Assembly: GCF_008087625.1 (NCBI RefSeq)
Contig: NZ_CP042997.1
Span: 5,022,001 to 5,086,000 of the forward strand
Reading direction: 5' to 3'
Length of the DNA stretch: 64,000 nucleotides
Source: Aquisphaera giovannonii
Lineage (GTDB): Bacteria > Planctomycetota > Planctomycetia > Isosphaerales > Isosphaeraceae
Shown here: piece by piece, positions 1-64,000 of the stretch
Layout of the letters: every line of letters starts with the position of its first letter
Position numbering within the stretch: position 1 is the first letter of the stretch
Notes under the pieces: generated by a model
What the model saw: only the letters and a program-made list of their open reading frames with translations
Database searches by the model: none
What the model was told of the DNA's origin: nothing
Made by a program: the position numbers and the translations under genes

Positions 1-738
1 TTCTCGAACCTCGTGAACAACGCGGCGAAGTACACCGAGCGCGGCGGCCGGATCGCGCTCTCCGCCTCGGCCGACGGCGACTCCGTGACGGTGTCGGTGC
101 GCGACAGCGGGATCGGCATCGACCCGGAGATGATGCCGCGCCTCTTCGAGATGTTCGCCCAGGCGAAGCCCGCCCTCGAGCGCAGCCAGGGCGGGCTCGG
201 GATCGGCCTCTCCCTCGTCCACGGCATCGTGCAGCTGCACGGCGGCTCGATCGAGGCCCGGAGCGACGGGCCCGGGCGGGGGAGCGAGTTCCTGGTCCGC
301 CTCCCGATCACCCCCGCGGCGCCACCCCCGGCCCGCGACGCCGACCACGGCGGGGGGCGGACCGCGCCCCGGTGCCGGATCCTCGTCGCCGACGACAACG
401 ACGACGCGGCGCGGACCATGGCGATGATGCTGGGGATCCTGGGCCACGAGGTGAGGACCGCGGCCGACGGCGAGGAGGCCGTCCGGTCGGCGGCCGAGTT
501 CCGGCCCGAGGTCATCTTCCTGGACATCGGGATGCCCCGCGTGAACGGCTACCAGGCCGCCGAGCGGATCCGCGCCCAGGAGTGGGGCAGGGGGATGGTC
601 GTCGTCGCCCTCACCGGGTGGGGCCAGGAGGAGGACCGGCGCCGGGCCAAGGCCGCGGGCTTCGACCATCACCTCGTCAAGCCGGTGTCCCCCGAGACGC
701 TCGTCCGCCTGCTCGCCGAGGTGAAGGGCAGCCGCTGA
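1..738 (+). CDS. Hybrid sensor histidine kinase, C-terminal part (HATPase + receiver)
   Basis: The gene enters the window already open, so its 5' part (sensor and dimerisation domains) is missing. The visible frame starts inside the HATPase_c domain: N-box NLVNNAAKYT, G1 box DSGIGI and G2 box GGLGIGL are all present. A receiver domain follows, with the acidic pair in VADDND, the phospho-acceptor aspartate in FLDIGMP, and the conserved lysine in HLVKPVS near the end. It is therefore a hybrid kinase that passes phosphate from the catalytic core to a C-terminal receiver; input signal and partner cannot be told from this fragment. No output domain follows the receiver. Confidence 0.93.
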   Translation, partial: FSNLVNNAAKYTERGGRIALSASADGDSVTVSVRDSGIGIDPEMMPRLFEMFAQAKPALERSQGGLGIGLSLVHGIVQLHGGSIEARSDGPGRGSEFLVRLPITPAAPPPARDADHGGGRTAPRCRILVADDNDDAARTMAMMLGILGHEVRTAADGEEAVRSAAEFRPEVIFLDIGMPRVNGYQAAERIRAQEWGRGMVVVALTGWGQEEDRRRAKAAGFDHHLVKPVSPETLVRLLAEVKGSR

Positions 739-1682
739 CGCCTTCGATCTCCGCCCCGGCGTCGGCTTCGGGGCCAGGGCTTCGCCGCCGGGACAGCTTC
801 GGGTTCAGGCCGGCCCCGGCCGCTTGCCCCAGGCCGCGAGGGATCCGGGCCAGATCGACCGAAGCGCGGCGGCCTGACCCCGCACGGGAACGCATGAATT
901 CATGTTGTTGAATGTACAACTAATCCAATGATCGGTTCAGCTCCCAACCCCTCCGACCCTGCCCGAAGGGTCATCGGGAGGGGGCCGGGCCCGAATTCCC
1001 CGACCCGGGGTCGCGATGAAGCGGCCGGCGAATGGGGCCGCCGTCCGGGCCGCGAGCTTGTGCTGGAAGCGCGGCGTCCTTGCCCTCTCCCGTCCTTGAA
1101 TCACCGGTCGCGTGCCCGGATGGGCGGCCCTGTTGCCAGCTAATGAAAGCAAGGGGCGTACCGGCCCGTGCGCAATCCTCTTCCCCTTTCGCACGCCCGC
1201 CGATCGGATCGTCGCACGTCCATCGAGTCGCCGCGGCTCGGCCGATGGGCCGGGGACGGCATGGGTTCGTCGGCCTTTCATGAAGATGAGGCGCCGCTCG
1301 CTGGCGGAAACCGGTGGCCCGCAAGGCGACAGGCCGATTGCCCGTCGAGAGGCTCGTGAGGGGGCGGGAGACCCTGAGGACACGGTCCCCGAGGGGTGCA
1401 GCCCGATCCGTTCGACCGCCGGCTCATCGCCCAGGCGCTCGTCGAGGGCGTCCCAATGGCCGGCGCGGGCCCGATTCTCGATCGCGACGGCGTCTCTCGG
1501 ATCTGGTGAACCCGACCGACCGGGCCACGGGCCGTTGCCTGCTGCCCTCGTCCCTGGAGGCCTGAGGGCCGCCTGCGTCGTTCCGCCACCTGCGGGTCGT
1601 CCCCTGAAACACCCAGGCCGCGGAGAGGCATGGCGATGGCCGCTTCTCGGCCGTGCCCTGACCGGTGCGATGGCGATGGTCC
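739..1682. other. Gene-poor stretch of about 940 bp
   Basis: No intact gene is supported here. Open frames exist on both strands because of the high GC content, but they lack ribosome-binding sites, recognisable domains and normal composition. The only recognisable content is the tail of a decayed VapC toxin near 1.4 kb, listed separately. A short AT-rich patch lies near 893-930. Confidence 0.6.
1399..1509 (+). pseudogene. VapC (PIN-domain) toxin, C-terminal remnant
   Basis: One frame reads DPFDRRLIAQALVEGVP, then ILDRDGVSRIW and a stop at 1507-1509. This is the signature C-terminus of Phd-linked VapC ribonucleases (DPFDR helix, then an end close to YGVxxIW). No PIN N-terminus (LLDTHxxLW) or antitoxin can be found upstream in any frame, so only the last roughly 36 codons remain. 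Identification rests on this short motif. It is one of several decayed toxin-antitoxin loci in the first 13 kb. Confidence 0.6.
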
Positions 1683-2234
1683 TCACCGAGCCCGCTTCGG
1701 TTCCTCCTCGACGGCCCGGGCCCGTCGTCGCCTGGCCAGGACGGAGAGGCCCGCGAGGGCCGGCGCGACGAGCAGCCCCAGCGAGGGCGGCTCGGGCACC
1801 GCCGCGGCCGCGGTCGGGCCGGCGATGGAGCCGGTCACGCTCGCGAAGCCGAGCCCGAACGCGAGGTAAGTCTGGTCCCCCGGGCCCAGCGGGCTGAGGA
1901 AGCTCAGGACGGCCGACCGGCCCGGCTGGAGGTCGGTGTCCGGGCCCGGGCTGAGCCACGAGACGCCCGTGTCGCCGGGGACGTAGTCGACCTCCCAGCC
2001 GGTCGGGCCGGAGATCGAGGTGAGGTCGGCGGCGGCGTCCACGTTGAGGATGAGCAGCACCGCGGGCTGGTCGCTGGTCGGATCCACGCTCAGGGTGTAC
2101 TGGTAGAGCGTCAGGCCGCCGGCCTCCGGCGTGGTCGCGACGTCCAGGGTGGCGAGGAAGTCCGCCCGGGCCGGGGTCGCGACGGCGAGAAGGGCGAGGA
2201 TGCCGCAGGCGATGCGAGTCGAAGCGCGATTCAT
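1683..2234 (-). CDS. PEP-CTERM sorting-domain protein
   Basis: Predicted secreted protein of 183 residues. It has an N-terminal signal peptide (RIACGILALLAVATPARA), a beta-rich body, and a C-terminal sorting signal: VPEPPSLGLL, a hydrophobic span, then an RRRR cluster. Such proteins are exported and processed at the PEP motif by an exosortase/archaeosortase-type enzyme; none is encoded in this window. GGGAGAA lies about 5 nt before the ATG. The gene starts 33 bp after the end of the LEPR-XLL gene on the same strand, so the two are probably co-transcribed. The body has no recognised catalytic domain. Confidence 0.85.
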   Translation of the reverse strand: MNRASTRIACGILALLAVATPARADFLATLDVATTPEAGGLTLYQYTLSVDPTSDQPAVLLILNVDAAADLTSISGPTGWEVDYVPGDTGVSWLSPGPDTDLQPGRSAVLSFLSPLGPGDQTYLAFGLGFASVTGSIAGPTAAAAVPEPPSLGLLVAPALAGLSVLARRRRARAVEEEPKRAR

Positions 2235-2267
2235 GGTGGTTCTCCCGGGCTGGAGTCCGGTTCGCCC

Positions 2268-4604
2268 TCAGGGCTTCTTCGTGTGGTAGGAGATCTTGAG
2301 GTAGTTGCCGATCGCATCCGGCAGGCCGACGACCTTCTCGGTGTCGCCCAGCCAGGTGATGTACAGGGCCGGGGTCAGCGACAGGTCGAGGTCCGTGGAG
2401 GAGGACCGGATCTTGAAGGCCGTACTCTTCGTGAGTTGCACCGCGCCGGCGACCTCGATCGAGCCGCTGACGCCGGCCTTCATGGAGAAATCGGGTAGGA
2501 TGCCGAGTTGATCCAGGGCCTCGGAGATCAGGTTCTTGAGGATCGCCTGCGGCGCCAGCCGATTGACGAGCTTGAGGATGCCCAGCCCGGCCGAGCTGGA
2601 GGTGAACGACAGGTCGGCCAGGTTGCCCGATAGGGTCCCCTTGAGGTCGAACGTGAGCTGGCTGTCGGTGAAGGAGCCGTCGGCGTTGAGCGTGATGTCC
2701 AGGCCCAGGTCCTCCGTCAGGTTCACGTCGATGGCCGAGAGCATCTGGAAGAACGACGTGTGGAAGAGCTGGCCCTTGAACAGGCCCACGTCCTGGGAAT
2801 GGGACTCGCTGTAGCTCACCGTGCCGCTCTGCAGCGCCAGGGTCTTCGGATCCAGCGCGATCGAGATGGTGAACGGGCTGCCCTGCTGGTCGGAGTCGAA
2901 CTGGTTCTTGTAGACCTCCTGGCCGAGGAACGTCAGATCGGCGCCGAAGGTCCCCTGGACGTGGGGGGTCTCGGTCGGGTCCAGGCCGGCCTGGACGTTG
3001 AGGGCGATGGTGGCGTCCAGGCCGCTATCCTGCCCCGCTCCGAACCAGAGGCCGGGCACCTGCGCCAGCGCGGGCAGGGCGAAGCTGCCGCTGGTGTGGA
3101 CGTCGAGCAGCGAGGCCTTGAAGGTGTAGGCCCCCGAGCTCGCGTCGAAGGTCGCCTTCCCGCCCAAGGTGGTATACCACTTGGGCAGCGGCTCGACGTC
3201 GAGCGTCGCCTGCTGGGTCGCCACCGCCTTGCCCCCGACGGACACGGTGACCTTCAGCGCCGTGCCGTTCGCGTAGCCCGAGGGGTCGAAATCGGCCGTG
3301 GTGTAGGAGCCCGTGCCGGTCTTCGTCAGGGCCAGCGGCAAGCCCCCCAGGGTCGCGGTGACGGTCGCGGGGCCGAGGGCGGTGATCCCGTCGGGCAGCG
3401 TGAAGCTCGCGTCCTCGCCCGGGACCTTCACCCCCTGGAAGAAGCGGCCGATGACGTCCGGGTCCGAACTGCCGTCGTACTTCGCCCGGATGACGAACTG
3501 CGTATTCAGGTCCAGGTCCAGGTCCAGATACTCGACGCTGTCCGGATCCGCGTCCACGGTCCCGTCGGGATCGATGTCCACCTCCAGCGCGGTCGCCCCC
3601 TGCGGAGGCGGGGCCGTGAGGTTGAGGCGGCCCACGTTGTGGTCGCCGACCGCGGCGAGCCCGGAGCCCGCCGAGATCGGGAAGCCGAGCTCGGGCAGTT
3701 CGGCGAGGTCGTTCCCCTCGTCGTCGATCCAGTAGAACTCGACCCGGGTGTTGACCGGGATGGGCGTCGTCGCCACCGAGTACGCGAAGTCGACCCCGCC
3801 CTTCGGGTCCCAGTCGAGCGACTCCGCCGTGATCAGGGGGCGAGTCACGTCCACGGTCATGCCGAGGGTCATGTCATAGCCCCCGGCCGCGTGCTGATAA
3901 TCGGGCTCGGACCCGGAGGCCTTCGCGTGGAAGCCGATCTGGAAGGTGTCGCCGATCTTCGCGGCGAGCGTCGCGTCCTTGCCGCCCTGCCCGACGACCG
4001 TCGGATGCGCGGGATCGGCGTGCTCGAGGACCGCGGAGGCCCCCCCGATCGCGTACGTGGCGTCGAATTCGAATGAGCTGTCGCCGTAGTCCTCGAAGTC
4101 CGACGAGAGGGTCAGGGTGACGGGCTGGCCGACGGCCTCGCCGGGGCCGGGGTCGATCTTGACGGTCAGCGGGCCGCCCAGACCTCCCGAGAGGGAGTAC
4201 GCGGTCGGTTCCCCGAGGAACGGGAGCCCGCTGGCCAGGTAGAGCGACTTGTTGTCGTAAGATCCTCCGTACGATTCGCGCGAGAATTCGACGTCCGTGT
4301 AAAACTGCGGGGTTCCCGACGACGTTTGCGGGATCCGGTTGAAGTGGAGCTGGTCCCCCCCGATGCCCGACTGCGAGTGGTCCCATGTGTCGATGTCGGA
4401 CCAGTGCGCGGAGTCATTCGTGGCGTAGTTGGTCCCGCCTCCGGTCGCGGAGATGTTGGAGAAGACATCGGCCCCGGTCACGACGTCGAGGTAGGCGAGC
4501 AGCCTCCTCGGCTCGAGCGGCTCTATGGTCGGCACCCGCGACCGCGCGGCGCGGCGGACGCCCGCCCTGTGACGTGCTGCTGAGATCGTCTTCAAAGGGG
4601 TCAC
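2268..4604 (-). CDS. Large LEPR-XLL surface protein
   Basis: Protein of about 778 residues. A basic N-terminus leads into LEPRRLL at residues 30-36, the LEPR-XLL motif found at the start of many large planctomycete extracellular proteins and thought to act in export or surface anchoring. The rest is a beta-rich, Gly/Asp/Ser/Thr-rich region with no catalytic motif and an acidic stretch around YLDLDLDLN that could bind calcium. No C-terminal membrane anchor is seen. The GTG at 4604 abuts a GGGAG sequence; a TTG at 4595 sits 7 nt downstream of that sequence and may be the true start. Function is unknown beyond a structural or adhesive surface role. Confidence 0.85.
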   Translation of the reverse strand: MTPLKTISAARHRAGVRRAARSRVPTIEPLEPRRLLAYLDVVTGADVFSNISATGGGTNYATNDSAHWSDIDTWDHSQSGIGGDQLHFNRIPQTSSGTPQFYTDVEFSRESYGGSYDNKSLYLASGLPFLGEPTAYSLSGGLGGPLTVKIDPGPGEAVGQPVTLTLSSDFEDYGDSSFEFDATYAIGGASAVLEHADPAHPTVVGQGGKDATLAAKIGDTFQIGFHAKASGSEPDYQHAAGGYDMTLGMTVDVTRPLITAESLDWDPKGGVDFAYSVATTPIPVNTRVEFYWIDDEGNDLAELPELGFPISAGSGLAAVGDHNVGRLNLTAPPPQGATALEVDIDPDGTVDADPDSVEYLDLDLDLNTQFVIRAKYDGSSDPDVIGRFFQGVKVPGEDASFTLPDGITALGPATVTATLGGLPLALTKTGTGSYTTADFDPSGYANGTALKVTVSVGGKAVATQQATLDVEPLPKWYTTLGGKATFDASSGAYTFKASLLDVHTSGSFALPALAQVPGLWFGAGQDSGLDATIALNVQAGLDPTETPHVQGTFGADLTFLGQEVYKNQFDSDQQGSPFTISIALDPKTLALQSGTVSYSESHSQDVGLFKGQLFHTSFFQMLSAIDVNLTEDLGLDITLNADGSFTDSQLTFDLKGTLSGNLADLSFTSSSAGLGILKLVNRLAPQAILKNLISEALDQLGILPDFSMKAGVSGSIEVAGAVQLTKSTAFKIRSSSTDLDLSLTPALYITWLGDTEKVVGLPDAIGNYLKISYHTKKP

Positions 4605-5814
4605 TCCCGGTTGCTCGTGCTTGCTGAATATCCGCCGCGCGGCCGGCGAGGTCCCCTCGCGGGCCGATCCAGGACGCCACGCGGCGCGTCACCGCTCCAT
4701 GGGCGCAAGCGAGGTCCGATGGGCCGGGAGGGTTCGGATTCGGAAATACTGCATCGCCCGCTTCCCCGGCCTCGGCGAGGCCGGGGAAGCGGGCCGATCG
4801 ATCGCCCCGAGGCCCGACCACTTCTGCGAGGAAAACGGCCGATCCAGGCGGCCCGGAAGGCCGAATGGCCGGGATCGGCTCGAAAGCGACGAGGGCGATA
4901 CCGGTTTCACCCCTGGCGTGCCGTGGTCACCGTTTCGGTGCCCGTTCTCCTGATCCGCGTCGGCGACAGGGGCCATCCCCGCCCACCCGCCTACCCCTCC
5001 TCCTTCAGACCTTCGCCTGGGGTGACGTCCTTTCGTCGAGATCGAGGTCGTCAAAAGGGACCTCTACGGAGGGTTTGACGGAAACTCGCAGGAGGTAACA
5101 GGGTTTCTTGAGATTCTTTGCTTGGGGCCATCCATGGGGCGAGCGGAACCCGTCGGCCCGGGGCTCGTCGGGCGCGCCGAGCGGCGGCGATGGGCGGCGC
5201 CCTGGACGCGGCGGCACCACGACGCACGGCTTGACCGAGGCTGGCCCCCTGGCCCGTCGCCCGGCCCGACGACCGGATCGAGCGGGTCGATGCCCCACTC
5301 GGTGCCGGGGAAGTCGGCGGCCTGCGGCCGAGCCTCGGGCGCGGCCGCCCGTTCGGCGACGAGGACTGGGCCGGCCGGGGCGTCCGACGACTCGGCCTCG
5401 GCCACACGATCCGCCCCGAAGGGCGGCCTCGTGAGGACCGATCGCCACGCCCCGGCCCGGGGAACGAGCCGGTCCCGAGGCATCTCCCCGGACCTCGGGA
5501 ACGGCCGTGAGCGAGGCTCCACGACTTCCGCAGGCCGCGATCGGGAGGGGACCGCCCGGTCCCGCGGGCCGCGGGCGGGACGTGCCCGGCCCGGATCGCC
5601 TTCCGGTGGAATGTGGCCGGCCCGGATCGCCGCGTTCGCCGCCCACCAGATCAGCGGCAGCGGCCCGTCGCCCTCATACGGGCTCTCGCCGAAGAACAGC
5701 CACCTACAGGACCTGCTCCGGCAGCGTACCACCCCCAAGGAAGGGAACGCGAAAGCCCCGTCCCCGACTGCGTTCGTCCGCTTGTCGGAAACTGGCTTGC
5801 GCTCATTCGCCGGT
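4605..5814. other. Gene-free stretch of about 1.2 kb
   Basis: This lies upstream of the LEPR-XLL gene and beyond the end of the flavin monooxygenase. Long open frames on both strands are Arg/Pro/Gly-rich with no known domain and no convincing start. It holds one very strong GC-rich hairpin at 4756-4794. The promoter of the LEPR-XLL gene must lie in its left part, but no clear -35/-10 pair is visible. Confidence 0.55.
4756..4794. repeat. Perfect GC-rich palindrome (hairpin)
   Basis: The arms GCCCGCTTCCCCGGCCTCG and its exact reverse complement are separated by a single base, giving a stem of about 17-19 bp. It stands alone in non-coding DNA about 150 bp before the LEPR-XLL start. No T-tract follows on either strand, so a standard terminator is unlikely; a REP/IDP-type interspersed palindrome fits better. 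Confidence 0.7.
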
Positions 5815-7047
5815 TCAGCCATAGGCGGGCAGTTCCAGCGCGTTGTGCGCGGCTTCCGCGTCGGCATCCCGGTATCTCGTCGCCCCCGAGCGATCGGCCC
5901 GGATCGAGGCGAGCATCCGGTCGCGCGCGTCCAGGTCCTGCCGCGTCCGCGGGAACACGATGTTGGCCGTGTCCTTCGTCGCCAACGCCTGATTGGCCTC
6001 CATGTAGGGGCGGACGAGGCGTTCGTAGGCGGCGAAGGCCTCCGAGGGGTCGTCGTGCGTGGCCAGCTCGCCCGCCAGGACATAGGCCCCGACCATCGCC
6101 ATGCTGGAGCCCTGGCCCGCCCGGAAGGAGGGCGCGCAGGCGGCGTCGCCGACCAGGGCCACCCGCCCCCTGGACCAGCGGGGCATCCGGATCTGGCTCA
6201 CCGCGTCGAAATAGAGGTCCTCCGCATCCCGCATCGCCTCCACCATGCGGGGGACCTGCCATCCGCAGTCGGCGAACAGGGCCGCGGTCCGCTCGACCTG
6301 CTCCGCCCTGTCGGCGTGCGCGCCGAACGGCGGGGCCTCGGCGGCGAAGATCAGGAAGGCGAAGAGGCGCGGGTCATCCCGGACGGCGAGGACGCCCGCG
6401 ATGCGCCCCGGCTCCGCGTACAGGACGGCCTCGCGCGAGAGCCCGAGGTCGTTCGGCATGGAGAAGAGGTTGAACGCGAATCCCAGATAATGGCTGTACG
6501 CGTCCTCCGGCCCGAACGCCAGGCGACGCGTGTTGGAGTGCAGCCCGTCCGCGCCGATCACGACGTCGTAGCGCTCCCGCACGCCGCTCCTGAAGCGCAC
6601 GTCCACCCCCCGCCCGTCGTCCCGGATCGCGTCGATGGAATCCCCGAAGCGGTAGCCCACGCCGCCCCGGCGCGTCAGGCCGTAGAGCATGTCCGTGAGC
6701 TCCCCCCGCGGGAGCTCGACATCCCGGCCCAGGTCGTTGGAGGTCAGCTCGTAGATCGGCACCGTCCCGATCGTCTCCCCCTCGCGTCCGACGAACCTCA
6801 GGCCGCGCGACCCGATGTGCGCCGCGTCGATCCGGGCCCGCAGGCCCATCCGCTCCGCCACCCGGAGCGCGGTGCCGCGGATGTCGATCGGATAGCCGCC
6901 GCCCCGGACGGCCGGGGCACGCTCCACCACCGTGACGGCGAACCCGCGGCGGTCGAGCCAGTAGGCGAGCGTCGGCCCGGCGATGCTCGCCCCGGAGATC
7001 AGGACCCGGCGGCGGGCGCCCCGCGAGAGGGAATCGGACATCGACAT
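5815..7047 (-). CDS. FAD-dependent monooxygenase (PHBH fold, TetX-like)
   Basis: Cytoplasmic flavoprotein of 410 residues expected to hydroxylate an aromatic or polycyclic substrate using NAD(P)H and O2. The N-terminal Rossmann motif is VLISGASIAGPTLAYWL (a variant of GxGxxG). Further in are the DG motif (VVIGADGLHSNTR) and the GD motif (RVALVGDAAC), which together define group A flavin monooxygenases. MSMSD at 7047 was chosen; a GGGGG tract lies just upstream, and a second in-frame ATG is at 7041. The gene is divergent from a TetR regulator with paired operators between them, so it is probably the repressed target and may detoxify the inducer. The substrate is not predictable. Confidence 0.88.
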   Translation of the reverse strand: MSMSDSLSRGARRRVLISGASIAGPTLAYWLDRRGFAVTVVERAPAVRGGGYPIDIRGTALRVAERMGLRARIDAAHIGSRGLRFVGREGETIGTVPIYELTSNDLGRDVELPRGELTDMLYGLTRRGGVGYRFGDSIDAIRDDGRGVDVRFRSGVRERYDVVIGADGLHSNTRRLAFGPEDAYSHYLGFAFNLFSMPNDLGLSREAVLYAEPGRIAGVLAVRDDPRLFAFLIFAAEAPPFGAHADRAEQVERTAALFADCGWQVPRMVEAMRDAEDLYFDAVSQIRMPRWSRGRVALVGDAACAPSFRAGQGSSMAMVGAYVLAGELATHDDPSEAFAAYERLVRPYMEANQALATKDTANIVFPRTRQDLDARDRMLASIRADRSGATRYRDADAEAAHNALELPAYG

Positions 7048-7094
7048 GAACCCCCGTGGAAACCGGGCGCGAGGGGCGATCGGACATCGACATG
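7033..7094. repeat. Short direct duplication over the monooxygenase start
   Basis: The 16-mer ATCGGACATCGACATG occurs at about 7033-7048 and again at about 7079-7094, 46 bp apart. The second copy places another ATG-Ser-Met-Ser-Asp start upstream, but in a shifted frame that soon loses similarity to the family. The functional start is therefore the inner copy. Confidence 0.7.
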
Positions 7095-7109
7095 GGCCCT
7101 CGCGGCCAC

Positions 7110-7168
7110 TAAGATGCGGCAACGTATCTTATCCGCCGCCCGGCCGTCAAGATACAATAGCGCATCTT
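7110..7168. promoter_or_regulatory. Paired TetR-type operators in the divergent promoter
   Basis: Two similar inverted repeats lie between the monooxygenase and tetR-like genes. Site 1 (7110-7131) has half-sites TAAGATGCG and CGTATCTTA. Site 2 (7149-7168) has AAGATAC and GCATCTT. Their centres are 38 bp apart, and site 2 ends 14 bp before the regulator's ATG. This matches autoregulation plus repression of the divergent gene by a TetR dimer. The assignment is by pattern and position only. Confidence 0.7.
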
Positions 7169-7182
7169 ATAAAGAGAGACCC

Positions 7183-7776
7183 ATGCCGGAACGGCGACGC
7201 GGAGCCGACCTCGAAGGGGCCATCCTGGATGTCGCCTGGGACGAGTTGAACGAGCGAGGCTATGCCGCGCTGACGATGGATGCCGTGGCGACGCGCGCGG
7301 GCACGAGCCGGTCGGTTCTGGCCCGCCGCTGGGATGGCCGCGCCGCGCTGGCCATCGCGGCGCTCCGGCGTCGCATGGCCGATTACCCCGTGGACGTGCC
7401 CGATCGGGGCGACGTGCGATCCGAGCTGGTCGAGATGCTCGACCTGGCCGCCAGACGCGCGACGGCGATGGCGCAGGCCTTCGCCCTCTTCTCGACCGAG
7501 TACTACCGCGACGAGGGCGGGACGCCGGACGACCTGCGAGCCACGCTCCTGGCCGGCGAGGCCGACACCCTCACGCGGATCCTCGAACGCGGCGTGGCGC
7601 GTGGCGAGATCGACCCGCACAAGCTGACGCCGCCGATCGCCAGCCTGCTGCCCAATCTCTTCCGGCATCACGCCCTGACGACCTGGTCGGCGCCCGACGC
7701 GGACCTCCGGGCCGCGTGGATCGACACGATCTTCCTGCCGCTCGTCGGCGTTCGTGCCGGAGGCCGCAAGTCATAG
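7183..7776 (+). CDS. TetR/AcrR family transcriptional regulator
   Basis: Repressor-type regulator of 197 residues. The N-terminal helix-turn-helix is seen around residues 15-55 (ALTMDAVATRAGTSRSVLARRW). The C-terminal region is a helical ligand-binding and dimerisation domain of the usual length. The ATG at 7183 follows AGAGAG. The frame is open far upstream, but the protein family and the operators at 7110-7168 argue for this start. It is divergent from the flavin monooxygenase and very probably represses both itself and that gene until an effector binds. Confidence 0.9.
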   Translation: MPERRRGADLEGAILDVAWDELNERGYAALTMDAVATRAGTSRSVLARRWDGRAALAIAALRRRMADYPVDVPDRGDVRSELVEMLDLAARRATAMAQAFALFSTEYYRDEGGTPDDLRATLLAGEADTLTRILERGVARGEIDPHKLTPPIASLLPNLFRHHALTTWSAPDADLRAAWIDTIFLPLVGVRAGGRKS

Positions 7777-7890
7777 GCAACCGCGGCTGCCCGGAACCTA
7801 GCCGGCCTCGCTGGCCCCCTGCGCTTGACACGCACGACGGGCCGGCACACCATCAAGTCGTGACGAGAGCGGACCGGCGAGGCAACAGCC

Positions 7891-8119
7891 ATGACGACGA
7901 TCACGGTCGACGAAGCCCAGGCGAAGCTCCCGCAGCTCATCGGCCAGCTCGCCCCGGGCGAGGAGGTCATCATCTCGGATGGCCGGAGGCCGGCGCCAGG
8001 CTGGTGGGGCAGGGGGGGCGGCGCGAAAGCCCCGGCGACCCGGCAGCGCCAGGGGGACGCTGATCATCGTGAAGGAGGATGACGAACACCTGGAGGACTT
8101 CGGGGATCACATGCCGTGA
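7891..8119 (+). pseudogene. Phd/YefM-type antitoxin, frameshifted
   Basis: The N-terminus MTTITVDEAQAKLPQLIGQL followed by APGEEVII is a typical Phd/YefM DNA-binding fold. After codon 30 or so the frame is lost: the expected DGRPVARLVG segment appears only in another frame (GWPEAGARLVG). The normal C-terminal toxin-wrapping tail returns in a third frame (GTLIIVKEDDEHLEDFGDHMP, read in two pieces) and ends at 8117-8119. At least two indels separate these pieces, so the gene is broken. The stop overlaps the vapC start (GTGA), as in intact loci. Confidence 0.75.
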
Positions 8120-8280
8120 GGCTGCTCCTCGATACCCACACCTTCCTCTGGTTCCTGCTGGGCGACCTCCGGTTGAGCGCCGCGGCCCGGGTCGTGATCG
8201 AGGACCCGTCGAACGACATCGAGATCAGCCCGGCGAGAACGGACCGAGCCGGAGCCCGATGCGTGCGGCCCATCCGCTGA
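8116..8280 (+). pseudogene. VapC (PIN-domain) toxin, truncated
   Basis: It begins with GTG overlapping the antitoxin stop and reads MRLLLDTHTFLWFLLGD followed by LRLSAAARVVIEDPSND, the classic VapC N-terminus with the first catalytic aspartate. Similarity ends after about 40 codons and a stop follows at 8278-8280. The remaining two thirds, including the DPFDR region, are missing. It forms a dead Phd-VapC pair with the preceding gene. Confidence 0.78.
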
Positions 8281-8475
8281 AGAGCTCGGGGCTGCCTGCA
8301 TGTTTCAGCGACCCGCAGGTCGTCCCCTGGATCGCCAGCACCGCGGGGAGATAGGGCGATGGTCCCCGGAGCGATGGCTCCTTTACGGCCCCCAACTTCT
8401 CTCCCGACCCGGCTTTCTCCCTTTGAGCCTGAACCAGCACACGGCGATACGCTCGGCAACCTCCGCCGAGGGAGG
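8281..8475. other. Non-coding spacer between dead vapC and the MITE
   Basis: No gene is recognised. The segment GACCCGCAGGTCGTCCCC near 8311 resembles one near 1590 on the other strand, which hints at another dispersed repeat, but the match is short. Confidence 0.4.
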
Positions 8476-8732
8476 TATTACCCCGGCGAGGAAGAAGATC
8501 ACGTTGTGCGGGTCCTGAGGCTCTCATACCCCTCGGTGAGGGGCGGGCCGGATTCGATTCCCCCCTTACGAAGGGGGGATACAGGGGGGTGTATTCGACC
8601 GCCGCGGCCTGAGGAATCCACCCCCTCCCACTCCCCCTTCGTGAGGGGGAGAGCCGGATTGGCTCCCCCTGCCTGGGGATGAACAGCACTTCCGGTAGCT
8701 GGAGCCCGACCTCCTTTCTCGCCGGGGTAATA
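8476..8732. mobile_element. MITE-like element, copy 1
   Basis: Element of 257 bp with terminal inverted repeats TATTACCCCGGCGAGGAA (left) and its near-perfect complement (right, 16 of 18 matching). The outer bases read TA at both ends, as expected of TA target duplication by an IS630/mariner-type transposase. It encodes no protein. A nearly identical copy of 256 bp lies at 30820-31075. Internally it contains the hairpin CCCCCCTTACGAAGGGGGG, also seen at the right end of the window. Confidence 0.8.
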
Positions 8733-9137
8733 TGGTCCACCGGCGACATCCTGCTCCGGGCTGAGATCGAAGGCGATCCGGAAGCCCCATTCGACCCGCA
8801 GGTCTCGCTCTCAAGCTCGAGGAATCTCCTGGGCTCACGGGCGTCGTCGACAAGTTCCGGCTGACCTTCGACGGGACGGCCACCCCGGCGTCCCCGCACG
8901 GCCTTCTGATCGTCGACACGGTCTAGCCCCCTTCACGCCGCCGAGCCGCCCATTCCAGAACGCAATCAGAGGCGACCACCTGATCTGTCGCGAAAGTCGG
9001 CCGCGGGCTCGGACGATCGCCCAGGCCCCAGGGCCGAGAGGGCTCGGGCCCGGTACAATGGGTCGACGGGGGGTGCCGGGATCGACCGGCCATGGCATTC
9101 CGGTCCCGACCGCCCATCGCCCGACGAGGAGGATCTG
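8733..9137. other. Gene-poor stretch with a possible decayed coding tail
   Basis: Reading from 8741, DILLRAEIEGDPEAPFDPQ looks like coding sequence. After a frame change at about 8813 the reading continues KLEESPGLTGVVDKFRLTFD to a stop at 8926. This may be the 3' end of a gene of unknown family broken by a frameshift, and perhaps by the adjacent MITE. The part from 8927 to 9137 holds the promoter region of the next gene. Confidence 0.35.
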
Positions 9138-10937
9138 GTGAGAACGACATCCGTCCATGCGGCGCTCGCCTTCGCCGCCGGCTTGCTCGCCACGGGACCG
9201 CCGACCTGCCGCGCCGGTGAGGGACGACCCGCGGGGACGATTGCCTTCTCGTCGCTCGCCCCGCGAGGCTGGGACCTCTACCTCACCGACATCGAGACGC
9301 GCCGGACCCGGCGGCTGACCGACCATCCCGCGCTCGACTTCAACGCGGCCTTCGCCCCCGACGGCGGCCGGCTCGCCTTCGTGTCGGAGCGCGACGGCAA
9401 CGCGGAGCTCTACACCGTCCAGGTCGATGGCGGCGGCCTGCGTCGGCTGACCGGCGAGTTCGCCCTGGACGACCGCCCGGCCTGGTCGCCGGACGGGCGC
9501 CGGATCGCGTTCTCGAGCACCCGGCAGCCCGCCGAGGAGCCCGGTCGGTCCTGGAACGCGGCCTACGTGATGGGGGCCGACGGCGGCGACCCTCGCCGCC
9601 TCACCCCGGCCGGCTCGGCGGACTACTCGCCGGCCTGGTCCCCCGGCGGCGACCTGATCGCCGTCGCCTCGGGCAGCGGCGAGGCCGGGGGCACCGACCT
9701 GTTCGTCATGGACCCCGAAGGCAACGGCCGGCGCCGGGTCGTCGCCAACGGCGGCTGGCCGGCCTTCGCGGCCGACGGCCGTTCCCTCTTCTTCCACAGC
9801 AAGCGAGAGGGCAGGTGGGGCATCTGGCGCGTCGACCTCGACGGCTCGGGGCTGGAACGGATCACGCCCCCGGATGTCGACGCCTACACGCCCTCGGCCT
9901 CCGCCGACGGCAAGCGGCTGGTCGCGGCCGTCGGCCGAGGCGGACACCGGCAGGTCGTCGCGATCGACCTCGCCTCCCGCTCGCTGACCGACCTGACCGA
10001 CGCGGCGGCGGACCACTGGAACCCCTCTATCTCGCCCGACGGCCGGTCGGTCGCCTACCACCGGGCCGCCCCGGACTCCGCCGCGCCCAACGTCGAGCCC
10101 TGGGGAGCCCCGCCCGATACGGCGCTGCGGATGCTCCGCCTGGCGGGCGCCTTCCCGGCCTTCTCCCCCGACGGGAAGCGGGTCGCCCTGATCGGGGGCA
10201 GCTTCGCCCGGCTCGACGTGATGAATGTCGACGGCAGCGGCCGTCGGACGCTCCACGCCGGGGCCTCGCGGGCGCTCTTCGGCGTCTCCTGGGCCCACCG
10301 CGGGGACCGGATCGCCTTCTCCCAGGGCCCGGTGTTCCAGGGCCCGGGGGGCCAGGTCGACATCGCCACCGTCCGCCCCGACGGCTCCGGGTACGCGGGG
10401 ATCACCCGGGACCCCGGCAACGACGGCTTCCCGTCGTTCTCCCCCGACGGCAAGGAGATCGTCTTCCGCTCCGGGCGCGGCGGTTCGAAGAACCTCCACG
10501 TCATGGGCGCCGACGGCTCGGGCGTCCGTCGGCTGACCGAGGGCCGGTGGACCGACACGATGTGCGACTGGTCGCCGTCCGGGGAATGGATCGCCTTCGC
10601 CAGCGACCGGGGCGGGGACTTCGAGATCTGGCTGACTCATCCCGACGGCAGCGGCCTGCGCAAGCTGGTCGGCGGCAGTCGGAACAACCACCCGCACTTC
10701 TCCCCCGACGGCCGCTGGATCGTCTTCACCAGCAAGCGCGCCGGCTTCTCGGCCGAGGAGATCAGCCTGCCGGAACAGCCCCAGCCTTACGGCGACCTCT
10801 TCGCCGCCCCGGTGGTCGGCACGGGGCTGATCCGGCTGACTCACAACGGCTTCGAGGAGGGGACACCCGCCTGGGCCCCCGTCCTGGAGATCAAGGCCAC
10901 CGGCGAAGGGGGGCGGGGTCAGGCGGAGGATTACTGA
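9138..10937 (+). CDS. Secreted TolB-like beta-propeller protein (PD40/WD40-like repeats)
   Basis: Protein of 599 residues. It starts at a GTG preceded by AGGAGGA and has a signal peptide ending near CRAGEG. The rest is a run of PD40-type blades, each with a core like FSPDGRRIAF (for example WSPDGRRIAFSS, FSPDGKRVALIG, FSPDGRWIVFTS) and often a partner segment of the type LYTVQVDGGGLRRLT. This is the fold of TolB and the DPP-IV N-terminal propeller. No peptidase or other catalytic domain follows, so it is probably a periplasmic binding or scaffold protein. No TolQRA-Pal genes are nearby, so a true TolB role is not supported. Confidence 0.85.
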   Translation: MRTTSVHAALAFAAGLLATGPPTCRAGEGRPAGTIAFSSLAPRGWDLYLTDIETRRTRRLTDHPALDFNAAFAPDGGRLAFVSERDGNAELYTVQVDGGGLRRLTGEFALDDRPAWSPDGRRIAFSSTRQPAEEPGRSWNAAYVMGADGGDPRRLTPAGSADYSPAWSPGGDLIAVASGSGEAGGTDLFVMDPEGNGRRRVVANGGWPAFAADGRSLFFHSKREGRWGIWRVDLDGSGLERITPPDVDAYTPSASADGKRLVAAVGRGGHRQVVAIDLASRSLTDLTDAAADHWNPSISPDGRSVAYHRAAPDSAAPNVEPWGAPPDTALRMLRLAGAFPAFSPDGKRVALIGGSFARLDVMNVDGSGRRTLHAGASRALFGVSWAHRGDRIAFSQGPVFQGPGGQVDIATVRPDGSGYAGITRDPGNDGFPSFSPDGKEIVFRSGRGGSKNLHVMGADGSGVRRLTEGRWTDTMCDWSPSGEWIAFASDRGGDFEIWLTHPDGSGLRKLVGGSRNNHPHFSPDGRWIVFTSKRAGFSAEEISLPEQPQPYGDLFAAPVVGTGLIRLTHNGFEEGTPAWAPVLEIKATGEGGRGQAEDY

Positions 10938-11275
10938 ACCTCGAGCCCCCCGAGCGTTCCCATCCCACCTCCACCAGGACGGCCGATCCCCAGAGGCCCT
11001 GCCGCAGCCTGGAACACCAACGCTCTGCATCGAGTGGTATTCGGATGAACTCCCACGCACGGTGCAATCGCCCCGGTGGTTTGCCCAGCTTTCCCAAAAC
11101 GCGGTGGGGGATCACAATGCCCCCGTTGGCTCTCCGACCCCGTTGGCTCTCCCCGTTGGCTCTCCCGGTGGGGAATCAGGATGACCCCGTTGGCTCTCCC
11201 CCCTCGAAAGCGCGGGACTGCGATTGGGCTTCAGGGGTGGTAGGATGGGGAAAAACGAGTCGAAGGAGCGAGGCC
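10938..11275. repeat. Intergenic region with four copies of GTTGGCTCTCC
   Basis: This 338-bp spacer holds four direct copies of CCCGTTGGCTCTCC between 11122 and 11199, irregularly spaced (17, 13 and 32 bp). The cluster lies about 80-150 bp upstream of the antitoxin gene. It could be a dispersed repeat or a binding array; neither is shown. The remainder holds nothing recognised. Confidence 0.55.
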
Positions 11276-11560
11276 ATGAGTACGGTGCTGAGGGGCTTCA
11301 TTCGCAATGGCCGAGTGGAGGTGGACGAGCCGATCGACCTGCCGGAGGGGACCGAAGTCGTGGTCGCCCCGGGGGGAGCAGGCCGGGACGACGGCCCGGT
11401 GTCGCCCGAGGAGATCGCTCGCGTCCTGGCGGCCATGCAGCGGCTCCAGCCGCTTGAGATTCCTGACGAGGTCGCGGCCGATCTCGACGCCTGGGAACGG
11501 CAGGTGAACCGGCGCGGGATCGAGCGCAGCGAGTCCGGCATCGAGGACGTATTCCGGTGA
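11276..11560 (+). CDS. Antitoxin of a type II VapC-type toxin-antitoxin pair
   Basis: Small protein of 94 residues. The N-terminus MSTVLRGFIRNGRVEVDEP and LPEGTEVVV resemble the short beta-rich DNA-binding domain of DUF104/AF2212-type and related antitoxins. The C-terminal half is a charged helix (SPEEIARVLAAMQRL, then LDAWERQVNRR) of the kind that wraps the toxin. An AGGAGCGAGG stretch precedes the ATG. The stop overlaps the next start by 4 nt (GTGA), so the two proteins are translationally coupled. It should neutralise the PIN toxin and repress the operon. Confidence 0.72.
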   Translation: MSTVLRGFIRNGRVEVDEPIDLPEGTEVVVAPGGAGRDDGPVSPEEIARVLAAMQRLQPLEIPDEVAADLDAWERQVNRRGIERSESGIEDVFR

Positions 11561-11970
11561 GGCGATTCATTCTGGACACCGGCATCGCCGGGCTTTATCT
11601 CGACCGGAAGCGCGGGGTGTTCGAGCGGGCCGCGGCCGAGGTCGCCGCCGGCAACCGGGTCGGGGTCGCCGGCCCGGTCGTGGGCGAGCTGGCTTTCCGC
11701 GCCGAGGGCAGCCCGAAGCGGGAGCAGAACCTCCTGCGGCTCCGCGAGGCATTGGATGTCTGGAAGGTCTGGCTGGCCGACGTCGCGGCCGAGTTCGAGT
11801 ACGGGCGGATCGCGTTCGAGATGAAGACCATCGGCCGCCCGATCGGCCAGAACGACCCGACGATCGCGGCCATCGCGTACACCCTGGGCAATGCCACCGT
11901 GGTCACGATGGACGCCGACCTGTCAGCCGTGCCAGGCCTGAACGTCGAGAATTGGGCAGAGCCGGATTGA
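11557..11970 (+). CDS. VapC-like PIN-domain toxin ribonuclease
   Basis: PIN-domain protein of 137 residues starting at GTG. The acidic active-site set is visible: D in FILDTGIAGLYLD near residue 7, E in VVGELAF near 45, D in GQNDPTIAA near 99, and D in VVTMDADLSAVPGL near 119. This is the VapC pattern (Mg2+-dependent cleavage of tRNA or rRNA). The gene appears complete, unlike the two broken vapC copies upstream. It is coupled to its antitoxin. Confidence 0.85.
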   Translation: MRRFILDTGIAGLYLDRKRGVFERAAAEVAAGNRVGVAGPVVGELAFRAEGSPKREQNLLRLREALDVWKVWLADVAAEFEYGRIAFEMKTIGRPIGQNDPTIAAIAYTLGNATVVTMDADLSAVPGLNVENWAEPD

Positions 11971-12196
11971 AGCGGGCCGCGGAGTGGCAGCGTGCCACCC
12001 GAGGAATCAAGGGCTCCCGCGCCTTTCCGCCCATTGGCACCGCGATCTTTGGCGGATCCTCTCTGCCTTCGACCCGAATCGGACGGCCATCCTGCGGATC
12101 GGCGGCAACAAGCGGGGCGATAGGCGCTGGTACAAGACGTTCATCCCCATCGCCGACGAGCGATTCCGGCGGCACCTGGAACGCCTGGAGCAGTGA
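11971..12196 (+). pseudogene. HigB/RelE-like (Gp49 family) toxin, N-terminally lost
   Basis: The segment LWRILSAFDPNRTAILRIGG followed by NKRGDRRWYKTFIPIADERF is the C-terminal half of phage-derived Gp49/HigB-like toxins (family form: FDPxRxAILLxGGxKxGxxxWY). It is joined in frame to unrelated residues; the usual lead-in (KGSR...MKELR) survives only as a hint (IKGSRAFPP) in another frame, and the first half of the toxin is absent. It ends with a stop at 12194-12196, 7 bp before the intact antitoxin gene. Confidence 0.65.
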
Positions 12197-12203
12197 GGGA
12201 CTC

Positions 12204-12539
12204 ATGGCGACGCGACTCGAAGATTACCTGGCCACCCTGCCGGCGGCCGAGCAGCAAGCCCTCCGCGATCGGGCGGCGGAGCTGATCGCCGAGGAGGCGA
12301 CGCTCCGCCAGTTGCGGGAGGCCCGAGCGCGGACCCAGGTCGAGTTGGCGAGGGCCCTGCGCGTCAACCAGGCCGCCATCTCCAAGCTGGAGCGCCGCAG
12401 CGACATGGACCTGAGCACGCTGCGGGGCTTCATCGAGGCCATGGGCGGCCAGCTCGAGATCGTCGCCCGCTTCCCCGACCGTTCCGTGCGGATCAACCAG
12501 TTCGAAGCCCTCGACCCCGACCCCCGCCCCGAAGGCTAG
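12204..12539 (+). CDS. XRE-family antitoxin (HigA-like) whose toxin has decayed
   Basis: Protein of 111 residues. A helix-turn-helix of the XRE type sits at roughly residues 35-90: LRQLREARARTQVELARALR, then VNQAAISKLERRSDMDLSTL and FIEAMGGQLEIVARFPD, the standard form of antitoxins partnered with Gp49/HigB toxins. The ATG at 12204 follows GTGAGGGACTC. Its reading frame is intact although the toxin gene just upstream is not, so it may persist as an orphan repressor or anti-addiction module against related toxins elsewhere in the genome. Confidence 0.85.
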   Translation: MATRLEDYLATLPAAEQQALRDRAAELIAEEATLRQLREARARTQVELARALRVNQAAISKLERRSDMDLSTLRGFIEAMGGQLEIVARFPDRSVRINQFEALDPDPRPEG

Positions 12540-12703
12540 ACGCCCGACACCACCGAGGGACCAGACATCCGCATCGCAAGACCGGCCATAACCCGATCAA
12601 AGCGGTCGGAGGCTCTTTCAAAGTATCTACGCGATAACCAAAAACCTGACCTGACCCGGAGACCCCTAGCAAGCGGGCTGAAAACCGCTGAGAGGATTCG
12701 CGC

Positions 12704-13522
12704 ATGTTTATCCAGGGAGCTGATCCAACCGCGGGAAGCTCGGAGATGAACGACCCGCACGTGGTGTCGCTTACCTACCGGGTGAAGACACCACCGGACG
12801 TGTCGTTCGATAACCCTCCGGCCGTCGAAGGCGATCAGTCTGCCTTCCATTACCGCCTCGAGGCCGGGAGGCTCGTAGCGACCATGAAGGACCACTTCGC
12901 CACAGAGCGCGAGGCGAGGGATTGCGTAGAGGAGTTTCTCCGCGCCTGGGAGCTTGACGCAGCGTTAAAGGCGGACAAGAGCGAGTTTAGGTTCGCGTTC
13001 CAGCAATCGCACGTCATCGACCGAAAGCCAACCTCGGCGCGCGGCAAGGTCATGGGCGTGATGGACATGTTTGTCATGTCTGACGAGGCGAAGGTGGAGA
13101 AGGTCAAAACAGCCTATCCCGCTCCACCGTCGGGACTGAAGCCGTCGCTCGATACCGAGACGATGTGGCACCACTACAATCGCTTTCTCGAAGACCGCGA
13201 GAAGATCACCTCAATGGGCTTCTACTGCCTGAGCCTTCTTCAATGGCGCACCGGCAGCAAGAAGGCGCGGCAGGCCGTCGCTGGCCAGTACAAGATTCAG
13301 AAGGACGTGCTCGACACTCTCGGCACGCTGACTTCCGACGTCGGTGACCTAACGACCGCACGAAAGCTGGAATCGTCGAGCCAAGTGCGTTCGCATACCG
13401 CGAAGGAAGTTGATTGGATCAAGGCGGCCGTGAAAGCTCTGATCCGGCGGAAAGCCGAATACGATCACGATCCTACCGCCACGCTCTCTGAGATCACGAT
13501 GAGCGATCTACCCCAGATTTGA
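12704..13522 (+). CDS. Protein of unknown function at the start of the low-GC island
   Basis: Protein of 272 residues that I do not recognise as a named domain family. The N-terminal half is mixed alpha/beta (HVVSLTYRVKTPPDVSFDNP, FHYRLEAGRLVATMKDHF). The C-terminal half is helical with MWHHYNRFLEDREKITSMGF, a KKARQAVAGQYKI segment and a final basic helix WIKAAVKALIRR. No signal peptide or membrane span is seen. GAGAGG precedes the ATG by about 7 nt. Codon use is less GC-biased than in flanking genes, consistent with transfer. It lies 440 bp upstream of the methyltransferase on the same strand; a functional link is possible but not shown. Confidence 0.7.
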   Translation: MFIQGADPTAGSSEMNDPHVVSLTYRVKTPPDVSFDNPPAVEGDQSAFHYRLEAGRLVATMKDHFATEREARDCVEEFLRAWELDAALKADKSEFRFAFQQSHVIDRKPTSARGKVMGVMDMFVMSDEAKVEKVKTAYPAPPSGLKPSLDTETMWHHYNRFLEDREKITSMGFYCLSLLQWRTGSKKARQAVAGQYKIQKDVLDTLGTLTSDVGDLTTARKLESSSQVRSHTAKEVDWIKAAVKALIRRKAEYDHDPTATLSEITMSDLPQI

Positions 13523-13962
13523 CCGCAACCCGATGGGACAACTGGTGTTACTTCTGCGCCTACTCGCGGACTCCGCTGCGCGCGCTGCCCCGGCCGCATG
13601 GGGCCCGTCTGGCGTGGATTCGAACTCTCGATGACGAGTCATTCCAGCTGCGGGTCGTCTGCGAGCTGTCGTTTCGCGGTCTTCCCACAAGAGACCTCAA
13701 CGTGATGCCCAGATTCTGGTATCACGCGAGCCGTCGCTCCCTGTTCCCCAAATCTAGCGCCCTGAGCCGTAAATTTGGGATGGACAGGGACTTTTGGAGA
13801 TTTCGGGAAAACAGAAAGGCCGGGTTGCATGGGGTTTCCGGGCGATACTGTTGAAACCGCCTCTCCCGTCGGCTCTAATCTTACTGGACAGGCGTCTCGA
13901 ACACGTCATGCACGTGTGCACGCCAAGGCCGCAGGTCGGTTATCGGTCGAGGGTTGTTACAG
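13523..13962. other. Spacer of 440 bp inside the low-GC island
   Basis: No gene is supported; short frames lack start signals. A GATTCGAACTCTCG segment near 13617 resembles a reversed tRNA T-loop, but its stem does not pair, so no tRNA is called. The promoter of the methyltransferase operon probably lies in its right-hand part. Confidence 0.5.
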
Positions 13963-16845
13963 ATGAGCATGGGCTACGATGTAGCAGGTCAGAGGAGCCG
14001 CCTCGTCGCGGACGCCCTGCTGCACGTAGGCTACAGGGCCGAGCACATCAAGCATTCTTGGAAGTATAGCAACTTCGAAGAGATGAGGAAGTGGATCGAC
14101 GACGACGATCCCGACAATCTCCCCGAACATAAAGCCCCTTCGATACTTGATATCGCCGCATTCTATGATGAGCGAGAGCACGACTGGAACACGATTTCAC
14201 TTGCAGCTCAGCTCAACCGAATTGAGTTGGTGCATAACAAGGATCTCGGGCACCAGGAAGCAAGAAAGATCTTCGCCGACACCGCCTCGCCGTGCGTCCT
14301 CTTCGCGGGCAACGGGACGGCCGACCTCTGGCTTAGGTGCTGGGAAGAGCCCGTACCCGTAATGGACATCACTTTCGAGGCACAGCAGCTTCGGAAGGCG
14401 TTCGAGCATAATCGCCGCGAAATGGAACGAGACGCTCTGGCTGCCTTGCGCGGCGGACAGAGATATCTATTCGACGGTTGGCACACCGCACGACGTGAGG
14501 AGCTCGCGACGTTCCTCAACCGCGGGATCACGAAAGCCACCTGGTTCAGTCAGAAGATTAAGAAACCACTTGACGCAGATTCCGGCAGGGCGCTTTCCCG
14601 TATTGCGATCGGCCTCCTGGCGGCGCGTATCCTCGAAGACAAGGGCATCTTCGGAAGTCGCGATCAGCAATCGACCGATGCGAGGAAGCTACTTCAGGAG
14701 GCGAACGACCTCGCCGATGGGTTCTTTGGCCATCTGATCACTGGCGACTTGGAAAAGCTGGACAACACGATCAGTTCGGGCATCGTCGACGAGATGCTGC
14801 GGCGAATCATGGCCCACCTAACTGGTCCGGCTTCCTTCTCGATGGTCACCGCCGAGATGCTCGGCCACCTCTACGAAAACGCTCTCAGGGCCCAGCGAAG
14901 GCAGGGCAAAGACCTGGAGTTAAATGGCGTCTACTATACCCCGCTCTCCCTCACCAGGAATGTATTGGCTCGCATCCCGGTCGAAGAGCTGCCTCCGAGG
15001 AGACGGCACGCCCTAGACATGGCCTGCGGTTCGGGAACGTTCCTGCTCGCCGCCTCTGAACGCCTACGATCGGCCTTTGACGCCAACGAATCGGAGTCTG
15101 AACGATCGGTCATTGAACACCTCCGCCGACACGTCGTCGGGAACGACGTAGATAGCGTCGCCTTGCATGTCGCGGGCCTGACCTACTTGCTCGAACACGT
15201 GATTCAGACTGGCAGTGCGGACGATGTTCCGAGTCCGGCGCTCTGGACGAAGGATGCGCTGGATCTCCAAGTCGAGAATTTCGGAGTGAGTCGCCCTTCG
15301 ATCGTGGTGGGAAATCCTCCCTTCGGGAGGGCCAAGAACGGAGATCAACTGGCGAATCAGTTTCTATCGAAAGCCTTGGAAATCCTTGCGCCCGGAGGAT
15401 TCCTCGGGATGGTGATGCCCGGGGCCTTCCTGAAGATGATGCAGCGAGGAGGAGTGATTGCGAGTCGGCGCGAGTTGCTCGATACCTGCAACATCATGGA
15501 AGTTTGGGAGATGCCGCTCGGCGTGGTCGGACTCTCCGCACAGCAGGAGACGTGCGTAATCATCGCCCGCAAGAAAGAAAACAGAAGCGGTCTCACCCCC
15601 ACTCTCTTCAATGTCACTTATTCACGTAAACAAGAAGCGATTCGGGCTCAGCGTGAGCATCTAAGATCGACCTGGACGTTCATGGCCACGGGTGTTGCTG
15701 GAAGACCTTCTGAACACTGGTCTCAGGACACAACCGGTCGGATCATCGCGAGCCCCATCGATCATGTGTGGCAGAAGATCGAGCCATTGCGTCCGATCTC
15801 TGCGATTTGCGACCACACGGTTGGGATCTATTCCCACCTGGAGAAGACTAGATTCTCTAGGACTCCAACTAAAGGCTACTACCCGTATCTAAGGTCTCAG
15901 GGACGAGTCTCGCCTTACTTCGTCGATGAGGCAGACTGGAAACAGGATCCTGACCACGATCACGATTATGTGGACCCCGATACCTCTGAGCGACCTCGAC
16001 ATGACAAAAGATACCTGATTCTTGGTCCCAAGCTCATCGTAACGAGCAATACAAACCGCAACACCCGAATCCAGGTCAAAGCGGCATTCGACGACTCTCA
16101 AGTCTTCCCAGAGCACAATCTTTACTGCCTAGGTCTCTTCACAGACAGTTCTTCCCTACAGCCGTGGGCGCGTGAGTTAATCTCGAAAACCGATCGAAGG
16201 AACCTCTTGCTTTGGCTTGCATCCATTCTGAACAGCCCCTTAGCGCGAGCGTGGGTCGCGATGAATTCATCGCCGCGATCATCTGCTCTCGAAGTCTTTA
16301 TGCAGCTACCACTCCCACGGTACGACGAGTCACTTGCTAAACTCGTCGAGCGTACTGCCTCATATTCACGGTTCTCCGATGACTTCAATGAGATCTCCAC
16401 GCGGATTAATCAAGAGGTTCTCAGGACGTATGGGTTGTCGAGTGCCGACGAGGCCGATCTAAATCTCTTCCTGGAGAGTCTCACGGAACCGTGGGTGGAG
16501 AGTCCAAAGGACGCTCATCTGCCACAGCATAGGCTCTACCGTCGTATTTCGGGAACTGTCGTAGCAGTCGACGTCCTGCGACAGAGCGTAACACTCGATT
16601 TGCCTCGATTCTCCCGAAAACACCGTGCACCGATCGTGCTTGCGCTACCACGATTGTTGCCAGGGTGGGCTCTACGTGAGGGCATCGAGTTCACGTGCGC
16701 CGTGCCCGCCGACTGTGTGGAGGTTGGCGAGTTGCTCAGCGATCCGTGGATCCTTCGGGATTTTCGCCCGTTGCCATACTCCTATCTTGACGAAGAGGAG
16801 CTCGAGGAACTGGTCAATTTTGAGCACCCTGTACCCGCCCACTGA
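13963..16845 (+). CDS. N6-adenine-specific DNA methyltransferase (large, type I/IIG-like)
   Basis: Protein of 960 residues. Residues 1-300 form a mainly helical N-terminal region without a recognised nuclease motif. The methyltransferase core follows: YYTP at about 324, SAM-binding motif I DMACGSGTF at 352-360, and the gamma-class catalytic motif NPPF at 451-454, preceded by IVVG. The C-terminal 450 residues are expected to hold target recognition and a beta-rich tail. It should methylate adenine in DNA. Size and architecture recall PglX-like and type IIG enzymes, but no BREX genes, HsdR or specificity subunit are present. GAGGG lies 9 nt before ATG 13963. A metallo-beta-lactamase gene follows after 14 bp. 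Codon use differs from the chromosome, suggesting transfer. Confidence 0.9.
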   Translation: MSMGYDVAGQRSRLVADALLHVGYRAEHIKHSWKYSNFEEMRKWIDDDDPDNLPEHKAPSILDIAAFYDEREHDWNTISLAAQLNRIELVHNKDLGHQEARKIFADTASPCVLFAGNGTADLWLRCWEEPVPVMDITFEAQQLRKAFEHNRREMERDALAALRGGQRYLFDGWHTARREELATFLNRGITKATWFSQKIKKPLDADSGRALSRIAIGLLAARILEDKGIFGSRDQQSTDARKLLQEANDLADGFFGHLITGDLEKLDNTISSGIVDEMLRRIMAHLTGPASFSMVTAEMLGHLYENALRAQRRQGKDLELNGVYYTPLSLTRNVLARIPVEELPPRRRHALDMACGSGTFLLAASERLRSAFDANESESERSVIEHLRRHVVGNDVDSVALHVAGLTYLLEHVIQTGSADDVPSPALWTKDALDLQVENFGVSRPSIVVGNPPFGRAKNGDQLANQFLSKALEILAPGGFLGMVMPGAFLKMMQRGGVIASRRELLDTCNIMEVWEMPLGVVGLSAQQETCVIIARKKENRSGLTPTLFNVTYSRKQEAIRAQREHLRSTWTFMATGVAGRPSEHWSQDTTGRIIASPIDHVWQKIEPLRPISAICDHTVGIYSHLEKTRFSRTPTKGYYPYLRSQGRVSPYFVDEADWKQDPDHDHDYVDPDTSERPRHDKRYLILGPKLIVTSNTNRNTRIQVKAAFDDSQVFPEHNLYCLGLFTDSSSLQPWARELISKTDRRNLLLWLASILNSPLARAWVAMNSSPRSSALEVFMQLPLPRYDESLAKLVERTASYSRFSDDFNEISTRINQEVLRTYGLSSADEADLNLFLESLTEPWVESPKDAHLPQHRLYRRISGTVVAVDVLRQSVTLDLPRFSRKHRAPIVLALPRLLPGWALREGIEFTCAVPADCVEVGELLSDPWILRDFRPLPYSYLDEEELEELVNFEHPVPAH

Positions 16846-16859
16846 TCAGGAATTTATGC

Positions 16860-17972
16860 GTGCCGAAGACACTAAGAGTTCGCATCTTCGATGTTGGAGA
16901 AGGCAATACGATCGCCGGCATTCTGCCGGGAGGGCAGCGTGCGTTCATCGTGGATATCTTTGAGGCCGAGCCAATTCTGAGATTCCTAGAAGAAGAGGGG
17001 ATCACGGAAGTCGTTCTCTTCCTCTCGCATTCAGACCTTGATCACATAAAGGGAGTTAAAGACTTCCTCGCAGATTTTCAGCCTCCGCGTTCGATCCTAG
17101 GAATCTTCTTCAATCGAGATCGGATAAAGGTTGGTGCAGGCAAGACATACAAAAGCACCCTCCAACTCATCGGGAGCGTCTCGCAGCGAGAATCGGATCG
17201 GAACGCCCGTTACTTACGAGCCGAGTTTAACACAAACTTAAACGAAATCACTCGGTACGACGATCTTTTCGGACCCAACGTTCGCGCCCGGGTCATCCAT
17301 CCGGCACCACATCACCAGGATAGTCTCATCGATACCGATACGAACGAGGCGTCCGGTGTATTAGTAATTGAGCATCAGTTCGCGAACGGCACAGTGAAGA
17401 AGATAATGCTTGCGGCGGATGTTCAGTTAACAGGTGTCGCTCTGATGCTCAAGCAGGCGGCCGCCGGATCGCTCGGGGCAGACGTCTTGAAATTCCCCCA
17501 CCACGGGGCTTGGCCGACGGCTCGCCCTGGTGCGAAAGCGGTTGGAGTCGACAGGAAGGGGATGGACGATTTCCTACGAGCGGTATCTCCACGTTCGGTT
17601 GTCCTCTCAGTCGGCTTTAACAACCCGCACAGGCATGTTCGCGCCGAATTATTCGAGTCGCTCAAACAATACCATGATGACACAAACAATCTGGAATCTT
17701 TGAAATGCACTCAGTTCACCCCTACTTGCTTCGGTTCCGAGACGCTCCCCAAGGACGGCGAGCTTGCTCGTCCACATTGTGCGGGTGACGTTGAGATATG
17801 GACGGGCGAAGGAATCGGATCGGACGGCCTTGAGGTTGTAACGGTCCCTAACTCGCATCCGGATCGGGTCGCGTTGATACATCAGTCCGGCACTGCCCGA
17901 TGCGGATTCGTACCGGACATACAGAAGAAACTCGCCGGAGTAAACAGATCCACGTCGCCTCCGGCCTCGTGA
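16860..17972 (+). CDS. ComEC/Rec2-like metallo-beta-lactamase-fold hydrolase
   Basis: Soluble protein of 370 residues with the MBL fold of ComEC-type proteins but without ComEC membrane segments. Visible motifs: IFDVGEGNT at the start, metal-binding SHSDLDH at 56-62 (a serine replaces the first histidine of HxHxDH, as often in ComEC-like proteins), LAADVQ near 187, and KFPHHGAW at 211-218. A nuclease or nucleotide hydrolase role is likely from the family. It starts at GTG with AGGA 7 nt upstream and lies 14 bp after the methyltransferase stop, so the two form an operon. This pairing may be a defence module; the methyltransferase would mark self DNA and the hydrolase would act on other DNA, which is inference. 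Confidence 0.85.
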   Translation: MPKTLRVRIFDVGEGNTIAGILPGGQRAFIVDIFEAEPILRFLEEEGITEVVLFLSHSDLDHIKGVKDFLADFQPPRSILGIFFNRDRIKVGAGKTYKSTLQLIGSVSQRESDRNARYLRAEFNTNLNEITRYDDLFGPNVRARVIHPAPHHQDSLIDTDTNEASGVLVIEHQFANGTVKKIMLAADVQLTGVALMLKQAAAGSLGADVLKFPHHGAWPTARPGAKAVGVDRKGMDDFLRAVSPRSVVLSVGFNNPHRHVRAELFESLKQYHDDTNNLESLKCTQFTPTCFGSETLPKDGELARPHCAGDVEIWTGEGIGSDGLEVVTVPNSHPDRVALIHQSGTARCGFVPDIQKKLAGVNRSTSPPAS

Positions 17973-18433
17973 TGTCCGGAGCTAAATCGCCCACAAACTC
18001 GCATGGGGGCCAACGGGGAGGGGCGGCATTCGGGGCGGGGCGGCATTCGGGGCGGCGGCATTCGGGGCCACCCAGCCTTTGCGGCATTCGGGGCCACCCA
18101 GCCTTTGCGGCATTCGGGGCCACCCAGCCTTTGTGTTGCCCGGTACGGCTGCAGTGGGCCTCGCGGCCAGGGGGGCGAACGGGACGGAACGGGACGGGGC
18201 CGCCCAGCTTCCGTGTTGGCCGGATCGGCTCGATTCGACCTCGGACTTATCGGCCTACGACGGGGCCGAGCTCCGGATCACGGACCGGCGGGGTCGCTCG
18301 CGCAGGGGGAGCATCGCGCACGACAGCGGATGGGCAGTGGAGCGCCCACGTCGCGCCCGGCGTGCGGCGGCGGGCCCGGCATGGCATGGCGGGAGTGCGC
18401 GCGGGGAAGAGGCCGGCCTGGGGCCGGGGCCGG
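17973..18433. other. Spacer between the island and the HUH transposase
   Basis: It contains the repeat cluster at 18020-18132 (listed separately). The rest, up to the transposase stop codon at 18434, is GC-rich with no gene. The right boundary of the low-GC island lies near 17.98 kb, where composition changes abruptly at the first repeat. Confidence 0.5.
18020..18132 (-). repeat. REP-like tandem repeats downstream of the HUH transposase
   Basis: Read on the minus strand, the 17-mer AAAGGCTGGGTGGCCCC occurs three times with a 26-bp period (18064-18080, 18090-18106, 18116-18132), each joined by GAATGCCGC. Two or three shorter partial units (GCGGCATTCGGGG) precede them. The core is nearly the same as in the larger array at 19.8-20.4 kb (AAAGTTGGGTGGCCCC), but that array lies on the opposite strand. 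The two therefore flank the transposase gene as inverted repeat clusters. Confidence 0.75.
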
Positions 18434-19714
18434 CTAGGTGGGCGGGGGGAAGGCGATCCGGCAGGCGGAGATGCCGTGCAGCCAGCGGCGGCCGGCGCGG
18501 GCGGCCTCGGCGCGGAGCGACGCGGCGGAGCCGACGGCCCGGCGGGGGCGGGCGAAGAGGTCGCAAGCCGCCGCGGGCCACGACTCGGCTCCCAGCCCCA
18601 GCCGATCCAGGACCGGAGGTAACGTAGCCGGGATCGTTCCGCCGCCGGGCCGCGACTGGCGGCCGGCCCAGTCCAGCAACTCCAGATACTGTGCCGCGGT
18701 CATCGGCAGCAGCCCGCGGTCGCTCGCCCGGCGCCGCCGAGGTCGCGAGGACCGGGGCGCGGCCGGGGGCGGCGATCCCGCCGGGGGCCGGGATATGGCC
18801 GGGGCGTCGCGATCGACCAGCTCGATCGGGCTGAGCCAGGCGTCCCGGGGCTCGCCCGGGATCGCGGCGGCGGCGATCGCACCGGCGCCGGCCGCCCGAG
18901 GGGCGACGCCGGTCGCGGGCGAGGTTGATCCGTCGGCCGGATCGCCAGGCACCCCGCCGGGCCGATAGGGGGCGGCCCCGGCGGTCGGCGGGGCGCCGGC
19001 CTGCGCGGCGAGGAGGGCCGCGGCCCGCTCGCAGGCCGAGGTCCGGCCGTCGCGATCGGGCGCCTCGGCGATGCCGGCGCGCACGGGGTTGAGTTCGACG
19101 TAGGCCATGCAGGCCAGCAAAGCCGCCTCGTCCAGCAGCCGCGTGCAGCGGAAGCGGCCTTGCCAGAAGCGGCCGGTGCAGCCGTCCTCGCGGTTGGCCC
19201 GCCGGGCGATCGGCTCGGCCAGGGCCCGCATGAACCACGAGAGGTCCGCCAGCCGCCGCCGCAGCTCCGCCAGCCGGGCCGCGTCGGCCGGGGTCATGGC
19301 CCGCGCCGGCGCGGGCGGGTCGGCCGGGCCGTGTCCCTCGGCCGCGGATGCCGACGCGGGGGCCGCGGCCGAGGCCGTCCCCCCGACCCCGGGCCTCGCG
19401 GGCGGCGGGCCGGGGAAGATGGCGGCCCATCGGCCGGCGACCTCGGCGTCGTCCCAGGCGGCGGCCAGGTCGGGCCGGATGCGCAGCACGAGGTGCAGGT
19501 GGTTGTCCATCACCGCGAAGCCGGCGACCTCGATGGCGAAGGCCCCGGCCAGTTGCTCGAGCCGGCCGCGAATCCAGTCGCGGCGGTGGCCGAAGTCCTG
19601 CCCCGTGGCCCGGTCGGCGCCGCAGAGGGCCGCCCGGCGGACCACCCGCTGCACGCAGTGATAGGCGCCGACCTCATCGGCCACGACGACGTCGGCCCTC
19701 CGGCATCGCGACAT
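18434..19714 (-). CDS. IS200-like HUH transposase (REP-associated type)
   Basis: Protein of 426 residues from MSRCRRADVVVADEV. It has the single-strand-DNA HUH signature MDNHLHLVLR (His-Leu-His at 72-74). Further on are FWQGRFRCTRLLDEAALLAC and MAYVELNPVRAG, the conserved C-terminal part of Y1/REP-associated transposases, where the tyrosine in AYVELNP is a candidate nucleophile. It is longer than usual RAYTs (150-250 residues) because of Ala/Pro-rich inserts; this long form is common in planctomycetes. Repeat arrays sharing one core flank the gene on both sides in opposite orientation, as with RAYT/REP systems. An ATG at 19732 is possible but ignores family alignment. Confidence 0.82.
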   Translation of the reverse strand: MSRCRRADVVVADEVGAYHCVQRVVRRAALCGADRATGQDFGHRRDWIRGRLEQLAGAFAIEVAGFAVMDNHLHLVLRIRPDLAAAWDDAEVAGRWAAIFPGPPPARPGVGGTASAAAPASASAAEGHGPADPPAPARAMTPADAARLAELRRRLADLSWFMRALAEPIARRANREDGCTGRFWQGRFRCTRLLDEAALLACMAYVELNPVRAGIAEAPDRDGRTSACERAAALLAAQAGAPPTAGAAPYRPGGVPGDPADGSTSPATGVAPRAAGAGAIAAAAIPGEPRDAWLSPIELVDRDAPAISRPPAGSPPPAAPRSSRPRRRRASDRGLLPMTAAQYLELLDWAGRQSRPGGGTIPATLPPVLDRLGLGAESWPAAACDLFARPRRAVGSAASLRAEAARAGRRWLHGISACRIAFPPPT

Positions 19715-19794
19715 GCCACGCCCCCCACCCATCCGACGTCCGGCTCATCCCCGCGAGCCGGCCGTCCGATGGAACCCTAGGTCGCCGCTCATCC

Positions 19795-20374
19795 GGATGC
19801 CGGCGTCGGCCCGAGAAAGTTGGGTGGCCCCTTCCGGGCCACGAGAAAGTTGGGTGGCCCCTTCCGGGCCCGCCCCTTCCGGGCCAGAAAGTTGGGTGGC
19901 CCCTTCCGGCGCGGGCCAGAAAGTTGGGTGGCCCCTTCCGGCGCGGATGCCGGCGTCGGCCCGAGAAAGTTGGGTGGCCCCTTCCGGGCCACGAGAAAGT
20001 TGGGTGGCCCCTTCCGGGCCCGCCCCTTCCGGGCCAGAAAGTTGGGTGGCCCCTTCCGGCGCGGGCCAGAAAGTTGGGTGGCCCCTTCCGGCGCCCGAAA
20101 GTTGGGTGGCCCCTTCCGGCGCCCGGGCCAGAAAGTTGGGTGGCCCCTTCCGGCGGCCCCTTCCGGCGGCCCCTTCCGGCGGCCCGCCCCTTCCGGCGGC
20201 CCCCCTTCCGGCGGCCCCTTCCGGCGGCCCCTTCCGGCGGCCCCTTCGGGCCGGGTGGCCCCTTCCGGGCCTCCTTCCGGGCCGGGTGGCCCCTTCCGGG
20301 CCCCTTCCGGGCCCCTTCCGGGCCGGCCCCTTCCGGGCCGCCCCTTCCGGCCCGCCCCTTCCGGGCCGCCTCTC
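19795..20374 (+). repeat. Large REP-like tandem array upstream of the HUH transposase
   Basis: The array is 580 bp long. The 19-mer AAGTTGGGTGGCCCCTTCC occurs ten times between about 19817 and 20153, separated by variable GC-rich linkers. The block 19795-19944 is repeated exactly as 19945-20094, so a 150-bp tandem duplication occurred recently. After the last full unit the array degrades into many copies of GGCCCCTTCCGG up to 20374. All six frames stay open through it, which produces spurious proteins rich in KLGGPFR or ESWVAPSG. Confidence 0.9.
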
Positions 20375-20553
20375 ACGACCTATTCGCTTGACCCGCCGCG
20401 GAAGCGGATGCTCAACCGTAAGGAAATCCCGGAAAGTTCAGGAGGACAAGAGAGGGCACCAGATTCCAGCCGCAATCACGCAACCCCTCATTTTGACGAC
20501 GGACCCCGACTGCGATAGAATCCCTGGTGTGCCTGAACGGGAGGAAGGTGAAC

Positions 20554-20838
20554 ATGACCATACACTTACCTGAAGAGCTGGCATCGTGCCTGGAGGCGGC
20601 TGTTCAGGGCGGCCACTTCGCCACGATGGACGAGGCCATGGCCGAGGCCGCCCGGCTGCTGCTCCGCGAGCTCGAGCGGCCTGCGGGGGCGGCGACGTCG
20701 CCCGGCGTTGCCGGCATGCCCGACCCGGCGCTGGGCTCCATCGGCGCCATGCGGGAGGATGCCGGGCTCCTCGACGAGATCGTGGCCGACGTGTATCGTC
20801 GGCGGCGGGAGGAGAAGCCGCGGGGATTCGACCTTTGA
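20554..20838 (+). CDS. VapB-type antitoxin (ribbon-helix-helix-like)
   Basis: Protein of 94 residues. MTIHLPEELASCLEAAV is the typical N-terminus of CopG/ParD-like antitoxins: one beta strand, then two helices (GGHFATMDEAMAEAARLLL). The C-terminal half is a charged linker and helix (LLDEIVADVYRRRREEKPRG) that should bind the toxin. GGGAGGAAGG lies 8 nt before ATG 20554. The stop overlaps the TTG start of the toxin gene by 4 nt. It is probably autoregulatory. Confidence 0.82.
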   Translation: MTIHLPEELASCLEAAVQGGHFATMDEAMAEAARLLLRELERPAGAATSPGVAGMPDPALGSIGAMREDAGLLDEIVADVYRRRREEKPRGFDL

Positions 20839-21251
20839 ACAGGGCCCTCCTCGACACGGACATTTACTCCGAGATCCTCAAGGGGATCGACCAGACGGTC
20901 AGGGCCAATGCCATCGCCTACCGGACGCAGCACGGCGTCCTGACGCTCTCGGCCGTCACGCTGATGGAAATCGCGCAGGGTCACCATCAGAGGCAGGCAT
21001 CGCGTCAATTGCTGCACTTCCTCGCGAGCGTCGCCGTCGAAGAAGTCCTCCCTTTCGACCGGGATACCGCCGAGCTGGCCGGTCGCATCGCCGGGGAGCT
21101 GGAGCGCGTCGGCCAGCCCATCGGCACCGCGGATCCGATGATCGCCGCCATCGCCCTGCATCATGGCCTGGAGCTGGTGACCGGCAACACCGGCCATTTC
21201 CAGCGGATCCAGCAGATCGGCTACCCCCTCATCCTGGTCAACTGGCGGTGA
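20835..21251 (+). CDS. VapC-like PIN-domain toxin ribonuclease
   Basis: PIN-domain protein of 138 residues starting at TTG, which overlaps the antitoxin stop. The catalytic acidic residues are in place: D in ALLDTDIYSEIL near 7, E in VTLMEIAQGH near 45, D in IGTADPMIAAIAL near 98, and the last site in LVTGNTGHF, where N replaces the usual D (the TxNxxHF form is common in this VapC branch). It appears functional. It sits beside the REP array, a common landing zone for mobile modules. Confidence 0.88.
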   Translation: MNRALLDTDIYSEILKGIDQTVRANAIAYRTQHGVLTLSAVTLMEIAQGHHQRQASRQLLHFLASVAVEEVLPFDRDTAELAGRIAGELERVGQPIGTADPMIAAIALHHGLELVTGNTGHFQRIQQIGYPLILVNWR

Positions 21252-21417
21252 CGGTTCCCGTCCCTGGCTCCTGCCCCCGCAGCCAACAATGCGCTTCCTC
21301 GCGCACCGGAGTTTCCCCGCGCGGCCCTCGGCCGTCCGATCGTCCGGACCGGGATCGTCGCGGCCGCGGGGCGACCTCCGCGGGCCGCCGCGATCGGGGC
21401 GGCCCGCGGCGTCGCGG
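21252..21417. other. Short convergent spacer
   Basis: This 166-bp spacer separates the VapC gene from the convergent surface-protein gene. No hairpin with a T-tract is evident. Confidence 0.4.
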
Positions 21418-23532
21418 TCACGAGAAGTTGGGGACGATCGTCACCCTGAAGACGCGGGACGACGCCGTCGTCTGCGAGGCCGGATTGGTCGTGTCGCCGA
21501 CGGTCGAGACGATCCCGCCGTAGAGGTAGCCGAGCGTCGTCGGGCCCTTGAGGGAGCGCAGGTCGATGACGCCGTTCGAGGAGGCCGGCAGGCCGGCCGA
21601 GGCGAGGTAGGACGCCGCGGCGCCGTAGAGGCCGGGGAACTGGCTCGGCATGATGTACTCGCGGCTCGAGCCGTTCCGGCCGCGGACCAGGGAGGTCACG
21701 TCGTCCACGAAGGGGAGCTCCGTGTCCTGGTTCAGGGCGCCGGTCGCGAAGTCGTAGTCGTACAGGCTGATCCCGCCCAGGAGGATCGAGTCGAGCGCCT
21801 TCGTCCGCCGGTCGAACAGGGTCACGTTGCCCGAAGTGTACTGCGAGAAGTACTGCTGGTAGTTGTCCACGCGGCCCACGCCGTCGGGGCCGATGACCAC
21901 GGGGTTGCGATAGCCGCCGCCGGCCGGCACGGTGAAGACGCCCCCGTAGTAGATGAGGCCTTGCTTGCCGTTGGGGAAGACCGCCGGGACGATGTTGCCG
22001 TCGCGGCGCCGGAAGTTCAACGGGTCGCGCTGGGCCTGGTAGTCGGCGATGGCCAGCGTCTGGCCGGTGTCGAGGATCCGGAAGCTGCGGATCTCGTCGG
22101 TGTAGACCTGGCTGCCGTTGGACGTGCCCGTATTGCCGTTGTAGCCGCCCTGGAAGTCCTGGCCGAAGACGAGGTAGGTCCGGTCGCCGATCGTGCCGAT
22201 GTCGCCGCCGGTGACCTCGAATCGGGGGTCGCGGATTTGCCGGACGGCGCCGGCCGCCGGCCCCTGGTTCATCACGGCGGCCATGAGGCCGGAGACGCTG
22301 ATCGAGGAGAGCGTGTCATACGTCCGGAAGTTCACGTTGCCCGCGGAGTCGGTCGTCGACGAGTAGCCGCCGACGGCGTAGAGGCGGTCGCCCTGCTGGT
22401 AGAACTCCTGGTTCGACGAGGCCAGCGAGGCCCAGGTCGATTCCGGCAGCCCGGTGGCCGACCAGGGCTCGGACCAGGTCTGGCCCGTCGAGGGGTCGAT
22501 GACGAAGATGTCGTTGTTCTGGAAGCTGGGCGGGAAGCTGGCCACGCCGGTCGCGTCGAAGCCGTGCAGCCCGTTGGTGCGGCCGCCGAAGACGAGCCAC
22601 TTGCCGCCCGACTGGGCCGAGACCGCCGACTGGATCGACGGCGCGGACGGCAGCGGGACCGCCTCGATCCGCAGCGAATAGGGCAGGTTCCTCGGGCTCG
22701 CGACGACCGGCGCGGGGGCGAGGGTCGTGGCCGCCTGGAGCGGGAATCGGGCCGGCGAGAGCCGATTGTTCAGGTTCACGAGGTCGGGGGCGGAATTGAG
22801 GGCGACCACCCCGTCGCCCCCCCGGCCGCGATGGACCGTCCCGGAGAGCACGGTCCGGCCCGGGACCGCGCCGGCCACGCCCAGTTCGGCGACGTCGCCG
22901 TTGAGCTGGCGCCACAGCTGGACGGTCGCCGATCCCGAGGTCCGGATCCGGGCCCTGTCGCCGTCGCCGTCGGTGAACGTGAGCCGATTCCCCCGGGCGA
23001 CCAGGCCGTAGAAGTCGCCGGCCGCGGTGTCGTCGGCGTCCCCGTCGATCGTCTGGTTCGTGACGGTGGTCGACCCGTCCGGGTTGGTCGTCGTCAGCAC
23101 GTCCTGGACGCCCGCCCCGGGCTGCCCGTTGATCCAGACCCGATAGAACTGATTCAGGGCGAGGGGGCTGCCCAGGGTCAGGGTGACCTGCTGCGTCGCG
23201 GAATCGTACCGGGCGGAGAGCACGGGGACAGGCGCCCCCGTCGAGGTGATCATCTCGGGATTGCCCGGCCCGACCGCGTTGACCCGGTAGTTGGCCACGT
23301 CCTGCGCCGTGGCCGGGACCAGCGGGCCGTCGAACGCCGCGACGATCGTGTCCCGCCCCCCGCCCGCCGGCTCCGTCAGCCCGATCACCACCGCCCCGGT
23401 CCCCCCGGCGAACGACAGGGCGATGCGTGCCTCCAGGGCTTCCGCCGAGGGGCACGCACCGGCGCGGGATCTCCGCCCGCCCGGGCATCGACCGCGGTTG
23501 CCCCGGACATCTTTGACGCGTTGCGGACTCAT
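21418..23532 (-). CDS. Kelch-like propeller surface protein with degenerate LEPR-type leader
   Basis: Protein of 704 residues. ATG 23532 was chosen because GAGG lies about 6 nt upstream; the frame is open further 5' but without family support. The leader is basic and carries ALEARIALSF, a degenerate form of the planctomycete LEPR-XLL export motif. Residues about 45-180 contain an Ig-like domain with a calcium-type DGDADD segment. The rest resembles a galactose-oxidase/kelch propeller: LVFGGRTNGLHGF, RLYAVGGYSSTTD and LIYYGGVFTVPAG give repeated GG-containing blades. No catalytic residues of galactose oxidase are recognisable. It is probably extracellular and structural or carbohydrate-binding. 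Confidence 0.8.
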   Translation of the reverse strand: MSPQRVKDVRGNRGRCPGGRRSRAGACPSAEALEARIALSFAGGTGAVVIGLTEPAGGGRDTIVAAFDGPLVPATAQDVANYRVNAVGPGNPEMITSTGAPVPVLSARYDSATQQVTLTLGSPLALNQFYRVWINGQPGAGVQDVLTTTNPDGSTTVTNQTIDGDADDTAAGDFYGLVARGNRLTFTDGDGDRARIRTSGSATVQLWRQLNGDVAELGVAGAVPGRTVLSGTVHRGRGGDGVVALNSAPDLVNLNNRLSPARFPLQAATTLAPAPVVASPRNLPYSLRIEAVPLPSAPSIQSAVSAQSGGKWLVFGGRTNGLHGFDATGVASFPPSFQNNDIFVIDPSTGQTWSEPWSATGLPESTWASLASSNQEFYQQGDRLYAVGGYSSTTDSAGNVNFRTYDTLSSISVSGLMAAVMNQGPAAGAVRQIRDPRFEVTGGDIGTIGDRTYLVFGQDFQGGYNGNTGTSNGSQVYTDEIRSFRILDTGQTLAIADYQAQRDPLNFRRRDGNIVPAVFPNGKQGLIYYGGVFTVPAGGGYRNPVVIGPDGVGRVDNYQQYFSQYTSGNVTLFDRRTKALDSILLGGISLYDYDFATGALNQDTELPFVDDVTSLVRGRNGSSREYIMPSQFPGLYGAAASYLASAGLPASSNGVIDLRSLKGPTTLGYLYGGIVSTVGDTTNPASQTTASSRVFRVTIVPNFS

Positions 23533-23773
23533 GGTCGCCTCGGCAACGAGGAAGAATAAGCAGCATAAGTAAACCAAGAGGAGTAGGGTAACAGGGAAGC
23601 ATGGTCTCCGCCATGCCCCGACCGGAAATTGCCCCTGCGTTGCCGATGAGGATGGGCCATTGGGCCGAGATTTTTCTCCGGCCCGGATGTCGATAAGGGG
23701 CGGTGGCGTTCGACGAAGTGCGGCGGGGCGCCGATCCCCGGCCGCCTGACCCCGATGCAAGAAGGACATGGCC

Positions 23774-24253
23774 ATGCCCGCGAAGAACACGATCTGCCTG
23801 TGGTATGATGGCGGCGCCGAGGACGCGGCGCGGTTCTACGCCGAGACCTTCCCCGATTCGTCCGTCGGCGCGGTGCACCGCGCGCCGGGCGACTTCCCCG
23901 GCGGCAAGAAGGGGGACGTGCTGACCGTCGAGTTCACCGTGATGGGCATCCCGTGCCTCGGGCTCAACGGCGGGCCCGTGTTCCGGCACAGCGAGGCGTT
24001 CTCGTTCCAGGTCGCGACCGCGGACCAGGCCGAGACGGATCGCTACTGGGACGCGATCATCGGCAACGGCGGGCAGGAGAGCGAGTGCGGCTGGTGCAAG
24101 GACCGGTGGGGCCTGTCCTGGCAGATCACGCCGGTCGCCCTGACGAGGGCGTTCACCGGCCCCGATCCCGCCGCCGCCAAACGCGCGTTCGACGCGATGA
24201 TGACCATGCGGAAGATCGACGTCGCGGCCATCGAGGCGGCGGTCCGCGGCTGA
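23774..24253 (+). CDS. PhnB-like VOC superfamily protein
   Basis: Protein of 159 residues. The start MPAKNTICLWYDGGAEDAAR and FYAETFPDSSVG are the hallmark of the PhnB-like (3-demethylubiquinone methyltransferase-like) VOC family; WGLSWQITP and the final AFDAMMTMRKIDVAAIEAA are also characteristic. These small betaalphabetabetabeta-fold dimers are of uncertain biochemical role despite the old methyltransferase label. ATG 23774 is 7 nt from GAAGGA; the in-frame ATG at 23768 is too close to it. It stands alone between the kelch protein and the kinase. Confidence 0.88.
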   Translation: MPAKNTICLWYDGGAEDAARFYAETFPDSSVGAVHRAPGDFPGGKKGDVLTVEFTVMGIPCLGLNGGPVFRHSEAFSFQVATADQAETDRYWDAIIGNGGQESECGWCKDRWGLSWQITPVALTRAFTGPDPAAAKRAFDAMMTMRKIDVAAIEAAVRG

Positions 24254-24624
24254 CGCGCGGATGATGGGGCCCGGGGAGGGGGCGGGCCCGGAGGGATCGA
24301 CCTCATGTGGAGGGAGGCCGGCGAGGGTCGCGCGGGCGGCTCGTCGGCCGGACCGGCGCGGTCTCGGGGGCCTCGGCCGGGAAGGTGTGGGGCCGCGGCG
24401 GCCCGCGCCACTGCCCGGGGATCCGGTCCTCCATGGCCCGCCGCCGCGGGCTGCCGGCCGCGAACGGGCCCGTGCATGGCCGGGCCGTGCTTGTCATCGC
24501 GCGTTCGAGTAAGCTGGCAATCGGTCTCGGGCCGGCTCATCGGGCCCCGGCGCCTGGGCCGCGATGTCGGCATGGGTTTGGCGATGCGGGCACGCCGGCC
24601 GCGGCGGGCGGGGGGACGGCGGAC
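24254..24624. other. Spacer of about 370 bp before the WD40 kinase
   Basis: The kinase frame is open through most of this stretch, but the encoded Arg/Gly/Pro-rich residues show no family similarity, and the zinc-ribbon start at 24625 has a better initiation site. No hairpin or promoter is clearly visible. Confidence 0.4.
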
Positions 24625-27600
24625 ATGGCCTACAGGACGACCTGCCCCGGGTGCAGCCGGAAGCTGAAGATCCGCGACGAGATGGTGGGCGTGTCGATCC
24701 GCTGCCCGGGATGCGGCGACTCCTTCGTGGTCACGTCGCTCGGCCACGCCGGCCCCCGGACGCTCGAGGCGGCGCCCGCCGCCATCACCGTGCAACCCGA
24801 GGGCGACTCCGGGGCCGGCGAGGGCGAGGGGCCCCCGCCCTCGTCCTCGTCCGGGGGGACCGGTCGCGGGTCCCCGGGGCACGCCCGCGCCCAGCCGACC
24901 ATCGGGCGCCTCGGCCGCTTCGAGCTGAAACGGACGCTGGGGCGGGGCGGCTTCGGCACGGTCCACCTCGCGTATGACCCGGTCCTCGACCGGTCGGTCG
25001 CCCTGAAGATGCCGAGGTTCTCGCCCGACCAGCGATCGCTCATCGAGCGGTTCCTCCGCGAGGGCAAGTCGGCGGCGAACCTCCATCATCCGAACATCGT
25101 CGCGGTCTTCGAGAGCGGCCGCGCCGGCGACGACTACTACATCGCCTCGGAGTTCGTCCCGGGGCGGCCGCTCTCCGAGGTGATCCGGGATCGGGGGGCC
25201 TCCGAGGACCTGCGAGAGGCCGCCGCCTGGGTGCGCGACCTGGCCCGGGCGCTCGGGTACGCGCACGGCCTGGGCGTGATCCATCGGGACATCAAGCCGC
25301 AGAACGTGATGCTCGACGAGCAGGGCCGCCCCCGGATCCTCGACTTCGGCCTGGCCAAGCGGCTGGACGAGGACGCCACCATGACGACGGAGGGCTCGCT
25401 GCTCGGGACGCCCGCCTACATGGCCCCCGAGCAGGCCCGCGGCGAGACGAGGTCCGTCGGCCCCCGCTCCGACCAGTACAGCCTCGGCGCGGTGCTCTAC
25501 GAGCTGATCGCGGGCCGGAGGCCGTTCGACGGGCCGCCGCACGCCGTCGTGGCGAAGGTCGCCGCGGAGGAGCCGCCGCCGCTCCGCTCGCTGCGGGCCG
25601 ACGTCCCCGCCGACCTGGCGGCGATCTGCCAGAAGGCGATGGAGAAGGATCCCGCGAGGCGGTACGCCACCGCCGAGGCCTTCGCCGACGACCTGGAGCG
25701 ATGGCGGGCCGACCGGCCCACCGAGGCGAGGCCGATCTCGCGGGCCAGGCGCGTCGTGCGCTGGTGCCGGCGGAATCCGGCGCCGGCCGGCGCGCTCGCG
25801 GCCGTCGGGGCGAGCCTGGTGGCGATGGCCACGCTCTCCGGGCTGTACGCGGGGCAGCAGCGCCGCTTCGCCGCCGAGCAGGCCAGGGCCAACGAGCGGA
25901 ACGCCAAGCTGGCCGCGGACCTCGAGGCCTCGCTCGGGGAGTCGAACCGCCGGCTGGCCGCGCAGCAGCTGCAGCGGGGGCTGGCGGCGTTCGAGCAGGA
26001 CGAGGTCGGGGCGGGCCTGCTGTGGGCGGTCGAGGGCCTGCGGTCGGCCGTCGAGGCCGACGACCCCCGCTGGCAGCGGGCCGCGAGGGCGAACCTCGCC
26101 GCCTGGGGCCGCGAGCATCCGCCGCTGCGGGCCGTCTTCTCCCACGCCCGGCCGATCGGCTCCATCGCCGTCAGCCCCGACGGCCGGCTCGTGGCCACCG
26201 CGAGCGAGGACCAGACGGCGAGGGTGTGGGACCTCGCGACCGGCGCCCCGATCGGCCCGCCGCTGGAGCACCCCGGCGGCGCCTATTGCGTGGCGTTCAG
26301 CCCCGACGGCAGGCGCCTGGCCGTCGGCACCGAGGGGGCCGTGCGGCTGTGGGATCCGGCCGGCGGGCGGCCGCTGGGATCGATCCCGGCCCCCGGGGGC
26401 GTGTTCGGCCTGGCCTACGATCCTCGCGGCACGCGGCTGGCCGCGTTCGGCCCCGGCGGCGCGGCGACCCTCTGGGAGCAGCCGTCGGGCAAGGCCGTCG
26501 GGACGCTGGACGCGGGCCCCGGCGCGGCCACCGCCCTGGCCTTCAGCCCCGACGGCCGGACCATCCTGACGGGCCACGACGGGGCCCAGGCCCAGCTCTG
26601 GGACGCGGACTCCCTCCGGCCGATCGGGGCGCCGATCCGCACCACCGGCGGGCGGGTCATGGCGATCGCCTTCAGCCCCGACGGCAGGTCGTTCGCGACC
26701 GGCGGGGGGCGGGGGGCCCAGGTGTGGGACGTCGCCACGATGGCCGCGCGGGGCCAGCCCCTCTGGCACGGGGGCGGGGTCCGGGCCGTGGCCTTCCGCC
26801 CCGACGGCCGGTCGTTCGTGACCGCCAGCGTCGACCGGACCGCGCGGATCTGGGACGCGGCCAGCCGGGCTCGCATCGGGCCGGTCTACCGCCAGCAGGG
26901 GCCGATCCTGACCGCCGCGTTCACCCCGGACGGCCGGACGCTGCTGACGGCCGGCGGCGATTTCACGGGGCGGGCCTGGGGGCTCGACCGCGCCGGCCGC
27001 GCCCCGAGGGCGCCCGAGCAGGAGCACCCCGGGGGTGCCGTCGCGTTCACCCCCGACGGCCGGGCCTTCCTGGCCGGGGGCGAGCGGTCCGCGCAGCTCT
27101 GGGAGACCGCGACCGGCCGGGCCGTCGGCCCGCCGCTGGTCGACGACGGCGGGTTCAACCCGATCGCGATCGGGCCCGGCGGGAAGATCGCGCTGGCCGG
27201 CTCGGCGGCCCGCACCGCGAAGCTGTGGGACCTGGCCTCCGGGCGGCCCATCGGGCGGCCCATGGGGCACGCGGCCGAGGTCACCGTCGTCGCGATCAGC
27301 CCCGACGGCCGCACCCTCCTGACGGGGGGCCAGGACCGCACCGCCCGGCTCTGGGACGCGTCCGACCAGAGGCCGCTGCTCGAGCCGCTGCGGCAGACCG
27401 GCGGGGTCGACGCCGGCGCGTTCAGCCCGGACGGGCGGACCGTCGTCGTCGGCACCGACACCAGCAACGTCCGGCTGTACGACGTGGCCACCGGCTCGCA
27501 GCGGGGCGAGACCATCCCGCACCATGGCGCCGTCAGCGGCCTGGCCTTCAGCCCCGACGGCCGATACCTCCTGGTCGGCGGGGAGGACAGCACCGCCCAG

Positions 27601-28056
27601 CTCTGGGACCTCGCCACCCGGAGGCGCGCCGTGCCGCCCCTGCAGCACCGGTCCTGGGTCTACTCGGTGGCCTTCGGCGGCGCCGGCGGGACGATGCTGA
27701 CCGGGAGCTGGGACACGACCGCCCGGCTCTGGGACGCCGCGACCGGCGTGCCCATCGGGCCGGCCTACCCCCAGCCGGCCTCCGTCTACCAGGTCGCGTT
27801 CAGCCCCTCCGGCGACGCCTTCCTGACGGGCTGCGGCGGCAAGGCCCGGCTCTTCCGCACGGTCCCCGACCACCCCGATCCGCTGGAGCGGACGGAGCTC
27901 TGGGTCGCCGTCCTCACGGGCCTGTCGCTGGATCCGGCGGGCACGGTCCAGCCGCTGGACCACGACACCTGGCGCTCGCGACGCCGGGAGCTCGCCCGAT
28001 GGGCCGGGCCGGACGCCGGGGCGGCGCCGGGCCCGCGGCCGGACGGCGCGAGATGA
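24625..28056 (+). CDS. Hanks-type Ser/Thr protein kinase with N-terminal zinc ribbon and WD40 sensor
   Basis: Membrane protein of 1143 residues. Residues 7-30 form a zinc ribbon (CPGC...CPGC). The kinase domain spans about 99-365: glycine loop LGRGGFGTV, catalytic lysine K128 in VALK, HRDIKPQN at 220-227, DFG at 240-242, and GTPAYMAPEQ of the activation segment. One transmembrane helix follows (about 388-408). Residues from about 490 to 1110 form a long series of WD40 repeats with cores such as FSPDGRRLAV and RLWD, likely two propellers outside the cytoplasm. ATG 24625 follows a GGGGGA. The FHA kinase starts 115 bp downstream. It phosphorylates unknown targets. Confidence 0.92.
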   Translation: MAYRTTCPGCSRKLKIRDEMVGVSIRCPGCGDSFVVTSLGHAGPRTLEAAPAAITVQPEGDSGAGEGEGPPPSSSSGGTGRGSPGHARAQPTIGRLGRFELKRTLGRGGFGTVHLAYDPVLDRSVALKMPRFSPDQRSLIERFLREGKSAANLHHPNIVAVFESGRAGDDYYIASEFVPGRPLSEVIRDRGASEDLREAAAWVRDLARALGYAHGLGVIHRDIKPQNVMLDEQGRPRILDFGLAKRLDEDATMTTEGSLLGTPAYMAPEQARGETRSVGPRSDQYSLGAVLYELIAGRRPFDGPPHAVVAKVAAEEPPPLRSLRADVPADLAAICQKAMEKDPARRYATAEAFADDLERWRADRPTEARPISRARRVVRWCRRNPAPAGALAAVGASLVAMATLSGLYAGQQRRFAAEQARANERNAKLAADLEASLGESNRRLAAQQLQRGLAAFEQDEVGAGLLWAVEGLRSAVEADDPRWQRAARANLAAWGREHPPLRAVFSHARPIGSIAVSPDGRLVATASEDQTARVWDLATGAPIGPPLEHPGGAYCVAFSPDGRRLAVGTEGAVRLWDPAGGRPLGSIPAPGGVFGLAYDPRGTRLAAFGPGGAATLWEQPSGKAVGTLDAGPGAATALAFSPDGRTILTGHDGAQAQLWDADSLRPIGAPIRTTGGRVMAIAFSPDGRSFATGGGRGAQVWDVATMAARGQPLWHGGGVRAVAFRPDGRSFVTASVDRTARIWDAASRARIGPVYRQQGPILTAAFTPDGRTLLTAGGDFTGRAWGLDRAGRAPRAPEQEHPGGAVAFTPDGRAFLAGGERSAQLWETATGRAVGPPLVDDGGFNPIAIGPGGKIALAGSAARTAKLWDLASGRPIGRPMGHAAEVTVVAISPDGRTLLTGGQDRTARLWDASDQRPLLEPLRQTGGVDAGAFSPDGRTVVVGTDTSNVRLYDVATGSQRGETIPHHGAVSGLAFSPDGRYLLVGGEDSTAQLWDLATRRRAVPPLQHRSWVYSVAFGGAGGTMLTGSWDTTARLWDAATGVPIGPAYPQPASVYQVAFSPSGDAFLTGCGGKARLFRTVPDHPDPLERTELWVAVLTGLSLDPAGTVQPLDHDTWRSRRRELARWAGPDAGAAPGPRPDGAR

Positions 28057-28171
28057 ACGCCCCGCGGCGTGGCGTCCCCCCGGGCCGGCGATTACCATGA
28101 GGTCGGCGGGGACCCGACGGATCGGCCCGGGGCGGGCCGCGTCGGTGCCGCGGGGCGCCGGGATTCGTGGC

Positions 28172-29458
28172 ATGAAGGTCGTGCTGGACGTCCTGACGGG
28201 GCCCCATCAGGGCACCCGCTTCGAGTTCGACCGGCACGCGACCTTCCTCGTCGGCCGGGCGGCGGGTGCGCACCTCCGGCTGGCCGACGACCGCTACTTC
28301 TCGCGGCATCACTTCCTGATGGAGATGAACCCGCCGCGGTGCTACCTCCGCGACCTGGGCAGCACCAACGGCACCCTCGTCAACGACCGGCGAGTCCGGG
28401 AGGCCTACCTCGGCGACGGCGACCTCATCGAGGGCGGGATGACCCGCATCCGGCTGACCCTGCCGGACGGGCCGCCCCCGGCCGCGGCACCGCCGCCCGC
28501 GACCGACGGGCCGCCGCCCACGACCGACGGCCCGGCGCCGGCGGCCTCGGCGACCGGCCCGGCCCCCACCGCGTCGAAATCGCGGCCGGCCCCGGCGGGC
28601 GACGCCCGGGCGGACGCGGTGCCGCCGGTCCACGGCTACGAGGTCGTCCGCAAGCTGGGCCAGGGCGGGATGGGGGCGGTCTACCTCGCCCGCCAGCAGG
28701 CGACCGGGCGCCACTACGCCCTGAAGTTCATCGTCCCCGAGTCGGCCTCCAGCGACCGGGCGATGGCGCTGTTCCTCCGCGAGGTCAGCGTGCTCAGCCG
28801 CCTCGACCACCCCCGCATCGTCCGCTTCCACGAGATGGGGATCGCGCAGGGGCAGTTCTACTTCGCCATGGAGTACGTGCCGACGGTGGACCACCGCTCG
28901 ATCCTCGGCGCGTCCCCCGGCCGCGACCGGATCCGCGCGGCCTGCCTGCTGATGTGCCATGTGCTCGCCGGCGTCGGCCACGCCCACGAGCGGGGGTTCG
29001 TCCACCGCGACATCAAGCCGAGCAACATCCTGGTCGGCCTGGAAGGGGCGAAGTGGTCGGTGAAGCTGGCCGATTTCGGCCTGGCCAAGAGCTTCGAGAA
29101 CGCCGGGTTCTCGGGCATGACCCGCGACGGGGCGGCCGTGGGGACGCTGTCCTACATGGCGCCCGAGCAGGTCATCGACGCCCGCCGGGCGACGCCGAGC
29201 GTCGACGTCTATTCGATCGGGGCGACCCTCTACAGCCTGATCGCCGACCGGCCGCCGCACGACCCGCGGCTGGCCGACGAGCTGATCCTCGCCATCCTCG
29301 AGAGGGAGCCCGAGCCGCTCGACCGGCTCAATCCCGCGGTCCCCCGGGAGCTCGCGCGGATCGTCGCCCAGGCCCTGGCGATCGATCCCGCGGACCGGTT
29401 CGCGACGGCGGCCGACCTGAGGGCGGCGCTGCGGCCGTTCGCGAAGCCCGGTCCGTGA
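28172..29458 (+). CDS. Ser/Thr protein kinase with N-terminal FHA domain
   Basis: Protein of 428 residues. Residues 25-85 form an FHA phosphothreonine-binding domain: FLVGRAAGAHLRLADD, SRHH, and LGSTNGTLVN. A Pro/Ala/Thr-rich linker covers about 98-150. The kinase domain spans about 156-425, with LGQGGMGAVYLA, K185 in YALKFIV, HRDIKPSN at 278-285, DFG at 301-303, and GTLSYMAPEQ. No membrane helix is visible, so it is cytoplasmic. The FHA domain probably reads phosphothreonine on the kinase itself or on a partner such as the membrane kinase encoded just upstream. Confidence 0.92.
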   Translation: MKVVLDVLTGPHQGTRFEFDRHATFLVGRAAGAHLRLADDRYFSRHHFLMEMNPPRCYLRDLGSTNGTLVNDRRVREAYLGDGDLIEGGMTRIRLTLPDGPPPAAAPPPATDGPPPTTDGPAPAASATGPAPTASKSRPAPAGDARADAVPPVHGYEVVRKLGQGGMGAVYLARQQATGRHYALKFIVPESASSDRAMALFLREVSVLSRLDHPRIVRFHEMGIAQGQFYFAMEYVPTVDHRSILGASPGRDRIRAACLLMCHVLAGVGHAHERGFVHRDIKPSNILVGLEGAKWSVKLADFGLAKSFENAGFSGMTRDGAAVGTLSYMAPEQVIDARRATPSVDVYSIGATLYSLIADRPPHDPRLADELILAILEREPEPLDRLNPAVPRELARIVAQALAIDPADRFATAADLRAALRPFAKPGP

Positions 29459-29545
29459 GCGGGCGTGGGACGTCACGGCCCGAGCGACGGCGGAGGAAGA
29501 CGGGCACGGGCGAGGAAACGGGCCGACCTGCGTTCGAGCAGACGT

Positions 29546-30163
29546 TCAGCGGCCGACGAGCGAGGCGAGGGCCGACCGGACGCGGTCGTCGACGAGGGCC
29601 CACGCCACGGCCGCGACGTTGACGGCCGCGGTCAGCCAGAAGACGACCTGGAAGGAGGCCTTCCGGGTCTTGTGATGGAACGCCCGCTGGGCGATGAGGC
29701 CGCCCGGCCAGCCGCCGAGGAGGTCCGCGGCGTGCAAGGTGGCCTCCGGGATGCGCCGGAGGCCCGAGCCCGCCACGGCCTTGTCGAACCCGTACAGCAG
29801 GCCCGAGACGACGCTCAGGGCCGCGTAGCCGATCGCGACCCACGCGGGCACGAACCCCGCGAGCGTGCCGAGCCCGGCCGCGAGCAGGAACAGGGAGCCG
29901 ATCGCGACCCGGGGCAGGGGACGGGACGGCCCGCGGGGCTCGACGCCAGGCTCCTGCCCGGCGAGCCGCACGTCGGCCGCGGTGCTGCGGCCGCGATCGT
30001 CGCGGGACGGCGTGTAGGAGATGAGGTCGCCGTCCACGGGCCGGCGCGACCCGCGCGGGAACGCCTTGATGTGGACGAAGGCGCGGTCGCCCCCCTCCCG
30101 CGGCGAGACGAAACCGAAGCCCCGCTCGTCGTTCCAGCCCGTGATCGTGCCTTCGACTCTCAT
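29546..30163 (-). CDS. Cold-shock domain / DUF1294 membrane protein
   Basis: Protein of 205 residues. The N-terminal 65 residues are a cold-shock domain with RNP1-like GFGFVSP and RNP2-like AFVHIKAF. The C-terminal part is DUF1294: two or three transmembrane helices (LFLLAAGLGTLAGFVPAWVA, VFWLTAAVNVAAVAWAL) and the family motif LLGGWPGGLIAQRAFHHKTR between them. This fusion is widespread in bacteria; it presumably tethers a nucleic-acid-binding domain to the membrane, but its job is not established. It is convergent with the FHA kinase gene. Confidence 0.9.
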   Translation of the reverse strand: MRVEGTITGWNDERGFGFVSPREGGDRAFVHIKAFPRGSRRPVDGDLISYTPSRDDRGRSTAADVRLAGQEPGVEPRGPSRPLPRVAIGSLFLLAAGLGTLAGFVPAWVAIGYAALSVVSGLLYGFDKAVAGSGLRRIPEATLHAADLLGGWPGGLIAQRAFHHKTRKASFQVVFWLTAAVNVAAVAWALVDDRVRSALASLVGR

Positions 30164-30266
30164 CTCGCGTCCGCCCGGCGTTGCGTGGATGTTGGGCCCC
30201 GGCCGCTCGGCCTCCTCCTCCGCGGGAAGGCACGGCGGAGGCCGTCGCGGCTCCGGCGCGGCGAGC

Positions 30267-30647
30267 CTAGGCCTGCCCGGGCGTGCGCGGCTCCCAGAGC
30301 TCGAATCGGTTGCCCTCGGGGTCGGTCGCCCAGCCGAACCGGCCGAAGCCGTAGTCCTCCACCCGGTCGTCCACCGGCACGCCGGCCGCCCGGAGCTGGG
30401 CCAGCATGGCGTCGAGGTCCCGGACGCGATAGTTGACCATGAACGGCGACGGGCCCGGGCCGAAGTAGGGGGTATCCGCGGGGAACGTGGACCAGGCGGT
30501 CAGCTCCTCGGCCGCGGCCGACGAGAAGGTCCCGTAGGTCTGCCCCGGCTCGACGGGCACGCCCAGGTGTTCGCGATACCAGGCGGCGAGCGCCTTGGGG
30601 TCTCTCGCCTTGAAGAAGACGCCGCCAATCCCCACGACCTGTTCCAT
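30267..30647 (-). CDS. VOC superfamily (glyoxalase/bleomycin-resistance-like) protein
   Basis: Protein of 126 residues with a single VOC module pair. GIGGVFFKARDPKALAAWYR is the typical first strand and helix, and GRFGWATDPEGNRFELWEP is the typical last metal-site strand, with the final glutamate in FELW. Such proteins are small metal-dependent lyases, isomerases or dioxygenases, or drug-binding proteins; the substrate is not predictable. Start ATG 30647 follows GGGAAGGGA. The MITE lies 170 bp upstream of its start. Confidence 0.88.
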   Translation of the reverse strand: MEQVVGIGGVFFKARDPKALAAWYREHLGVPVEPGQTYGTFSSAAAEELTAWSTFPADTPYFGPGPSPFMVNYRVRDLDAMLAQLRAAGVPVDDRVEDYGFGRFGWATDPEGNRFELWEPRTPGQA

Positions 30648-31134
30648 GAGTCCCTTCCCTTCGCGTCTCCTCCCCCGTGATCCCCTCGCCCAAGCACAGA
30701 GATCATGTCGGGCCCGGGTCGGCCGGTCAATCCGCGATCCTCCCGATGGCCCGACGACGGGCGCGGCCCCGGGCCCGATCGCGGGCGGATATCCCGCCGA
30801 CCCGCGGGGCCGTGAAGAATATTACCCCGGCGAGGAAGAAGATCGCGTTGTGCGGGTCCTGAGGCTCTCATACCCCTCGGTGAGGGGCGGGCCGGATTCG
30901 ATTCCCCCCTTACGAAGGGGGGATACAGGGGGGTGTATTCGACCGCCTCGGCCTGGGGAATCCACCCCCTCCCACTCCCCCTTCGTGAGGGGGAGAGCCG
31001 GATTGGCTCCCCCTGCGGGGGATGAACAGCACCTCCGGTAGCTGGAGCCCGACCTCCTTTCTCGCCGGGGTAATATGGTGGCCCGGGGGCCGAAGAACCC
31101 CCGGCCCGCGGAATCCTCAACTTCGGAGGGCGCC
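30648..31134. other. Intergenic region carrying MITE copy 2
   Basis: It contains the divergent upstream regions of the VOC gene and the SPFH pair, with the 256-bp MITE in the middle. No other gene is seen. Insertion of the element has separated, or supplied, part of the SPFH promoter region. Confidence 0.5.
30820..31075. mobile_element. MITE-like element, copy 2
   Basis: Element of 256 bp, nearly identical to the copy at 8476-8732 apart from a handful of substitutions and a 1-bp indel. It has the same terminal inverted repeats TATTACCCCGGCGAGRAA and TA at both outer ends. Its right end creates an ATG (31075-31077) in frame with the downstream SPFH gene, so insertion may have extended that reading frame. 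No transposase of the matching IS630/mariner type is present in the window. Confidence 0.82.
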
Positions 31135-31863
31135 TTGCTCGAATTCCTCCAGGCAATCACCGGGATCTTCGTCGTCGTGTATGACGGCCAGCACGCCCTG
31201 AAGTTCCACCTGGGACGCGCCGTGGGCGTGGTCGGCCCGGGGGTGCACTTCAAGATCCCGATCCTCCAGCGGTTCCAGGTCCAGCCCACCAAGGACACGA
31301 CCCTCGACCTCGAGCCCCAGGTGATCCAGCTCAGCGACGAGCTCGTCTACGAGGTCGGCGCCAAGGTCGTGTACCAGATCGTCGACCTCCGGAAGGCGGT
31401 GATCGAGGTCGACAATCTGGTGGAGGGGCTGAAGAACCGCCTGGTCATCATCGTGCAGGACGTGGTCAAGGCCCAGGACCGGTCCACGATCCGCGACATG
31501 GCCCGGATGGTCGACGAGGTCAAGCAGGCGATCCGGCCCGTCGAGCAGCAGTGGGGCGTCAAGGTCCACGAGTTCGGCTTCTCCACGCTCTCGCCCACGC
31601 CCGAGACCCTGGAGATCACCCAGCTGCACAAGCTCGCCCACGAGAAGCTCGCGCTCTACCGGCAGCTCCACGACGAGCAGAAGCTCAGCCCCGAGGCGGC
31701 GGTCTCCCTGATCTCGGGCGCGGTCATGGCACTCCCCGCGCATCGCGCGCGGGTCCCCGAGCCGGCCGAACTCGCCCCGGCCCCGGCCGCAGGCCACGCC
31801 GACGGGGTCGCGTCGGCTTCAGGCGCCGCGAAGGGAGGCACCGGCACCGATGTCGCGGAGTGA
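31135..31863 (+). CDS. SPFH/Band 7 (stomatin-prohibitin-like) protein, first of a pair
   Basis: Protein of 242 residues from a TTG start (LLEFLQAITG) preceded by GGAGGG 5 nt upstream. The frame also contains an ATG at 31075 that lies inside the MITE end, which is less likely to be native. An N-terminal hydrophobic stretch (FLQAITGIFVVV) enters the membrane. The SPFH core follows: LGRAVGVVGPGVHFKIPI, then DLEPQVIQLSDELVYEVGA and KVVYQIVDLRKAVIEV. The C-terminal tail is Ala/Pro-rich. Such proteins form ring or cage oligomers that organise membrane domains. The stop overlaps the next gene by 14 bp. Confidence 0.85.
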   Translation: MLEFLQAITGIFVVVYDGQHALKFHLGRAVGVVGPGVHFKIPILQRFQVQPTKDTTLDLEPQVIQLSDELVYEVGAKVVYQIVDLRKAVIEVDNLVEGLKNRLVIIVQDVVKAQDRSTIRDMARMVDEVKQAIRPVEQQWGVKVHEFGFSTLSPTPETLEITQLHKLAHEKLALYRQLHDEQKLSPEAAVSLISGAVMALPAHRARVPEPAELAPAPAAGHADGVASASGAAKGGTGTDVAE

Positions 31864-32743
31864 CCTGCTCCAGATCCCCCTCATGATCCTCGGGGCGGCC
31901 TGGCACCTCATCCTCCGGCAGGCCCGGGAGCATCCCTGGACCGTCGCGGTGGCGCTCTATGGCGCGGCGCGCGCCTTCGGGATCATGATCCAGTCCGGCC
32001 ATCGCGGGGTCCTGTTCCGCTGGGGGAAGGCCGTCGGGGAGCTGGAGCCGGGCTTCCACTGGCTCATCCCCCTGGTCCATGGGGTCAGGACGACGCCCGT
32101 ACGCTCGGTCACGATCCACCTCCCGGGCCAGAAGGTGATGACCGCGGACGGGCTGGTCTACGACGTGAGCGTGAGCGTGGTCTACCGGGTCGAGGACGCG
32201 ACCCGGGCCCTGACGCTGGTCGACGACGTCGACGCCGGCTGCCGGGCCGCGATCCCGATCGTCGTCGCCGAGGTCCTCCGCGCCCGCGACCAGGCCCAGC
32301 TCGTCGAACGCGCCTCGCTCGACCGCGAGCTCTCCGATCGCATGGGCGCCTGGATCGCCCGCTGGGGGCTCGTCGTCGAGCAGGCCGGATTCACGAGCAT
32401 CGCCCCGGATAAGGGCGCCCTCCGGACGACCCAGCTCCGCTCCCGGACGACGGAGCGGGCCCGGGCCCTGCGCGACCTGATCGACGGCGGCCTCGACGCC
32501 GAATCCGCCCTGGTGATGCTCGGATCCGAGCGCCAGCCGGTCGCGAAGTCGAGCCGACCCTACCACGCCCGCGCACGCCGCCCGGCCCGGGCGGCCCGCG
32601 CCCGCCGGGCCATGCAGAAGCCCGCGGCGCCGCCCTCCCCCGCGAAGCCGGCGGACGCGTCGCCATCGGCCGGGCCGACCGCGACCAAGACCGCCACCCC
32701 AACGCCCAAACGCCCGAAGGCTCCGAGGCGACGCAAGGGGTGA
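31850..32743 (+). CDS. SPFH/Band 7 protein, second of a pair
   Basis: Protein of 297 residues, paralogous to the preceding one and overlapping it by 14 bp. It has a longer N-terminal membrane segment (residues about 5-50), then the SPFH core: VLFRWGKAVGELEPGFHWLI, KVMTADGLVYDVSVSVVYRV. The C-terminal 75 residues form a strongly basic, Ala/Pro/Lys-rich disordered tail ending RRRKG, which could bind nucleic acid or acidic lipid. The tight overlap suggests a hetero-oligomeric complex, analogous to HflK/HflC. No FtsH or NfeD partner is adjacent. Confidence 0.85.
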   Translation: MSRSDLLQIPLMILGAAWHLILRQAREHPWTVAVALYGAARAFGIMIQSGHRGVLFRWGKAVGELEPGFHWLIPLVHGVRTTPVRSVTIHLPGQKVMTADGLVYDVSVSVVYRVEDATRALTLVDDVDAGCRAAIPIVVAEVLRARDQAQLVERASLDRELSDRMGAWIARWGLVVEQAGFTSIAPDKGALRTTQLRSRTTERARALRDLIDGGLDAESALVMLGSERQPVAKSSRPYHARARRPARAARARRAMQKPAAPPSPAKPADASPSAGPTATKTATPTPKRPKAPRRRKG

Positions 32744-33162
32744 TTGTCCGTCCGCTTGCCCTGCCCGGTCAGGCCGCGGACACGACCGAGGCGGGCGAGC
32801 CTGGAGTATCGAGGACGCGTCGGCCGACGACACCCAAGCGCGGAACACCTCGCTGTCCCGACCTGGCCAGAACGAAATAGCATATTATCTATTATTTATA
32901 TATTTTTACATCGCTGATCGATTCCTTCGCCCGATGGCGCCTGGTCCTTCCAGGGCTGATGCCACGAGGTTTCGCGTACGGCCACGAGATCTCGTGGCCG
33001 CGCATCAAGAGGTGATTCATGACGGTCCTGGGGCTGAGACCAGCGACGAGCTCCAAAACACGCCGGGGTGAGGCGTTGCGGCCGCGCACCGGACGCCGCG
33101 TGAGGAACGGCACGGCCTTCGCGTCGACCTTCGCGGTCGAGAACCGATGAGGTGGGTTACCG
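32744..33162. other. Intergenic region with an AT-rich patch
   Basis: Nothing is coded here. The stretch 32875-32910 is strikingly AT-rich for this genome (TATTATTTATATATTTTTAC) and could be a promoter or a protein-binding site. The STAS gene start is about 255 bp further on, so a long leader would be implied. Confidence 0.45.
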
Positions 33163-33435
33163 ATGCTGAGAATTTCGGTTTCCGAACGAGTTCCGTCGTG
33201 CCGCATCATCAAGCTCGAAGGCAAGCTGCTCGAAGCTTGGGTCGATGAAGTGCGACGCGTTTGCGTCGAGGCCGAGGAGGGCCCACTTCCCGGCCTCGAT
33301 CTCTCCGGTCTCAGTTTCGTCGATCGTCGCGGTGCCGAAATGCTGAAGCAGCTTCTGCGGCAAGGCGCTCGCATTCACGCCTGCTCCCCGTTCGTGGCGG
33401 AGTTGCTGCATTGGGACCGCGAAATAGACCCTTAA
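33163..33435 (+). CDS. STAS-domain protein (anti-sigma antagonist-like)
   Basis: Small protein of 90 residues. CRIIKLEGKLLEAWVDEVRR followed by LPGLDLSGLSFVDRRGAEML and LKQLLRQGARIHACSPFV matches the STAS fold. The usual phospho-accepting serine in DxSG is replaced here by the LDLSGLSFVDRRG form with an intact serine in DLSG, as in SpoIIAA-like proteins. GAGGTGGG lies about 7 nt before the ATG. The gene is convergent with the sigma-54 activator. It may feed into that regulatory circuit, but no partner kinase of the SpoIIAB type is adjacent. Confidence 0.75.
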   Translation: MLRISVSERVPSCRIIKLEGKLLEAWVDEVRRVCVEAEEGPLPGLDLSGLSFVDRRGAEMLKQLLRQGARIHACSPFVAELLHWDREIDP

Positions 33436-33461
33436 TCTCATATCTCAATTCACAATCAACT

Positions 33462-35489
33462 TCAACTTTCATGTGTCTCTCGGGCGATGCCGAGCTTCTT
33501 CATTCGGCTGCGGAGCGTGTTGGCATGAAGGCCGAGGATCTTCGCCGCGCCGTTGGGACCATCGATGATCCACCCCGCCAGCTCGAGGGCAGCCAGGATG
33601 TGATTCTGCGTGTTCGCTTCCAGGCTTTCGAGCGGCGTAGTCCGTCGCGCGCGAGTCGCCGCCGGCCCCTCGCCTTCGGGCCCCGGAGGCCTTGGCGGAT
33701 TCGCGCCCGGGGGGCGGTCGGCCGGCATGGAGGCGAACACTTCCGGATCGATCTCGAGAGTGGGGCCGTTTGACAGGATGACCGCCCGTTCCAGGACGTT
33801 CTCGAGTTCGCGAATGTTTCCGGGCCAGGAATAGCGGCTCAGGCGTTCCAGGGTCGCCTTCCCGACCGACTCGATCCGCACGCCGACGCGCGCCGCGAAC
33901 CGGCTCACCAGGAGATGCACCAACAGCGGCACGTCCCCCTCCCGGTCGCGCAGGGGCGGGAGCGGGATCGGGAAGACGTTCAGGCGGTAGAACAGGTCCT
34001 CGCGGAACTTCCCCTCGCGGATCAACTTCACGAGATCCCGGTTCGTCGCCGCAATGACGCGGACATCGACCTTGATCGGCGCGGCTCCGCCGACACGCTC
34101 GAACTCGCGCTCCTGGAGCACGCGGAGGAGTTTGACCTGGACCTCGAGCGGGACTTCCCCGATCTCATCCAGGAAGATCGTCCCCCCGTGCGCCAATTCG
34201 AAACGCCCCACGCGACGGCTGATCGCCCCCGAGAACGCCCCCCTCTCGTGGCCGAATAATTCGGACTCGACCAGCCCGCTGGGCAGGGCGGCGCAATTCA
34301 GCTTGATCAGCGGCTTATCGTGCCGGCGGCTGGCGGAGTGGATGGCGCGGGCGATCAGCTCCTTGCCGGTCCCCGTCTCCCCGGTGATGAGGACGGACGC
34401 GTCGGTCCCGGCGACACGATTGACCTTGTCGAGCGCCTCCAGCAGGGCCGGGCTTTGGCCGACGATCTCGTCGAAGTTGTGGACTGATTTGATCTCTTCC
34501 TGGAGGTAGACGTTCTCGGCGGCGAGGCGGGCCTTCTCCTGTTCCATGAGGACATGATCGGTGATGTCCACGAACATCGAGCGCGTGTATTTGCCGCCGG
34601 GTTCCGGCTTCGACCACCACTGCAGCCAGACGGGTTTGCCGTTGTCCTTGCGGCGGAATTCCAACACGACGCCGCTGGTGTCCGTGCCGCGGCCGACCGA
34701 CGCGAACGCCTCCCGGACGCGGCGCTGGGCGTCGGGCGTGTCGGGGACCAGCGATCTCCCCACCAGGCCGGGCACCTCTTCCGGCCTGAGCCCCAGGATG
34801 CGCAGGGCGGCATGATTGGCGCGGATGGACCGCGATTGGAGGTCTTCCTTGACGTAGGCGATCGGGGCTTCCTCGTACAGGTCCCGCAGACGCTCCTCGC
34901 TGGCGCGGAGCTCCCACTCCAGGCGAAGGCGTGCCAGCTCCGCGGCGGCACGCGCCGCGAAGATTCGAAAGATGAGCAGCCTGCGCGGCTCCTCCGGCAT
35001 CGGACGGTCGTCGAAGACGGCGAGATGGCCGAGCACCTTGCCTTCCGGATCGCAGAGCGGCACCCCCAGGTAGCTTTCGATCCCCAACTCGACCACGAGC
35101 CTGTCGTGCGGGAAGCTCTGCCGCACCCCCGAGGGATGGTGGCACAGCCTCCCGTGTACCACGTCCTCACAGGGCGTGCCCGCGACCGTCCATTCGAAAT
35201 TCTCGGCGATACCGTCCCTGGACCAGAAGGCGACGGTGCGGGCCCGGGTACGGGTCCCGGGCGAGGCGAACTCGGCGACGAAGGCGAAGTGCGTGCCGAC
35301 CGCGTGTGCCAGGTGACGGACGAGGGTCTGGAAGAACTCGGCGCCGGTGCTGTGAGCGGTCCCCTGCACGATCACACGGAGCGCGGCGAGCTCTTCGACG
35401 ACTCCGCCGGGCAGGTCACTGGGGTCGCAATCGCTCGTTCCCTTCTCAACCGCGTTTGTCGAAGATGTGCGCCTCTCGGACATAGACAC
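33462..35489 (-). CDS. Sigma-54-dependent transcriptional activator (GAF-PAS-AAA+-Fis HTH)
   Basis: Enhancer-binding protein of 675 residues. A GAF domain spans about 36-185 and a PAS domain about 200-312 (ending MFVDITD). The AAA+ domain spans about 340-570 with Walker A GETGTGKE at 370-377, Walker B TIFLDE, and the sigma-54-contacting loop GAFSGA at 417-422, where serine replaces the usual threonine of GAFTGA. The Fis-type helix-turn-helix is at the C-terminus (GAAKILGLHANTLRSRMKKL). The GAF domain probably senses a small molecule. A sigma-54 promoter and paired palindromes lie upstream of the divergent operon, its likely target. Confidence 0.93.
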   Translation of the reverse strand: MSMSERRTSSTNAVEKGTSDCDPSDLPGGVVEELAALRVIVQGTAHSTGAEFFQTLVRHLAHAVGTHFAFVAEFASPGTRTRARTVAFWSRDGIAENFEWTVAGTPCEDVVHGRLCHHPSGVRQSFPHDRLVVELGIESYLGVPLCDPEGKVLGHLAVFDDRPMPEEPRRLLIFRIFAARAAAELARLRLEWELRASEERLRDLYEEAPIAYVKEDLQSRSIRANHAALRILGLRPEEVPGLVGRSLVPDTPDAQRRVREAFASVGRGTDTSGVVLEFRRKDNGKPVWLQWWSKPEPGGKYTRSMFVDITDHVLMEQEKARLAAENVYLQEEIKSVHNFDEIVGQSPALLEALDKVNRVAGTDASVLITGETGTGKELIARAIHSASRRHDKPLIKLNCAALPSGLVESELFGHERGAFSGAISRRVGRFELAHGGTIFLDEIGEVPLEVQVKLLRVLQEREFERVGGAAPIKVDVRVIAATNRDLVKLIREGKFREDLFYRLNVFPIPLPPLRDREGDVPLLVHLLVSRFAARVGVRIESVGKATLERLSRYSWPGNIRELENVLERAVILSNGPTLEIDPEVFASMPADRPPGANPPRPPGPEGEGPAATRARRTTPLESLEANTQNHILAALELAGWIIDGPNGAAKILGLHANTLRSRMKKLGIARETHES

Positions 35490-35676
35490 CTTCCTTCCGA
35501 CGAAGGCCCCGGTTCGTCGCCCCCAACGAATCAGCGAATCAACGCACGGTTCCCTGGGAAGGCCGGCCGGGCATCATTTTACGTGCTGACGGCAAGAAAC
35601 CGTAGCCGTCACGCTCGACGTCCCCGGCCTGCGTTCGCCGACAAGGTTCCCGGTCGGCGAATGCGCGTGTTTGTCC

Positions 35677-35710
35677 CACGAAATGCCGTACGCTTCCACG
35701 AAATACCGTG
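35677..35710 (+). promoter_or_regulatory. Two tandem activator-binding palindromes (candidate UAS)
   Basis: CACGAAATGCCGTA (35677-35690) and CACGAAATACCGTG (35697-35710) are 20 bp apart, two helical turns. The second is an inverted repeat CACG-N6-CGTG; the first has one mismatch. They lie 110-145 bp upstream of the -24/-12 promoter, the usual distance for a sigma-54 enhancer-binding protein. They probably bind the activator encoded to the left. Confidence 0.6.
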
Positions 35711-35820
35711 ACGTTCAAAATCTTTTCTCACATCTCTTCGTATCTTGATATCTTTGCAATATCCCCCTGAACCCTTTGCATTCAACAGGTTGCAACTTCG
35801 ATTAGGCAACACCCCGGAGA

Positions 35821-35836
35821 TGGCACGGCGTTCGCT
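35821..35836 (+). promoter_or_regulatory. Sigma-54 (-24/-12) promoter
   Basis: TGGCACGGCGTTCGCT matches the consensus TGGCACGN4TTGCW at every defined position except one (TC for TT in the -12 element), with correct spacing of the invariant GG and GC. Transcription would start near 35847 and run toward the DUF417 gene. A divergent sigma-54 activator gene and tandem palindromes upstream strengthen the call. Confidence 0.65.
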
Positions 35837-36342
35837 TTTTCCCTTCCATCGACGAGTCGCGATAGGAACCATGCCGGAGAACCGGTCGGAACTCGCTTTC
35901 GCCCCGATTCGCATCGCAACACACGGCGAGGTGTCGCCGCCGGGGCATCGAGGAGGACGCCATGATCACGACCCGGCCCGCGCCATGGCGAGCCCGAGAG
36001 GGCCGACACGACATTCGGCACGGGTTCCCGGCCATGCTCCCGTCGCTCGTGGTGGCGACGTGGGCCCAGGGCCAAAGTCCGCGGACCAGACGGCGGGCGG
36101 TGACCATCCGCGACGCTCAGTTTGTCAGCGGGGAGGCGCCCGAGGTCATCGCCTCCGGGCTGGTCGAGGTGGTGCCGAAGACCTCGATCGCGGCGACGGG
36201 TTCGATGCGGTCGTTGTCGGCCATGTCGAACGGTCGAATGATCGGCCCGACCTGGGGGGGTTCGGAGGACTTCGAGACCCGCCTACCCCCCCCGCAACCG
36301 CCGATCATCCAAGCGGCTCCAAGATACGACGAGGGGGGAACG

Positions 36343-36855
36343 ATGGAGATGATGATGACGACCTTGATGCACGAGGCTGCCCCCGAGAAGAGGGCGATGA
36401 GTTCTCGGGTTGAGGGGGTTGGCCGCGAGCTCACCCGCTACTCCTTGGTGGTCGTGGTGGGGTGGATCGGCCTCATGAAATTCACGACCTACGAGGCCGA
36501 GGGGATCCGCCCGTTCGTCGCCAACAGCCCGCTGATGAGTTGGGTGTACGGACTCCTGAGCGTACGAGGCTTCTCGGCCACACTTGGCGTCGCCGAGGTC
36601 GCCATCTCGCTGCTCATCGCAGCTCGCCCGTTCTCGCCTCGGGTTTCCGCCCTCGGGAGCGCCCTGGCGGTCGGGATGTTCCTCACGACCCTGAGCTTCC
36701 TCGCCACGACGCCGGGCGTCTGGGAGCCGAGTCTCGGTGGCTTCCCCGCCCTGTCGGCGGTCCCCGGGCAGTTCCTCATCAAGGATCTGGCCTTACTCGG
36801 GATCTCGCTGTGGACGCTCGGCGAGGCCTGGCGAGTGAGCGAGCGGAGGGGATGA
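36343..36855 (+). CDS. DUF417 (YkgB-like) membrane protein
   Basis: Inner-membrane protein of 170 residues with four predicted helices. Family motifs are clear: WIGLMKFTTYEAEGIRPFVA, NSPLMSWVYGLLSVRGFSAT, then LGVAEVAISLLI and FLTTLSFLATTPGVWEPSLGG, and the closing FLIKDLALLGISLWTLGEAW. The family is of unknown biochemical role and often appears in oxidative or chlorine stress operons (RclC is a member). GAGGGGGGA precedes the ATG. It is the first gene of the probable sigma-54-controlled operon. Confidence 0.88.
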   Translation: MEMMMTTLMHEAAPEKRAMSSRVEGVGRELTRYSLVVVVGWIGLMKFTTYEAEGIRPFVANSPLMSWVYGLLSVRGFSATLGVAEVAISLLIAARPFSPRVSALGSALAVGMFLTTLSFLATTPGVWEPSLGGFPALSAVPGQFLIKDLALLGISLWTLGEAWRVSERRG

Positions 36856-36901
36856 CGGGTGTCATTCACATACATCAAATCAAAGCTCGAGGAGGCAAAC
36901 G

Positions 36902-37846
36902 ATGAAGGCGATCGTGGTGACGGATCGGGCCGCGGGAACGGCCGGGATGAGGCTGATGGAGCGGCCCGAGCCGCAGGGGGCGGCGCTCGCCGGCCTCTCG
37001 GGCGCGAACTACGGCGACGTCGTCGTTCGGGTCCATGCGTCGGGATTCACCGGCGATGAGCTCTTGTGGCCCTCGACCTGGGTCGATCGCCTCGGCCGTG
37101 ACCGGACGCCGTCGATCCCCGGCCACGAGGTGGCCGGGGTGGTCACCGCCCTCAGCTACGGGACGACGGGGCTGTCGGTGGGGCAGCGCGTGTTCGGCCT
37201 CACGGACTGGGTCCGCGACGGCACGCTGGCGGAGTACGTGGCCGTCGAGGCGCGCAACCTCGCGCCGCTGCCGGGCGACGTCGACTTCGAGGAAGGCGCG
37301 GCCCTCGTGATGCCGGGCCTGACCGCGTGGCAGGGCCTGTTCGACCTCGGCCGCCTTCAGGCGGGGCAGACCGTCCTGGTGCACGGTGCGGCCGGCGTGG
37401 TCGGTTCCATGGCAACCCAGCTCGCACGCGAGGCCGGCGCCTACGTCATCGGCACCGGGCGAGCCGCCGGCCGTCAGGCGGCCCTCGACTTCGGCGCGCA
37501 GGAGTTCGTCGACCTCGATCACGACGCGCTGGAAGATGTCGGCCGAGTCGACCTGGTCTTCGACGTCCTCGGCGGCGACGTCGCGATGCGGTCCGCACGC
37601 CTGATCCGGGCCGGGGGGACGCTGGTCACCATCACCGGCCCGACCGAGGCACGACCCGCACGCGGCCTCACGGTCGACTTCGTCGTCGTGCCCGATCGCG
37701 CCCAGCTGAATGAGATCGTCCAGCGTGCGCGTAACGGGCGACTGCGGACGAACATCGGCAAGGTCGCGCCCCTCGACGACGCCGTCGCCGCCTTCAACCC
37801 GACCGAACGGGTCAAGGGCAAAACGATCATCCGCGTCCGTCCGTGA
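36902..37846 (+). CDS. NADP-dependent quinone oxidoreductase-like protein (zinc-free MDR)
   Basis: Protein of 314 residues of the medium-chain dehydrogenase superfamily. The GroES-like N-domain includes GANYGDVVVRVHASGFTGDE and PGHEVAGVV; the Rossmann domain has VLVHGAAGVVGSMATQLA. The cysteine/histidine zinc ligands of alcohol dehydrogenases are absent, so it belongs with QOR-type reductases that use NADPH to reduce quinones or enones. An AGGAGG-like site precedes the ATG. It lies 46 bp after DUF417 in the probable stress operon, where it would handle reactive carbonyls or quinones. Confidence 0.9.
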   Translation: MKAIVVTDRAAGTAGMRLMERPEPQGAALAGLSGANYGDVVVRVHASGFTGDELLWPSTWVDRLGRDRTPSIPGHEVAGVVTALSYGTTGLSVGQRVFGLTDWVRDGTLAEYVAVEARNLAPLPGDVDFEEGAALVMPGLTAWQGLFDLGRLQAGQTVLVHGAAGVVGSMATQLAREAGAYVIGTGRAAGRQAALDFGAQEFVDLDHDALEDVGRVDLVFDVLGGDVAMRSARLIRAGGTLVTITGPTEARPARGLTVDFVVVPDRAQLNEIVQRARNGRLRTNIGKVAPLDDAVAAFNPTERVKGKTIIRVRP

Positions 37847-37938
37847 GCGACACGCGCCCTTCGATTCCCGGACTTCAACCTGCCCGGCGCTGACCAGCCG
37901 GGGCAGTCCAACCACCTTTTGGAAAGTCAGGGCCACCG

Positions 37939-38370
37939 ATGCGTACCGCGATTGCAATCGCCCTCGGGGCGGCACTGGGGGCCGGCGGCTTCGCGCCGGC
38001 CCAGTACGAGAAACACGGGGATGCCGCGAAGGTCAAGTCGCTGCTGGAGCGGGACGTCTCCGAGAGGATCGACGGCAAGGAGGCGCGGGTCTCCGTGCTC
38101 GAGGTCTCGTACGGGCCGGGGGGTTTCACCCCGCCGCACCGCCACCCCGGCGCGGTCTTCGGGCACGTGCTGGAGGGAGAGCTCGAAGCCCAGCTCGAAG
38201 GCCAGCCGCTGCGGAAGCTGAAGGCCGGCGACACGTTCTACGAGCCCACCATGGCACTCCACACCGTCTCGCGGAACCCGAGCAAGACGGCGAACACGCG
38301 GCTCCTCGCCGTCATCCTCCACCCGCGGGACGCCGGGGAATTGGTGATCCCGGAGGAGCCCAAGCATTGA
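37939..38370 (+). CDS. Secreted cupin-domain protein
   Basis: Protein of 143 residues with a signal peptide (AIAIALGAALGAGGFAPAQ) and one cupin_2 barrel. The metal-binding first motif is PPHRHPGAVFGHVLEGELE and the second is KAGDTFYEPTMALHTVSRN, giving histidines H-x-H and a later H as ligands. It is likely a periplasmic metal-dependent protein that quenches or senses a small molecule. It is the third gene of the operon, 92 bp after the oxidoreductase. Confidence 0.88.
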   Translation: MRTAIAIALGAALGAGGFAPAQYEKHGDAAKVKSLLERDVSERIDGKEARVSVLEVSYGPGGFTPPHRHPGAVFGHVLEGELEAQLEGQPLRKLKAGDTFYEPTMALHTVSRNPSKTANTRLLAVILHPRDAGELVIPEEPKH

Positions 38371-38396
38371 GCCCACTCACCCGGGAACATGGAATC

Positions 38397-38906
38397 ATGA
38401 GATCGACGAAGAGCCTCTCCAATGCGGCCCCCGTCGCCATGCGTATGGCGCTGGCCGCCGCATTCTTATCGGCGGTGGCCGATCGTTTCGGGCTATGGGG
38501 GCCGATCGGCACGCCGGGGGTGTCGTGGGGCGGTTTCGCCAGGTTCCTGGACTATACCGCGACGCTCCTCCCGTTCCTGCCGACCACGCTCGTGGCGGTC
38601 GCCGGCTGGACGTCGACCGTGGCCGAGATCGCTCTGGGCGTCGCACTCCTCGCCGGAGTGCGCGTTCGCCTGGCCGCGCTCGCCAGCGGAGTCCTGCTCC
38701 TCACCTTCGCCCTTGCCATGACGACGGCGCTCGGCCCCGAGGCGCCGCTGTCGTACTCCGTCTGGACGGCTGCGGCCGGAGCCTTCTTGCTGGCCCGGGA
38801 CCAGCCGGCCGCGTCCCGGGCCCTTCACTTACGAGGGGAAACCCCTGCCGAGGTGGCATGCTCGGGGATTTCCTCGAGCCCCGTGCCCGCCCGCCACGCT
38901 CAGTGA
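38397..38906 (+). CDS. DoxX-like membrane protein
   Basis: Membrane protein of 169 residues with four hydrophobic segments: MRMALAAAFLSAVADRFGLW, LPFLPTTLVAVAGWTSTVAE, IALGVALLAGVRVRLAALAS and YSVWTAAAGAFLLARD. The arrangement and the AEIALGVALLAG segment fit the DoxX/DoxD superfamily, to which the DUF417 protein of the same operon is distantly related. The frame is open upstream; ATG 38397 fits the membrane topology and lies 26 bp after the cupin gene. A role in redox balance of the membrane is plausible. Confidence 0.8.
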   Translation: MRSTKSLSNAAPVAMRMALAAAFLSAVADRFGLWGPIGTPGVSWGGFARFLDYTATLLPFLPTTLVAVAGWTSTVAEIALGVALLAGVRVRLAALASGVLLLTFALAMTTALGPEAPLSYSVWTAAAGAFLLARDQPAASRALHLRGETPAEVACSGISSSPVPARHAQ

Positions 38907-38952
38907 AACCATGACACAGCATCTTCATCCCTGCAATCCAGGAGACGGCACC

Positions 38953-39555
38953 ATGCTTGGATCAACCAAATCGAACGTAACCGTGGGCATCGCGGTCCTG
39001 GGCGGGATCGCCGGACTCTCTTACGCGCTGGCCGCTGCGGCCGCGCCGCCCGGTGGCACGGCGGCGGCGGTCGAGTTCACGCCCGACGGGAAGCTCAAGC
39101 GGCCCGTCGGCTATCGCAAGTGGGTATACGTCGGCGAGGTCGTGACCCCCAACGACATGAACGACGGCGAGGCCTCGTTCCCCGAGTTCCACTCCGTCTA
39201 CATGGACCCCGAGAGCTTCGCCGAGTACGAGAAGACCGGCAAGTACCGGGACGGCACCGTCCTGGTCAAGGAACTCAGCGGCGTCGGCTCGAAGAAGGCG
39301 CCCAGCGGCAACGGCTACTTCCAGGGCGAGTTCACGGGCCTGGAGGCCACGATCAAGGACTCGAAGCGCTTCAAGGACGAGCCGGGCAACTGGGCCTACT
39401 TCAGCTTCGGCCACAAGTATCCGCTCAAGGCGGAGGTGTCCAAGAACTCGGTCGCCGCGTGCAACCAGTGCCATCAGGACCACGCCCAGAAGGATGATTG
39501 GGTCTTCAGCCGGTACTACCCCGTCCTGCGTGCAGCGGCCCCGCGATCGAAGTGA
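38953..39555 (+). CDS. Cytochrome P460 family protein, first copy
   Basis: Exported protein of 200 residues. The signal segment is IAVLGGIAGLSYALAAAAAP. The P460 family body includes YRKWVYVGEVVTPNDMNDG and FPEFHSVYMDPESFAEYEKT. The c-type haem motif CNQCH is at 170-174, followed by DDWVFSRYYPVL, the usual family end. Cytochrome P460 is a periplasmic haem enzyme with an additional lysine cross-link that oxidises hydroxylamine and can act on NO. AGGAGA lies 8 nt before ATG 38953. A second P460 gene follows after a strong hairpin. Confidence 0.9.
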   Translation: MLGSTKSNVTVGIAVLGGIAGLSYALAAAAAPPGGTAAAVEFTPDGKLKRPVGYRKWVYVGEVVTPNDMNDGEASFPEFHSVYMDPESFAEYEKTGKYRDGTVLVKELSGVGSKKAPSGNGYFQGEFTGLEATIKDSKRFKDEPGNWAYFSFGHKYPLKAEVSKNSVAACNQCHQDHAQKDDWVFSRYYPVLRAAAPRSK

Positions 39556-39562
39556 GTTCGGC

Positions 39563-39600
39563 GGGGCGTGTCCGGCTCGGTCCCATCCCGGACACGCCCC
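39563..39600 (+). terminator. Strong intergenic hairpin between the two P460 genes
   Basis: GGGGCGTGTCCGG and its exact complement form a 13-bp stem with a 12-nt loop. It is followed by C-rich rather than T-rich sequence. It could be a weak terminator or an mRNA-stabilising hairpin that sets different expression of the two P460 proteins. Confidence 0.55.
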
Positions 39601-39625
39601 CCCCCATCCCCGAGGAGAACGCGAC

Positions 39626-40222
39626 ATGAATACCAAGTCCCTGGGCCGGCTCGCGGCCGGATTACTGGCCGCGATGGCCCTCGTCGCGGCGACGGTCGCG
39701 CTCGGTTCATCGGGGCGGGACGACCCGCCCGCCCCAGCGGCCGACAACTTCTCGCCGTACGTCACCAAGGACGGCGTCATCTCGCGGCCGACCGATTACC
39801 GCGACACCTTCGAATATCTGGGCTCGTATGCGGTGGCCACGAAGCCGGACAGGCCGCTCGACGAGATGCACGTCGTCTATGCGCGGCCCGAGGACATCCG
39901 GGCGTACCGCCGCGACGGCAAGTTCCCGGACGGCGCCACGCTGGTGAAGGAGGTCACCGGGATCGGCTCGGAGAGGCTCACCACGGGGCAATCCCACTGG
40001 GCCGCCGACGTCAAGCTCTGGTTCGTGATGATCAAGGACGCGAAGGGACGCTTCCCGGGCAACGACCTGTGGGGCGACGGGTGGGGCTGGGCCCTCTTCC
40101 TGGCGAAGGAGCCCGCGCGCAACGTGGCGACGGACTATTCAAGTGACTGCAGGACCTGCCACGTCCCGGCCCGCAAGGACGACTGGGTGTACGTCCGCGG
40201 ATACCCGGCGCTCAAGAAATGA
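39626..40222 (+). CDS. Cytochrome P460 family protein, second copy
   Basis: Exported protein of 198 residues with a signal peptide (AAGLLAAMALVAATVALGSS). It shares the P460 pattern with its neighbour: YRDTFEYLGSYAV, MHVVYARPEDIRAYRRDGKF, and the haem site CRTCH at 175-179, then DDWVYVRGYPALKK. Sequence identity to the first copy is modest, so this is an old duplication or two independent members, probably with different substrates or redox partners. GAGGAGA lies 7 nt before the ATG. It is downstream of the 39563-39600 hairpin. Confidence 0.9.
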   Translation: MNTKSLGRLAAGLLAAMALVAATVALGSSGRDDPPAPAADNFSPYVTKDGVISRPTDYRDTFEYLGSYAVATKPDRPLDEMHVVYARPEDIRAYRRDGKFPDGATLVKEVTGIGSERLTTGQSHWAADVKLWFVMIKDAKGRFPGNDLWGDGWGWALFLAKEPARNVATDYSSDCRTCHVPARKDDWVYVRGYPALKK

Positions 40223-40362
40223 CGGGCGTCGATCTCGTCGTCAGGGACACGGATCATGGCCCGCATCGCGAGATCTCAATCCGTGTCGAAGTCCGGCGGG
40301 TCGAGGATCGGTCTTCCTTTCGTAGCTGAACGAGAAAACGCCCGGTCTCCAAGGAGATTTTC

Positions 40363-40746
40363 ATGCCAACGAACGCGCATACGCGGCGCGATCTCGATGC
40401 GCTGACCGCCCTGAACCTCGACTTTATCGCGTCCGTGCAGGAGGGGGATGTGAAGCGTCTCGATGAGATTCTCGCCGAGGATTTCATGGGCTCACAGCCG
40501 GACGGCTCGCTGCTCGACAAGGCAGGGTTTCTCGGGCTGACGGCGAGGCCGGTGACGATCAGCGGGCTCGTGGCCGAGGACGTGCGAATCCGCTTGCTGG
40601 GTGACTTCGCGATCATCCACGGGCGCTTCGACTCCCGCACGGCGGAAGGCAAGCCGCGCCGGGGCCGATACACCGACAACTGGGTTCGCCGCGACGGCAC
40701 CTGGGTCGCCGTTTCGGCCCACTACCATCTCGGCCAGGACGGGTAG
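40363..40746 (+). CDS. NTF2-like (SnoaL/DUF4440) protein
   Basis: Protein of 127 residues with the cone-shaped NTF2 fold: an N-terminal helix LNLDFIASVQEGDVKRLDEI, LAEDFMGSQPDGS, and final strands YTDNWVRRDGTWVAVSAHYH. Members are small cytoplasmic binding proteins or enzymes such as isomerases and dehydratases; no catalytic dyad can be assigned. AAGGAG lies 7 nt before the ATG. It is the last intact gene on this strand before the patch of gene fragments, and may be the end of the sigma-54 operon (140-bp gap). Confidence 0.82.
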   Translation: MPTNAHTRRDLDALTALNLDFIASVQEGDVKRLDEILAEDFMGSQPDGSLLDKAGFLGLTARPVTISGLVAEDVRIRLLGDFAIIHGRFDSRTAEGKPRRGRYTDNWVRRDGTWVAVSAHYHLGQDG

Positions 40747-40804
40747 GTCGGGCTACTGCGCAACCTCGGCCGAGGCCCTGGCACCGACCGCAACAACGCA
40801 CAAC

Positions 40805-40921
40805 ATGAATACGGTCCTCATCATGAACACAATGTTTGCCGTCCAGGTCTCTCGTCCTGGCGGGCCCTTCGAGCTCGTCGAACGCCCGATCCCCAACCCG
40901 CCGTCGACCGGCGCGGTGTAG
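40805..40921 (+). pseudogene. Zinc-type alcohol dehydrogenase, N-terminal fragment
   Basis: MFAVQVSRPGGPFELVERPI followed by PNPPSTGAV is a clean MDR/alcohol dehydrogenase N-terminus (usual continuation: VRIKVQACGVCHSD). The frame stops at 40919-40921, exactly where the reversed GntR fragment begins. Only about 30 codons remain. The break is a junction rather than a simple stop mutation, since no ADH sequence follows in any frame. Confidence 0.65.
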
Positions 40922-41415
40922 ATCGCGGCGTGCGAGCGGTCCGTGCGGGCCCGACGCCGGGGCGACCACGGCAGCCGGGTAAGGTGCGGGCGCAGCAGGT
41001 TGAGGAGCGCCTGCTGGGAGGTCAGCGGCACGGCATTCCCGGCCAGGCGGGCGAGCTCGGTGTGGAAGTGAATGTCGGCCTCGACGTAATCGCCGCGCCG
41101 GTCCGCCTCGGGGAGGCTCGCCATGGCCTCGAGGGCCCGACGCAGCGGCGGGAGGTCCTCCAGCCGGCGACGCTCGGCCGCCCGGCCGGCCAGCTCGACC
41201 TCCAGCACCCGCCGCGCGTCCCGCAGGCGGAACAGGTTGTGGTCCACCTGCATCAGGGCCGTCTCGATGGTGCCGCTGAGGGCGTCCACCGGCGGGGCAT
41301 AGCTCAGCGACCGGACGTAGGCCCCCGACCGCGGCACGACCCGCACCAGGCCCATCACCTGCGCCTGCAGGAGGGCGTCCCGCACCGCCGTCGGATTGAC
41401 CCGCAGCGTGATGGA
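40903..41415 (-). pseudogene. GntR-family FCD-domain regulator, truncated at both ends
   Basis: On the minus strand the frame reads LRVNPTAVRDALLQAQVMGL and VRVVPRSGAYV, the second half of a GntR winged helix. It continues into an FCD ligand domain (LFRLRDARRVLEVELAGRAA, EADIHFHTELARLAGN, TDRSHAAIYTA). The first 40 or so residues of the winged helix are missing; the frame instead reads through antisense of the aldolase fragment. The C-terminus is cut at the ADH fragment. An open frame exists but no plausible start or complete domain, so it is treated as broken. Confidence 0.65.
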
Positions 41416-41650
41416 AAGCGCGACCGGCTGGGGCGAGTGCCTTGCGGAGCACGCCGCGACGGCCAGCGAGCACGTCATGGTGGTGCCGATCCTCGAGACC
41501 GTCCGCGCGCCGGGCCAGGTCGATGCGCTGAGCCGGGTGGACGGCGAGGAGGCTTTCTTCTTCGGCCCCGCCGACCTGTCCGCGACGGCCGGGTATCGCG
41601 GCCAGTGGCAGGGCCCCGGAGTCGCCGAGGCAACCATGCGCTTGCAGTTG
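41411..41650 (+). pseudogene. HpcH/HpaI-type aldolase fragment
   Basis: The frame reads MESATGWGECLAEHA, then HVMVVPILETVRAPGQVDAL and VDGEEAFFFGPADLSATAGY plus RGQWQGPGVAEATM. This is the C-central part of 2,4-dihydroxyhept-2-enedioate aldolase-like proteins, including the GPADLS metal-site loop. The first half, with the barrel start, and the last strands are missing. It abuts the reversed GntR fragment. Aldolase, ADH and GntR-FCD genes often form one sugar-acid or aromatic catabolic cluster, so these may be relics of one locus. Confidence 0.65.
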
Positions 41651-42055
41651 CCGGAAGGATGGGGCGATGGGACCTCCGACGAGGAGCGGCTCGGGGCCCT
41701 CGCAGACTCCCGTCGTCACCGGTGAACTGACGAAGAAGGCGTCGCTTTCACGTCCACACTCTCAGGCGGTCGCCTCGCGGGCGCCGTTGGACCGCTTGCG
41801 ATACGCCTCCTCTGCAAAGGGAGCAGGAGCGACGGCTCGCCGCACGCCCACGCGAAGCGGCGCCACCGTTACTCGCGTCGGTCCGCCAGTCCGGAGCAAC
41901 CTCGGTCGACCACACCGAAGCGGATCGGGCCGAGATGACCCGGGGACGACTCAGGGCGCGGGCCGCATGACGCCCGGCTTCCTTTCTGAAGTGTCCATTC
42001 GTGGGCCTTTCCTGGGGGATGCATCCCCGGCGAGAGGGGACGTCGCGAGGCGCGT
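41651..42055. other. Gene-free stretch of about 400 bp
   Basis: No gene is recognised. A minus-strand frame ending at 41762 (AEEAYRKRSNGAREATA) looks protein-like at its end but is too short to name and may be another relic of the fragment cluster. Confidence 0.4.
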
Positions 42056-44701
42056 TCAATCGGTGGGCAGGAAGACCCAGAGGGCCGGCCTGCCGCAGTT
42101 GCAATGCACGGCCCGCCCCAGCAGGCCCAGGCCGGCGAGGCTGAGGTAGACCGACGTCCTCGCCGCGTCCCAGAATCCGACCGCCCCCAGCGTCCGGGGC
42201 CCTTCCAGCCGGCTGCGCACGCTCGGGATGGGGTGGAAGACCGCCTCGACGAGGGAGGGCCGATCCGGTTCGCCGTCCTGCAACCGATCGAGGGCTTGCG
42301 CGGTGAGGCGGATCGCCTCGGCCGGGAGTCCCTCGGCCTGGGCCCGCTCGTCGACCTCGATGACGCCGAGCCGGCTGAAGGTCGGGAGGACCAGGAGCCC
42401 CGCGAAGGACCACAGGGTGAAGGCGAAGCTGAAGGCGATCGTCCCGCCGGCCGTCCCGAGCCGGGACGGCCCCGTCAGCCCGGCGGCCAGCGTCAGGCCC
42501 AGGGCCGTGAACAGCAAGGCCATCACCCTCCCTCGCCTCCAGCTGCCCGTCTGGATTGCCAGGGATCTACGGCGGATCGCGACGTCGAAGCCCTCCGGGC
42601 CGAGCAGGGCCCGCCACCTCTCCGGCAGGATGTGGCAGCGGGGCCCGAGCAGGCCCAGGACGGCGCCCGTGAACCCCTCGTCGGCGCTCTCGGCCACGTA
42701 GATCGGGAGCTTGTCCGAGGGGGAGGCCATGGTCGCCGCGCCGGGGGTCAGCTCGAGCCGGGCCATCAGGGACGCGACCGCCGCCCGCCCGCCCAGGAGC
42801 ACCAGGACCATCGCCAGCCCGGCCGCGACGGTGCCGGCGAACCCGCCATGCCTCCCGGCGGAAAGGATCGCGAGCGCGGCGAGGTACAGCAGCCCGGTGT
42901 GCCAGAAGACCCCCCGCGACAGGTCGGCCAGGTAGCGGGCCAGCGGGGGGTGGGACCGGCCGAACCGCCTCGGCAAGAGGTAGCCCCCCGCGACGTCGAA
43001 GGGGAGCTGGATGGCCGCATAGGTCAGGACGAACAGGAGCAAGGCCGCGGGCGACCCGAGCGTGCCCGCGTCGACGCGGCGCTGCACCATCCCCGCGACG
43101 TCGGCGAGCAGCCCGAGCGTGCAGAGGGTCACGAGGGTGCCGACCGCGGAGATGCCCAGCCACAGGCGGGCCCGCCCGTATCCCGCCGCGGCGGGGGCCT
43201 CCGGCGGGGGCCCGGGATGGCCGGGCGCCCCCGACCGGCTCATCGCCTCCGCCGTCTTGCGGATGCCGTTGAGCATCCCCCCGAAGACGACGTTGTGCAG
43301 GGGGGCCACCGCGTACCAGTACAGGATGCCGGCGAGCCCCCTCGGCCGGAACCGCGCCGTCATCGTGAGGCTGGTCCGCCCCTCGGGCGCGGACGGCTCG
43401 ATGTCGAAGTTCAACATCGCCTGGCCCGGCAGCTTCATCTCCGCAAGGAGCGAGAGCGAGCGGTTGCGTTCGAGGCCGACCACCCGCCAGAAGTCGAGCG
43501 CCTCGCCGAACTCCACCCGGTCGGGATCGCGTCGCCCGCGGCGGAGCCCGGGGCCCCCGGCCAGGGTGTCCATCCAGCCCCGGATCCGCCAGAGGATGTC
43601 GCCGGCGTACCAGCCGTGGCCGCCGCCGATCCGGCAGACCGCCGCGAAGACCGCCGCGGCGTCCGCCCGGATCACCACCGACCGACGGTCGGTGTGGACC
43701 GTGCCCCCGGCCCAGTCGGGGTCTCCCGCGATCGGGCCGGCCGCCGACCATCGCGTCTCGACGGCCTGGGTCGCGATCATCTGCAAGGCCCGGCGGATCG
43801 CGTCCCGGACGCCGAGGGCCGCGTGGGGCATCAACCGCTGCGCCTCGCCGTCCGTCACGACGACGCGGTTGCGCAGGCCCTCGGCCAGCGGCCGGGCGAT
43901 CCGGTAGGAGACCGGCGTGACCAGGCTGATCCAGAGCGAGCTGAGCCGGGGGGTGAGCACGGGCAGCGGGATGATCAGCCGCCCGGGGAGCCGGAGCTCC
44001 TCGGCCATGATCCGCATCAGCTCGTGATAGGGAAGGACGTCCGGCCCGCCGATCTCGAGGGTCTTGCCGACGGTCTCGGGCACGGCGAGGCAGCGGACGA
44101 GCCAGTGCAGCACGTCGACGATCGCGACGGGCTGGGATTCGGTGCGGACCCAGGAGGGGGTCACCATGACGGGAAGCCGCTCGACCAGGTAGCGGAGGAT
44201 CTCGAACGATGCCGAGCCGGATCCGATGATCATCGCGGCGCGGAACGTCGTGACCGGCACGCCGGCCGACGCCAGTCGCTCCTCCACCTCACGCCGGGAA
44301 CGGAGGTGACGGCTCAGGCCCTCGCCGAGCTCGCCAAGGCCGCCGAGGTAGATGATCCGCCCGACGCCGGCGCGGGCCACGGCCGCCGCGAAGTTGGTCG
44401 CCAGGAGCCGATCGTGCGCGGCGTATTCGTCGCCGACCGCCTCCATCGAGTGGACGAGGTAGTACGCCGCCGAGCACCCCCTCAGCTGATCGACGAGCCG
44501 GTCGACGTCCGACATGTCCCCCTGCAGGACGCGGACGTTCGGGTGGTGACGCCACGACCGCTCGACCAGCTTGCGAGGCTCCCGCGCGAGGCAGCGCACG
44601 GAGTAGCCCGCGGCGAGCAGCCTGGGCACGAGCCTCCCGCCGACGTAGCCGCTGGCGCCGGTCACGAAGATGGTGGCCGCATCGCCCTGCGTCTGCGACA
44701 T
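42056..44701 (-). CDS. SDR (NmrA-like) - DUF2867 - polytopic membrane fusion protein
   Basis: Protein of 881 residues. Residues about 8-300 form an atypical short-chain dehydrogenase with the NAD(P)-binding motif VTGASGYVGGRLVPRLL. About 340-490 is a DUF2867/SRPBCC-like domain (GHGWYAGDILWRIRGWMD, FWRVVGLERNRSLSLLAEMK). Several transmembrane helices follow from about 515. A cytoplasmic part (LPIYVAESADEGFTGAVLG, RCHILPERWRALLGPEGFDV) has the layout of an M48-type peptidase but lacks HExxH. ATG 44701 is 8 nt from GGAGG. SDR-DUF2867 proteins are known; the extra membrane half is unusual. The substrate is unknown. Confidence 0.85.
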   Translation of the reverse strand: MSQTQGDAATIFVTGASGYVGGRLVPRLLAAGYSVRCLAREPRKLVERSWRHHPNVRVLQGDMSDVDRLVDQLRGCSAAYYLVHSMEAVGDEYAAHDRLLATNFAAAVARAGVGRIIYLGGLGELGEGLSRHLRSRREVEERLASAGVPVTTFRAAMIIGSGSASFEILRYLVERLPVMVTPSWVRTESQPVAIVDVLHWLVRCLAVPETVGKTLEIGGPDVLPYHELMRIMAEELRLPGRLIIPLPVLTPRLSSLWISLVTPVSYRIARPLAEGLRNRVVVTDGEAQRLMPHAALGVRDAIRRALQMIATQAVETRWSAAGPIAGDPDWAGGTVHTDRRSVVIRADAAAVFAAVCRIGGGHGWYAGDILWRIRGWMDTLAGGPGLRRGRRDPDRVEFGEALDFWRVVGLERNRSLSLLAEMKLPGQAMLNFDIEPSAPEGRTSLTMTARFRPRGLAGILYWYAVAPLHNVVFGGMLNGIRKTAEAMSRSGAPGHPGPPPEAPAAAGYGRARLWLGISAVGTLVTLCTLGLLADVAGMVQRRVDAGTLGSPAALLLFVLTYAAIQLPFDVAGGYLLPRRFGRSHPPLARYLADLSRGVFWHTGLLYLAALAILSAGRHGGFAGTVAAGLAMVLVLLGGRAAVASLMARLELTPGAATMASPSDKLPIYVAESADEGFTGAVLGLLGPRCHILPERWRALLGPEGFDVAIRRRSLAIQTGSWRRGRVMALLFTALGLTLAAGLTGPSRLGTAGGTIAFSFAFTLWSFAGLLVLPTFSRLGVIEVDERAQAEGLPAEAIRLTAQALDRLQDGEPDRPSLVEAVFHPIPSVRSRLEGPRTLGAVGFWDAARTSVYLSLAGLGLLGRAVHCNCGRPALWVFLPTD

Positions 44702-44869
44702 CGTACGGTCCTCCGTCGTGATGGTCGTCGTCGCATCCGGCACGCGGCGAGGCGTGACGACCGCATTCCGCCGCGGCAGCCCTGCCGGGATGATTCGCCG
44801 CGGGGAACCCCCTCGCGGCCCCAGGCCCGGGGGCATCGCCGTCGCGCGGTCGCCGACGACGGCCCGGAC

Positions 44870-45238
44870 TCAGCCGCCCGCGCCGCGGCGGCGAACCGGC
44901 CGGACGCCCCAGATGCCGACCTCCAGCGGGTCGACCCCGAGCCAGGCCGCGAGCCGGGTCGCCCGACTGTCGCCGGCGAGCCGGCCGACCCGGCGGCCTC
45001 CGACCCAGACGTGCAGCTCGACGTCGGCCCGTCCCAGGGCCTCGCGCAGTCGACGGAGCAGGTCGCGTCGCCGGGCGCGGCCGAACCGGCCCCGCAACCT
45101 CAGGGCCTGCCGGAGGCCGGAGAATCGAAGGTCGATGACGCCGCCCCGGAACTCGACGGCGACGGCATCGCCACCGTTCAGGATGGCGAGGTGGCCCGCC
45201 AGGTCCAGCGGCATCGACACGGCTTCAGCCCCCGGCAT
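44870..45238 (-). CDS. Uncharacterised small protein
   Basis: Protein of 122 residues, not recognised. The N-terminal half is beta-like (LDLAGHLAILNGGDAVAVEF, RGGVIDLRFSGL). The second half is basic (LRGRFGRARRRDLLRRLREA) and ends with LGVDPLEVGIWGVRPVRRR. No signal peptide or membrane span is present. It overlaps the preceding small gene by 14 bp, so both are probably expressed together, 169 bp upstream of the SDR fusion gene on the same strand. Confidence 0.6.
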   Translation of the reverse strand: MPGAEAVSMPLDLAGHLAILNGGDAVAVEFRGGVIDLRFSGLRQALRLRGRFGRARRRDLLRRLREALGRADVELHVWVGGRRVGRLAGDSRATRLAAWLGVDPLEVGIWGVRPVRRRGAGG

Positions 45239-45440
45239 TGTCCCGGGTGCGGATGCGAAGCACGCCGTTCATCCGCCACCGGGCGTGCGCGGCGGCCTCC
45301 GAGGCGCTGCTCGGGATCAACAGCTCGAAGTCCTCGAACTGGTAGGTGATCTCGGCCCCCCGGCCCGTCAGCCGGTCGTACAGGCCCATGGCCAGGTCGG
45401 GCCAGGTCTTGGTATCCGTCGTCGCGTCAGCGGTCGCCAT
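45225..45440 (-). CDS. Uncharacterised small protein, first gene of a two-gene unit
   Basis: Protein of 71 residues from ATG 45440: MATADATTDTKTWPDLAMGL, YDRLTGRGAEITYQFEDFEL and a C-terminal strand pair (HARWRMNGVLRIRTRDN). The family is not recognised by name. An in-frame GTG at 45455 is an alternative start. Its stop overlaps the next gene. It is divergent from the photolyase gene, about 240 bp away. Confidence 0.6.
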   Translation of the reverse strand: MATADATTDTKTWPDLAMGLYDRLTGRGAEITYQFEDFELLIPSSASEAAAHARWRMNGVLRIRTRDNAGG

Positions 45441-45677
45441 CTCTGGAATCCCCACTCGCGTCGGAGCCGCCGCGCGTCCGGCCTTGGGACGTCACCGCTG
45501 GCGGCCTCTGCTCCTCTGGTATAGGCACCGGTCAATGGGGCGACGGGCCGGCCGGGCCGGGCTGCGTCCCGGCTCGCCGCCGCCCCGCCTCCCGCCTACA
45601 ATCCCCGCCGGCGTGACATTCCCTGAACGACCTGGCAAAACGCGGGAGGTCGGGTCGGTCCCGACCCGAGCCCATCG

Positions 45678-47402
45678 ATGAGTCGAGCGGTGTCCGTCTG
45701 GGTCTTGCCCGATCAGTTGACGACGGACCACCCCGGGCTGGCCGCCGCCGAGGCCGAGGTCGGCCGCGACAACGTTCGGGTCGTCCTGATCGAGAGCCGA
45801 TCGGCCCTGCGACGCCTGCCCTACCATCGGAAGCGGCAGGTGCTCCACCTCAGCGCGGGGCGGCATTTCGCCGGCCGGCTGCGGGACGCCGGCTACGCCG
45901 TCGACCTGATCGCCGCCCCGGACAGCCGCGCCGGGCTCCTCCAGCACGTGGGACGGCACCGCCCGGCCCGGCTGGTGACCATGGCCGCGGCCGACTTCCC
46001 GGCCCGGCGCTGGCAGGCCGGGGCCATGGCCGACGACCTGAGGATCGAGGTCGAGGTCCTGCCCAACGCGATGTTCCTCGTCGGCCGGTACGACCCGATC
46101 CCGGCACCCGAGCCGGGGCGTCGCTACGTCATGGAGAGCTTCTACCGGGCCATGCGGAAGCGGTTCGGGCTGCTGATGGAGCGCGACGGGACGCCGTGCT
46201 CGGGCCGCTGGAACCTGGACGCCGACAATCGCAGGCGGCTCCCGCGCGGCAGGCATGTCCCCGAGCCCCCCCGCTTCGAGCCCGACGAGATCACCAGGCG
46301 CGTCATGGCCGAGGTCGAGTCGTCGGGGCATGGGGTGGGGAGCACGCGCGGTTTCGACCTCGCGGTGACGCACGCCGACGCGGAGGCCGCGTTCGACGAC
46401 TTCCTGGCGCACCGGCTCGCGGACTTCGGGCCTTACGAGGACGCGATGAGCCGGGAGAGCGGGGTGCTCTACCACTCGGCCCTGTCGCCCCAGATGAACC
46501 TGGGCCTGCTGGAGCCCCTGTCGATGGCCCGCTCCGCGGAGGCGGAGTACCGCGCCGGGCGGGTGCCGCTGAATTCCGCCGAGGGCTTCATCCGCCAGGT
46601 GATCGGCTGGCGCGAGTTCATCCACTGGCAGTATCACCGCCAGATGCCCGGCCTGCGCTCCGCCAACGCCTGGGACGCCCGCCGCCCCTTGCCGCGGCTC
46701 TTCTGGGACGGCGAGACCGACCTCCGGTGCCTGGGCCGGGTGGTCCGCCGGCTGATCGCGACGGGCTACACGCACCACATCGAGCGGCTGATGGTCATCT
46801 GCAACTTCTGCCTGCTCGCGGGCGTGGACCCCGCGGCCGTCGCGGACTGGTTCCTCTCGTTCTACGCGGACTCGCACGATTGGGTCGTCCTGCCGAACGT
46901 CATCGGCATGGGGCTGAACGCCGACGGCGGGCTGACCGCCACCAAGCCCTACATCGCCTCGGCCGCGTACATCAACCGGATGAGCGACTTCTGCCCCGGC
47001 TGCTCCTACCGCCCCGACCGCCGCACCGGCGAGGGGGCCTGCCCGTTCAATACCCTCTACTGGAACTTCCTCATCGAGCACGAGGGCACCCTCCGCTCGA
47101 ACCCCCGGCTCGGCCCCGCCGTGCTCGGCCTCTCCCGCCTGGGCGGCGAGGAGCGGGAGGCGGTCCGGCGGCAGGCGGCGGCGTTCCTGGAGTCGCTCGA
47201 GGCCTACGCCGGGCCCGCCCCGGAGCCCGACACGCGCCGCGTCGAGGAGGCCGACCTCCCCGAGGAGGCCTGCGCCCGCAGCGGGCGGCCGTTCTCGCGG
47301 CGGCAGGGCCTCGCGGCGGAGCGGGAGCGGGAGCGGGTCGAGTATTGCAGCGACGCCTGCCGGGAGGGCCGGGGACGGGCGCGCGGCGGCCCGGCCGCAT
47401 GA
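45678..47402 (+). CDS. FeS-containing bacterial cryptochrome/(6-4) photolyase
   Basis: Protein of 574 residues of the FeS-BCP class. The N-terminal alpha/beta antenna domain begins VSVWVLPDQLTTDHPGL. The C-terminal helical FAD domain has IGWREFIHWQYH and ATGYTHHIERLMVI. Four cysteines at 351, 439, 442 and 455 match in order and spacing the four [4Fe-4S] ligands of Agrobacterium PhrB (350, 438, 441, 454). It should repair (6-4) photoproducts in DNA with blue light, or act as a light sensor. The C-terminal 70 residues are Arg/Glu-rich and end with a CSDAC motif. Confidence 0.94.
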   Translation: MSRAVSVWVLPDQLTTDHPGLAAAEAEVGRDNVRVVLIESRSALRRLPYHRKRQVLHLSAGRHFAGRLRDAGYAVDLIAAPDSRAGLLQHVGRHRPARLVTMAAADFPARRWQAGAMADDLRIEVEVLPNAMFLVGRYDPIPAPEPGRRYVMESFYRAMRKRFGLLMERDGTPCSGRWNLDADNRRRLPRGRHVPEPPRFEPDEITRRVMAEVESSGHGVGSTRGFDLAVTHADAEAAFDDFLAHRLADFGPYEDAMSRESGVLYHSALSPQMNLGLLEPLSMARSAEAEYRAGRVPLNSAEGFIRQVIGWREFIHWQYHRQMPGLRSANAWDARRPLPRLFWDGETDLRCLGRVVRRLIATGYTHHIERLMVICNFCLLAGVDPAAVADWFLSFYADSHDWVVLPNVIGMGLNADGGLTATKPYIASAAYINRMSDFCPGCSYRPDRRTGEGACPFNTLYWNFLIEHEGTLRSNPRLGPAVLGLSRLGGEEREAVRRQAAAFLESLEAYAGPAPEPDTRRVEEADLPEEACARSGRPFSRRQGLAAERERERVEYCSDACREGRGRARGGPAA

Positions 47403-47528
47403 AGGGGCGATGAAGGCCGCCGCGGCGGCCTCCGCGGACGGCGCGCCCCCTTGACCCGGCGGCACGGCCGCCTAGAACACGGTCATTCCGCCATCGAATT
47501 CAACACAGGTTCTAGGGTTCAGATTTTC

Positions 47529-47936
47529 ATGGCTGACATCGTTTCCACCGCCGTCGGGGCCGGCAAGTTCGGCACCCTCGTCGCCGCCGTGAAGGCCGCC
47601 GGCCTCGTCGAGACGCTCCAGGGGCCCGGGCCGTTCACCGTCTTCGCGCCCACGGACGAGGCCTTCGCCAAGCTCCCCGCCGGGACCGTGGCGACGCTCC
47701 TGGAGCCGGAGAACAAGGGGAAGCTCGTCGACGTCCTGACCTACCACGTCGTGCCGGGCAAGGTCATGGCCGCCGACGTCGCGGGCCTGACCGAGGCCCC
47801 GACCGTGCAGGGGCAGAAGATCCGCGTGAGCACCCAGGGCGGCGTCAAGGTCGACGACGCCAACGTCGTCCAGGCCGACATCGCCTGCGACAACGGCGTG
47901 ATCCACGTGATCGACGCGGTGATCCTGCCCGGGTGA
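47529..47936 (+). CDS. Fasciclin (FAS1) domain protein
   Basis: Protein of 135 residues comprising one FAS1 domain: [18 protein letters not shown], then the H1 motif [28 protein letters not shown], and the H2-like closing strand [18 protein letters not shown]. No signal peptide is visible from ATG 47529, and upstream in-frame residues do not look like one. That is typical of the short single-domain bacterial family (homologues of secreted MPB70 lacking a leader). It may act in adhesion or surface interactions if exported by another route. A strong hairpin follows the stop codon. Confidence 0.9.
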
Positions 47937-47962
47937 TCGGGGGCTCCCCCGTCGTTCGATAC

Positions 47963-47993
47963 GCGGGCGCCCCGGGCATCCCGGGGCGCCCGC
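47963..47993 (+). terminator. Probable terminator hairpin after the fasciclin gene
   Basis: GCGGGCGCCCCGGG and its exact complement form a 14-bp stem closed by CAT. It begins 26 bp after the stop codon. No T-tract follows, which is common for terminators in very GC-rich genomes. Confidence 0.65.
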
Positions 47994-48236
47994 ACGCGTC
48001 CTCCGCCACCGGGCCCGACCGGCCCCGTCCTGACCATTCGTTTCGACCGCCATGTCGCCCGGCCCGCCGCCTCAGCCACGCGTGATCGGCCGCGAACGCC
48101 GTGGACCAGCAACTCCAATTCCCGTCGCAGATACTCCCGCGGGCCTCATTCGAGGTTCATCCGGTCGGAGCGTGCGCCGCGTGTCGTACGGGCCATCGGA
48201 GTCGTGATCGCCGGCACTCGCTCCGGGGTGGCTGCG

Positions 48237-48428
48237 GCAGAGCCGGAGGCGATGCCGCGGGATCGCCGCGGCCCGCGGGCGAGCCCGCGCCGCTCGAGTC
48301 GTCCGAGGCGATCCCGTGGCGTCGCTGCGCTCCGCCACAGCCACCCGAACAGGCGACCTCGCTCGAGGGCGAGTCGCGGGACGTCGCCCCGGGTGGCTGC
48401 GGCAGAGCGCAGCGATGCCGCGGGATCG
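48237..48428. repeat. Three copies of a dispersed GGTGGCTGCGGC repeat
   Basis: The unit begins GGTGGCTGYGGCRGAGC and ends GCCRCGGGATCG, about 38 bp. Copies lie at 48237-48265 (shortened), 48309-48346 (inverted) and 48391-48428. Mixed orientation and sequence conservation point to an interspersed REP-like family rather than local slippage. Confidence 0.65.
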
Positions 48429-48706
48429 CCGCGCCCCGAGGGCCTGGCATCGGACGTGACGCCGGCCCGGTCGTGGCGTTGCGGCAGGGCCCGGCCTCCC
48501 CCGCGCTCGGCCGACCACGATCCGCGTCCCGGCGGGGGACGGTCCTCGGATCGGCGCCTCGCACGCGTTAGAATCGGCCATCGAGCCCGATCGCTCGCGT
48601 GTTCGCGACCGCCGGCGCCGGCGGCCGAGGAAGAACGACGTCCGGCAAGCGTCCCCGGCGGCCGACCCCGCATCGGGGCGGCCCAGCCACATCCGGGGAG
48701 CGGCCA

Positions 48707-51700
48707 GTGGACGAACGCGAGCTCTTCACGGAGGCCCTGGCCCGGGCCGACGCCGCGGGGCGCACGGCCTTCCTCGACGAGGCGTGCGAGGGGGATCCGG
48801 AGCTGCGTCGCCGGCTCGAGGAGCGGCTCGCCGGGCACGCCCCGACCGACGGCGGACGCGGCCGGCCGGAGGGCGCGACGGGCGGGCCGCCGTCCACCGC
48901 GGCCCCCGCGCCCACCTCGGCGGGCGCGGGGGAACGGACCGACGCCGCCTCGGTCACGGCCGGCGGCCCCGATGGCGATCCGGCCACGGACGGGGCAGGG
49001 GGGACCGCCCCGGCACCCCAGGCCGGGCCCCCGGGCGAGGGGGCCGGCGCGGTCATCGCCGGCCGGTACGCGCTGGAGGAGGTCATCGGCGAGGGGGGCA
49101 TGGGCTCGGTCTACCTGGCCAGCCAGACGGAGCCGGTCCGGCGACGGGTGGCGCTCAAGCTGATCCGGTCCGGGATGGACTCGCGGGGCGTGGTGGCCCG
49201 GTTCGACGCCGAGCGCCAGGCGCTGGCCCTGATGGACCACCCGAACATCGCCCGGATCTACGACGGCGGAGCCACCGCGACGGGCCAGCCCTTCTTCGTC
49301 ATGGAGCTGGTGGACGGCGTGCCGCTCACCGAGTATTGCGACGCGAGGCGGCTGCCCGTTCGCGACCGCCTGGAGCTGTTCATCGCCGTCTGCCAGGCGG
49401 TGCAGCACGCGCACCAGAAGGGGATCATCCACCGCGACCTCAAGCCGGGGAACGTGCTGGTCGCGGAGGTGGACGGCCGGCCGACGCCGAAGGTGATCGA
49501 CTTCGGCGTGGCCAAGGCGACCGAGGCGAAGCTGACGGACCTGAGCTTCGCGGACACCGGCGCGATCGTGGGCACGCCGGCGTACATGTCGCCCGAGCAG
49601 GCCGACCCGTCGTCGATGGACATCGACACGAGGACCGACGTCTACGCCCTCGGCGTGATCCTCTACGAGCTGCTGACCGGCTCGCCGCCGATCGACGCGT
49701 CGCAGTTCCGGCGGGGCGCGATCCTCGAGATGCTGCGGATGGTGCGCGAGGTGGACCCGCCCCGCCCGAGCACCCGGCTGAGCACCGCGGAGGCCCTGCC
49801 GAGCATCGCCGCGAATCGGAGCATCGAGCCGGCCCGGCTGAGGAGGCTCCTGCGGGGGGAGCTCGACTGGGTGGTCATGAAGGCGCTCGAGAAGGACCGG
49901 TCGCGGCGCTACGACACGGTCAACGGCCTCGCCCGCGACCTCCAGCGCCACCTCGCCGGCGAGATGGTGGAGGCCCGGCCGCCGAGCGCGGCCTATCGCC
50001 TGAGGACGCTCATCCGCCGCAACCGGGGGGCGGCCGCGGCCGCCGCGGCCGTCGCGGCCACGCTCGTCCTGGCCACGGGGGTGTCCGTCCGGTTCGCGAT
50101 GGGCGAGGCGAAGCAGCGGGCCGAGGCGGACAAGCAGGCCGGCATCGCGGAGACCAACGCCGCCGCCGAGGCCAGGGCGCGCCGGCGGGCCGAGGCGATC
50201 AGCACCTTCGTGGTCCGGGCGCTCAACGCTAGCGACGCGATGCAGGCCGGGAAGAGGGACGCCACGATCGCCGAGGCGATGGGCGTCGCGCTCACCGAGC
50301 TCGAGTCGGGCGCGTTCGCGGACGACCCGGAGACCGAGGCCCGCCTGCGCGAGACGATCGGGGTCATCCTCAAGAACAACGGCAAGTACGACCGGGCCCT
50401 CCCGCTGCTGGAGCAGGCCCTCGCGCTGACCGAGCGCCTGTCCGGCCCCGATTCCACCGCGACGGCCCTGGGCCTGGAGAAGCTGGCGACCGTGCTCGTC
50501 GCCCAGGAGCAATTCGACCGCGCGGGGCCCCTCTACGCGCGATCGCTGGCGATCCTCGAGAAGGCCCAGGGCCCGGACGGGCGCGAGCTGGCCGCCGTCC
50601 TCAACAGCCGGGCCGCGTGGCACTACCTCCAGCGGCAGCACGCGCAGGCCGAGCCCCTCTTCCGGCGTGCGCTGGCGATCCGCGAGCGAGTCCTGGCCCC
50701 GGACGACCGCGACCTGGCCCTCACCCTGAACGACCTGGCGCTGCTCTGCACCGCCCAGCGCCGGTTCGACGAGGCCGAACGGCTGATGGAGCGGTCGCTA
50801 TCGATCAACGAGAAGGCGCTGGGGCCGGACCATCCGGACGTGGCCGCCTGCCTCAACAGCCTGGCGTTCCTCCACGACGAGCAGGGCCTGTATGCCCGGG
50901 CCGAGCCTCTGTACGTGCGGGCGCTCGCGATCTGCGAGAAGGCCCACGGCCAGGACCACCCGATCGTGGCCACGGCGCTGCTCAACCTGGCCGAGAATTG
51001 CCGCGAACGCGCCGAGTTCGCCCGGGCGGAGCCGCTCTACGCCCGGTCGCTGGCCATCCGGGAGAAGGCCCTCGGGCCGGACCATCCCGACGTGGGCATC
51101 GTGCTGGGCAACCTCGCGGTGACGCTCAAGGCCCGGGGCAAGTACGCGGAGGCGGAGCCCCTCTACGTCAGGACGCTGGCCATGGACGAGAAGGCGCTCG
51201 GGCCCGACCATCCCGACGTGGCCGCCGACCTGAACAACCTGGCCATGCTCTACGAGGCCCAGGACCAGCACGACCGGGCCGAGCCGCTCCTGGACCGGGC
51301 GCTGGCGATCCGCGAGAAGGCGCTCGGGCCGGACGACCCCGAGACGGCGATGAGCCTGATGAACCTCGCCACGCTGTACCAGGCCCGCGGCCGTCACGCC
51401 CAGGCCGAGCCCATGCTGGCGCGGGCGCTGGCGGTCGTCGCCAAGGGCCTGGGCCCGGGGCACCCCAGGTCGGCCGTCGTCCTCATCAACCTGGCCCGGG
51501 CCCGCCAGTCGCTGGGCCGGACGGCCGAGGCCCGGAAGGACTACGACGCGGCCGTTGCGGCGCTTCGACGGCACTCGCCCGGCGGGTCCACTCAGCTCGC
51601 CGCCGCGCTGTGGCACTCCGCCAGGGCCCACCTCGAGAACAAGGAGGCCGCCGCGGCCTTGCGTGAGATGGAAGAGGCCCTGCCCATGGCCGAGAAGCTC

Positions 51701-51787
51701 CTGCCCCCGGGGCATCCGCAGCTCGCGAAGTACCGCGAGACGCTCGCCGGGTGCAGGGCCGCGGCCGGGGCCGGGGAAGCCAGGTGA
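48707..51787 (+). CDS. Hanks-type Ser/Thr protein kinase with C-terminal TPR array
   Basis: Membrane protein of 1026 residues. The GTG start at 48707 has GGGGAG 6 nt upstream and gives the usual family N-terminus DERELFTEALARADAAGRTA. A Gly/Ala/Pro linker precedes the kinase domain, which begins near residue 121: IGEGGMGSVYLA, K151 in VALKLI, HRDLKPGN, DFGVAKA, and GTPAYMSPEQ. A transmembrane helix (AAAAAAAVAATLVLATGVSV) follows near 445. Then come about ten kinesin-light-chain-like TPRs with repeated LAIREKALGPDHPDVA units. The TPRs probably bind protein partners or sense signals. It is one of three kinases in the window. Confidence 0.93.
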   Translation: MDERELFTEALARADAAGRTAFLDEACEGDPELRRRLEERLAGHAPTDGGRGRPEGATGGPPSTAAPAPTSAGAGERTDAASVTAGGPDGDPATDGAGGTAPAPQAGPPGEGAGAVIAGRYALEEVIGEGGMGSVYLASQTEPVRRRVALKLIRSGMDSRGVVARFDAERQALALMDHPNIARIYDGGATATGQPFFVMELVDGVPLTEYCDARRLPVRDRLELFIAVCQAVQHAHQKGIIHRDLKPGNVLVAEVDGRPTPKVIDFGVAKATEAKLTDLSFADTGAIVGTPAYMSPEQADPSSMDIDTRTDVYALGVILYELLTGSPPIDASQFRRGAILEMLRMVREVDPPRPSTRLSTAEALPSIAANRSIEPARLRRLLRGELDWVVMKALEKDRSRRYDTVNGLARDLQRHLAGEMVEARPPSAAYRLRTLIRRNRGAAAAAAAVAATLVLATGVSVRFAMGEAKQRAEADKQAGIAETNAAAEARARRRAEAISTFVVRALNASDAMQAGKRDATIAEAMGVALTELESGAFADDPETEARLRETIGVILKNNGKYDRALPLLEQALALTERLSGPDSTATALGLEKLATVLVAQEQFDRAGPLYARSLAILEKAQGPDGRELAAVLNSRAAWHYLQRQHAQAEPLFRRALAIRERVLAPDDRDLALTLNDLALLCTAQRRFDEAERLMERSLSINEKALGPDHPDVAACLNSLAFLHDEQGLYARAEPLYVRALAICEKAHGQDHPIVATALLNLAENCRERAEFARAEPLYARSLAIREKALGPDHPDVGIVLGNLAVTLKARGKYAEAEPLYVRTLAMDEKALGPDHPDVAADLNNLAMLYEAQDQHDRAEPLLDRALAIREKALGPDDPETAMSLMNLATLYQARGRHAQAEPMLARALAVVAKGLGPGHPRSAVVLINLARARQSLGRTAEARKDYDAAVAALRRHSPGGSTQLAAALWHSARAHLENKEAAAALREMEEALPMAEKLLPPGHPQLAKYRETLAGCRAAAGAGEAR

Positions 51788-51839
51788 GGTGGGGCCGGCC
51801 GCCGGGCCCGGCCCCGGGAGGGGCGTGATCCCGGGCACC

Positions 51840-52709
51840 TCAGCGGGACGGCCCGCCCGAGGGCCCGCTGAACGCATAGGCCCGGCCCCTCAGCGGCGGC
51901 GGCCCGCCCGAGGGCGAGCCCGATGACCCGCCCGACGATGCGCCGGGAGGTCCGCTGAACGCGTAGGCCCGGGGCCTCAGCGGCGGCGGCAGCATCGAAT
52001 AGACGCCCCTGAGGTCCTTCCTCAGCTGCTCGACGATGAGCCCGTTGGGGAAGCCGCGGCGGAGGTAGCCGTAGTACTCGATGCTCACCTGGGCGGCCGC
52101 CCTCCCGATCCGGGAGGAGGGGGCCTCGCGGTAGATCTCATACAGCTTGTGGCCGTGCCCGCCCTCGATGATGAACTTGCACTTCAACTGGTTGAAGAGC
52201 TCGAAGCCGAGCACGTTCTGGGCGTCGTCCTCGCCCTCCTTGCCGTAGATGAGCTCGGGGACGTTGACCTGGATCTCGACCGGCCGCTGATTGGGCATCT
52301 GGATGACGTAGTTCAACCCCGAATAGCCGCAATCGTCCTCGTCCTCCTTCACGACCTTGCGCTTGAGCAGCTTCATCTGCTTCCCGAGCCCGCACGCCCC
52401 CTCGACCTTGCTGCCGACGGTCGCCACCTCGCTGTGCCAGGGGGCGATGATCGTCATGCGGGCGACGTCCTTCAGCTCGTACCAGTCGCCGTCGTATCCG
52501 CCGTCCGCCTTGGGGCTGTTCACCTTCTTGCTCGCCCGGGCCATCTTCTTGATCGGGCCGAACGAGGTGCGACAGCCCGGGACCTCGCCGGCGATCTTCG
52601 TGCCCAGGGCGCGGAGCAGGTCGTCCGACTCCTTCGCATCCTTGAACAGGCGATTCCGGATGCCCTCCTGGGCCTTCCTGAAGACTTCCTCCGCGATGAC
52701 GTGCGGCAT
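51840..52709 (-). CDS. Divergent RelA/SpoT-like nucleotidyltransferase-fold protein
   Basis: Protein of 289 residues. ATG 52709 has GGAGG 8 nt upstream. Segments fit the RelA/SpoT synthetase fold: SFGPIKKMARASKKVNS (substrate-loop position), ELKDVARMTIIAPW (like DIxGxRI), GYSGLNYVIQM (like YRSxH), and PVEIQVNVPELIYGK (like EIQIRT). Canonical residues are only partly kept, so activity is uncertain: it may make (p)ppGpp-like alarmones or transfer a nucleotide to another target. The last 50 residues contain two copies of PPLRxRAYAFSGPxG separated by a Gly/Ser linker. It is convergent with the TPR kinase gene. Confidence 0.6.
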   Translation of the reverse strand: MPHVIAEEVFRKAQEGIRNRLFKDAKESDDLLRALGTKIAGEVPGCRTSFGPIKKMARASKKVNSPKADGGYDGDWYELKDVARMTIIAPWHSEVATVGSKVEGACGLGKQMKLLKRKVVKEDEDDCGYSGLNYVIQMPNQRPVEIQVNVPELIYGKEGEDDAQNVLGFELFNQLKCKFIIEGGHGHKLYEIYREAPSSRIGRAAAQVSIEYYGYLRRGFPNGLIVEQLRKDLRGVYSMLPPPLRPRAYAFSGPPGASSGGSSGSPSGGPPPLRGRAYAFSGPSGGPSR

Positions 52710-52875
52710 GTCGGCGCCTCCCGGCGGGCCTCTCGGATCGCGGCGACGCGGACACGCCCGACGGGCCCGCCCGGGTTCGTCCTCCGGCCACACGCCAACG
52801 CCGCGACTGAAGCCTAGGGCGCCGACGGGCGGGAGGCCCTCGCGGCCGCGAAGATGTGGAGCCGGGGCCTCGACG

Positions 52876-54375
52876 TCAGCCCCCCGGCCGCGCCGACGGC
52901 CCCGGGGCGGCCGGCTCGCCCGCCGCGGCGAATTGCAGGACGCCGTCGTCCAGCCGCGACCATCGAAGGCTCAGCAGGTCGCGCACGTAGTTCTGGTGCA
53001 TCACCCAGGGCGCCTCCGGGCCCTGCTTGACGAGCCGGTCGGACCCTCGCCGCACGTATCCGGAGGTCAGCGGCAGGAGCGGGCGGCCGCGGGACGCATC
53101 CAGGTCGCACCGCGGGACGCACGTCGCGTAGCCCCGGCGGGCCATGTGATTGAGCAGCCGGCAGAGGTACTCCGCCGACAGCTCCGCGCGCAGGGTCCAC
53201 GAGGCGTTGGCGTAGCCGGCGCAGCCGGCGCAGTTGGGGACGTTGCCGAGCATCACCCCCTTGTAGGTGAGGCACCCGCCCGGCTCCATGACGGTGCCGT
53301 CCGCGACGAGGCGGATGCCGCCCCAGGCGAGGAGGTTCAGGCCGGTCGCCGTGACGATGACGTCGGCCGGCAGCTCCCGCCCGCCCGCGAGGCGGATGCC
53401 GTCGCGGGTGAACCGCTCCACCTCGCCGGTGGCCACCGAGGCACGCCCGGACCGGATCGCCCGGAACAGGTCGCCGTCGGGCACGAAGCAGAGGCGCTGG
53501 TCCCAGGGCTCGTAGCGCGGCCGGAAGTGCGCGTCGAGGTCGAAGTCCGGCGGCAGCTCCCTGGCCAGGCCGCGGCGCAGGAGCGACTTGGCCCGCTCGG
53601 GCTTCTTGCGGCAGAGCCGGTAGAGGTACATCGTCAGGAGGATGTTCTTCCAGCGGATGAGCGAGTGGGCGGCCCGACCGGGCAGCCATCGGCGGATCCG
53701 GCGGGCCAGGCGGTCCTCCGCGGGGACGGAGAGGATGTACGAGGGGGACCGCTGGAGCATGACGACGTGCGCCGCGTCCTCCGCCAGGGCGGGGACCAGC
53801 GTCACCGCCGTGGCGCCGCTGCCGATCACCACGACCCGCTTGCCACGGTGGTCGAGGCCGTCGGGCCAGTGCTGCGGGTGGACCACGAGCCCCCGGAACT
53901 CCTCCCGGCCGGCGAAGTCCGGCAGGTAACCCCGCTCATAGTCGTAGTAGCCGCTGCACAGGTACAGGAAGTCGCACGTGTATCGAACCGGCTCCGGGTG
54001 CTCGCCCGCGTCCGCCTCGATGGTCCAGCGGCCCGACTCCGACGACCACGACGCGGACCGCACCCGGTGCCGGAAGCGGATGCGGCGGTCGATGCCGAAC
54101 TCCCGGGCGGTCTCCCGCAGGTAATCCAGGATGGCCGGCGCCTCGGCCATGGACCTGGGCTCCTCCCAGGGCCGGAAGGAGTAGCCGAGCGTGAACATGT
54201 CGGAGTCGGACCGGGCGCCGGGGTAGCGGAAGAGGCCCCAGGTCCCGCCCAGGTCGCCGCGCCCTTCCAGGATCGCGTATCGCCGGGACGGGCAGAGCTT
54301 CTGGAGGTAGTAGCCGGCCGCGATCCCGGAGATCCCGGCGCCGACGACGAGGACATCGAAATGCTCGATCGACAT
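52876..54375 (-). CDS. Flavin-containing / Baeyer-Villiger-type monooxygenase
   Basis: Protein of 499 residues. It has an FAD Rossmann motif VLVVGAGISGIAAGYYL and the EthA-like GGTWGLFRYPGARSDSDM, which resembles the BVMO RYPG-x-R-xD segment. The NADPH Rossmann motif is VVVIGSGATAVTLVPAL, and an ATG motif occurs in VIVTATGLNLL. The fingerprint FxGxxxHxxxW appears in altered form (FRGLVVHPQHWPDG). It should insert oxygen into ketones or oxidise sulphides or amines, in the cytoplasm. The gene lies downstream of a cupin gene on the same strand, 180 bp away. Confidence 0.9.
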   Translation of the reverse strand: MSIEHFDVLVVGAGISGIAAGYYLQKLCPSRRYAILEGRGDLGGTWGLFRYPGARSDSDMFTLGYSFRPWEEPRSMAEAPAILDYLRETAREFGIDRRIRFRHRVRSASWSSESGRWTIEADAGEHPEPVRYTCDFLYLCSGYYDYERGYLPDFAGREEFRGLVVHPQHWPDGLDHRGKRVVVIGSGATAVTLVPALAEDAAHVVMLQRSPSYILSVPAEDRLARRIRRWLPGRAAHSLIRWKNILLTMYLYRLCRKKPERAKSLLRRGLARELPPDFDLDAHFRPRYEPWDQRLCFVPDGDLFRAIRSGRASVATGEVERFTRDGIRLAGGRELPADVIVTATGLNLLAWGGIRLVADGTVMEPGGCLTYKGVMLGNVPNCAGCAGYANASWTLRAELSAEYLCRLLNHMARRGYATCVPRCDLDASRGRPLLPLTSGYVRRGSDRLVKQGPEAPWVMHQNYVRDLLSLRWSRLDDGVLQFAAAGEPAAPGPSARPGG

Positions 54376-54557
54376 GGATCGCTCCCGAGGCCGGCGCCCC
54401 CGGGCCGTCGCGACGGCCCCGGCGACTCATGTCTATCGGCTGAAGCCGCGGCGGTCCATCCGTCTCTCCGCCCCGGCGCGGCGAGGGGGCCCCTGCGGAG
54501 CATCCCTGCGGCGGGTGGACGCGGGATGGCCCCGCGTCCCGCCGACGATCGCCCGGC

Positions 54558-54899
54558 CTAGGACTGGTCCCGGCCCGCGACGTGGGCCGGCGGGTAGGTC
54601 GCCTCGACGGCCGTGAACGCCTCCAGGACCTTGTAGGTGTGCGCGGCCCCCTCGGGGACGACCCAGGAGTCGCCGGGGTTCAGGAGCACGGTCTGGCCCT
54701 CGATCTTCAGCTCCGCCCGGCCGCGGATGACGTAGCCGACCGTCTCGTAGGGGCGGCTGTGCTCCGGCTGCGACTCGTCGGGCGCCACGTCCTCCCACAG
54801 CCGCATGGCGACGTTCTTGCCGGATGCCAGGTACTTCTGGCCCATCTCGCCGTGCGGGGAATGGCTCGAATCGACCTTCGTGACGGTGGTGTCGGCCAT
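54558..54899 (-). CDS. Small cupin protein
   Basis: Protein of 113 residues. One cupin_2 barrel: EHSRPYETVGYVIRGRAELK, LNPGDSWVVPEGAAHTYKVL. The first motif is partly degenerate (EHSRPYE in place of HxH), so metal binding may rest on E, H and a later histidine. AGGAG lies about 6 nt before ATG 54899. It may be co-transcribed with the downstream monooxygenase. Function unknown; no signal peptide. Confidence 0.85.
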   Translation of the reverse strand: MADTTVTKVDSSHSPHGEMGQKYLASGKNVAMRLWEDVAPDESQPEHSRPYETVGYVIRGRAELKIEGQTVLLNPGDSWVVPEGAAHTYKVLEAFTAVEATYPPAHVAGRDQS

Positions 54900-55290
54900 C
54901 GCTGTCTCCTCATGCGGTGCGGGCGGTCTGCCCCCTGCTCCAGCAAAGCCGATGCCGTCGAGGGACGCCGGGGGACCGCCCCGGGGGCATCGGCCGGGGG
55001 ATCGGCTCATCCCGGCCATCGCGGGGTGGGCGCATAGGCATCGGGTTCAGCCGCGACGGATCGGTCCGATTTTGCAGGGTGCGTCTCGACGCACCGGACC
55101 GGCTCGGCGCCGCGAAGGGCCCCGGCCGTCTCGCCGGCGGGGCACCTCCCCCTCATCGCCGCATCGCCCCCATGACGCGGCGGCCCGGTGCGTCGAGACG
55201 CACCCCACAAGACTCGGCGACCCGCCGTCCAGGACTGACCCGATGCCTGCGGGTCCCGCGCGGCGCGGGCGTAAGGGCCGGCCCGCGTGC
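54900..55290. other. Intergenic region holding a palindromic repeat element
   Basis: It lies between the cupin start and the phosphite dehydrogenase stop. Apart from the element at 55074-55208 nothing is recognised; no terminator with a T-tract is seen after the phosphite operon. Confidence 0.45.
55074..55208. repeat. Short interspersed element with palindromic ends
   Basis: The 18-mer GGTGCGTCTCGACGCACC (55078-55095) is itself palindromic and recurs as its exact reverse complement at 55187-55204. Flanking bases extend the inverted repeat (GGGTGCGTC... and ...CCGGRCCG). The whole is about 135 bp and resembles a MITE-like or bacterial interspersed mosaic element. It may serve as transcriptional punctuation after the phosphite operon. 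Confidence 0.7.
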
Positions 55291-56304
55291 TCAGGCCCCG
55301 GGCCGGCGGGCGGCCTCGGGGTTGACCGCCCCGGTGGGGACCTCGCCGCGGAGCGCCGCGAGCAGTTGGTCGACGGTGGAGATCGCCAGCCGGTCCCGCG
55401 CCTCGACGGTCCCCGTGCCGATGTGCGGGGTCAGCACGGTCGCGTCGGCCCTCGCCAGCAAGTCGGGGTGGATCGCCCGGGGCCGGCCCGGGATCGACTC
55501 GTCCTCGAACTCGAAGACGTCCGCGGCGAAGCCGCCCAGGGCGCCCGAGGCGAGGGCCTCGGCCGCGGCGGCCTCGTCCACCAGCGAGCCCCGGCCGACG
55601 TTCACCAGGACGGCCCCGGGCCTCATCCGCCGGATCGCCTCGCGGCCGATCAGGTGGCGGTTCCCGGGCCGGAGGTCGGCCGCCACGACGACCGTGTCCG
55701 AGGCGGCGAGCAGCTCGTCCAGCTCGAGACGGACGACGCCCATCTCGGCCTCGGCCTCGGGGCGCCGGACCGGGTCGCAGTAGGAGACCCGGACGCCGAA
55801 GGCGAGGGCCCGGCGGGCGATCGCCCGGCCGATGGCGCCGAAGCCGACGACGCCGAGGTCCGTCCCGTGGAACTCCCGGCCCAGGAGGTCCCTCGGGTGC
55901 CACCCGCGGAACCGCCCCGCGCGGACGTGGCGGTCGCCCGCGGCGACGTTGCGGCGGGCCGCCAGGATCAGGCCGAGGGCCAGGTCGGCCGTCGATTCGG
56001 TGAGCGCCTCGGGGTTGATCGTCACCAGGATGCCGCGGCGCGTGCAGGCCGCCACGTCGATGTTGTCGGAACCCTTGCCGAAGCTCGCGACGACCCGGAG
56101 CGAGGGCGACGCGTCGACCAGGCCCGCGTCGACGTAGTCGGAGACGAACGCGACAAGGGCGTCGGCCCGGGCCGCCCGGGCCGCCAGCTCGTCGCGGGGC
56201 AGGGGCCCCAGGCTGCCCGTCGCGTCGACGTCGCAGCATCCCCGGAGGCGGTCCAGGCCGATCGCGGGCATCCACTGGGCCACGAACACGCGGGGCCGGC
56301 TCAT
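55291..56304 (-). CDS. ptxD: Phosphite dehydrogenase-like D-2-hydroxyacid dehydrogenase
   Basis: Protein of 337 residues of the D-isomer 2-hydroxyacid dehydrogenase family. NAD site: GFGAIG with an aspartate (YCDP) at the end of the second strand, favouring NAD. Residues aligned with PtxD of Pseudomonas stutzeri: K77, W135, R238, E267 and H294 (PtxD K76, W134, R237, E266, H292). The segment DVFEFEDESIPGRP matches the PtxD-specific DVFEMED...RP insert. It would oxidise phosphite to phosphate with NAD+. It is the last of four genes overlapping by 4 nt with an ABC transporter. Another 2-hydroxyacid substrate cannot be excluded, but context favours phosphite. Confidence 0.82.
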   Translation of the reverse strand: MSRPRVFVAQWMPAIGLDRLRGCCDVDATGSLGPLPRDELAARAARADALVAFVSDYVDAGLVDASPSLRVVASFGKGSDNIDVAACTRRGILVTINPEALTESTADLALGLILAARRNVAAGDRHVRAGRFRGWHPRDLLGREFHGTDLGVVGFGAIGRAIARRALAFGVRVSYCDPVRRPEAEAEMGVVRLELDELLAASDTVVVAADLRPGNRHLIGREAIRRMRPGAVLVNVGRGSLVDEAAAAEALASGALGGFAADVFEFEDESIPGRPRAIHPDLLARADATVLTPHIGTGTVEARDRLAISTVDQLLAALRGEVPTGAVNPEAARRPGA

Positions 56305-57125
56305 CGCGACGCCTCCAGGTCCAGGAGCCGCGTCCGGACGAGCCCGCCGAAGACGTCCACGAGCTGGACGACGGCGAAGACGACCAGGAGCATCGCCGAG
56401 ACCTCGCGGTACTGCATCAGCCGCAGGGCCGCGACGATCTCGAAGCCGATGCCGCCGGCGCCCACCATGCCGACGACCGTCGAGGCCCGGAAGTTGTGCT
56501 CCCAGCGATACAGGGTGTAGTCCACCGCGTGCGCGAAGACCTGCGGCACGACGCCGAAGAGGATCACGTGCAGCCGCGAGCCGCCGCAGGCGGCCACCGC
56601 CTCGGACATCCCGGGGTCCGCCTTCTCGATCGCCTCGGCGTAGAACTTCCCCAGCATGCCCGCCGAGCAGACCGACAGCGCGAGGATGCCCGGCAGCAGC
56701 CCGAAGCCGACCGACGCGACGAAGAGGATGGCGACGATCAGCTCGGGGATCGTCCGGGACGCGTTGAACAGGCCCCGGACCGCCGCGGCGAGCGCCGGAT
56801 GGGGCGTGGTCGTCCGCGCCGCCAGGAAGGCCAGGGGGACGGCGAGGAGCGCCGAGAGGGTCGTCGCCATGACGCTCATCACGGCCGTCTCGACCAGCGG
56901 ACGGCCCAGCCGGGGGACCACCCGGAAGTCGGGCGGGAGCATCTCGGCGACGATCTCCGCGAGGTTGCGGAGCGACTTCCCCGAGGTCAGGGCGTCGCCG
57001 CTGACGCACCAGGTGTAGGCGGCCGACGCGACGACCATCGCGACGGCGGCGGCGACCAGCAGCGACCGGGCCGGGGCCGGGGCCGGCCGGTCGGGCACAC
57101 CCTCCCGGGCCGCGACGAGGCTCAC
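56301..57125 (-). CDS. ptxC: Phosphonate/phosphite ABC transporter permease
   Basis: Inner-membrane protein of 274 residues with about six helices. The N-terminal helix is SLLVAAAVAMVVASAAYTWC. The BPD_transp_1 EAA-like loop is seen in EAVAACGGSRLHVILFGVVP, followed by ASTVVGMVGAGGIGFEIV, characteristic of PhnE/PtxC permeases. It forms the channel with the ATPase and binding protein encoded upstream. It overlaps both neighbours by 4 nt. The gene name follows the operon context with the phosphite dehydrogenase; phnE is the alternative. Confidence 0.87.
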   Translation of the reverse strand: MSLVAAREGVPDRPAPAPARSLLVAAAVAMVVASAAYTWCVSGDALTSGKSLRNLAEIVAEMLPPDFRVVPRLGRPLVETAVMSVMATTLSALLAVPLAFLAARTTTPHPALAAAVRGLFNASRTIPELIVAILFVASVGFGLLPGILALSVCSAGMLGKFYAEAIEKADPGMSEAVAACGGSRLHVILFGVVPQVFAHAVDYTLYRWEHNFRASTVVGMVGAGGIGFEIVAALRLMQYREVSAMLLVVFAVVQLVDVFGGLVRTRLLDLEASR

Positions 57126-58000
57126 TTCAGCGTCTCCGGGTCGATCCCCAGCACCGTGACGAGGCCGCGGATGACGTCGTAGTCGGCGTCCTCGACCGGG
57201 CCGAAGCCGTCGGCCTTCAGGGGCCCCAGGATCGCCGGGTCCTTGAGGTTGAGGAAGGCCGTCCGGATTTTCTCCCGGAGCGCCGGGTCGAGGTCGGGGC
57301 CCAGCACCCAGGGGTAGTTCGGGTAGCGTTTGGACTCGGCGATGACCGCGACCCGGTCCGCCTTGATCGTCCCCTGCTCCACGAGCGAGCCGAACAGGTG
57401 GCGGCTCAGGCCGCCCCCCTGGGCGTTGCCGTTCTGGACGGCGACGGCCACCGCGTCGTGGGCGCCGACGAAGGCCTCCTTGTAGCCCTCACCCGCCTTC
57501 AGGCCGGCCTCGGCGAGCATGCTCTTGGGGATCAGGTGGCTGGAGGTCGAGGCCGGGTCGCCGAAGGCGACGGTCTTGCCCCTGAGGTCCCCGGGGGCCT
57601 TGACGCCCGAATCGGCCCCGGCGATCAGGACGGCCGTGTAGGTGGGCGATCCCCCCTCCAGCTTCGCGGCGAAGGCCGTCGCGCCGGGCATCCTCCGCTT
57701 GAGCAGGACGTACGACAGGGGCCCGAAATAGCCGACGTCGATCTGCCCGCGCCGCATCGCCTCGATCATCGAGGAGTAGTCCGTCGTCACGACGAGCTCG
57801 ACGTCGCGGCCTAGGGCCGAGGCGAGGTGGTCGCGCAGGGGCTGATTCTTGCGGATAATCGTCGCCGGCGACTCGTCGGGCAGCAGGGCGACCTTCAGCG
57901 GCCGGCCGCTCGCCGCGCGGTCCCCGCCGCCGCAGCCGGCCAGGAGGGACAGGCAGAGGGCCAGCGGGGCAAGGCCGATCCGGGCTGGTCGCCGCGTCAT
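57122..58000 (-). CDS. ptxB: Phosphonate/phosphite-binding lipoprotein of the ABC transporter
   Basis: Lipoprotein of 292 residues. The lipobox is LLAGC (Cys 23) after a hydrophobic signal. The PhnD family body follows: LKVALLPDESPATIIRKNQP, YSSMIEAMRRGQIDVGYFGP, then AFGDPASTSSHLIPKSML. The YFGP and STSSHL segments line the oxyanion-binding pocket of PhnD/PtxB proteins. It would capture phosphite, or small phosphonates, outside the inner membrane and deliver it to the permease. Start ATG 58000 overlaps the ATPase stop. Confidence 0.88.
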   Translation of the reverse strand: MTRRPARIGLAPLALCLSLLAGCGGGDRAASGRPLKVALLPDESPATIIRKNQPLRDHLASALGRDVELVVTTDYSSMIEAMRRGQIDVGYFGPLSYVLLKRRMPGATAFAAKLEGGSPTYTAVLIAGADSGVKAPGDLRGKTVAFGDPASTSSHLIPKSMLAEAGLKAGEGYKEAFVGAHDAVAVAVQNGNAQGGGLSRHLFGSLVEQGTIKADRVAVIAESKRYPNYPWVLGPDLDPALREKIRTAFLNLKDPAILGPLKADGFGPVEDADYDVIRGLVTVLGIDPETLK

Positions 58001-58746
58001 GGGGACACCTCGGCAAGGTCTCGTTCGTGGAGGCGGTCGCCGTAGATCCGGGCCAGGTCGCCGGGCGTCAGGCGGTCCGCCGGCCCGTCGAAGGCGATCG
58101 CGCCGTCGCGGAGCCCGATGACGCGATCGGTGACCCGGGTCGCGAGCCGGACGTCGTGGAGGTTGCAGACGACGGTCACGCCGCGGTCCCGGTTGATCTC
58201 CCGGAGCAGGTCGAGGACCTCGCGGCCGGTCACCGGGTCGAGGCTGGAGATCGGCTCGTCGGCCAGCAGCACGGCCGGGTCGTGCGCCAGGGCCCGGGCG
58301 ATCCCCACCCGCTGCCGCTGCCCGCCGCTGAGCGTCGAGACGCGGGCCTGCACCTTCGCGCCCAGGCCCACCCGCTCGATCGCGGCCCGGGCGACCCGCC
58401 GGTCCTCGCCCGAGAAGACGACGTCCCAGGGCGCCTTCCCCGCGAGCCGGCCGACCAGGACGTTCCGGAGCACGCTCAGGTTGCCGTGGACGTTGACGCC
58501 CTGGAAGATGAACCCGATCCGCTTCCGGACCGCCGCCAGCCGGCGACGGTCCAGCACGATGCCGTCCACGGCGATCGACCCGCCGGAGGGCGCGACCAGC
58601 CCGTTCAGGCAGCGCAGCAGCGTCGACTTGCCTGCCCCGCTCGGCCCGAGCACCGCGACGAACTCCCCGCGCGGCACGCGGAACGTCACCCCGTCGAGCA
58701 CCCTCAGCGGGCCGAACGACTTCGTCAGGTGCTCCACATCGATCAT
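57997..58746 (-). CDS. ptxA: Phosphonate/phosphite ABC transporter ATP-binding protein
   Basis: ATPase of 249 residues. Walker A GPSGAGKST, Q-loop IFQGVNVHGNLSVLRNVL (a PhnC hallmark), signature LSGGQRQRVGIARAL, Walker B VLLADEPISSLDP, and H-loop NLHD. It powers the transporter. It is the first gene of the operon; the order ATPase, binding protein, permease, dehydrogenase equals that of ptxABCD. A possible Pho box lies about 80-100 bp upstream of its ATG. Confidence 0.9.
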   Translation of the reverse strand: MIDVEHLTKSFGPLRVLDGVTFRVPRGEFVAVLGPSGAGKSTLLRCLNGLVAPSGGSIAVDGIVLDRRRLAAVRKRIGFIFQGVNVHGNLSVLRNVLVGRLAGKAPWDVVFSGEDRRVARAAIERVGLGAKVQARVSTLSGGQRQRVGIARALAHDPAVLLADEPISSLDPVTGREVLDLLREINRDRGVTVVCNLHDVRLATRVTDRVIGLRDGAIAFDGPADRLTPGDLARIYGDRLHERDLAEVSP

Positions 58747-58799
58747 CGGATCGCCCGCTTCGCCCCACGGCTCGCGTGGGAACTTATGGTTAGACCCTC

Positions 58800-58843
58800 A
58801 TCCTACGCGGGCCCGGCGGCCCCTGCGTGAAGATCGCATGAAG
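58800..58843 (-). promoter_or_regulatory. Possible Pho box and -10 element of the phosphite operon
   Basis: On the minus strand CTTCATG and CTTCACG are separated by 4 nt (58826-58843), i.e. two 7-mers with an 11-bp period as in PhoB boxes (consensus CTGTCAT). A TAGGAT hexamer at 58800-58805 could be the -10 element. The distance between box and -10 (about 20 bp) is longer than usual, so this is tentative. Confidence 0.3.
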
Positions 58844-59007
58844 GGCCGCCCTCGATCGACCGCCTGCGATCCTTCTCGCCCGACCCTGAAGCGGCCGACC
58901 ATCGCGGCGGACCCCCCGAAAATGAGCCGTAAGGAGCCCTATTCAGGCCACGAAGACCCTCGTCCTCGAGGAGTCGGCCGGGCGGCCCAAGGACGCTAAG
59001 GGGCAGG

Positions 59008-59057
59008 CACCGACGGTTCCCCCCGGGGAAATAGAACCGACACCGACGGTTCCCCCC
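59008..59057. repeat. Direct repeat of CACCGACGGTTCCCCCC
   Basis: The 17-mer occurs at 59008-59024 and 59041-59057, 33 bp apart, in non-coding DNA at the boundary of the SIR2 gene. It may be a dispersed repeat and marks the left side of the foreign-looking segment. Confidence 0.55.
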
Positions 59058-59139
59058 GTTTGCTGACCGGGCATCATCGCCCGGCCCCTCCCGTACGGCG
59101 CAAGATACTTCCTCGGTCAAGCGGGGTTTGATTCGAGAT

Positions 59140-60906
59140 TCAGTTCCATTCGTAGCCCATAGCCCCAGTGTACCTCTCGAATCTTTGATCAAACCGTGAT
59201 TTAATGGATTTCAGTCGATCAATTGACCCACCGAAGGCGCCCGCCTTCAAAAGAGACATGTCTGGGCCTACCTGGTCGATCAATTTCTGAAGCTCGGCGG
59301 CGACTGCACCCCCGCCTTGAAGGACGAACAGGCCATGCGGCCCCCACACATCAAGCGAACTTGGATTCCGCATATCTTCTTGGTCTGCATAAGACAGGGC
59401 GGCTATATATTCGAATCGATTAAAGGCTTCTCGAAATTCACGTTCCCCTGACACATAACCATAAAACTCGGGACGAAGCTTATCGAAGAGATGCTGGCTC
59501 GCAGGTAGCTTTTCAAATGCATCTGCTCCTGGAAGGTTTTTGGCAATCCCCTCAAACAGCTGCACAAGATAAGAGTCACCGATTCGATGCCAGAGGCTAT
59601 TCTTGGCACGCTTGCCAGTGCGGCACTGAGTGAGGAGAGCGGCTACGGCATCGTCTCGCTTCGCTGCCGCCGCGGCAACTCCGCAACCGTACATCAAAAG
59701 ACGAACTGGGTATAGTGCCACATGGCACACATCTTCAACGCAGTCGTTCATCTCTGAAGCGGAGGCGACGCACTCTAGGCAACGGACCCAGAGTTTGGCA
59801 TCCGTCCCCCAAAAACCTCCCGCGATCAGCATTGCAAGAAGCGGACCAGAGTCTGCCTCGTATGAGGAGATTCGAGGAGCGAGATCCCGAAAATTCATAC
59901 TCAGGTTTCGTCTGGGATATCTATCTCCGAGAAACAAGGAACTGACTCTCTCCGCCTCACTCATAAATATGTCATGGAGTCGGAGCCGGTACTTGTCCTC
60001 GGATATGTACTTCTTGACCGAGGCCACTGCCATCTGCTTGGTGAGCGGATGGCGCGAGGCGTCCATCGCCTCCATCGCCTCGATCTTTTCCTTGATCTGG
60101 CCGAAGAACGCGTCGGCTCCCATGCCCTTAATGACTTGAGCATTCCGACGCGTGCATATCTCCGCCGCCTTTCCAGACACGTCGCTGTATGCCGACCAAT
60201 AGGTCGTGAAGCGGCGGTTGGGGCACCTCTCAATGGCAGAGCGAAGCGCCACGTCCCACTCGGCCGACCATCCGCAAACGATCAGCCCGTACTCGTCGAA
60301 CACCTGGTCAAGGAGCTTGTCCATCTCCGGCTCGTACTCGGCGAGCTCTGCCTGGGTATTCTTGATGCGGATGTCCGTGTAATCGCCGTGAAGCTTGATG
60401 ATCGTGCATTTCGAGTGGACCAAGGGCGTCGCGCCCTTGGCCTGATCGGCACTCGCAATCACGTTCGGCGTGATTCCGACGGCACCAAGGGCCTGCTCCA
60501 TCAGGCGGTCGAAGTTCGTCGTGACGATGACGCGGATGAGCCCCTTCGCCACGAGCTCTGCAATGGCCCTATGCGCCTCCGTTGGAATCTTCTTCCCTTC
60601 CTCGATCTCCTCGGGCGTAGGATCGAAATACGGGCGTAGCGTGAAATGGCGGTCGGTTTCCTTCTTGGCGAGTTCTTCCAGCAGTACCGAGTAATCCGGC
60701 TGTTGGCCGAACGTTTCCTGATACCAGTCGGCCGGGTCTTTGTCTTCGGCGCCGGATAGAGTTGCCAGTCTCTTTGCAAGGTCGAGGGTGATCTCCCATC
60801 CAGTCTGGATACCGGAAGAGCGGGAGACGCCCGATCCGAGCAGGACTGCATAAACGCCCTTGGCGGAATAAACCGAGAACGCGAGTGAGACTAGTGGGTC
60901 GAGCAT
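59140..60906 (-). CDS. Stand-alone SIR2-domain protein, probable NADase defence effector
   Basis: Protein of 588 residues. Residues about 15-290 form a SIR2-like NAD-binding domain: GSGVSRSSGIQTGW at 24-37, TTNFD at 129-133 and KLHGDY at 171-176, which keep the catalytic Asn and His of the fold. The C-terminal 300 residues are helical and unrecognised, perhaps a sensor. In many anti-phage systems such domains degrade NAD+ on infection, causing abortive arrest. No partner gene is adjacent, so it may act alone. Codon use is markedly less GC-rich than the neighbours, and repeats lie at its left side, suggesting transfer. ATG 60906 has only a weak site upstream. Confidence 0.85.
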   Translation of the reverse strand: MLDPLVSLAFSVYSAKGVYAVLLGSGVSRSSGIQTGWEITLDLAKRLATLSGAEDKDPADWYQETFGQQPDYSVLLEELAKKETDRHFTLRPYFDPTPEEIEEGKKIPTEAHRAIAELVAKGLIRVIVTTNFDRLMEQALGAVGITPNVIASADQAKGATPLVHSKCTIIKLHGDYTDIRIKNTQAELAEYEPEMDKLLDQVFDEYGLIVCGWSAEWDVALRSAIERCPNRRFTTYWSAYSDVSGKAAEICTRRNAQVIKGMGADAFFGQIKEKIEAMEAMDASRHPLTKQMAVASVKKYISEDKYRLRLHDIFMSEAERVSSLFLGDRYPRRNLSMNFRDLAPRISSYEADSGPLLAMLIAGGFWGTDAKLWVRCLECVASASEMNDCVEDVCHVALYPVRLLMYGCGVAAAAAKRDDAVAALLTQCRTGKRAKNSLWHRIGDSYLVQLFEGIAKNLPGADAFEKLPASQHLFDKLRPEFYGYVSGEREFREAFNRFEYIAALSYADQEDMRNPSSLDVWGPHGLFVLQGGGAVAAELQKLIDQVGPDMSLLKAGAFGGSIDRLKSIKSRFDQRFERYTGAMGYEWN

Positions 60907-60973
60907 AGATCACCGGCAACGTGGTCGGGGCATCAGCGTCGAGGCACGAGTGTTCGCCAGTATAGCACGCCCG

Positions 60974-61168
60974 CTAGGCGTCCGGCATCAACACCTCGAG
61001 GCCTGCCACCCTCAGCAGGCCCCGGATAACCTGCCCGTCTGTCGACAGCTTCAGGCCCGGGCCGCGACACTCTTCGCAGCGACGGGTCCTGGGCACGCCG
61101 GGCCACTCAGACTCGCGGCCGTGGCACTCGCAGAGGGGGCACGGGACGAAGATGGGGATGGGGTTCAT
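60974..61168 (-). CDS. Small zinc-ribbon-like protein
   Basis: Protein of 64 residues from MNPIPIFVPCPLCECHGRES. Cysteine pairs CPLC and CEEC, with an extra Cys and His between them, would form a zinc ribbon. The C-terminus LSTDGQVIRGLLRVAGLEVL is a helix. The frame is open further upstream but only through repeat-derived sequence. The initiation site is weak. Function unknown; proteins of this type are often found singly in planctomycete genomes. Confidence 0.5.
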   Translation of the reverse strand: MNPIPIFVPCPLCECHGRESEWPGVPRTRRCEECRGPGLKLSTDGQVIRGLLRVAGLEVLMPDA

Positions 61169-61241
61169 GGCTTTTCGCCGAGCTGGGGCAGTTAGGATAC
61201 AAGTGTATGGAACCCGGAGACGTGCAAGGACGCCCAGGGGA

Positions 61242-61295
61242 GAGTCAAAGGGGACAGGAGAGTCAAAGGGGTCGGGAGCCGAAGAGTCAAAGGGG
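61242..61295 (+). repeat. Three direct copies of GAGTCAAAGGGG
   Basis: Copies start at 61242, 61260 and 61284. They precede the remnant of an IS200-like transposase and may be leftovers of its flanking sequence. Confidence 0.55.
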
Positions 61296-61434
61296 CCACA
61301 AATCGTCAACTGTCCGAGACGCTACGTGGCCGAATTCCGAGGGCCGCGGGGTCAAGCCGAGTTTCCGGATGTTCTTGAGGTCAAGGTTTCGCCACTATCC
61401 GATCGCATAATGCTTATCATAGTGGTGATTCATG

Positions 61435-61700
61435 ATGAAAACGCCATCGGCCACGTGATGGCTCGTGTTGATGACAGGCGGGTCATCGCGGCGGACGACG
61501 ACGAACGCGGCCGGGTCGTGGCTTGCATGGAGAGGGCAGTGCGGCGGTCGGGCTGGATCGCCTGTGCCTGCGTGCCGATGGCCAATCGCCTCCACCTGGT
61601 CGTCAAGACGCCGCGGGCCAACCTCGCCAGGGCATGAAGCTCTTCCTCTCGGCCCATGCCAACGGCCGGGCTCCGCGGCGTTCGGGAGGCCGGCGGAGGC
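61435..61700 (+). pseudogene. IS200-like (Y1/HUH) transposase remnant
   Basis: One frame reads GHVMARVDDRRVIAADDDER, GRVVACMERAVRRSGWIACA and MANRLHLVVKTPRANLARA before a stop. This matches the usual HVxxRGxxRxxIFxDxxDR...MxNHxHLLVETPxxNL layout of Y1 transposases. The HUH motif is ruined (NRLH instead of NHxH). After the stop, KLFLSAHANGRAPRR continues the match (family: FLxxYTxxFNRR). The catalytic C-terminus is missing. It differs from the long transposase at 18.4 kb and is a separate decayed element. Confidence 0.65.
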
Positions 61701-61845
61701 CCGGGCGAACGCGGCCGCTGGCGTCCCGTTCGTGAGTTGGGTTATCATGGCCCGCCGCTCGGGGGCGGGGTGGACTCGCGGGCCCGGAGGGGGCGGGACC
61801 GGGGCGGGCGCAAGGTCGGTCGATTCACGAACGGGACGAGTGGCC

Positions 61846-63228
61846 ATGTCGGGGCTCATCCTCCTCGATCGGGAGCGGACGGTCGCCCCGGACGGGTTCA
61901 ACCGGTGGCTCATCCCGCCCGCGGCGATGGCCGTGCACCTGTGCATCGGCGAGGTCTACGGCTTCAGCGTCTTCAACGTGCCCCTGACCCGCGTGGTCGG
62001 CGTCGCGGAGTCGATCCCCGGTCGCGACTGGACGATCCCGGAGGTCGGGTGGATCTACTCGATCGCCCTGATCCTGCTCGGGCTCTCGGCCGCGGTGCTC
62101 GGCCGGTGGGTGGAGCGCGTTGGGCCGAGGAAGACCATCGTCGCCAGCGCCGCCTGCTTCTGCGGCGGGCTGTGGCTGTCCGCCCTGGGCGTCTCCCTCC
62201 ACAGCATCGGGCTGCTCTACCTGGGGTATGGGGTCCTCGGGGGGATTGGGCTGGGGCTCGGTTATATTGCGCCGGTCTCGACCCTGGTGAAATGGTTCCC
62301 CGACCGGCCGGGCATGGCGACCGGCCTGGCCATCATGGGCTTCGGCGGCGGTGCCCTGATCGGTGCCCCGCTCGGCGTGGAGCTGATGGGGGCCTTCCGG
62401 TCGGCCGGCTCGGTCGGCGTGGAGGAGGCCTTCCTGATCCTGGGCGTCGTCTATGGCGCCTTCATGCTCTTCGGCGCGTTCACGATCCGGGTGCCCGCGA
62501 CCGGGTGGCGGCCGGAGGGGTATGTCCCCCCGGCGAGGCCGAGGCCGCTGGTCACGCATGCGGACGTCCACGTCGATCACGCCTGGAGGACGCGCCCGTT
62601 CTGGCTCCTGTGGGCGGTCCTCTGCCTGAACGTCACGGCCGGGATCGGCATCCTCGGCCAGGCCTCGCTGATCTGCCAGGACATGTTCGGGGTCTCGGCG
62701 TCGGTCGGCGGCGGGTTCGCGGGCCTGCTCAGCCTGTTCAACATGGGGGGCCGCCTCTTCTGGTCCTCGATCTCCGACCTGACCGGGCGGAAGGCCATCT
62801 ACTGCGTCTTCTTCCTCCTGGGGGCGTGCCTCTACGCGATGATCCCCGCCGCCCAGCGGTCGCACAGCGTGGGCCTCTTCGTCGCGCTCACGGCGCTCAT
62901 CATCTCGATGTACGGCGGGGGGTTCGCCACGACCCCCGCGTACCTCCGCGACCTCTTCGGCACCATGCACCTGGGGGCCATCCACGGCCGCCTGATCACC
63001 GCGTGGTCGATGGCGGCGGTCCTCGGCCCCCAGATGGTCAACTACCTCTCGACCTACCGGATCGGGCGAGGCGTGCCGAGGGCGGAGGCCTACAACGCGA
63101 CGATGTACCTGATGGCGGGCCTCCTCCTCGTCGGCCTGGCCTGCAACCTCCTCATCCGCCCGGTCGACGAGCGGTTCCACCACCGCGAGGCCCCCGCGCC
63201 CGGCCCCGCGCCGGCCGAGGCCGGGTGA
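61846..63228 (+). CDS. OFA-type major facilitator (oxalate/formate antiporter family)
   Basis: Inner-membrane protein of 460 residues with 12 predicted helices. The start RWLIPPAAMAVHLCIGEVYG and FSVFNVPLTR, the first loop LGRWVERVGPRKTIV, and GYIAPVSTLVKWFPDRPGMA are hallmarks of the oxalate:formate antiporter (OFA) group of the MFS. The second half has SLFNMGGRLFWSSISDLTGR. It probably moves a small carboxylate. ATG 61846 follows GGGACGAG. A 58-codon gene encoding a single-helix protein follows after 42 bp and is likely its small subunit. Confidence 0.9.
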   Translation: MSGLILLDRERTVAPDGFNRWLIPPAAMAVHLCIGEVYGFSVFNVPLTRVVGVAESIPGRDWTIPEVGWIYSIALILLGLSAAVLGRWVERVGPRKTIVASAACFCGGLWLSALGVSLHSIGLLYLGYGVLGGIGLGLGYIAPVSTLVKWFPDRPGMATGLAIMGFGGGALIGAPLGVELMGAFRSAGSVGVEEAFLILGVVYGAFMLFGAFTIRVPATGWRPEGYVPPARPRPLVTHADVHVDHAWRTRPFWLLWAVLCLNVTAGIGILGQASLICQDMFGVSASVGGGFAGLLSLFNMGGRLFWSSISDLTGRKAIYCVFFLLGACLYAMIPAAQRSHSVGLFVALTALIISMYGGGFATTPAYLRDLFGTMHLGAIHGRLITAWSMAAVLGPQMVNYLSTYRIGRGVPRAEAYNATMYLMAGLLLVGLACNLLIRPVDERFHHREAPAPGPAPAEAG

Positions 63229-63270
63229 CCCGATCCGTCCCTCCCCCCCGATCCGATCCGGAGCGAGCCC

Positions 63271-63447
63271 ATGGCCGACACCGAACGGAAGACCTCGCGG
63301 GAGTCCTCGACGCTGCGGATCGCGGCCTCCTGGCTGCTCGTGCTGATCCCGCTGGGATGGGGCGTCGTCCAGAGCGTGGCCAAGTCGGTGCCGCTGTTCC
63401 GGGCGTCCTCCGCCCCGGGGACGCCCCCCGCGAACGCCGGCCGCTGA
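63271..63447 (+). CDS. Single-helix small protein, probable small subunit of the MFS transporter
   Basis: Protein of 58 residues: a charged N-terminus (MADTERKTSRESSTLR), one transmembrane helix (IAASWLLVLIPLGWGVVQSV), and a short Ala/Pro tail. A GGAGCGAGCC site lies just upstream of the ATG. It is directly downstream of the OFA-type transporter on the same strand. The pattern xLxxSWxxVxxPLxWGVxxxxxK matches small proteins annotated elsewhere as MFS transporter small subunits. Its role may be assembly or stability of the carrier. Confidence 0.7.
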   Translation: MADTERKTSRESSTLRIAASWLLVLIPLGWGVVQSVAKSVPLFRASSAPGTPPANAGR

Positions 63448-63595
63448 CGGGGCGGGGCCCGACTCTACCCGTCGCAGGCCCCGGCGGCCCCCGGCGGGCT
63501 GACGCCGACGCCCGGCGCTCCGTGTCCGTCCCATCAGTACGGCGTGGTCGAGCCCGGAGGCCCTCCGGCTCCCCCCCGGGCAACCTTATCGTTGC

Positions 63596-63940
63596 CGACA
63601 AATCGAGCCGGGTGGGCCTTCCGATCCCTCCCCCGACCGTGGCTGACCGCCCGACACATTTGTCCGCCTGGAGACGATGGACTCTCCCCTCCCCCCCGGT
63701 GGGGGAGGGTCAGGGAGAGGGGGGCAGGGCCCCTCGATCGCGGGACGAGGCTCCGAATCGGAGCAGGCCTCTCCCGAGGAACTGCTGCCCTCTGGCATGT
63801 CGGAGGCGGTCGCCCCCTCTCCCTAGCCCTCCCCCACCGGGGGGGAGGGGACAGGAGTGTTGCCTCCGGGGTGAAGGAATGTGTCGGGCGGCCAGCCCAC
63901 GGTGGGGGGAGGGGACCGGAATGGTCCCTCGCCTCGAGTT
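63596..63940. repeat. Large imperfect inverted repeat, about 345 bp
   Basis: The core arms 63685-63723 and 63813-63851 (39 bp) are reverse complements with only two mismatches, separated by 89 bp. Similarity continues outward with more mismatches: ACCGCCCGACACATT-like segments and then CAAATCGAG against CTCGAGTTG pair across the centre near 63768. The element encodes nothing and could form a giant cruciform or RNA hairpin. It resembles a long-TIR MITE. Confidence 0.75.
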
Positions 63941-63960
63941 GTGGGTAGAGCAAAGCCCCG

Positions 63961-64000
63961 GCGACGGGGAGCGCCGGATCCGCTTCCCCCCTTACGAAGG
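63961..64000 (+). mobile_element. Partial sequence resembling the MITE interior
   Basis: GCGCCGGATCCGCTTCCCCC and CTTACGAAGG at the window edge match the MITE interior (GGGCCGGATTCGATTCCCCC then CTTACGAAGGGG) closely. A further copy or a related element probably continues beyond the window. Confidence 0.45.

What the first reader, a model, noticed from the sequence alone, without database searches (positions are those of the whole stretch)
13963..17972. Candidate two-gene defence module: N6-adenine methyltransferase plus ComEC-like metallo-beta-lactamase
A 960-residue adenine methyltransferase (DMACGSGTF, NPPF) is followed after 14 bp by a soluble ComEC-type MBL hydrolase (SHSDLDH, FPHHGAW). 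No restriction nuclease, specificity subunit or BREX gene is present, so the MBL protein could be the effector in place of a classical endonuclease. The pair sits in a compositional island bordered by toxin-antitoxin debris and a REP/transposase locus. I do not recall a named system with exactly this pair. The role is inference.
Basis: partly seen in the sequence, partly recalled or inferred. Interest (0 to 1): 0.78.

Follow-up and report, generated by a model that had tools for sequence, protein, structure and literature searches.

The report
DNA methylase paired with swappable toxins
A bacterial DNA-marking enzyme sits next to a likely nucleic-acid-cutting enzyme, and its relatives in other bacteria sit next to different poisons instead, each with a matching tail that in two cases is a known antidote, which suggests an uncatalogued self-destruct defence in which the DNA-marking enzyme is also the antidote.

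Summary
In detail: a 960-aa N6-adenine methyltransferase (13963-16845) and a 370-aa soluble ComEC-type metallo-beta-lactamase (MBL; 16860-17972) lie 14 bp apart in a low-GC island. The same adjacent pair occurs in eight further loci (Planctomycetota, Acidobacteriota, Myxococcota, a cyanobacterial plasmid, a provirus contig). It matches no catalogued system; NCBI's '6A-MBL' is a ubiquitin-like operon. The larger result: this methyltransferase family has an exchangeable downstream partner. All 18 family loci found by methyltransferase-only searches carry a toxin-like gene directly after it: PIN (10), MBL (5), HEPN (2) or RES (1). The methyltransferase's C-terminal tail changes with the partner. 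The RES-paired tail is a recognisable RES antitoxin domain, and one PIN-paired tail is a VapB-like antitoxin. The N-terminal domain looks like a nuclease fold without its catalytic residues. Best explanation: a methylase-antitoxin/toxin module, in which the methylase marks self DNA and restrains the downstream enzyme through its tail, and the MBL is released when marking or restraint fails. Co-occurrence, tail-partner matching and the ComEC-like fold are shown here; toxicity, neutralisation and phage defence are inferred.

The parts
13963..16845 (+). N6-adenine DNA methyltransferase, 960 aa, type IIG-like scaffold
   Evidence: Open frame and motifs; Pfam N6_Mtase; model matches CamA, BrxX, DrdV, BsaXI, BpuSI
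13963..14412 (+). N-terminal domain (aa 1-150) with PD-(D/E)XK-like topology but no catalytic E-x-K; presumed dead nuclease domain
   Evidence: Predicted helix/strand order and family alignment; no sequence relative in PDB, so tentative
15016..15324 (+). Catalytic methyltransferase motifs DMACGSG (aa 352) and NPPF (aa 451-454)
16483..16842 (+). C-terminal tail (aa 841-960), beta-rich, specific to MBL-paired methylases; proposed MBL-binding antitoxin domain
   Evidence: Leave-one-out 109.1 bits with MBL-paired tails, 1.9 with PIN-paired; secondary structure; binding is inferred
16848..16851 (+). AGGA, Shine-Dalgarno-like, in the 14-bp gap before the MBL gene
16860..17972 (+). Soluble ComEC-type MBL-fold protein, 370 aa; proposed toxin/effector nuclease
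   Evidence: Model closest to ComEC MBL domain 9ic4, Z 27.5, rmsd 2.5 over 253; profile 1.8e-27
17025..17045 (+). Metal-binding motif SHSDLDH (aa 56-62)
   Evidence: Kept in all seven aligned homologues
17496..17507 (+). PHHG motif (aa 213-216)

Best explanation
A methylase-antitoxin/toxin module. The large protein recognises and N6-methylates a DNA site on a type IIG-like scaffold whose own nuclease domain appears dead. Its C-terminal tail binds and silences the enzyme encoded immediately downstream, here a soluble ComEC-type MBL predicted to be a Mn-dependent nuclease. While the methylase is present and DNA is methylated, the MBL is held inactive. When the methylase is lost, inhibited by a phage, or engaged by unmethylated incoming DNA, the MBL is released and degrades nucleic acid, the invader's or the cell's own. 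Shown here: recurrence of the pair, exchange of the partner among PIN, HEPN, RES and MBL, a tail that tracks the partner, two tails that are recognisable antitoxins, and ComEC fold and ligands in the MBL. Inferred: methylation activity, toxicity, neutralisation, trigger and phage defence.
For: Adjacent methylase-MBL pair in nine loci. 18 of 18 loci found by methylase-only searches have a PIN, MBL, HEPN or RES gene directly downstream (partners). Tail matches partner class. RES-paired methylase: aa 1-778 45.7% identical to a PIN-paired methylase, aa 803-945 homologous to stand-alone RES-system antitoxins, with sub-cut-off hits to PF09722, PF23125, TIGR02293, NF049845. L156 tail matches small VapB-like ORFs, four of five directly followed by PIN genes homologous to L156's own. 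Tree: RES and HEPN pairings nested in the PIN group, MBL group 100/100. MBL closest to the ComEC nuclease domain, whose nuclease activity is known (PMC8579336).
Against: The window tail itself matches no known antitoxin. No activity is measured. L023 and L025 tails do not score as MBL-type and L040 is weak. No MBL toxin of a toxin-antitoxin pair is known to me. The census is small and holds near-duplicates. ComEC-like MBLs also occur beside other genes, so the MBL is not tied to this methylase.
Confidence: 0.58

Rival explanations
1. A restriction-modification-like system in which the MBL is the restriction nuclease itself, recruited to unmethylated sites by the methylase through the tail and cutting only foreign DNA.
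For: MBL closest to a DNA nuclease domain; the methylase scaffold is type IIG-like with an apparently dead nuclease domain that the MBL could replace.
Against: The same slot holds PIN and HEPN, which are RNase-type domains, and RES, an NAD-degrading type, none of which cut DNA sites, and two tails are antitoxins.
Confidence: 0.25
2. Mainly a maintenance (addiction) module of mobile DNA with no role in phage defence: loss of the methylase-antitoxin kills the cell.
For: Low-GC island in a variable region; relatives on plasmids next to transposases and on a provirus contig.
Against: Defence genes are mobile in the same way; the Agrobacterium locus lies beside a Shedu gene; a plain antitoxin would not need a large DNA methylase.
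Confidence: 0.1
3. A member of a named system: 6A-MBL, BREX (PglX), MADS (Mad2) or Lmu/DRT MBL.
For: Weak domain-level matches.
Against: Scores far below curated cut-offs (34.7 of 220, 18.6 of 400, 28 of 720 bits); a true 6A-MBL gene sits beside an E2-ThiF-JAB gene, not a methylase.
Confidence: 0.03
4. Chance neighbours: an orphan methylase and an unrelated MBL.
For: Neither gene carries a known system label; the class has MBL relatives without this methylase.
Against: Same order and tight spacing in nine loci across phyla.
Confidence: 0.02

Closest known systems
PrrI-PrrC (type Ic restriction-modification complex restraining an HEPN anticodon nuclease; PMC3710099)
   Same: A DNA-modification complex keeps a suicidal nuclease inactive until a phage disables it
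   Different: Here the restraint is proposed to lie in the methylase's own tail; no separate restriction or specificity subunit adjoins the pair; the effector is MBL, PIN, HEPN or RES
Type II toxin-antitoxin systems RES-Xre and VapBC
   Same: Two relatives end in the antitoxin sequence and are followed by the cognate toxin type
   Different: The antitoxin is fused to a DNA methylase of about 800 residues
Type IIG restriction enzymes (BpuSI, DrdV, BsaXI)
   Same: Overall model and order of domains
   Different: E-x-K of the presumed nuclease domain is absent; a separate effector gene follows
ComEC C-terminal MBL nuclease domain
   Same: Fold and metal-binding motifs
   Different: Soluble stand-alone protein, no membrane channel; extra C-terminal part with low model confidence
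NCBIfam 6A-MBL (NF058524)
   Same: Uses a ComEC-like MBL in a proposed defence operon
   Different: Partner is an E2-ThiF-JAB protein; window MBL 34.7 bits against cut-off 220

Membership tests
NCBIfam 6A-MBL | MBL scores over 220 bits with NF058524 | tested here: not met
   34.7 bits
NCBIfam 6A-MBL | Neighbouring E2-ThiF-JAB gene | tested here: not met
   Neighbour is a methylase; the true member L014 has E2-ThiF-JAB
BREX | PglX over curated cut-off | tested here: not met
   18.6 of 400 bits
MADS | Mad2 over curated cut-off | tested here: not met
   28 of 720 bits
Type IIG restriction enzyme | Methylase and target-recognition parts in one chain | tested here: met
Type IIG restriction enzyme | Active PD-(D/E)XK nuclease in the same chain | tested here: not met
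   No E-x-K in the expected strand in any aligned member; domain identity itself rests on predicted topology
Type II toxin-antitoxin system | Adjacent, closely spaced two-gene unit | tested here: met
Type II toxin-antitoxin system | Recognisable antitoxin domain in the window methylase | tested here: inconclusive
   None found in the window tail; found in two relatives with other partners
Type II toxin-antitoxin system | Toxin harmful alone and neutralised by partner | not testable with these tools
   Needs expression experiments
ComEC-type MBL nuclease | Fold and metal ligands | tested here: met
   Z 27.5; motifs
ComEC-type MBL nuclease | Mn-dependent nuclease activity | not testable with these tools
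   Known for M. thermoacetica ComEC (PMC8579336), not for this protein

The most novel reading that the evidence does not exclude
An unnamed, widespread class of methylation-licensed toxin systems: one type IIG-like methylase scaffold with a dead nuclease domain carries interchangeable C-terminal antitoxin tails, each matched to the downstream toxin (PIN, HEPN, RES or MBL); the MBL branch adds ComEC-type MBLs as a new toxin class.
Probability: 0.5. Interest if true: 0.86.

Novelty: new variant of a known kind. Interest (0 to 1): 0.75.

Why it matters
Restriction-modification and toxin-antitoxin systems have long been compared as guard and addiction modules. A 2013 survey concluded that HEPN domains associated with restriction-modification systems fuse to nucleases and helicases but not to the methylases (PMC3710099). 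Here the methylase itself appears to carry the antidote, and antidote and toxin change together. If true, it is a directly testable link between self-DNA marking and programmed cell death, it adds an MBL toxin, and it offers a natural swap series for studying how a DNA-modifying enzyme releases an effector.

Tried and rejected
The NCBIfam '6A-MBL' hit looked like a name match for adenine methylase plus MBL; rejected after its true member L014 proved to sit beside an E2-ThiF-JAB gene. PADLOC, NCBIfam and Pfam gave no system call. Phage records held no relative of the methylase, and a viral-contig scan with the PIN/RES-paired methylases found nothing. Sequence search of the N-terminal domain against PDB found no relative, so its nuclease-like nature rests on predicted topology. 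The window tail alone found nothing on plasmids. Flanking DNA showed no clear insertion boundary, and left and right flanks do not match together in the two other genomes held for the genus. The upstream 272-aa ORF (12704-13522) has no family, and I noticed no counterpart beside the related pairs (not searched for specifically), so it is not counted as part of the module. The methylase in L158 is a weaker match of another type and was left out of the census. Many partial plasmid hits are generic methylases. Nine literature searches found no description of this module; the library holds open-access papers only. Geobacillus plasmid MBLs are ComEC-like proteins without a methylase neighbour.

Full report
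Observation. They lie in 0.54-0.59 GC DNA within a window that is mostly about 0.72 GC. Pfam supports the methylase and, just under its cut-off, the MBL.

Is the pair real? Searching 392 genomes of the phylum with the methyltransferase alone returned five other strong loci. Three have an MBL gene directly downstream (L016, L017, L020) and two have a PIN-domain gene (L018, L019). A plasmid search gave a Pseudanabaena plasmid with methylase and MBL overlapping by 4 bp and an Agrobacterium plasmid with methylase plus PIN, beside a Shedu gene. The MBL profile added a Planctomycetaceae genome (L022), a Bryobacterales genome (L024, MBL split into two ORFs) and a genome titled Deltaproteobacteria, placed in Myxococcota by the tree tool (L040). 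A viral-contig scan gave L130. With the window, that is nine loci. L021, L023 and L025 are the same contigs as L016, L020 and L017.

Partner exchange. Further methylase-only searches and inspection of the next gene gave 22 family loci: MBL 9, PIN 10, HEPN 2, RES 1. Counting only loci found through methylase queries, and leaving the window out, 18 of 18 carry a toxin-like gene immediately downstream. Pfam confirms PIN in all seven PIN genes tested, RES in L138, and HEPN in L163 at 21.9 of 22.0 bits; the related L145 protein was not matched. Some loci are near-duplicates (L164/L165, L018/L019), so independent events are fewer. The gap between the two genes is between -68 and +24 nt in 21 of 22 loci, mostly within a few bases.

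The tail follows the partner. The methylase cores align, but the C-termini differ by partner. In leave-one-out profiles the window tail scores 109.1 bits against other MBL-paired tails and 1.9 against PIN-paired tails; nine of ten PIN-paired tails score 33-105 bits with PIN-paired tails and at most zero with MBL-paired ones. Exceptions are L023 and L025 (diverged or truncated tails), L040 (only 13.8 bits) and L156. A tree of the core puts all MBL-paired methylases on one side of a 100/100 branch and places the RES and HEPN pairings inside the PIN group, so partner and tail changed together.

Two tails are antitoxins. In Rhizobium sp. Q54 the first 778 residues are 45.7% identical to the Agrobacterium PIN-paired methylase, but residues 803-945 match annotated Xre/MbcA/ParS antitoxins on rhizobial plasmids, with supporting hits, each below its curated cut-off, to PF09722, PF23125, TIGR02293 and NF049845; the next gene is a RES protein. 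In L156 the last 49 residues are 45-64% identical to parts of small ORFs (75-89 aa) in two other genomes of the phylum; four of these five ORFs are directly followed by PIN genes homologous to L156's own PIN (E 2e-20 to 9e-35 in a small search space), and the fifth runs off its contig. These are two independent cases of a methylase ending in an antitoxin-type sequence and followed by the matching toxin type.

Structure. The MBL model (mean pLDDT 77) is closest to the ComEC MBL domain: Z 27.5, rmsd 2.5 over 253 residues, ahead of a phosphorylcholine esterase (Z 21.8) and RNase J (Z about 16). The HxDxDH motif, a later Asp and PHHG are kept in all seven homologues aligned. In ComEC two Asp residues of this motif are needed for Mn binding and the domain has Mn-dependent nuclease activity (PMC8579336). 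The methylase model (mean pLDDT 73) matches CamA, M.BseCI, type I M subunits, BrxX and the type IIG enzymes DrdV, BsaXI and BpuSI. Its first 140 residues have the helix-strand-strand-strand-helix-strand order of PD-(D/E)XK domains, but the expected E-x-K strand reads ISLAAQL and no aligned family member has the motif. I read this as a dead nuclease domain; sequence search gives no independent support.

Mechanism. Shown: recurrent, tightly spaced pair; exchangeable partner; partner-matched tail; two antitoxin tails; ComEC-type MBL with intact ligands. Inferred: that the window methylase is active, that its beta-rich tail (aa 841-960) binds the MBL, that the free MBL is toxic or degrades DNA, and that loss or engagement of the methylase is the trigger. 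The nearest precedent is PrrI-PrrC, in which a restriction-modification complex restrains an HEPN nuclease until a phage disables the complex (PMC3710099). Direct restriction by the MBL is the main rival.

Known or new? No curated BREX, MADS or 6A-MBL model is reached. The name '6A-MBL' is a trap: its true member in this phylum sits beside an E2-ThiF-JAB gene. Literature searches found no description of this module, within an open-access library. I rate it a new variant of a known kind: toxin-antitoxin and guard logic is known, but an antitoxin built into an interchangeable DNA-methylase scaffold, with an MBL branch, does not appear to be catalogued.

Noticed in passing
window 59140-60906 (-): 588-aa SIR2-type protein in a second low-GC island; matches PADLOC candidate family PDC-S65 at 1.1e-196, so a second putative defence gene in this window.
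   Followed up: partly
L122:5251-10363 (-) and L124:3361-8467 (+): A different cassette joins an N6_Mtase protein (452-455 aa), a double-HATPase protein (about 694 aa), a 220-aa protein and a ComEC-like MBL: a second way in which a methylase and an MBL travel together.
   Followed up: partly
L120:5994-8612, L125:5602-8160, L126:5731-8293: ComEC-like MBL preceded by two conserved genes (about 255-287 and 236-240 aa) without a Pfam family in three Planctomycetes genomes; possibly another MBL-effector module.
   Followed up: no
window 11557-11970 and 20527-21251 (+): PIN-type genes with small ORFs before them, apparently intact VapBC-like pairs on both sides of the island.
   Followed up: no
window 12043-12540: Xre-type HTH gene region with a 90% identical second copy elsewhere in the genome at G000:C1:5591655-5592151.
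   Followed up: no
window 18006-18133: Tandem copies of a 26-27-nt GCGGCATTCGGGGCCACCCAGCCTTTG repeat just after the MBL gene.
   Followed up: no
L009:8922-9395 and L164:7416-7916: A MerR-family regulator gene lies directly upstream of the methylase in an MBL-paired cyanobacterial plasmid locus and in a PIN-paired locus.
   Followed up: no
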